Program-made: the position numbers and the translations under genes
Part shown: positions 1 through 22,568 of the stretch, piece after piece
Layout: every line of letters starts with the position of its first letter
Position numbering within the stretch: position 1 is the first letter of the stretch
Notes under the pieces: generated by a model
The model's database searches: none
The model's input: the letters and a program-made list of their open reading frames with translations, nothing else
What the model was told of the DNA's origin: nothing
From: a virus
Virus record (IMG/VR): IMGVR_UViG_3300009705_000138
Location: 1 to 22,568 of that record
Reading direction: 5' to 3' (one strand)
Length of the DNA stretch: 22,568 nucleotides

Positions 1-124
1 CAGTATAGTCAGCTGATTGTGATTAAGTGAAACGGGTCGGCCATGGTGGAGTGATGATATATATGCACAATGGCTCTATTTTGGGTTATTACACTAATTT
101 TTTAAAAGGAATAAAAGGATAATT

Positions 125-439
125 ATGGCACGTATGAGCGACAAAGAACAAGATAAAGCTGATAGAGAACAAAAGGCACGTAAAAAAATACAGCGTGAGA
201 GACGATTGAAGCTATTAAAGAGTATCGTTCTTAATAAATCAGATAAAAAAGCCTTGAGCAGGGCTAAGAAGAGTATAGGTAAGGATGCTAAAAGTGCTAT
301 CGGTATTAAACAAGAGGATTATGACAATGAAGGTGCAAATATCCAAGGTATTGTCCGAAGTGTAGATTCTGTTAAGCGGATGGAACATAATATGAAATAT
401 GACCAAGTCATAAAAAACGAAAAAAAGAAAAATAAATAA
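125..439 (+). CDS. Small highly charged hypothetical protein
   Basis: A 104-residue, strongly basic, lysine-rich protein with no signal peptide or membrane segment and no family I recognise. The first 55 or so residues are almost all Lys, Arg, Glu, Asp and Gln and should be helical. The second half is more mixed and ends in a lysine run. The start at 125 is supported by AAAAGGA at 113-119, five bases upstream; a second in-frame ATG lies at 134. The gene opens the visible run of packaging genes and sits two genes before terminase. A small-terminase or DNA-binding role is possible from position and charge alone, but nothing in the sequence demonstrates it. Confidence 0.75.
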   Translation: MARMSDKEQDKADREQKARKKIQRERRLKLLKSIVLNKSDKKALSRAKKSIGKDAKSAIGIKQEDYDNEGANIQGIVRSVDSVKRMEHNMKYDQVIKNEKKKNK

Positions 440-457
440 TTTTTTAAAAGGATTATT

Positions 458-868
458 ATGGCGAGTATTATAGCTAGACTAAAGAAAAAGAGAGAGTTGA
501 ACAAGGCTAAGGAAATTGATGAAAGCCGGAGACACGACCCCATCACTGGGAAAAGAAACCCCGGCAATAAAACAAATTTGGAAATGTCAGATACACAACC
601 TAAACTAAAGAACCGTCGGCATAAAAAAACTATTGACGAAAAAGTGAAACAAGCGTTGAGACCAGTCCACCATCAAAAACAGATATATAACCCCAAAATT
701 CAAGGGGGCAGTTATGTAGACCCTCCTAGTAGTGAGATTCTACACATCACTAAAGCCGTTGAGGACTATAATAAAAGCAACCCCCAACAAGATGATAATA
801 AATTTACTAAGGAGCGTAAAAGAAAACGAACCCTAAATAGTCTAAAAAATAAACTTAAGAGAAAATAA
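458..868 (+). CDS. Small basic hypothetical protein upstream of terminase
   Basis: A 136-residue protein very rich in Lys and Arg, with a basic N-terminal helix (about residues 7-25), a low-complexity middle with several His and Pro, and a basic C-terminal tail. I recognise no family. AAAAGGA at 446-452, five bases before the ATG, supports the start. The leader shares an exact 15-base sequence with the leader of the preceding gene. The stop lies six bases before the terminase start. The position before the large terminase fits a small terminase subunit, but it lacks a recognisable helix-turn-helix, so this is only a positional guess. Confidence 0.72.
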   Translation: MASIIARLKKKRELNKAKEIDESRRHDPITGKRNPGNKTNLEMSDTQPKLKNRRHKKTIDEKVKQALRPVHHQKQIYNPKIQGGSYVDPPSSEILHITKAVEDYNKSNPQQDDNKFTKERKRKRTLNSLKNKLKRK

Positions 869-874
869 TAATTT

Positions 875-2281
875 TTGAATGATGCTCTCTGGGCCCCACA
901 TGAGGGTCAGCAAACACTCGCTCTCTCTATTAATGAGCAAACCTATGAAATTTTATATGGTGGTGCAAGAGGTGGTGGTAAAACAGATGCGGGTATTGTA
1001 TGGTTACTTAAGGGAGTTCATGACCCTAATTTTGTTGGGATGTGTATTCGTAGGAATCACTCTGACCTTCGTAACTGGATTGACAGGGCCATTATGCTCT
1101 ATCCCAATGCAACGGTTACTGGAAAGCCAACAGTTTTTAAATTCCCAAGCGGGGCTAAAATATACACGGGGCATCTCAAAGATGCGAACGCCTACGCACA
1201 GTTCCAAGGATGGGAAATCCACAGGCTCTTAATTGAGGAGGTGGGTCAAATTCCAACTGAGGAAAGCTATTTGAAATTAGTATCATCGGTTAGAAGTACA
1301 TGTGCTATTAAGCCACAGGTATTTCTTACGTGTAACCCGGGTGGTGCGGGACATCAGTGGATAAAGAAACGCTTTCAGATTGGTAGAACGAAGTCTAATA
1401 AAGCCTTCAAGGACCCAATAAGTGGAAGACGCAGGGTGTTTATCCCAGCAACTATTGATGATAACCCCACACTATCTAAGGCTGACCCTGAGTATGTAAA
1501 ATTTTTAGATGCTCTACCTGAGCCTTTGAGGAGTGCGTGGAGATACGGTGACTTTGATGTGTTCGCAGGGCAGTATTTTGCAGAGTGGGAACCGCAGACT
1601 CATATTATTGACAAAGAGAAATCCGTTGAACTCGGATTTGGTCGACCGGAAAACTATAAGTATATCGGGATAGATTGGGGTCATTCAGCTCCTTTCTGTG
1701 CAGTATGGGTAGAGGTTACCCCTAAGGGTAGAGTAATGGCTTACAGAGAGCTTTACGGGACTGAGAAGCATCCTATGGAATGGGGTGAGCTTATTGCGAA
1801 GCACTGTCAGGGTGAGGAAATAACTATGTCATTGGGAGACCCAAGTATGTGGGCTCGAAATCCAATGTCGTGGCGAAAACCAGAGACCGCAATGTACACT
1901 GATAGCTCTATTGCGAATGCTCTTATAGGGAATTTTAATACACCCCTAGTGCCAAACCTGAATCCGGCTAATAATGACCGTATCAATGGGTGGATGAATT
2001 TGTCGCAGAAGATGCACTGGAATGAGACAACGGTACCGGACTTCTATGTTTTGAATGGAAGCTGTCCTAATCTAATAAGGACTATACCGGATATGATATT
2101 TGATGAAAAACGTCCTGAGGATTTAGACACTACCCTCGAGGACCACGCTTTAGATGCTCTGAGATATGCCCTAACGCATGTGCAGACACCTACGAAAATT
2201 GAAGCTAAGTCTAAGGACCAGCTTGACTATGAAAAATTATTAAATCCGGACCCAGAGGGCTGGAATTATACATGGAGCTAG
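875..2281 (+). CDS. terL: Terminase large subunit (packaging ATPase and nuclease)
   Basis: The motor that docks on the portal, pumps DNA into the procapsid using ATP and cuts the concatemer. The 468 residues carry both expected halves. The ATPase has a Walker A loop GARGGGKT at residues 30-37, a Walker B-like strand RLLIEE at 117-122 and a coupling motif TCNP at 152-155. The RNase H-like nuclease has acidic residues in IGIDWG (D267), GDPS (D322) and the DHALDALRY helix (D423, D427). The start is TTG at 875. An in-frame stop at 869-871 excludes anything further upstream, and no in-frame ATG precedes the Walker A loop. There is no clear ribosome binding site, so translation is probably coupled to the preceding gene. 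Length and motif spacing are normal. Headful versus site-specific packaging cannot be decided from this window. Confidence 0.95.
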   Translation: MNDALWAPHEGQQTLALSINEQTYEILYGGARGGGKTDAGIVWLLKGVHDPNFVGMCIRRNHSDLRNWIDRAIMLYPNATVTGKPTVFKFPSGAKIYTGHLKDANAYAQFQGWEIHRLLIEEVGQIPTEESYLKLVSSVRSTCAIKPQVFLTCNPGGAGHQWIKKRFQIGRTKSNKAFKDPISGRRRVFIPATIDDNPTLSKADPEYVKFLDALPEPLRSAWRYGDFDVFAGQYFAEWEPQTHIIDKEKSVELGFGRPENYKYIGIDWGHSAPFCAVWVEVTPKGRVMAYRELYGTEKHPMEWGELIAKHCQGEEITMSLGDPSMWARNPMSWRKPETAMYTDSSIANALIGNFNTPLVPNLNPANNDRINGWMNLSQKMHWNETTVPDFYVLNGSCPNLIRTIPDMIFDEKRPEDLDTTLEDHALDALRYALTHVQTPTKIEAKSKDQLDYEKLLNPDPEGWNYTWS

Positions 2282-2282
2282 T

Positions 2283-2429
2283 ATGTCAAAAGTAAAGAAG
2301 ACACATAAAATGCCCGATGGAACTGTGATGGACGGAGCAACCCATCCAAAAACTTTAATAAAAAAATTAAAAGTTAAGAAATATAGAAAAGGCCAAGGGT
2401 CCTCATATCCAAGAAAGAGCAATTATTAA
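2283..2429 (+). CDS. 48-residue basic protein between terminase and portal
   Basis: A short gene that fills the gap between terminase and portal. It encodes 48 residues, rich in Lys and Arg, with a central segment KMPDGTVMDGATHP. Small phage proteins with a similar MPDGT-type segment are common in structural gene clusters as far as I recall, but no function is established. GGAG at 2274-2277, five bases before the ATG, supports translation. The start lies one base after the terminase stop, and the portal gene starts four bases after this stop. The close fit on both sides argues that it is real. No signal peptide or membrane segment is visible. Confidence 0.7.
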   Translation: MSKVKKTHKMPDGTVMDGATHPKTLIKKLKVKKYRKGQGSSYPRKSNY

Positions 2430-2432
2430 ATT

Positions 2433-4145
2433 ATGAGTAAAGAATACCCAGATATTAATATGGAAGACTACGCAAGCAACGATGAGCTTGTTATTAATAA
2501 ATTTGAGAAGATGTTCCAATCCTGTAAGGAGGCTCGCAAGGGTCGTATTCCTAGATGGAGACGTAATGAGGAACTCTACGCCGGTGAAATGCTTAAACCT
2601 TTTAATTTACCTAAATATAAAACCCGTATTGAGCCAAATATTATACATTCTGTTATTGAGACTATGTATGCTATTCTAACGGATAGACCACCTAAGGTTG
2701 ATATTATGCCTAAGACTGAGGAGCAGGTGCAGTCAGCTAGAACCTCACAGGAGACAGTTGAGTTTGTTCTTGAACAGGCTAAATTCCAACGTGCTGTAGC
2801 GATGATGAAGCGTGATGGGCTTATATATGGTAATGGTTTTGTGAAGTTTAGTATGCAGGATGGGGACCTAAGTGTAACTGTTCCTGATGTTTATACAGTA
2901 TTCATAGACCCCCTAGCTACAAACTTACAGGATGCTAAGTGTGTTGTTTTTGCAACCCCAGCATACGTAGGAGATATTAAGGATACCTACGGCAAGACCG
3001 TTGGTTCTGAGGGTAAGATGAATGAGTACCGCTCCTTTATTAAAAGTTCCGAAGGATACGCAACAGACTCAGCTAACTTAAACGATTTAGATACACAGTC
3101 CCCAATGGATAAACCTGAGTCATCAGACTATCGTGGTGGACAAACCTTACTTAAGGAAGCCTTCTATAAAACACCCGAAGGATGGCGTTTAGCTACTTGG
3201 GCCGGAAGAACCATGCTCCAAGATACAGAAAGCCCATTTGACTTTCTTCCATTAATTATGTTTCAAAATTACCAAAACGCCCATACTATATGGGGTAAAG
3301 GTGAGCCAGAGGTTATTGAGAGCCTCGTTGTGGGTAGTGCCATCGCTTTATCTCAAGGAATGGATAATTTAATTTACCACGGTAACCCAGCAATAGTGAT
3401 GTCGAAGTCTCTTGCAAAAAGTCAAGGGAATAGGCCATCCGATAAGCCGGGGCAGGTATTTTATGTAAATGGTCCACACGAGCGAATAGAGAGACTGTCG
3501 GCTGGCAATATTTCTTCTTCAACACTACCTATGGCTCAGAGTATGATACAGCTTGCTGATACGGTGTCTGGTGTGCACGATATCACACAAGGTAGAAACC
3601 CATCTGGAGTGACGGCCTCCAGAGCCATTCAGCAATTACAGGAAGCCTCTCAGCAGGTTATACGTGCTAAGGAGCGTGAAATTGGAACCGATGCCATTAT
3701 TGATGCGTATAAAATTGCATTGAAAATGCTTGCACAGAACTACTCAAAGGTTATTCCTATAAGACAGCCTTCTGAGGATGGTAGTGGCTATGAGTTTAAG
3801 CATGTGGCTCCATACGACCTAGACTACGATATGGACTTCAAGTATGTGCCGGGCTCATCTCTTCCTGAATCAAGGGGAGCAAGGTTCGACCAAGCTATTG
3901 ACTTAATTAAAATGGGCTTAATTGACAATGAGCAATTCTGGCGATGGACCCAAAAAGATATTTCCAAAGAAATTTTAGAGGGACTGGTCCAGCAGAAGGA
4001 AATGCAGGAACAGCAAATGCAACAGGAAATGGGTGTAATGCAGAACTCTACGGACGAGGACGAGATTATGGATGCAATTTTAAGACAGAGAGAGGGTAGT
4101 GGAATTGGAAAAGAAACCGATGCGAACGCACTTAACCCTAAGTAG
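2433..4145 (+). CDS. Portal protein (head-tail connector ring)
   Basis: Forms the dodecameric ring at one capsid vertex through which DNA is packaged and ejected. The 570 residues show the usual layout: a charged N-terminal helical region (RRNEELYAG near 43-51), a wing and stem region, then a segment around residues 379-406 reading SGVHDITQGRNPSG followed by a helix with alternating Ala, Gln and Arg. This resembles the tunnel-loop and long-helix region of P22- and T7-type portals. A C-terminal Gln- and Met-rich helix (about 520-545) is probably coiled coil. Position directly after terminase and before scaffold supports the call. The ribosome binding site is weak and the start follows the previous stop by three bases, so coupling is likely. 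Length is normal for podovirus portals. Confidence 0.9.
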   Translation: MSKEYPDINMEDYASNDELVINKFEKMFQSCKEARKGRIPRWRRNEELYAGEMLKPFNLPKYKTRIEPNIIHSVIETMYAILTDRPPKVDIMPKTEEQVQSARTSQETVEFVLEQAKFQRAVAMMKRDGLIYGNGFVKFSMQDGDLSVTVPDVYTVFIDPLATNLQDAKCVVFATPAYVGDIKDTYGKTVGSEGKMNEYRSFIKSSEGYATDSANLNDLDTQSPMDKPESSDYRGGQTLLKEAFYKTPEGWRLATWAGRTMLQDTESPFDFLPLIMFQNYQNAHTIWGKGEPEVIESLVVGSAIALSQGMDNLIYHGNPAIVMSKSLAKSQGNRPSDKPGQVFYVNGPHERIERLSAGNISSSTLPMAQSMIQLADTVSGVHDITQGRNPSGVTASRAIQQLQEASQQVIRAKEREIGTDAIIDAYKIALKMLAQNYSKVIPIRQPSEDGSGYEFKHVAPYDLDYDMDFKYVPGSSLPESRGARFDQAIDLIKMGLIDNEQFWRWTQKDISKEILEGLVQQKEMQEQQMQQEMGVMQNSTDEDEIMDAILRQREGSGIGKETDANALNPK

Positions 4146-4191
4146 TTGGTGTGAAACTAACGGGTATGGTACAGCCACAAAGGAATGCATA

Positions 4192-4278
4192 ATGAGTGCA
4201 TTCGGCAGTAATGACCCTCATATTCAAGAATTAGCAAAAAAAGAAAAGTTAAAAGGAATAGCAAATGGCAACAGATAA
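4192..4278 (+). CDS. Possible 28-residue micro-protein after portal
   Basis: A 28-residue open frame, starting MSAFGSNDPHIQELAKK and ending in a basic tail, lies between portal and the first paralogous small gene, whose start it overlaps by 14 bases. AAAGGA at 4179-4184, seven bases upstream of the ATG, is a reasonable ribosome binding site. The 119-base gap is otherwise empty. I recognise no family, and the length alone gives little statistical support. It could instead act as a leader that couples translation to the next gene. Confidence 0.35.
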   Translation: MSAFGSNDPHIQELAKKEKLKGIANGNR

Positions 4279-4570
4279 GAAGTCCAAGCAATCACAATTA
4301 AAGTCCCTAGCCTCAAAGGGCCATGGAACAAATCGCTCAAAGCATATGAAGTATGGAGACTTTGCTGAGTCTGACGTACACGAGGGTCCAACTAGCTACA
4401 GAGGTCAATCTCTTCCAGACACTTCTAAGACTAATAAGAATACATTTGCAATGCATATAGCTCGCTCAGGTGGTGGCAAGAAGGCATTTATACTACAAGG
4501 AAAGCTATACAAATTTACCAATCAGGACCGCTCCAGTCGTAGTGTACTTCACTCCGAACAAACTCTTTAA
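4265..4570 (+). CDS. Small hypothetical protein, first of a paralogous pair
   Basis: A 101-residue basic protein of unknown function. Residues 27-87 closely resemble residues 18-77 of the next gene product: both contain KYGD, then ESDVHEGP, then YRG, and later a KxAFI segment followed by LxKxxN. The N-terminal 25 residues and the C-terminal tail differ. The start has AAAAGGA at 4251-4257, seven bases upstream. The stop is immediately followed by the ATG of the paralogue, with no gap. The place between portal and scaffold suggests a head-associated role (minor capsid, decoration or assembly), but that is positional inference only. Confidence 0.8.
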   Translation: MATDKKSKQSQLKSLASKGHGTNRSKHMKYGDFAESDVHEGPTSYRGQSLPDTSKTNKNTFAMHIARSGGGKKAFILQGKLYKFTNQDRSSRSVLHSEQTL

Positions 4571-4834
4571 ATGAGCAGAAAAGAAAAATTGAAGAATATA
4601 GTCAAGGGTTCTCAGGCTAAGTATTTAAAGTACGGGGACTATAAGGAAAGCGATGTCCATGAGGGTCCGGCAACATATCGTGGGTCAACCTATCAAGATG
4701 CTCCCGGAGCATCCCAAAGCGAATATGGAATAGCTGTGAAGCGTGGATATGGCAAGAATGCTTTTATTTTCCAAAAACAGCTATTTAAAATAAATAACCC
4801 CGGTGGCAGTAGCACTTCAGAAGTAAAAGTTTAG
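4571..4834 (+). CDS. Small hypothetical protein, second of a paralogous pair
   Basis: An 87-residue protein, paralogous to the gene just upstream through the shared KYGD, ESDVHEGP, YRG and KNAFIF-type segments (residues about 18-77). It has a shorter N-terminus and a Gly/Ser-rich C-terminus. The ATG directly abuts the upstream stop, so translation is probably coupled. No membrane segment or signal peptide is visible. The shared core, diverged ends and tandem order point to gene duplication followed by divergence. Function is unknown. A capsid accessory role is plausible from the neighbours, portal and scaffold. Confidence 0.8.
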   Translation: MSRKEKLKNIVKGSQAKYLKYGDYKESDVHEGPATYRGSTYQDAPGASQSEYGIAVKRGYGKNAFIFQKQLFKINNPGGSSTSEVKV

Positions 4835-4865
4835 TAAAAACAACAGACCAACCGAAGGAGTCTAA

Positions 4866-5720
4866 ATGAATAAGTCATATAATAATATTGAGGTAACGCC
4901 AGAAGAAATGGCTAGCCTCGAAGAAACTAATGAGACCACAGCGTCAGAAGCATTAGTTGATGAGTCCACCGAGGCTCAAACCGCAGAGACAGAAGAAACT
5001 TCTACTGAAGTAATTGAGACTGAATCAGCACCGCAAGGATTTGAGATAGATGGTGAAAGCTATGATGCCGACACTATCAAGGAATGGATGTCTGACTCTC
5101 AGAATAAATCTGAATGGTCAAAGACAAACACCCAGAAAGCTCAAGACCTAGCGAAGTGGAATAAGTTAGTTGAGAAAATTAACGAAGACGATGAATTTCG
5201 TTCACACATGAAGGACTACTTCTTTGATGATGAGTCTACGGCCAATAGCTTAGGCTTAAATGGCACCTTTCCGGATTTAGGGGATAACACCCCAGATGAG
5301 GAAGTGTCACCGCTTGAGGGCCGTTTAGAGGCTTTAGAAGAATATGAGTCAGAGCGTGTAATGGATGCTCGTGTTAATACTCTCGACTCGCAGTTGACCG
5401 AACTTGAGAAGGCACACCCCAGCATCCTTAGTGATGAGGGAACAAGAGACTTTCTTACCTTCACAGAGGATAACGCAGAGCGTTTCTCCGTGGATGGTAT
5501 GCCAAGTCTTGAGCTTGCATTCAAGGAATGGTCATACGATGCGATGAACGACCAGCTTACCCACTTTAAAAAGTTAGCTGAAAATAAGTCTCGTAACGAT
5601 GGTAAAATTGTAGGAATATCCGAGCTGGGTGCTAAGGAGAGTAAATCTCCTAAGAAGTACACTAGCTTCAAGGAAATGTCTATAAACGACCCTGACATTG
5701 CGAAATACTTTAATGAATAG
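4866..5720 (+). CDS. Capsid assembly scaffolding protein
   Basis: A 284-residue, very acidic protein placed directly before the major capsid gene, the usual place for an internal scaffold that guides procapsid assembly and then leaves. Residues 1-57 are a low-complexity Glu/Thr/Ser stretch. Residues 59-100 contain an IDGESYDADTIKEWM segment followed by a helix with Ser, Asn, Lys and Trp, a pattern I associate with scaffold-type proteins of podoviruses. Residues about 125-215 look helical, possibly coiled coil, and a basic stretch (about 250-265) lies near the C-terminus, where scaffolds commonly contact the coat. GAAGGAG at 4854-4860, five bases upstream, is a strong ribosome binding site. 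The call rests on position, composition and length. Confidence 0.82.
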   Translation: MNKSYNNIEVTPEEMASLEETNETTASEALVDESTEAQTAETEETSTEVIETESAPQGFEIDGESYDADTIKEWMSDSQNKSEWSKTNTQKAQDLAKWNKLVEKINEDDEFRSHMKDYFFDDESTANSLGLNGTFPDLGDNTPDEEVSPLEGRLEALEEYESERVMDARVNTLDSQLTELEKAHPSILSDEGTRDFLTFTEDNAERFSVDGMPSLELAFKEWSYDAMNDQLTHFKKLAENKSRNDGKIVGISELGAKESKSPKKYTSFKEMSINDPDIAKYFNE

Positions 5721-5721
5721 G

Positions 5722-5737
5722 CTCGGGATAACCCGAG
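5722..5737 (+). promoter_or_regulatory. Hairpin in the leader of the capsid gene
   Basis: A perfect six-base-pair stem (CTCGGG, loop ATAA, CCCGAG) starts one base after the scaffold stop and ends just before the capsid ribosome binding site AGAAAGGA (5738-5745). There is no T-run after it, so it is unlikely to terminate transcription. It could protect the 5' end of a capsid message, mark an RNase processing site, or keep the strong ribosome binding site exposed. The stem is seen directly; the role is inference. Confidence 0.55.
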
Positions 5738-5752
5738 AGAAAGGATAAAGAA

Positions 5753-6946
5753 ATGTCTTTATCTACAACTGTCTCCGCTTTAACGAGAGACAAATTCATG
5801 CCTATTCTAGTGGACAATATTTTTAACTCTAACGTCTTATGCTATAAGCTTTTAAAGAATAGTGAAAAAGTAGACGGTGGTGCAAAGATTGTAACTCCAA
5901 TAGAATATGCACAAAACGGGAACTCGGGTTGGGTTAAACCTAATGCGGGAACTCTTACAGGTGGTGGCGATTTAGCCAGTGCTATGACCGAAGTAGCTAA
6001 GAAAGCTGAATGGGATTGGGCTACAGCTTATAATTCCATTAATATCTCTGGTGAAGAAAAGTTTGTTAACGCAGGCTCATCACAGGTGTTATCAGTATTA
6101 AAGGCTCGAATGGCTAACGCTGAAAAAACTATCAAGGACCTTTTTGGTACTGGTATGTTTGCTTCAACAGTGGTCGCTGAGGGTTTGACTACCCTAAATG
6201 GTTCTGGTACATTCAGCAACTTGTCTGTAAATGCTGATGTTTTAGCTCACGATAACGGCAATGGTTTAATCCACGACTTTACTGGTAATACTGGTACCGC
6301 TCTACATATCCCAAAGGGTAAAGTGGTTGGTTCGATTGTTGGATATGACCGTAGCGTTGGTGGTATTGACACGGGTACTCCGGGTGTTACTGTCGATTTC
6401 TGGAACTCTAATCTCGGTACATTCGAGTGGGCTTCTGGTTTAGTTGGTGGTGATGGAGTTGCTCTTTTAATCAATGGTACCAATGATAATGGAACTTGTG
6501 ACTTTAATGCCTTTACTACAACCGTAAATGGTGTAGCTACTGGCGTAAGAGCTATGACTCAAATGTATGGTGCATGTACTGTTGATAGTGATTCTCCAGA
6601 CCTAATAGTAACAACTCAAACCATCTATGATGCTTATGAGTCCTCATTGCAGGGCAACAAGCGTTTTGATGGTGATGCTGTATTAGGTGATGCTGGTTTC
6701 CAAAGCTTACGCTTTAAGGGAGCTTCAGTAGTTGTAGACTCACATTGTCCTGCTGGACAAATGTATTTCTTAAATACTAGATACCTTGACTTTAAGGTTC
6801 ACAGTAAAAGAAACTTTGCTTTTGAAGATTTCAAAGCAATGGAGTCAATCGATGCTATGCAGGCTCGTATTTTCTGGATGGGGCAACTAGTTTGCACTAA
6901 TCCACGAATGCAGGGAATGTTAGTTGGTGGACCAACTGGTTACTAG
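5753..6946 (+). CDS. Major capsid protein
   Basis: A 397-residue protein in the canonical place after scaffold. It is the likely HK97-fold coat subunit that builds the icosahedral shell. It has an N-terminal helical arm (about 1-40), a region rich in Gly and hydrophobic residues (about 40-75), a helix with ISGEEKFVNAGSS followed by a long helix (about 100-135), a beta-rich insertion with many Gly, Asn and Thr (about 150-260), and a C-terminal part ending in MQGMLVGGPTGY. AGAAAGGA at 5738-5745, seven bases upstream, is a strong ribosome binding site, as expected for the most abundant virion protein, and a strong terminator follows the gene. I cannot place it in a particular coat family without a profile search. 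Confidence 0.87.
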   Translation: MSLSTTVSALTRDKFMPILVDNIFNSNVLCYKLLKNSEKVDGGAKIVTPIEYAQNGNSGWVKPNAGTLTGGGDLASAMTEVAKKAEWDWATAYNSINISGEEKFVNAGSSQVLSVLKARMANAEKTIKDLFGTGMFASTVVAEGLTTLNGSGTFSNLSVNADVLAHDNGNGLIHDFTGNTGTALHIPKGKVVGSIVGYDRSVGGIDTGTPGVTVDFWNSNLGTFEWASGLVGGDGVALLINGTNDNGTCDFNAFTTTVNGVATGVRAMTQMYGACTVDSDSPDLIVTTQTIYDAYESSLQGNKRFDGDAVLGDAGFQSLRFKGASVVVDSHCPAGQMYFLNTRYLDFKVHSKRNFAFEDFKAMESIDAMQARIFWMGQLVCTNPRMQGMLVGGPTGY

Positions 6947-6965
6947 ATAACTAGGTTAACTTAAT

Positions 6966-6994
6966 TAGGGAGGGTTTCGGCTCTCCCTATTTTT
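6966..6994 (+). terminator. Rho-independent terminator after the major capsid gene
   Basis: A nine-base-pair stem (6966-6974 with 6981-6989, one G-T pair), loop TTTCGG, followed by a run of five T. It lies 19 bases after the capsid stop and just before the GGAAGG ribosome binding site (6995-7000) of the adaptor gene. T7-type phages also place a terminator here, which keeps capsid transcripts abundant while letting part of the transcription read on into the tail genes. Confidence 0.9.
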
Positions 6995-7005
6995 GGAAGG
7001 AATAA

Positions 7006-7614
7006 ATGACTGGTGAAAATTTAATAGATAGATTGGGAGAACGTGTTGAGGATACTTCTGAAGCATCATATTCGGCTACCTATAAAGCAAACATTTTAAA
7101 CATCGCACAAGATGTATTGGTGAATCTTATAGACAGGAGATTTCTACCAACACTTTCTGGCAATGTAACGGGGCAAACAGAACCATTTGAATGTACAACA
7201 TCTGCATTAAGTGGATACACTGGAAGACCATCTGATATATATGAAATTAAAGTTGCTTCTGGTAAGATTTGTGAGATTATAGATGTTAAAGAAAAACGAA
7301 TTTTAGATAATTTTTATACTCAAGGGACAACCGAAAATCCGATTGCTTATGTAGATAGAAATCATATTTTTGTAAGTCCAGCATCAGTAACAACTATTGA
7401 TGTATTTTTTTATAAAAACCCTACGGCAATAGCCCACAACAGTACAGTATTCCCATTTAATGGATTGGAGGATATACTTTTATATTTATCAGAATCTGAA
7501 ATATGGAAACAGGACAACAAAATAAATCGTGCTAATCTTGCGTATCAGCGTGCAGTAGACCAAATCAACTTATTAAACGGTAGAGTAGAGGTAGACAGTG
7601 GCACGGATATTTGA
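7006..7614 (+). CDS. Head-to-tail adaptor protein
   Basis: A 202-residue protein placed after the coat gene and before the nozzle gene, where T7-type phages encode the adaptor ring that sits below the portal. The N-terminal 50 residues form helices (LIDRLGERVEDTS, then ILNIAQDVLVNLID), the middle (about 75-140) is beta-rich with a GRPSDIYEIKVASGK segment, and the C-terminal part is helical again (about 145-195). This helix, beta, helix arrangement fits T7 gp11- and P22 gp4-type adaptors. The start is supported by GGAAGG at 6995-7000, five bases upstream. The gene overlaps the nozzle gene by 17 bases. It opens an AT-rich block that differs in base composition from the head genes. Confidence 0.75.
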   Translation: MTGENLIDRLGERVEDTSEASYSATYKANILNIAQDVLVNLIDRRFLPTLSGNVTGQTEPFECTTSALSGYTGRPSDIYEIKVASGKICEIIDVKEKRILDNFYTQGTTENPIAYVDRNHIFVSPASVTTIDVFFYKNPTAIAHNSTVFPFNGLEDILLYLSESEIWKQDNKINRANLAYQRAVDQINLLNGRVEVDSGTDI

Positions 7615-10600
7615 GATACCATTAATTGGTGGAATCAATACAGTAACCGATTTAGAAGATGTTTCAACTGGTTTTGTTGACTTAATTAATCTAACTGGCA
7701 ACACTAATCAGAAATATAAAAATCGTGGCAAATTCCAGGAGTGGCAAGGGTTTGGAACTGAAACTACATTAACTCTACCTACAAATGCTGGTAATGAGAT
7801 TGTTAATAATATTCAATACTGGATAGCACCAGATACTGGAACTCAATTTTTTCTCATATATGATGCAAATTCAAAACAAGTGAGGTTACTATCAAGTGTC
7901 TTTACTTTATTTAACACTGGTTCTGCATCTGTACTTTATAATTATGCATCTGGTGGGTTGGGTGATGCCAATGGTCTTGTTTTTACTAATTCAACTGCTA
8001 CGGACATACAGATTTATAACAATGGAAAAGTGGTAAGGTTTGCAAATGGATTAAGTGATGAGCCTATAATCCTAATGGATTCAAGTGATACTCGTGCATT
8101 ATTTGCCTCTAATGAAGCAGTGAATAATGGTTTTTTAGTAGACTATCCTCAACCACGATTACTGGCAAGCAATCTTGTTACTTCTACTTCTTATAATTCT
8201 GGCTGGTTTAGTATTCCAGTTGATGGGATTCAAACCGATAGTCATAATCTATCTGCTAAAGTTTATTATTATAAGTATTCATTGATATGGGATGGGGTTC
8301 AGGAGTCACCACTTGATGCAATTACTTTAGGTGATACAGGCGGTACTACTTCAACAACTGCTGTACCTTATGTGGGTATTACATTTGCCGTAGGTACTGG
8401 TTCAGTAGATTTTAATGCTCGAATAACTGGCATAAATATTTATAGGGCAGATTCTGTAAATGGTGCTTATTTCAAAATAGGTTCGGCATCTACATTATAT
8501 GATGACCCAAATATTACTACAGTATCAGATGCCAGTAACCAGAATGCATTTTATCTTGATGGTGATGCTATTGATGATGCTTTAGTGAATAGTGGAGTAA
8601 TAGTCGCAAATATGTTTGATACATATCACGGACTAACAACTGGACAAGAACCAAATGCTCAACGAGAGTATGATATTCTTAATAATTCAGATAATATGAT
8701 TTATTTAGATAGTGCAGTATCTTCATTAAATGATACGTGCTGGAGGATTAATGGAGCAAATGAAACCTATACAACAACCAATGGAACTGACCCTGGAAAC
8801 ACAACCCCTCACGCATATGTTAGATATGATACAGGTGTTATATCAGCATTAGCCACCGAACCAACGATTGGAAGTTCTCACGCATTTAATACTGCTGGTG
8901 GTAGTGCGTGGTCATTTTTAGGTTCAGTTGGAACTCATTCATCATCTAGTGGGATAGAGGAATCGTCAAGTGGCACTGCAAAACTTACAACGAATCAGGT
9001 TGGAAGCGGTGCAACTTCACCTTATGCTGAACAAACCTTAACATTAACACAAAACAAAAAATATGTACTACAGGCATATATCACACAATTGACTACTGGT
9101 GATGAGGTAAAGATTGGAATCGGGACAACAACTGGTGCAAATTTAGCATTTAATGTTGCTGAACTTGTGAATATGACAGGGCTTGATAATTCTCTTCCGC
9201 ACGGATTAGCACTTAACGGAAAAAGATATTTCCAAATTACATTTGATAGCGGTTCTGTTACGACTTGCTATCTGCAAATAAGACTGGCTAAAGCATCATC
9301 TGGACACGCAAGTCTGTATTTAGATAAGTTAAGAGTATACCAACTTTATGCCGACCTTACTGAACATACCTTTTTTGGTGGAAAAGATGTAATTGTATCA
9401 AAAACACTCGGACTCGGAAATGAAGATTCCCATAAAGGGCATATTTATCAAATGGGTTCAATAGGGGTTTCTACTGCTGAAAGAGGGTGGATTAAATCCA
9501 GTGCGAGAAAGGCAATTCATTCTTATCACGGAGGTAGTTTTCCATATAATTTGGAGAGTGCGGGTAATAGTAAAAAACTACTAATCAATGATAATTATTT
9601 ATGGAGAAAAAATGGTACTAATCAGACGATAGACTTTTATGATAAAGGTCTGATAAATGGAACTTCACACCCATTCGGTGAGACTATAAATGAGGTTAAT
9701 TTTAAGTATGCTGTAATTCACAATGGTCGACAATTTGTGGCTGGCGTAAAACTTGACCCATCAGGGGAAGCAGAAATCCATAAAGATTGGGTTCTCTTTT
9801 CAGAATTAAACCAATTAGATAATATTCCAATCATCAACTACATCCAATTAAACGATTTACAGGGTGGAGAAATAACTGGAATTGCTAAAGTATTAAATGA
9901 TATAGTGGTCTTTATGGAACGTGGTGTTTTCAGATTATCAGTTCCATCATATAATCCTACAGAATGGTCACTTTCGGAGGCTTATGAGAATGTAGGCTGT
10001 TCAGCACCAAAATCAATTGTCCAGTATAATGGTGGAGTCTTTTTTCTTGCTGAAGATAATTACTACTTCATCGATGCCAATTTTAATCTTACTCCAGTAG
10101 GCTCTCCAATACAGAATATAGTAGCATCTTTTGGTAATGATACAGAAGCATATATTGATATAGAGTATGACAGATTGGTATTAATTGAAAATCCAGCAGA
10201 CAAACAAACTCATTATATTTTTGACCTGAAAGAAAACACCTGGAAGCAAGAAAAATGGGAACAAGATAAGAATGGAAATCAAGTTTATGGTGGCAACTAT
10301 TTTACAGATAAGGATAATGAAACTCGATTTATTAGCAGAACTACTACTGGAGGGAATATCAGGTTATTAAATGCTCAAGGTGGTGTGTTAGATATGAATA
10401 TTAATACGTTTGGAAATGGACAGGGCGGAGAACTTAAGACTGGCTTAATTAGGATTGCTGACAGCGGTGAAAATAAAATTATAAGAAGATTGAATTTAAG
10501 AGTAGGTCAGCCGTCAAGTTCTATTGACATCACAATATATAATGAGGCTGGCACATCAATTTATAGTAATAGCCAATACGAAATTCCATCAAGTGGGAAT

Positions 10601-10705
10601 ACGTCTATAAGGATTGGAGTACGAGCCGAATTAGTGCAAATCAAATTACAATTTAGAGCAGATGGTGATGGTGTTATAGAAAGGATGTCTCTTGAAGTCG
10701 ACTAA
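7598..10705 (+). CDS. Tail nozzle-like protein with inserted binding domain
   Basis: A 1035-residue protein at the position of the T7 tail tubular protein B or P22 gp10 nozzle that forms the distal tail tube. The N-terminus begins with IPLIGGINTVTDLEDV and a short KYKNRGKF segment, a pattern like the start of nozzle proteins. Residues about 185-300 look like fibronectin-like beta strands. Residues about 429-585 form a separate beta-rich unit starting with Thr/Ser/Gly-rich strands and containing LTQNKKYVLQAYI and SLYLDKLRVY, typical of jelly-roll carbohydrate-binding modules. Residues about 590-930 contain repeated beta-hairpins (VVFMERGVFRL, GGVFFLAEDNYYFID) like the nozzle propeller, and a beta domain (about 940-1035) closes it. 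It is longer than T7 gp12 (about 800). The start is GTG, preceded by GAGG at 7588-7591. There is no separate tail fibre gene in the window. Confidence 0.75.
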   Translation: MARIFEIPLIGGINTVTDLEDVSTGFVDLINLTGNTNQKYKNRGKFQEWQGFGTETTLTLPTNAGNEIVNNIQYWIAPDTGTQFFLIYDANSKQVRLLSSVFTLFNTGSASVLYNYASGGLGDANGLVFTNSTATDIQIYNNGKVVRFANGLSDEPIILMDSSDTRALFASNEAVNNGFLVDYPQPRLLASNLVTSTSYNSGWFSIPVDGIQTDSHNLSAKVYYYKYSLIWDGVQESPLDAITLGDTGGTTSTTAVPYVGITFAVGTGSVDFNARITGINIYRADSVNGAYFKIGSASTLYDDPNITTVSDASNQNAFYLDGDAIDDALVNSGVIVANMFDTYHGLTTGQEPNAQREYDILNNSDNMIYLDSAVSSLNDTCWRINGANETYTTTNGTDPGNTTPHAYVRYDTGVISALATEPTIGSSHAFNTAGGSAWSFLGSVGTHSSSSGIEESSSGTAKLTTNQVGSGATSPYAEQTLTLTQNKKYVLQAYITQLTTGDEVKIGIGTTTGANLAFNVAELVNMTGLDNSLPHGLALNGKRYFQITFDSGSVTTCYLQIRLAKASSGHASLYLDKLRVYQLYADLTEHTFFGGKDVIVSKTLGLGNEDSHKGHIYQMGSIGVSTAERGWIKSSARKAIHSYHGGSFPYNLESAGNSKKLLINDNYLWRKNGTNQTIDFYDKGLINGTSHPFGETINEVNFKYAVIHNGRQFVAGVKLDPSGEAEIHKDWVLFSELNQLDNIPIINYIQLNDLQGGEITGIAKVLNDIVVFMERGVFRLSVPSYNPTEWSLSEAYENVGCSAPKSIVQYNGGVFFLAEDNYYFIDANFNLTPVGSPIQNIVASFGNDTEAYIDIEYDRLVLIENPADKQTHYIFDLKENTWKQEKWEQDKNGNQVYGGNYFTDKDNETRFISRTTTGGNIRLLNAQGGVLDMNINTFGNGQGGELKTGLIRIADSGENKIIRRLNLRVGQPSSSIDITIYNEAGTSIYSNSQYEIPSSGNTSIRIGVRAELVQIKLQFRADGDGVIERMSLEVD

Positions 10706-10829
10706 TTTAGGTAAAAAACCGCAAGATTCAAACACTGCTAAAGCCGTTGCTTATGCAAATCAAATTATTACATCACTTGAACAACGTATACGTGCATTAG
10801 AAGCACGAGTAACCAAATTGGAGTCCTAA
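10692..10829 (+). CDS. 45-residue coiled-coil protein, TTG start
   Basis: A short gene squeezed between the nozzle and the second adaptor-like gene. The predicted 45 residues start at TTG 10692, overlapping the end of the nozzle gene by 14 bases. GAAAGGA ends seven bases upstream and gives a good ribosome binding site. The C-terminal half (about residues 16-44) has hydrophobic residues at heptad-like spacing (ITSLEQRIRALEARVTKLE), a textbook short coiled coil. There is no membrane segment. The next gene starts one base after the stop, and its ribosome binding site GGAG lies inside this frame. The coiled coil suggests a small oligomerising virion or chaperone protein; the function is unknown. 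Confidence 0.65.
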   Translation: MKSTNLGKKPQDSNTAKAVAYANQIITSLEQRIRALEARVTKLES

Positions 10830-10830
10830 T

Positions 10831-11688
10831 ATGGAAATGTCGTGGGATAGACTTGCTGATAGATGTCAGTTATTTACAGATACAAACAAGGGTATGTTGA
10901 TTGAACTCTTGAAAGAAGCAGAAGAAGAATTAGCAAGGAAAGTTAACATATTTGAGCAACAGTGGAATTATTCAATACCATTTGATTCAAGAGGTGATAC
11001 AATACAATTACCAGATGGTGCTACAAGAGTAAGAAGCATTAGATATAATGGAAATTTGCTTACCCCTTTAGACGATTCTGAATTTGTTTATAACAGTGAT
11101 AATGGTATTGATGATGGAACTCCCTCAAGTTATTTTGTGAAAAAAGGTTACGGAGGGGTACTGGTTTATTTTGATAGGACACCTACTTCTGGAAAATTAT
11201 TGGTGGACTATTATGCAAGTAGACCAAACAATTTAGATAAGCAAGTCATTAACCACCATATGACTATAGCAAATGCATTTTGGTTGAATAATGGTTTAGG
11301 AAGTGCGTTGACTGGATTGAAAGGTAATTGGCGAGATGCTGACAATGGTAATTCTAATTATTTTACAACTCTTGCATATGTGGGATATACTGCAACATCA
11401 ACTGCTGGAGGTGCTGGCTATCATAAATACACATTTGTTGATACAGGAACAAGTGATACTCCAACATTAAATGCAATAGTTCAATTGTATAATTATGGCT
11501 CAATAGCCCCAATGATACCATTTCAATACCATAAGGATTTATGTGATTATGCTATATCAATAGCATTAGCAAAAGAGAATCCACAACTTTCAGATAAACA
11601 TCTAATGTTATGGGAGCGAAAATTAGAATCTATAAAAACAGAAGACATTGATAAAGACTTAATACATACAATGAGGAGGGAAATCTAA
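10831..11688 (+). CDS. Second adaptor-like tail protein
   Basis: A 285-residue protein that starts with a helical segment (WDRLADRCQLF, then LIELLKEAEEELARKV), continues with a beta-rich part (DTIQLPDGATRVRSIRYNG near 50-68, and GGVLVYFDRTPTSGKLLVDYY near 105-125), and ends with helices (about 230-285). This order resembles the head-to-tail adaptor encoded at 7006 and adaptors in general, but with an extra Gly/Thr/Ser-rich region at about 145-215. A tail adaptor or connector role is inferred from this pattern and the neighbours. The ATG at 10831 has GGAG at 10820-10823; ATG 10837 is an alternative. The stop overlaps the next start by one base with a strong GAGGAGG before it. Confidence 0.6.
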   Translation: MEMSWDRLADRCQLFTDTNKGMLIELLKEAEEELARKVNIFEQQWNYSIPFDSRGDTIQLPDGATRVRSIRYNGNLLTPLDDSEFVYNSDNGIDDGTPSSYFVKKGYGGVLVYFDRTPTSGKLLVDYYASRPNNLDKQVINHHMTIANAFWLNNGLGSALTGLKGNWRDADNGNSNYFTTLAYVGYTATSTAGGAGYHKYTFVDTGTSDTPTLNAIVQLYNYGSIAPMIPFQYHKDLCDYAISIALAKENPQLSDKHLMLWERKLESIKTEDIDKDLIHTMRREI

Positions 11689-12272
11689 TGTCTATACCAT
11701 TAATGGTTGCTGGTGGTTTATCAGCAATAAGCGGTATGTATCAATCAGAACAAACCAGAAAAAAACAGATTAAGGGATTAGAGAACCTTGCTGAAGTAAC
11801 ACCAGCAGAACGGGCTTATGTAAAGCGTAGGCGAGATATTATTAAGAATGGTGACCCTCTCATTAAAGAAGAGTTTAGTAAAAATATACAGGCTGTAAGA
11901 CAGCAAGGTCAATTCAATCGTCAACGTGGTACAGGTCAATCAATTCAACAGGGAATGGAAGGCAGTATTGTCGCACAAGAATTAAGAAGGCGTGTAGATA
12001 AAGACATTTTGAAATCTGTAGCAGAACAAGCCCGTGCAATGGCATTGGCAAACGCACAAGCCAAACGGCAAGCAGAAAATGAAATTGAAGGAATGAATTT
12101 ACAAACAGGCTCAAGAAGGCATCAGACATTAGCAAAAATTGCTGGAATTGGTGGTTATGATAAATCCGCAGGTGGAAATATGGTAAGAGCGGGAAGTATA
12201 GCACAAGGAGTTTTGGCTAATTCTTCCGAAGGTAAGAGTTATGAGGATGTTGATTTCGGGTGGGTGGTATAA
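11688..12272 (+). CDS. Internal virion (ejection) protein candidate
   Basis: A 194-residue protein that begins with a hydrophobic glycine-rich stretch (IPLMVAGGLSAISGMY, residues 3-18), followed by long Arg-, Gln- and Ala-rich helices (about 25-145) and a Gly-rich tail. This layout, small with a hydrophobic N-terminus and Gln/Ala-rich helices, is typical of podovirus internal virion proteins such as T7 gp14, and the gene sits in the matching place after the tail-tube genes. Such proteins are stored in the capsid and form a channel across the host envelope. The strong ribosome binding site GAGGAGG (11673-11679) and the one-base overlap with the preceding gene support the start. The evidence is composition and order, not a recognised domain. 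Confidence 0.6.
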   Translation: MSIPLMVAGGLSAISGMYQSEQTRKKQIKGLENLAEVTPAERAYVKRRRDIIKNGDPLIKEEFSKNIQAVRQQGQFNRQRGTGQSIQQGMEGSIVAQELRRRVDKDILKSVAEQARAMALANAQAKRQAENEIEGMNLQTGSRRHQTLAKIAGIGGYDKSAGGNMVRAGSIAQGVLANSSEGKSYEDVDFGWVV

Positions 12273-13253
12273 ATGGCATTAGATAAGATTATATATCGTC
12301 AAGGTAGGCGAAAAAATAAAAAGAACCCCGATGGGTATGAATATATGGTCAATGATAAGATGTTCTCATCGAAAGAAAAGGCTTATTCATATGGGCAGAA
12401 GTTAATAGATGACTCTAAAAAAGTTCGCACTTTTAATAAGAAAACAGGCACATATAAAACGTATAACAACCAGCAAGATTTAGATGACTTTAAAGCCAGT
12501 AAAGTTGCAGAAGCCGATAAAAAAATAGATGATGATATTGCTGAAAAGAATGCAAAAAGAAAAGGTGCAGTTCTTACCGATGACGGCTATACAAAAACAT
12601 TTGATACCAATAATGATTTTAAAAAATATTTAAGTAAAGAAGATAAAAAGAAGCAAAAGAAAATTACATCTGACCCAACCAAGGGTATGACCGTAGCTCA
12701 AAAGGCTCTCTATAGACAGGGTGGAACTGAGGAACAATTCGCAAAACTAGACTCTACTAACTTGGCCAAATACCTACCTGAATTTAAGACTGTGGAGATG
12801 AAAGCTGAGGAGACTGAGAAAAAGAAACCCAAGAAAGCCTCTGAAATTCAAAAAGAATTAACAAACCTTAAGCTAGAGCTTGCCATATCTAAAACCCAGA
12901 ACCCTGAGCTTACCGCTGGTATACAGGCTGAAATAAATGACCTAACAAGCTCCTTTCCTGTCTCGCCGAATATTGTCCCTGAAGAGATTAAGGATGACCC
13001 AGTTGGTCCAGACCTTCTTCATAAATGGTGGGGCAAACGGGCTGAAAAAGCTAAAATTCTAGGGGATACTCGCAGTAAATTTGAGCAACAAATTTTAAAC
13101 GATGAGACCTTTAAGTCCCAGATGCCAGAGAAGTATCAGGTGAATGGCTTAAATGCATATAAATACTGGGCCAGAGACCTAGCCGATACTGAAATAAGCG
13201 ACACTGAGCGTAGAGAAAAGAACGAAAAAGACCCTTTAAACTTAGGTATATAG
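12273..13253 (+). CDS. Lysine-rich internal virion protein candidate
   Basis: A 326-residue, very lysine-rich soluble protein with no membrane segment and no domain I recognise. Residues about 1-125 are low-complexity and basic, with helical stretches. Residues about 130-326 are more mixed, with helices (for example ELTNLKLELAIS) and a WWGKRAEKAK segment near 250-260. YRQG occurs twice (residues 8-11 and about 146-149). It starts immediately after the preceding stop, with only GGTGG as a weak ribosome binding site. Position between the candidate T7 gp14-like protein and the giant ejection-type protein suggests a gp15-like internal role. The first third is AT-rich like the tail genes, while the remainder has the richer GC of the giant gene, so a recombination joint may lie near 12650. 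Confidence 0.5.
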   Translation: MALDKIIYRQGRRKNKKNPDGYEYMVNDKMFSSKEKAYSYGQKLIDDSKKVRTFNKKTGTYKTYNNQQDLDDFKASKVAEADKKIDDDIAEKNAKRKGAVLTDDGYTKTFDTNNDFKKYLSKEDKKKQKKITSDPTKGMTVAQKALYRQGGTEEQFAKLDSTNLAKYLPEFKTVEMKAEETEKKKPKKASEIQKELTNLKLELAISKTQNPELTAGIQAEINDLTSSFPVSPNIVPEEIKDDPVGPDLLHKWWGKRAEKAKILGDTRSKFEQQILNDETFKSQMPEKYQVNGLNAYKYWARDLADTEISDTERREKNEKDPLNLGI

Positions 13254-13260
13254 GAGAATA

Positions 13261-16200
13261 ATGAACTACGAACAGTTTATTGCAGAAATTCGAGCTAAAT
13301 TCCCAGAGTACGACCATGCTGATGATAAAACATTAGCTGAGGCTATGTTCAAAAAGTATCCATACTACACTAAGGTATTGGATACCAACCAAGAGGAGGA
13401 AGTTTCTCCTTCCTCATTCCAACCCGTATCTACATTCCAAGATAATACCGCTGTATCGAGTGCTATGAGAGAACCAAGCATAGACATTGGTGATACAAAA
13501 CCAGTTGTTGTAAAACGAGGCACATCATCGGATGACTTTGTTGTTATTAAGTTAACAGGAGAGGACCCTACTGATGGAGGTTATCGTGTTGATGGCAATA
13601 ACTATTTTGATGACCTAATATATTCCCCCGATGAATTTGAGTCGTTTGGGAGTGAGAAGCTTAAAAAAAGAAGAGCCCTTGAGAATGATGGTTATAGGGT
13701 GTATGATATACAAAACAATTTACTTTTGAATACATACTGGGACTCTGTAGAAACTCCGGACAACGACCACGATGGAGCCTTTAAAATAAATACCAAGAGA
13801 GACTGGTGGGATGCCCTTACTGAAATTAAAGACAATCCTATAAAGGTGGTTCCATATCTTAGAAGCGGAAAAGAATGGTATGAGCTTGGAAATTTATTAG
13901 ATATATCCTTAAAAATTCAGAACAATGCTCCGGTTACGGAAAGTGAATTAACCGCAGTAAAAGACTACCTTGACGAGATGGAATTAGAGGGTCATCTGGA
14001 CAATTCCTTCGGGGCTACCGTTGTTGATATATTGACACAGCTACCGGCATTCGGTGCGGAGATGGCTACCGCTGGGTGGGTTACTGGACTTCTTAAAAAA
14101 GGGACCAAGGCTGGAATTAAGAAGTTTGCAACAAAAGAATTTAAAGACCTTGTTGATAAGAAGTTTAAGTCAGAGTTTGTAAAGGACAGTCAGGGAGTTA
14201 TACTTGAAGGTGTAGCTAAAAGAAAAGCCCTTAATATTGGGGCCACTGTAGCAACTCAAACAGTCATTGGAGCAGAAGCCTCAGGAATGATACAGGTAGG
14301 AGAACTTGAGCGTAGACTACAGGGTATAGAGCTTACAGATGATGAGAAGTTTATATTCCATAAAGAATTTGACAATAAAGACTCAGCCTCACTTCAAGCA
14401 AGGGCTGATACCTACCTAGAATATCTTGTTGAGCAAGCCGGAGCGGGGTTTAGGCCACTTGGTAAGTTCCTAAATAAAAAAACTATGGGATTAGTCCCAG
14501 ATAAATTAAAAGCCGATATGATGGAAAAGGCTTTTATAAAGGCTTTAGTCAAGGCTAATAAAGGTATCAGTCGCTCAGACTTTGTCAAGCAAATAGACTT
14601 CTATAAAAAACACGCCCAGTTTGGTGGAATGTTTGAAGAGTTTATGGAAGAGCGTCTTGGAGATGTTGGCCGTGATGCTATGTTTAATTTAGGAAAGTAT
14701 GGTATTGTAGAGGGACTTGATGACCCATCATTTGAATGGCAGGGTATGGATATGGGACAATATCTAGCAGAGCTTACTGCATTCTCAGTTCCCGGAGCTG
14801 TCGGTGGAGCCTCTAAGGCCAAGAGAGCCTATCAATACTCAAAGTCAGATACCCGTAAGCAGGTTGATGAAGCACGGGAGACTGGCACATGGGATAAAGA
14901 AACCCTCGACCTAGTTGAAGACCTTGTTATTAAGAACCCAAAGGCATTTGAGAATAGAGCTATCATTGAATTTGTCAATGAGTCTCGCAATATGTCTCGC
15001 TCATATCTAAGGGATGTTAAGGGCTGGTCAGAGGAAGAAATTGATGAGCTTTATTTAAAAGAAGGTTACGAGGGAGATGGTGAGGGACTAGGGGCCATGG
15101 GCCGTACGGTATACGATGAAATGTCGGATAAGGTTCTCGTTACTCTTTACAAGGGAGCAAACCAAGAAACAGTAATTGAAGAATTTTATGGAAATGCATT
15201 CAAGCATTTAAGCAAGAAAGACCAAGCCAGCTTTGGGGAATATTATAAACAGTCCGGAGATACTCGTTCTAAGCAGGAGTTTTTTGAACAAGAGGGGCTT
15301 AATTATTATTACGAAGAAAAGCTATACGCCAACACCCCGCTGGGGAATGTTTTTCAAAAACTTAAAAGTTTCTTTAAGGAAAATGTTCTTAAGAATGCAA
15401 GCCTTGATGACAAGACTAGACGAATGTGGGAACAGTCCGCTGAAACTAAATTTGGGTCCAGAAGTGCGAATGAAAAGCGTGGTGATAGCTATTCTATAAA
15501 AGAAACTAAAGATGTTCCTAATAAAATTAACAAACCTCTCCATAAAGAATTAAAGCAATATGCTGACGGTAAAAAACTTATTTATAAGGATACTAAATAT
15601 CCAAAAATAGATGAAACTAGAGCTATGGCTATTGCTGATGACTATGAGGCAATGGAAAATAATATAGATGCACCGGGAGTCCGAGAGGCCTATGGAGCTA
15701 TGGCTGTTGAGGTCAAGGAACAGTGGGAATTATTGACATCACTGGGTTATAAAATGGAGCCGTGGCTTGAGGATAGTCAGCCATATAAGTCATCTACGGA
15801 TATGGTGAATGATGTTCTGGAGAATAAGCACCTGTATTTCTTCCCAACGGAGGATGGTTTCGGTGAGGGAGAGGATACATCAGGACACCCCTTACTAGAA
15901 AACTCAGGGGTAGCTATTGAGGGGAAGGAACTCGTTTATAACGACCTATTTAGGGCCGTGCATGATATAATAGGGCACTCAAGAGGAAACCAATTTGGAC
16001 CACGAGGAGAGGAAACTGCATGGAGAGAGCACCTGCAATTATTTTCTGATACTGCAAAGAAGGCTGTAACAACAGAAACCCGTGGACAGAACTCATGGGT
16101 TAACTTCGGTGCACATTTAAGAAACAAGGACGGCAAATTATTAACCACAAAAGATAAGGGGTTTCTTTCCCCAGAGTCTCGTCCATATGCAGAACAAAAG

Positions 16201-19200
16201 ATTGGAATACTATCCGATGAGTCTCAGGCTCCCTACGATGAGTCATTTTCAATTAAGGAAATTCAAGCCGAAAACCTTAAGGTGGATGAGATAGCTAAAA
16301 AGTATGCATCCAAGGAACCTATTACTAAGGGAATGGGAAGAGCTGGAGTTGCTACCGACAGGGGCCTAAGTGAGGTCCTTAAGGTACTAACCGATGATGG
16401 CTTCGATATAAATGGAGCTCTTGAATGGTACAATGAGGCTGTATCCGAGGCGAAGGGAATTGGCTCTATTGAGGTCCCCTTAATTAAGTCTCATAAAAAT
16501 GGAGATGCCCTGTGGGATATCTTTATGGGGATGACAAGCCTAGGTACTAAGATACCTCCAAATTATGATAGTGGTATTAGTATTCTAAAAACCTATCTTG
16601 AAACCGGTAAAATAAATTATGTTCAGAATGATAAGGGTAGTACCCTAATTGAATATGAAAATTCCGAGGGTATTCCTAAGAAAATAAGGATGCCTATAAT
16701 AGCGGATATGTTCAAGAAATTCGAGGGACTTGTATCTGAGTTCGGTGAGGATGGGGCCATTGAATGGCTTATGACTCCTCATAGTGGTGTGGAAATTGCG
16801 GAGCTTAATGCTAAGTTAGCAGGGAAGAAGCCCGGGACCAAGAAGAAGCCATCTGGCATTACACTTGATGGTGAATACTATGGGGCCCGAATATTAGGGC
16901 CTAAAATAGGTCGCTATATTATGAACCTTCATGGTGTCCACGAGGAAGCCACCTACGATATATGGTGGACCAGAACATGGAATAGATGGATGGGTACCCC
17001 ATTTACAGAGAAGGGTGACCTAAAGAATGCACCATCTTGGGGAACAGAGTCTCAGGCTATGGATGAGGCTATGGAAAATATTAAGAGTAAGCTTAATGAA
17101 CTCACCGACAGAGAATGGAATGTCGCTGAGATTCAGGCGGTTCTATGGTACCACGAGAAACAACTATATGTTAGACATGGCCAAAAAGATGATGGTTTAA
17201 ACTATGGGAATGTCGCTAAATTAAGGGCAGAAAAGAAAGGTTATTATGAAGAATATGCCACACCCGTCAGTGATAAAAGCACTGGACAAATTGAAGAAGG
17301 ACGGAGCTCTGGACAGCAAGAAGCTGATGCCAATACTGAAGGCCGAACTAAAGAAACTCGAGAAGAAACTAAAGAAAAAAGTGGTCCGCTAAAAGGGGAG
17401 TCCTTTAGCCTTAAAAAGAAAACCTTAAAGTTTACACACTTCTCAGCTAAGAGTGACCTAAATGAACTCGACCCTACATACTTTGGTACAGGTAAGGCTA
17501 ACCGTGATGAAAAGAACGAAGGTCAACTGGACCGTGTATATGTATACCCTGAGGGAGCTAAGGCAGAGAGTATATTTAGAGATAGAGCTAAATACAACGA
17601 GTACACTGGTGAAACTACAGGAAGTTTCTACAACGTAGACACAGACACCGAAGGATACCTCAAGCAAGCAGAGATAACCTATGACTCCGGCTATAAGAAA
17701 ACCTCCCAAAGAAAGCTAGACAAAATTCTAAAAAAAGCCGGATACGATGGCTTCCATGGAGAGAAGTCCCTAGGAACGGATGCCTATACCCTATTTAAAA
17801 AAGTAAAGGTTAAACCCAAGAGTGAGGAAAACTTCTCATTAAAGGAAACAGTCCCCCTATGGGAGAGCAAGATACTCAAGGCCGTAAATAAACTCGGCTC
17901 GGATAAATTCGGAAAAAAATATGATATAAAAACCATACCCGTTAGAAGTGTAAAGAATTTCCTTCGCAACCAAGGTGTAAGTGAAGAGGAAATGAAGTGG
18001 GCTGGTATAGAGGTAATAGAGGCCATGCCATTCGGTGAGAAGAGTATTAGCGTTAGGGTCTTACAGAATCACATAAAGAACAACAACCTCCAAATGACCG
18101 AGACTGTTCGTGGTTATGACCCACAGAAGTCTGCGGATATAAAGGCAACCGCAACCGCCCTAAATAATTATATAGATGAAATGCAGGAGCAGGGGCTAAG
18201 TATAGGTGGCTTAGAAAATAGGGGAGATGTTAAACTTCAACAATTAGAAGAGGCTAGAGTTTTGGCTAGAGAAGCCGTTCAGAAAACAAAACATGATGCC
18301 TACAAGGTCCCCTCAAGAAGCCAAGAATTTGACACTGCCCCCAGAGAATATAAGGAAATGGAAATTACCATTCCCGATGATGCCACTACCGGTATATTCA
18401 AGGTAGAACATCACTTCCCAGATAATAATATTATCGCCTTTGTCCGCTTCGATACCCGTATGAAGGATGGAAAGAAGGTCCTATTTATTGAGGAGATTCA
18501 ATCCGACTGGCACCACAAGGGTTCCGCTGAGGGATACCAAGGATATCTTAAAACATTAACCGAAATTCCTGATGACTATAGGGTAGTTAAGGTGGATGAT
18601 ATAGATGGTGCAAGACATAGAGATGTGTCTGATGATAAGTTTGATGACAGATATGAGGATACTCGATTTGATGTGGCGGATGGCCATGGTGGATATATCC
18701 TAGAGTATAAGAGTGAAGAGACTGGTTCTAGGTCAGCAACCCTGTCTGGCCTAGAAACTGATGAATGGGTTACGGTCAGAACCCTAAGTGAAAGGGCTAT
18801 GCGTGAGGATACTATGGAGAGAGCTGAGAAGTTTTTCCTTAGAACAATGAATGACAAAAACCTAAACCTCGAAAGACGTAAGGTTCCAGATGCTCCATTC
18901 AAGGAGAGCTGGATGAGACTCGCTCAAAAGAGAATGCTCAGATATGCCGTTGATAATAAGTTCGACTCTATCGAGTGGGCAACAGGAGTAGAGTCCGCTG
19001 ACATGTATGATATAAGGAAAGAATTTGACTCATTGACGTATGAGAAATTTCCAAATGGGAGTATACTTATCCACGTTTACAAGGATGGGAGCGGTTCTTC
19101 AATCACAGACCTTGATACTACCAAGGATAAGCTACCCGGTTATTTTGGTAAAGACATTACAAACCAAATAATTCGAGGCGAAGGTGAAGCAATAGGCGGT

Positions 19201-21522
19201 AATGCCACTAGACTCGAAGCAAAGGATATGGTTATGGGCGGTGAGTTCCACAAGGAGTTCTACGATGTCCGAGTACCACAAGCATTTAAGAAGGTAATTA
19301 AACCATTCGGTGGCAAGGTTGTTAGTGGCGAGCATAGGAACTCCATTGAACTAACCAGTGAAATGAATGAAGCCTTCGCTAGACCTCAGGAGAGCTTCTC
19401 ACTGGTTGAGTACGGGTCCAAGCCTAAGCGTCCACCAATTAGAATTAAGCCTCTAAGCAGAAGGAAGTCTTCTTTCTATAGGAGAGCTATTATCCCTATA
19501 TCAACCAGACTTGGTAGGGTTCATCCAAAACTTAAATTCATGCTAAGAAAATTCGAGAAGGGGTTCCTACAGCAAATTCAGAAGGACTTAGAATCAGCAA
19601 AGGGTTTTATTGTTGGTGTTGATAAGTTAAAAGGTCAAGACCTCCATGATATGAACCTTGCACTGGCCAATGGTGACTTCGGTAAGGTAAATGAAATAGC
19701 GGAGCGTAACGGATTTAAGGACGGAGTTTCCTCAATGCAGGATGTTCTATATGACATTTATACCAGAGCTGAGGCAGGTGGGATAGATGTTGGTTTTATA
19801 GGTAACTACTTTCCTAGGCAGGTTAAGGACTTGTCTAGACTGTATGAATCGCTGGGAGTTGAGCAACAGGGAGCTATAGAAAAGGCCTACAGTGCCTACG
19901 CTAAAAAAACTGGGGTCAGAGTTGAAGACCTCTCATCTGAAGAAAAAACTATTCTCGTTAATAAGGTTCTTAATACTAATGCAACTGCAATAAAAACAAA
20001 GCCAAATAATATAAAGGCTCGTACTATAGATGCATTAACCCACTCCAATCTCGAGAATTATCACGACCCAGTATCCGCTCTTATTAACTACATTGAGAGT
20101 ATGAATGAGTCTATAGGGATGAAGGGTTTATTTGGGACTGATGATAAACTTGGAATTAAAGGTGCGTTTATAGATTCAGAAAAAAGAAATGAAGATATAG
20201 TGACAAGATATGTTGCGGGTCTGGTTGAGCAGTACAAACTAACACCTGAACAGCAGGAAGAGGTTATTGACGCATTGCGTGCAAGGTTTATCAGAGGGGC
20301 TAATCTTAAGGGTATAAAAACCGTTAAGGATGTCACCTATATGATGACCCTAGCCTCCCCAACATCCACCGTAACTCAGTTAGGGGATACCTTCTTTTCA
20401 TTGGGAATGGCTGGTATAATTCCCACAACAAAAGCAATGCTGAATGTTTTATCAGGAAAAGCCTCCACCAGCAGAAAGTCTCTTGGGTTAAATACCATTG
20501 CACAGGAATTTAAAACAACTGGCGGAACAGCCAAGGCCCTTAATACCCTTTTCAAATTAACTGGGTTCTCTCAGGCTGATGGTTTCTTTAAGGATGTTAT
20601 TCTAGAGGCTGAATTAATTAGAATGAAAACACTTCTAACCTCATCCGGAAAACTAGATATAGCAGGAAGAACACATGAGCTTGATACCTTTCTAGATACT
20701 ATATTTGGGGATGAAGCCTCCAGTGTCCGAGAGGATATTGTTGAGGGTAGAATGTCTGAAAATGTTGAGATGTTGTTATTCAGTACATTATCTGACTATC
20801 ATCCGGTAACTCTATCTGAAATGCCTGAGGCATACCTGACAAATAAGGGGGGGTACAACCGGTTATTTTATCAACTTAAAACATTTACAATGAAACAGCT
20901 TGATACCTTTAGAACTAAAGGGTTTGATAAGATGACCAGCGGTGACCCAGATGAAGCTATGAGAGGGATGTTAAATTTATTAAAAATGTCATTCTGGTTT
21001 GTAATGAGTGGATACTCATCCTCATGGATAAAGGATTGGATGATGGGAAGAGAGCATCACGCTGACGATACAATGGTTGACCAATTTTGGAAACTAGGTG
21101 GAGCTTCAAGGTATTTAGCTTACCAGTACAGACGATACGGACCAAAAACAACCGCTATTGAATTTTTCTTACCACCACAGGCTGGTATTACAGATAAGCT
21201 ATTTAGAGACTATCAGGACTTTACTAAGGAAGAAGGGAAAAAGGGTAAGCGTTCTGCAAGTGAATTGAGAACCGTTGCTAATATTCCATTGTTTGGTAAA
21301 TTTTATTACTGGCACGCTGGAGGTGGAGCAGGTGACTTTAAAATTAACCGTGAGCTTCGATACTATAGTGGGAAAGCAAAGGAGCGTCCACTTACAGCTA
21401 AGGAGCAGACTAAATATATGAATTATATAACAGAGGCCTACATTAAAGGCTTAATAAAAGGACCTGCAAGAAAAGAGCATTTCCTTAAGAAAATAGGGGT
21501 TCGTATTGAAAAAGACAATTAA
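13261..21522 (+). CDS. Giant polyvalent ejection-type protein with effector domains
   Basis: A 2753-residue protein in the place of T7 gp16, and about twice its length. It probably travels in the virion and enters the host with the DNA. The N-terminus (MNYEQFIAEIRAKFPEY, with a KYP a little later) matches the start often seen in podovirus ejection proteins. Residues about 235-275 and 460-535 hold hydrophobic, Gly/Ala-rich helices. Five copies of a [SN]-[FY]-S-[IL]-[KV] motif (residues 743, 995, 1381, 1524, 2045) delimit blocks. They are a block with H901-D-I-I-G-H906, E917 and RGQNSW (941-946); a block with WWTRTWNRW (1235-1243) and QAVLWYHEK (1292-1300); an ADP-ribosyltransferase-like block with THFS and LDPTYFGTG (1392-1411); a block with EIQSDW (1745-1750), VPDAPF (1875-1880) and EWATG (1905-1909); and an ejection-type C-terminus (2050-2753) with amphipathic or hydrophobic helices near 2361-2390 and 2571-2590. 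AGGAG at 13252-13256 precedes the ATG. The long frame and modular domains are seen directly; export and enzymatic activities are inferred. Confidence 0.9.
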   Translation: MNYEQFIAEIRAKFPEYDHADDKTLAEAMFKKYPYYTKVLDTNQEEEVSPSSFQPVSTFQDNTAVSSAMREPSIDIGDTKPVVVKRGTSSDDFVVIKLTGEDPTDGGYRVDGNNYFDDLIYSPDEFESFGSEKLKKRRALENDGYRVYDIQNNLLLNTYWDSVETPDNDHDGAFKINTKRDWWDALTEIKDNPIKVVPYLRSGKEWYELGNLLDISLKIQNNAPVTESELTAVKDYLDEMELEGHLDNSFGATVVDILTQLPAFGAEMATAGWVTGLLKKGTKAGIKKFATKEFKDLVDKKFKSEFVKDSQGVILEGVAKRKALNIGATVATQTVIGAEASGMIQVGELERRLQGIELTDDEKFIFHKEFDNKDSASLQARADTYLEYLVEQAGAGFRPLGKFLNKKTMGLVPDKLKADMMEKAFIKALVKANKGISRSDFVKQIDFYKKHAQFGGMFEEFMEERLGDVGRDAMFNLGKYGIVEGLDDPSFEWQGMDMGQYLAELTAFSVPGAVGGASKAKRAYQYSKSDTRKQVDEARETGTWDKETLDLVEDLVIKNPKAFENRAIIEFVNESRNMSRSYLRDVKGWSEEEIDELYLKEGYEGDGEGLGAMGRTVYDEMSDKVLVTLYKGANQETVIEEFYGNAFKHLSKKDQASFGEYYKQSGDTRSKQEFFEQEGLNYYYEEKLYANTPLGNVFQKLKSFFKENVLKNASLDDKTRRMWEQSAETKFGSRSANEKRGDSYSIKETKDVPNKINKPLHKELKQYADGKKLIYKDTKYPKIDETRAMAIADDYEAMENNIDAPGVREAYGAMAVEVKEQWELLTSLGYKMEPWLEDSQPYKSSTDMVNDVLENKHLYFFPTEDGFGEGEDTSGHPLLENSGVAIEGKELVYNDLFRAVHDIIGHSRGNQFGPRGEETAWREHLQLFSDTAKKAVTTETRGQNSWVNFGAHLRNKDGKLLTTKDKGFLSPESRPYAEQKIGILSDESQAPYDESFSIKEIQAENLKVDEIAKKYASKEPITKGMGRAGVATDRGLSEVLKVLTDDGFDINGALEWYNEAVSEAKGIGSIEVPLIKSHKNGDALWDIFMGMTSLGTKIPPNYDSGISILKTYLETGKINYVQNDKGSTLIEYENSEGIPKKIRMPIIADMFKKFEGLVSEFGEDGAIEWLMTPHSGVEIAELNAKLAGKKPGTKKKPSGITLDGEYYGARILGPKIGRYIMNLHGVHEEATYDIWWTRTWNRWMGTPFTEKGDLKNAPSWGTESQAMDEAMENIKSKLNELTDREWNVAEIQAVLWYHEKQLYVRHGQKDDGLNYGNVAKLRAEKKGYYEEYATPVSDKSTGQIEEGRSSGQQEADANTEGRTKETREETKEKSGPLKGESFSLKKKTLKFTHFSAKSDLNELDPTYFGTGKANRDEKNEGQLDRVYVYPEGAKAESIFRDRAKYNEYTGETTGSFYNVDTDTEGYLKQAEITYDSGYKKTSQRKLDKILKKAGYDGFHGEKSLGTDAYTLFKKVKVKPKSEENFSLKETVPLWESKILKAVNKLGSDKFGKKYDIKTIPVRSVKNFLRNQGVSEEEMKWAGIEVIEAMPFGEKSISVRVLQNHIKNNNLQMTETVRGYDPQKSADIKATATALNNYIDEMQEQGLSIGGLENRGDVKLQQLEEARVLAREAVQKTKHDAYKVPSRSQEFDTAPREYKEMEITIPDDATTGIFKVEHHFPDNNIIAFVRFDTRMKDGKKVLFIEEIQSDWHHKGSAEGYQGYLKTLTEIPDDYRVVKVDDIDGARHRDVSDDKFDDRYEDTRFDVADGHGGYILEYKSEETGSRSATLSGLETDEWVTVRTLSERAMREDTMERAEKFFLRTMNDKNLNLERRKVPDAPFKESWMRLAQKRMLRYAVDNKFDSIEWATGVESADMYDIRKEFDSLTYEKFPNGSILIHVYKDGSGSSITDLDTTKDKLPGYFGKDITNQIIRGEGEAIGGNATRLEAKDMVMGGEFHKEFYDVRVPQAFKKVIKPFGGKVVSGEHRNSIELTSEMNEAFARPQESFSLVEYGSKPKRPPIRIKPLSRRKSSFYRRAIIPISTRLGRVHPKLKFMLRKFEKGFLQQIQKDLESAKGFIVGVDKLKGQDLHDMNLALANGDFGKVNEIAERNGFKDGVSSMQDVLYDIYTRAEAGGIDVGFIGNYFPRQVKDLSRLYESLGVEQQGAIEKAYSAYAKKTGVRVEDLSSEEKTILVNKVLNTNATAIKTKPNNIKARTIDALTHSNLENYHDPVSALINYIESMNESIGMKGLFGTDDKLGIKGAFIDSEKRNEDIVTRYVAGLVEQYKLTPEQQEEVIDALRARFIRGANLKGIKTVKDVTYMMTLASPTSTVTQLGDTFFSLGMAGIIPTTKAMLNVLSGKASTSRKSLGLNTIAQEFKTTGGTAKALNTLFKLTGFSQADGFFKDVILEAELIRMKTLLTSSGKLDIAGRTHELDTFLDTIFGDEASSVREDIVEGRMSENVEMLLFSTLSDYHPVTLSEMPEAYLTNKGGYNRLFYQLKTFTMKQLDTFRTKGFDKMTSGDPDEAMRGMLNLLKMSFWFVMSGYSSSWIKDWMMGREHHADDTMVDQFWKLGGASRYLAYQYRRYGPKTTAIEFFLPPQAGITDKLFRDYQDFTKEEGKKGKRSASELRTVANIPLFGKFYYWHAGGGAGDFKINRELRYYSGKAKERPLTAKEQTKYMNYITEAYIKGLIKGPARKEHFLKKIGVRIEKDN
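15502..16242 (+). other. Domain with HDxxGH metal-binding-like motif (within giant gene)
   Basis: Residues about 748-994 of the giant protein. The core is LFRAVHDIIGHSRGNQFG (H901, H906), followed by GEETAW (E917, E918), REH (H924), and TETRGQNSWVNFG (938-950). Two His four residues apart plus a following Glu could bind a metal, in the manner of zincin peptidases or of two-His-one-carboxylate hydroxylases. I recall the same set of motifs in other phage polyvalent proteins, always without a proven activity. No function can be named from sequence alone. Confidence 0.5.
16258..17400 (+). other. Conserved phage domain with WWTRTWNRW and LWYHEK motifs (within giant gene)
   Basis: Residues about 1000-1380. 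A mostly helical module whose clear landmarks are Y1232-D-I-W-W-T-R-T-W-N-R-W (to 1243) with GTP after it, and VAEIQAVLWYHEKQLY (1288-1303). Similar pairs of landmarks occur in other phage polyvalent proteins in my recollection, but I know no activity for them. A polar, Lys/Glu/Gly-rich linker (about 1330-1380) leads to the next FSLK motif. Confidence 0.45.
17416..17829 (+). other. ADP-ribosyltransferase-like domain (within giant gene)
   Basis: Residues about 1386-1523, a compact block of some 138 residues between two FSLK motifs. It contains FTHFSAKSDLNELDP (1391-1405) and YFGTG (1407-1411), then a VYVYPEG strand, a Y.EYTGETTGSFY segment and a C-terminal GYDGFHGEKSLGTDAYTLF segment. Polyvalent phage proteins commonly carry ADP-ribosyltransferase-like domains with an HxS and GTG-type start and a late YDG segment; the resemblance is moderate. 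A clear catalytic Glu (ExE) pair is not obvious, so activity is uncertain. Confidence 0.4.
17845..19392 (+). other. Conserved phage module with EIQSDW and PDAPF motifs (within giant gene)
   Basis: Residues about 1529-2044. The landmarks are KKVLFIEEIQSDWHHKG (1738-1754), VPDAPFKESW (1875-1884) with the following arginine-rich helix, and DSIEWATG (1902-1909). I recognise this combination from many large phage polyvalent proteins, where its biochemical role is not established to my knowledge. The first 200 residues are a helical lead-in with a VSEEEMKWAGIE segment that usually accompanies it. Confidence 0.5.
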
Positions 21523-21955
21523 GCAACTTATAAAAGATGTACTAGAAATATTAGATGCTGGTGGTATAAAGTATAGTGATGATGCAGTGGAGTTAGTGTA
21601 TGAAACCGGCAATGCTGAAACAAATTACAGGCATCTAGAGCAAATAGGTGGCGGTCCCGGCATATCATTCTGGCAGATAGAGATTGCAACTCTGAATGAC
21701 AACTGGGATAACTACATTGTCTTTAGAAAGAAACTCATAGAGGTGCTATATAAGCTAGGATATTTAGAGAAGGACCCTATATTCAGTGCCCTTACAAATA
21801 TTGCGGTGGCTATTGCTATGTGCCGTATATACTACTGGAGACAACCCGGTTCAATACCTAAGACCATGTCAGGCAGAGCTGAATACTGGAAGAAACGCTA
21901 TAATACAGAGCAGGGAGCTGGTACAGTAAAGCACTACATGGAAGCTAACGAGTAG
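21506..21955 (+). CDS. Lysozyme-like fold candidate, possible cell-wall hydrolase
   Basis: A 149-residue protein of a family I have seen near phage lysis genes without a fixed name. The N-terminal half contains VYETGNAET (31-39, candidate catalytic E33), NYRHLEQIGGGPGISFWQIEIAT (40-62) and several Asn and Trp residues. The order Glu, Gly-rich loop, then G-x-x-WQIE-x-x-T recalls lysozyme-like transglycosylases, where a Glu precedes a GLxQ-type strand and a Thr. The C-terminal half has a hydrophobic helix (about 93-108, ALTNIAVAIAMCRIYYW) and a GAGT segment near the end. TTG 21506 is the start, with AGGGG upstream at 21494-21498, and the gene overlaps the giant gene by 17 bases. The three following genes look like lysis proteins. 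The enzymatic call is a hypothesis. Confidence 0.6.
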   Translation: MKKTIKQLIKDVLEILDAGGIKYSDDAVELVYETGNAETNYRHLEQIGGGPGISFWQIEIATLNDNWDNYIVFRKKLIEVLYKLGYLEKDPIFSALTNIAVAIAMCRIYYWRQPGSIPKTMSGRAEYWKKRYNTEQGAGTVKHYMEANE

Positions 21956-22215
21956 TGGACCTAGCAATAATTGACCAGTACGGGCTACCAATAGCTATGC
22001 TGGTGGGTTTTGGTTGGTACATTATCCAGAGAACAAAGTTTCTTGAAGAGACACTAACCAGAGAAATGAACGAGGACTTTGGTCGATTGGAAGCAATAAT
22101 AGTATCATTAATTTCCCAGATAAAATTAGCACAGCTAAAGGTTGAGGAAGTTAAGGGATACATCGAGGGTTTAAATGATATCCTTGCAAAAATAGAGTCA
22201 AAAAAGGAAAAATGA
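21955..22215 (+). CDS. Small single-span membrane protein, holin candidate
   Basis: An 86-residue protein with one hydrophobic N-terminal segment (about residues 8-25, containing YGLPIAMLVGFGWYII), followed by an amphipathic helical tail with alternating Glu, Lys and Leu (about 28-84) that could be coiled coil. There is no signal-peptidase site. Short proteins with one N-terminal span and a charged tail are typical of holins and other lysis regulators. The start is GTG 21955, overlapping the previous stop by one base. The next gene overlaps its stop by four bases, so the genes are translated together. T7-type holins are about 67 residues, so the length is in range. The role is inferred from topology and context. 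Confidence 0.65.
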   Translation: MDLAIIDQYGLPIAMLVGFGWYIIQRTKFLEETLTREMNEDFGRLEAIIVSLISQIKLAQLKVEEVKGYIEGLNDILAKIESKKEK

Positions 22216-22376
22216 TGGACACATTAAAAACCCTATCTATTGGAGTAGGTGGAGTATCGGTAACGTGGATGGAGTGGATACCATGGGGACTTAGAGTTGC
22301 CCTTGGTGTGGCCTCCTTAGTTTATATGCTCTATAAGGCCATTAATGAGAAGAGAAAATTTGAGGGGTTAAAGTAG
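22212..22376 (+). CDS. 54-residue membrane protein, second holin candidate
   Basis: A 54-residue open frame with an ATG doublet at 22212 and 22215. It is largely hydrophobic: a Gly/Val-rich segment (about residues 8-19) and a longer span with WGLRVALGVASLVYML (25-40), with a positively charged C-terminal tail. AAGGA at 22204-22208 favours the second ATG by spacing. It overlaps the preceding stop by four bases, and the next start directly follows its stop. The topology fits a small holin or antiholin. Its tight linkage to the other short membrane protein supports a shared lysis role, but neither can be named. The exact start is undecided between the two ATGs. Confidence 0.65.
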   Translation: MMDTLKTLSIGVGGVSVTWMEWIPWGLRVALGVASLVYMLYKAINEKRKFEGLK

Positions 22377-22568
22377 GTGCTCCCACCATTTGTAATTAAG
22401 ATGATAGTCAGTAAGGTTATGGGTGTACTGGTGGACCAATTAAAGCTGGACCGTATAAGCGACTATGTATTCAAGGATAATAATTTGGACAAGCAGATAA
22501 AGGTCCTCCGGGATGAGCTTGACCGAGTAAAGGTAAAGTTAATTAATATAGAAAAGGACTTAAAATGA
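22377..22568 (+). CDS. Small protein with hydrophobic N-terminus and coiled-coil tail
   Basis: A complete 63-residue gene ending on the last bases of the window. GTG 22377 directly follows the previous stop, with GAGGGG at 22362-22367 as a distant ribosome binding site. Residues about 4-20 (FVIKMIVSKVMGVLVDQ) are hydrophobic but contain charged residues, so the segment is better described as amphipathic than as a full membrane span. Residues about 34-63 show coiled-coil-like heptads (IKVLRDELDRVKVKLINIEKDL). It belongs to the overlapping set at the window end and may be a lysis or membrane-associated accessory protein. No family is recognised. Confidence 0.6.
   Translation: MLPPFVIKMIVSKVMGVLVDQLKLDRISDYVFKDNNLDKQIKVLRDELDRVKVKLINIEKDLK

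What the first reader, a model, noticed from the sequence alone, without database searches (positions are those of the whole stretch)
15487..19407. Five FSLK-type motifs mark the domain boundaries of a 2753-residue virion protein
SYSIK, SFSIK, SFSLK, NFSLK and SFSLV lie at residues 743, 995, 1381, 1524 and 2045, each between blocks with unrelated landmark motifs. The conserved short core in otherwise low-complexity acidic linkers suggests cleavage by a protease after entry or during assembly, a docking peptide for packaging effectors into the head, or a recombination joint used to add domains. If they are processing sites, the gene encodes a polyprotein that releases several effectors into the host.
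Basis: partly seen in the sequence, partly recalled or inferred. Interest (0 to 1): 0.75.

Follow-up and report, generated by a model that had tools for sequence, protein, structure and literature searches.

The report
Border peptides in phage cargo protein
A giant phage protein that is probably injected into bacteria is built from swappable domains separated by copies of one short peptide; related phages use a different peptide at the same borders, so something in each phage probably reads or cuts that peptide.

Summary
Five [SN][FY]S[IL][KV] copies lie at the stated residues of a 2753-aa ORF. Against a related phage (L003, "Q"), the four edges of the two high-identity shared modules lie 0-2 residues from a copy.

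Q has no FSLK. It carries ETMQA/ETFQA at those borders. Further relatives carry S[FY]QL, ESFQL and S[FY]R[LI], each uniform within its own protein. Other polyvalent proteins carry F[ML]PE, SFSPK, QF[RK]P, LYSK and others. In ten proteins 0 of 46 joints lie inside a Pfam hit, and 6 of 18 hits are flanked on both sides (0.08 expected). A stricter test finds recurrence in only 7 of 56 proteins: a subset.

P's copies differ in codons, so the amino acids seem to be what is kept. One P module carries an apparent remnant of a Q-type joint.

Best reading: lineage-specific border peptides separating cargo modules of a probably ejected polyvalent protein, most likely protease sites. No protease was identified. 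Docking and recombination remain live. "Acidic linkers" is wrong.

The parts
13261..21522 (+). Large polyvalent-type protein P, 2753 aa, six segments separated by five joints
   Evidence: No Pfam or NCBIfam family at a meaningful score in P itself; phrog_3170 at residues 792-950
13261..15486 (+). N-terminal part, residues 1-742, free of joints; residues 527-767 have weak kin in L003, and the part aligns with L013, L014 and L099
   Evidence: no Pfam or PHROG hit
15487..15501 (+). Joint 1, SYSIK (743-747)
   Evidence: the same border carries ETMQA in L003, SYQL in L013/L014 and ESFQL in L099
15502..16242 (+). Mobile module 1 (homology core residues 774-986), phrog_3170-like, found in many other phage proteins in other settings
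   Evidence: modelled with block pLDDT mostly 86-98; no PDB fold at E <= 0.001
16243..16257 (+). Joint 2, SFSIK (995-999)
   Evidence: module breakpoint with L003 at residue 997
16258..16272 (+). Apparent remnant of a Q-type joint: EIQAE in P where L003 has ETMQAE, directly behind P's own joint 2
   Evidence: Codon alignment; the reading as a remnant is inference
16258..17400 (+). Module A (residues 1000-1380), 89% identical to L003 residues 914-1300
17401..17415 (+). Joint 3, SFSLK (1381-1385)
   Evidence: breakpoint at residue 1382
17416..17829 (+). Small module (residues 1386-1523), absent between modules A and B of L003; kin in L045 lies between that protein's own joints FLPE 1777 and FMPE 1970
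   Evidence: 29% identity over 132 columns, E 1e-7 against a three-sequence set
17830..17844 (+). Joint 4, NFSLK (1524-1528)
   Evidence: breakpoint at residue 1529
17845..19392 (+). Module B (residues 1529-2044), 71% identical to L003 in the BLAST segment, about 28% to L013/L014
19393..19407 (+). Joint 5, SFSLV (2045-2049)
   Evidence: L003 has ETFQA here, L013/L014 SFQLK, L099 ESFQLV, L104 ESYRLE, L108 RFSMK before the same C-terminal domain
19408..21519 (+). C-terminal domain (residues 2050-2753), free of joints, shared with L013, L014, L099, L104-L106, L108 and others; L003 has an LPD38 domain in its C-terminal part instead

Best explanation
P is a polyvalent-type protein, probably ejected with the DNA, with a joint-free N-terminal part, a string of exchangeable cargo modules, and a joint-free C-terminal domain. 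A short peptide sits at each border between parts. Each phage lineage uses its own version ([ST]-[FYM]-x-[LIA] in P's relatives, aromatic-x-Pro in several others), and the version is the same at all borders found in one protein. The most likely reason is a lineage-specific reader, most likely a protease that cuts at the borders and frees the modules during assembly or after ejection. Shown by sequence: border position, uniformity within a protein, difference between relatives, and, in P, retention of the amino acids while codons vary. Inferred: ejection, a reader, cleavage.
For: Edges of the two modules shared with L003 lie 0-2 residues from joints. Joints found in five related proteins (22 joints, chosen by me) are alike within a protein (mean 4.16 of 6 identities) and unlike between proteins (2.27; orthologous borders 2.16); permutation p 5e-5; the residue after the aromatic/Met is S, Q, Q, Q or R, uniform in each of the five proteins (0 of 200,000 permutations). 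In ten proteins 0 of 46 joints fall inside one of 18 Pfam hits (4.1 expected, p 0.013), and 6 of 18 hits are flanked within 45 residues on both sides (0.08 expected; none of 20,000 random placements). L099 ART-PolyVal 1025-1213 lies between joints 1006 and 1218; L104 ART 915-1081 between 897 and 1089. In P the five copies share codons no more than chance (8 of 32, 10.5 expected). Across the 17 joint-bearing proteins tabulated the first joint is at 27-69% and the last at 64-86% of the length: there is no joint at either end, as cut sites between units would be, whereas a tag on every unit would leave one at an end. P module A keeps an apparent damaged Q-type joint next to P's own joint.
Against: No protease was identified: no HExxH in P or in Q, L013, L014, L099, L104, L106, L108; no S78 or ClpP match in seven records, all of unknown completeness and possibly fragments. 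HExxH occurs in 9 of 10 joint-bearing proteins outside P's family, always before the first joint, but also in 24 of 42 other module-1 proteins, so it does not discriminate well. The joint versions share no residue that fits one known protease. Recurrence is detectable in a minority: 7 of 56 at the module-1 border (median percentile 0.48) and 14 of 106 large ORFs de novo. Q's joint is not significant de novo in the reduced-alphabet scan (shuffle fraction 0.55), nor are L013 (0.22) and L104 (0.11, 0.049). By the cited review the N4 virion RNA polymerase is packaged unprocessed.
Confidence: 0.42

Rival explanations
1. Recombination joint: the peptide is a by-product of how modules are added. A short DNA sequence repeated at borders serves as homology for joining new modules in frame, and the peptide is tolerated or only weakly selected.
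For: In L099 the 15 bases for ESFQL recur four times with one silent change, and in L058 24 bases recur three times with one silent change, with diverged sequence on both sides. Over 12 proteins identical codons exceed chance (171 against 135 expected, sd 9.6), driven by L099, L058, L016 and L132. Inserted modules lie between two copies where the other protein has one (P/L003, L049/L035, L046/L050).
Against: P's copies share codons no more than chance and are 50% identical in bases, with Ser as both AGC and TCN. Also as chance in L003, L013, L104, L045, L064 and L041. P and L003 exchanged or inherited modules although their joints differ, which shared joint DNA does not explain.
Confidence: 0.25
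2. Docking peptides: each joint binds a partner (the C-terminal domain, a neighbouring core protein or an ejection channel) and ties the long flexible protein into the head or guides its unfolding and exit; no cleavage.
For: The kind of joint goes with the kind of C-terminal part: aromatic-x-Pro triplets are in excess in 13 proteins with a DUF7178-like C-terminal part (97 against 49.8 expected) compared with 79 others (334 against 293.6; p 6e-6), and P's C-terminal family carries aromatic-x-Leu/Ile/Met. The protein upstream (12273-13253) gives no blastn match between the window and L003.
Against: One binding site would suffice for packaging; a site at each module border but none in the long end parts fits separation better. 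The triplet counts include conserved triplets inside module 1 and duplicated segments, so the correlation is only a lead.
Confidence: 0.2
3. Coincidence or common descent: short similar linkers inherited from duplicated module ends, without function.
For: Within P alone the motif is only borderline; most proteins with module 1 show no recurrent border peptide; some recurrences are the end of a duplicated domain, as in L007 and partly L088.
Against: Breakpoint coincidence with L003, whose four joints differ in concert, and joints around unrelated modules with unlike flanks.
Confidence: 0.08

Closest known systems
Polyvalent proteins of phages and conjugative elements (Iyer et al. 2017, PMC5512222; abstract, passages and the section on peptidases seen)
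   Same: Very large phage protein of exchangeable domains in the late virion gene cluster; relatives of P carry ART-PolyVal above the Pfam cut-off, and L003 and L132 carry LPD38. The paper proposes that embedded zincin-like peptidases release the domains.
   Different: P itself matches no Pfam polyvalent family and has no HExxH. In the passages I saw no border peptide is described; a text search of the paper found no 'linker' and no 'FSL'.
Prohead-protease substrates of giant Salmonella phage SPN3US (PMC10052503; passages seen)
   Same: Head proteins, among them probable ejection proteins, cut at a short recurring motif by a phage protease, with several sites in one protein.
   Different: There the motif is A-x-E and all but one of the identified cleavages remove N-terminal propeptides; P's joints contain no A-x-E, and no S78 protease was found in seven partial records.
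Viral polyproteins with protease sites between mature proteins (general knowledge; the comparison is also made in PMC5512222)
   Same: One site per border, none at the ends, and site sequence differing between lineages as expected of a matched protease.
   Different: No protease identified, no cleavage data, and modules swap between phages far more freely.
T7 internal core proteins gp14-gp15-gp16 (general knowledge)
   Same: Gene order terminase, portal, MCP, ..., gp14-like, a further protein, then one very large protein.
   Different: Only a sub-threshold T7_gp14 match in the neighbour 11688-12272 (E 0.03, 14.7 bits, cut-off 27); P shows no sequence match to gp16.

Membership tests
Phage polyvalent proteins | Several domains of unlike kind in one very long polypeptide | tested here: met
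   Modules of P recur separately in other proteins
Phage polyvalent proteins | Known polyvalent-associated domain (ART-PolyVal, LPD38 and the like) in P itself | tested here: not met
   No such Pfam hit in P or its pieces. Met in relatives that share its C-terminal domain: ART-PolyVal in L099 (83 bits) and L104 (63 bits), cut-off 31.2; L108 at 26.8 is below it. LPD38 in L003. P is therefore called polyvalent-type by kinship
Phage polyvalent proteins | Injected with the DNA early in infection | not testable with these tools
   Only gene order and a weak gp14-like neighbour
Self-processing polyvalent protein with zincin peptidase | HExxH peptidase domain in the same protein | tested here: not met
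   No HExxH in P. A conserved TV[IV]EExYG segment before joint 1 looked like a decayed zincin to me, but profile comparison with HExxH regions of eight other proteins gave probability 0.2%
Prohead-protease substrate (T4/SPN3US type) | Cognate S78-type protease in the genome | tested here: inconclusive
   0 of 7 records match PF04586; all may be fragments. Other prohead protease families were not searched
Prohead-protease substrate (T4/SPN3US type) | A-x-E cleavage motif at the sites | tested here: not met
   P joints SYSIK, SFSIK, SFSLK, NFSLK, SFSLV
Polyprotein with matched protease sites | Cleavage at the border peptides | not testable with these tools
   Needs mass spectrometry or expression

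The most novel reading that the evidence does not exclude
Part of the phage polyvalent proteins are true polyproteins with a lineage-private border code. Each lineage has its own short peptide, read by its own protease or receptor; a module taken from another lineage is used only once it stands between the recipient's joints, and the donor's joint then decays, as P module A (SFSIK directly followed by the damaged EIQAE) suggests. Joint, C-terminal part and reader would change together.
Probability: 0.3. Interest if true: 0.88.

Novelty: new variant of a known kind. Interest (0 to 1): 0.7.

Why it matters
Whether polyvalent proteins are cut into separate effectors, where, and by what, is open: the 2017 review proposes processing, but the cited cases include both a cut and an uncut protein. 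Border peptides that can be recognised in the sequence turn this into exact predictions of new protein ends, give domain borders in proteins without any database hit, and point to a reader that should vary together with the peptide. If the peptides are cut sites, they would give a set of phage protease specificities; if they are joining sites, they would show how phages add effector genes in frame.

Tried and rejected
De novo motif finding in one protein. A BLOSUM sum-of-similarity scan (20 shuffles) did not raise the motif above chance in P or Q; a reduced-alphabet scan gave a shuffle fraction of 0.05 for P, 0.55 for Q, 0.22 for L013, 0 of 200 for L099 and 0.11 for L104. The survey of 106 ORFs of at least 1000 aa (60 shuffles each) gave 14 at 0.05 or below, where about 5 are expected; not all 14 are joints (for example VYHGT in L007 belongs to a duplicated ART-like domain).

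Universal border motif. Rejected: at the C-terminal border of module 1 only 7 of 56 proteins have a peptide that recurs at percentile 0.05 or below (2.8 expected), median 0.48, KS p 0.085, Fisher p 0.02. One of the seven, L052, is not an obvious joint.

Decayed zincin peptidase at P 527-735. I suspected it from memory of the fold; profile comparison gave no support and the AlphaFold model of P516-762 has mean pLDDT 51. Dropped.

Fold and structure searches. Foldseek against PDB with the P690-1560 model: no match at E 0.001 or below. Profile searches of solved structures for module 1, P516-762 and the C-terminal domain gave only de novo helical bundles and chance hits.

Genomes. The C-terminal domain was not found in bacterial genome contigs; module 1 was found at 21 loci. 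Viral scans with the whole L099 and L104 proteins returned only those loci again. All 8 viral-contig scans are used.

Biases in my own tests. Patterns were written after seeing the copies, so its expected counts are not tests. In one search the L045 pattern had been widened from FMPE to F[ML]PE after I saw FLPE behind the ART domain; without it 5 rather than 6 domains are flanked on both sides. The L040 kinase hit is below its Pfam cut-off; it is not one of the six. From L040 I left out FSPA 621 and FSPK 1062; from L132 the VFS, IYS and VMS matches; from L016 the two FMP variants (used). One search holds ten proteins; L041 has no Pfam hit, L038 and L108 were left out because their joints are few or mixed, and L013, L014, L031, L047 and L064 were not scanned with Pfam. 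In one search (module 1 in 11 proteins: 0 of 55 joints inside, 9 with a joint within 45 residues after it, 7 within 60 before it, 5 both) the limits were set after seeing the distances, and L018 and L047 joints were found by looking behind this module. In one search L014 was left out as a near copy of L013.

Literature. No paper on such border peptides was found (listings only); this covers only the open-licence library.

Full report
What is there. The window is an IMG/VR virus record of 22,568 bases with terminase large subunit, portal and major head protein (PHROGs), an SU10-type adaptor (Pfam), a weak T7 gp14-like protein, a 326-aa protein of no family, and then the 2753-aa ORF P at 13261-21522. 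The order resembles T7, where the corresponding large protein is ejected; that is inference. P has no Pfam or NCBIfam assignment and one PHROG of unknown function at residues 792-950.

The motif. Judged on P alone they are borderline. What makes them convincing is comparison.

The related phage. L003 (L002 is the same protein cut short) is alike in several genes: blastn identity is 65-91% in nine stretches, for example 79% over window 4610-6153. Its large protein Q shares two high-identity modules with P: P997-1382 with Q914-1300 at 89%, and P1529-2046 with Q1301-1825 at 71%; a third, weak match (25%) covers P527-767. The four edges of the two strong matches lie 2, 1, 0 and 1 residues from a joint; one random point has about a 2.5% chance of lying that near (within 4 residues). 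Q has no FSLK-type copy. It has ETMQA at 754, 917 and 1298 and ETFQA at 1823. The module between joints 3 and 4 of P is absent there, and a single ETMQA joins modules A and B in Q.

A family of private joints. Scans with the module B and C-terminal profiles brought further relatives. L013 and L014 have S[FY]QL or S[FY]QA four times; L099 has ESFQL four times; L104 has S[FY]R[LI] five times. The same homologous border, after the N-terminal part, carries SYSIK in P, ETMQA in Q, SYQL in L013/L014 and ESFQL in L099, with ESFRI near it in L104. The border before the C-terminal domain carries SFSLV in P, SFQLK in L013/L014, ESFQLV in L099, ESYRLE in L104 and RFSMK in L108. Over 22 joints of five proteins, identity is 4.16 of 6 within and 2.27 between proteins, and 2.16 between orthologous borders; the residue after the aromatic or Met is uniform within each protein. 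Joints were partly recognised by their likeness to others in the same protein, which favours this result; the borders named above were located by homology.

Beyond the family. Eighty loci with module 1, of which 57 proteins are distinct by module, and 21 loci from bacterial genomes were examined. Recurrent border peptides were recognised in L016 (SFSPK and FMP variants), L018 (QF[RK]P), L031 (FEP), L034 (DDTLxAR), L040 ([FY]SP[SG]), L041 (NLKP), L045 (F[ML]PE), L047 (Q[FY]xP), L058 (RRMPE), L064 (PMA[AG]P) and L132 (L[FY]S[KR]). The strict border test finds 7 of 56 proteins at percentile 0.05 or below, so most module-1 proteins show nothing detectable.

Joints and known domains. Pfam hits were compared with joints in ten proteins: 0 of 46 joints lie inside one of 18 hits (4.1 expected, p 0.013; 0.0024 when placement is limited to the joint-bearing span); 14 of 36 domain sides have a joint within 45 residues (2.6 expected); 6 of 18 domains have one on both sides (0.08 expected). 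The six are ART-PolyVal in L099, L104, L058, L045 and L132 and a GNAT domain in L016. Module 1 itself, in 11 proteins, contains 0 joints (4.3 expected) and is flanked on both sides in 5. P's small module 1386-1523 has kin in L045 that lies between the L045 joints FLPE 1777 and FMPE 1970. Limits and widened patterns are told under Tried and rejected.

Structure. In the AlphaFold model of P690-1560 (mean pLDDT 62) module 1 is well predicted, joint 1 lies in the low segment just before it and joint 2 starts the low segment just after it; joints 3 and 4 lie in long low segments. Since 41% of the model is low, this is support, not proof. P516-762 gave a poor model in which joint 1 lies in the low tail. 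Joint 5 was not modelled.

DNA or protein level. In P the copies share codons no more than chance (8 of 32 against 10.5), and serine appears as AGC and TCN: the amino acids are kept, not the bases. In L099 and L058 the bases are nearly identical with sharp edges, and over 12 proteins identical codons exceed chance (171 against 135, sd 9.6). So joints may arise by copying of a short DNA piece and be kept later by selection on the peptide.

A remnant. Directly behind P's joint SFSIK comes EIQAE where Q has its joint ETMQAE (GAA ATT CAA GCC GAA against GAA ACC ATG CAG GCC GAG). Behind NFSLK comes ETV where Q has ETMQAI; this second case is weaker. The simplest reading is that modules A and B once stood behind Q-type joints and that P's own joint took over. 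The opposite direction is less simple, because all four Q joints are of one type.

How it may work. A peptide private to each lineage, at the borders, with none in the joint-free end parts (first joint at 27-69% and last at 64-86% of the length in 17 proteins), kept at the protein level in P, suggests a reader of matched specificity. I favour a protease that frees the modules, at 0.42. Against it: no peptidase motif in P or its near family, no S78 or ClpP in seven partial records, and no common cleavage residue. HExxH precedes the first joint in 9 of 10 other joint-bearing proteins but occurs in 24 of 42 other module-1 proteins too. Docking is favoured by the link between joint class and C-terminal part (97 against 49.8 expected aromatic-x-Pro triplets with a DUF7178-like end, 334 against 293.6 in others, p 6e-6), which is only a lead. 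A recombination joint is favoured by L099 and L058.

Known or new. Polyvalent proteins are known (PMC5512222; abstract, passages and one section seen), and their processing has been proposed through embedded zincin peptidases. Giant-phage head proteins are cut at a recurring A-x-E motif (PMC10052503; passages). I found no account of lineage-private border peptides in searches. I file P as a polyvalent-type protein by kinship, and the joints as a new variant of a known kind.

Noticed in passing
window 4265-4834: Two adjacent small ORFs (101 and 87 aa) look like tandem copies of one gene (xKYGDxxESDVHEGPxxYRG) between portal and scaffold-like gene; judged by eye.
   Followed up: no
window 21506-21955: The next ORF (149 aa, TTG start) overlaps the end of P by 17 bases, matches phrog_3108 (E 1.5e-30, unknown function), and has a counterpart behind the large protein in L003 (blastn 77%) and L099 (phrog_3108, E 3.9e-23).
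   Followed up: partly
window residues P774-986 (15580-16218): Module 1 (NDLFRAVHDxxGH...ETRGQNSW) is a widespread mobile domain of unknown function: 203 phage records match P, 187 of them Mycobacterium phages, and the listed Mycobacterium hits fall in it; its confident model has no PDB match.
   Followed up: partly
L067 and L077: A longer recurrent peptide, [FW]DxxxHPRxxxGxF, stands at borders of these two proteins; another type of joint or a small domain.
   Followed up: no
L046 1505-1689 against L050: Insertion of a module between two DIRMQA copies where the close relative (95% and 91% in the flanking segments) has a single DIKMQP.
   Followed up: partly
OQ594354.1, OL906435.1, PP438419.1: Three phage records under three cyanobacterial hosts have the same length (65,014 bases) and the same match; possibly one genome deposited under three names.
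   Followed up: no
PQ492659.1 (L009): Recorded as an inovirus, yet 39 kb long with a large protein 66% identical over 1310 residues to that of a record titled Podoviridae; the taxonomy label looks wrong.
   Followed up: no
L124 (Halomonas sp. NO4, genome contig): Large protein with two RFSLR copies, one at the end of a segment reading ..DIGDPDIRFSLRRP; a named bacterial host strain in which joints might be tested.
   Followed up: no
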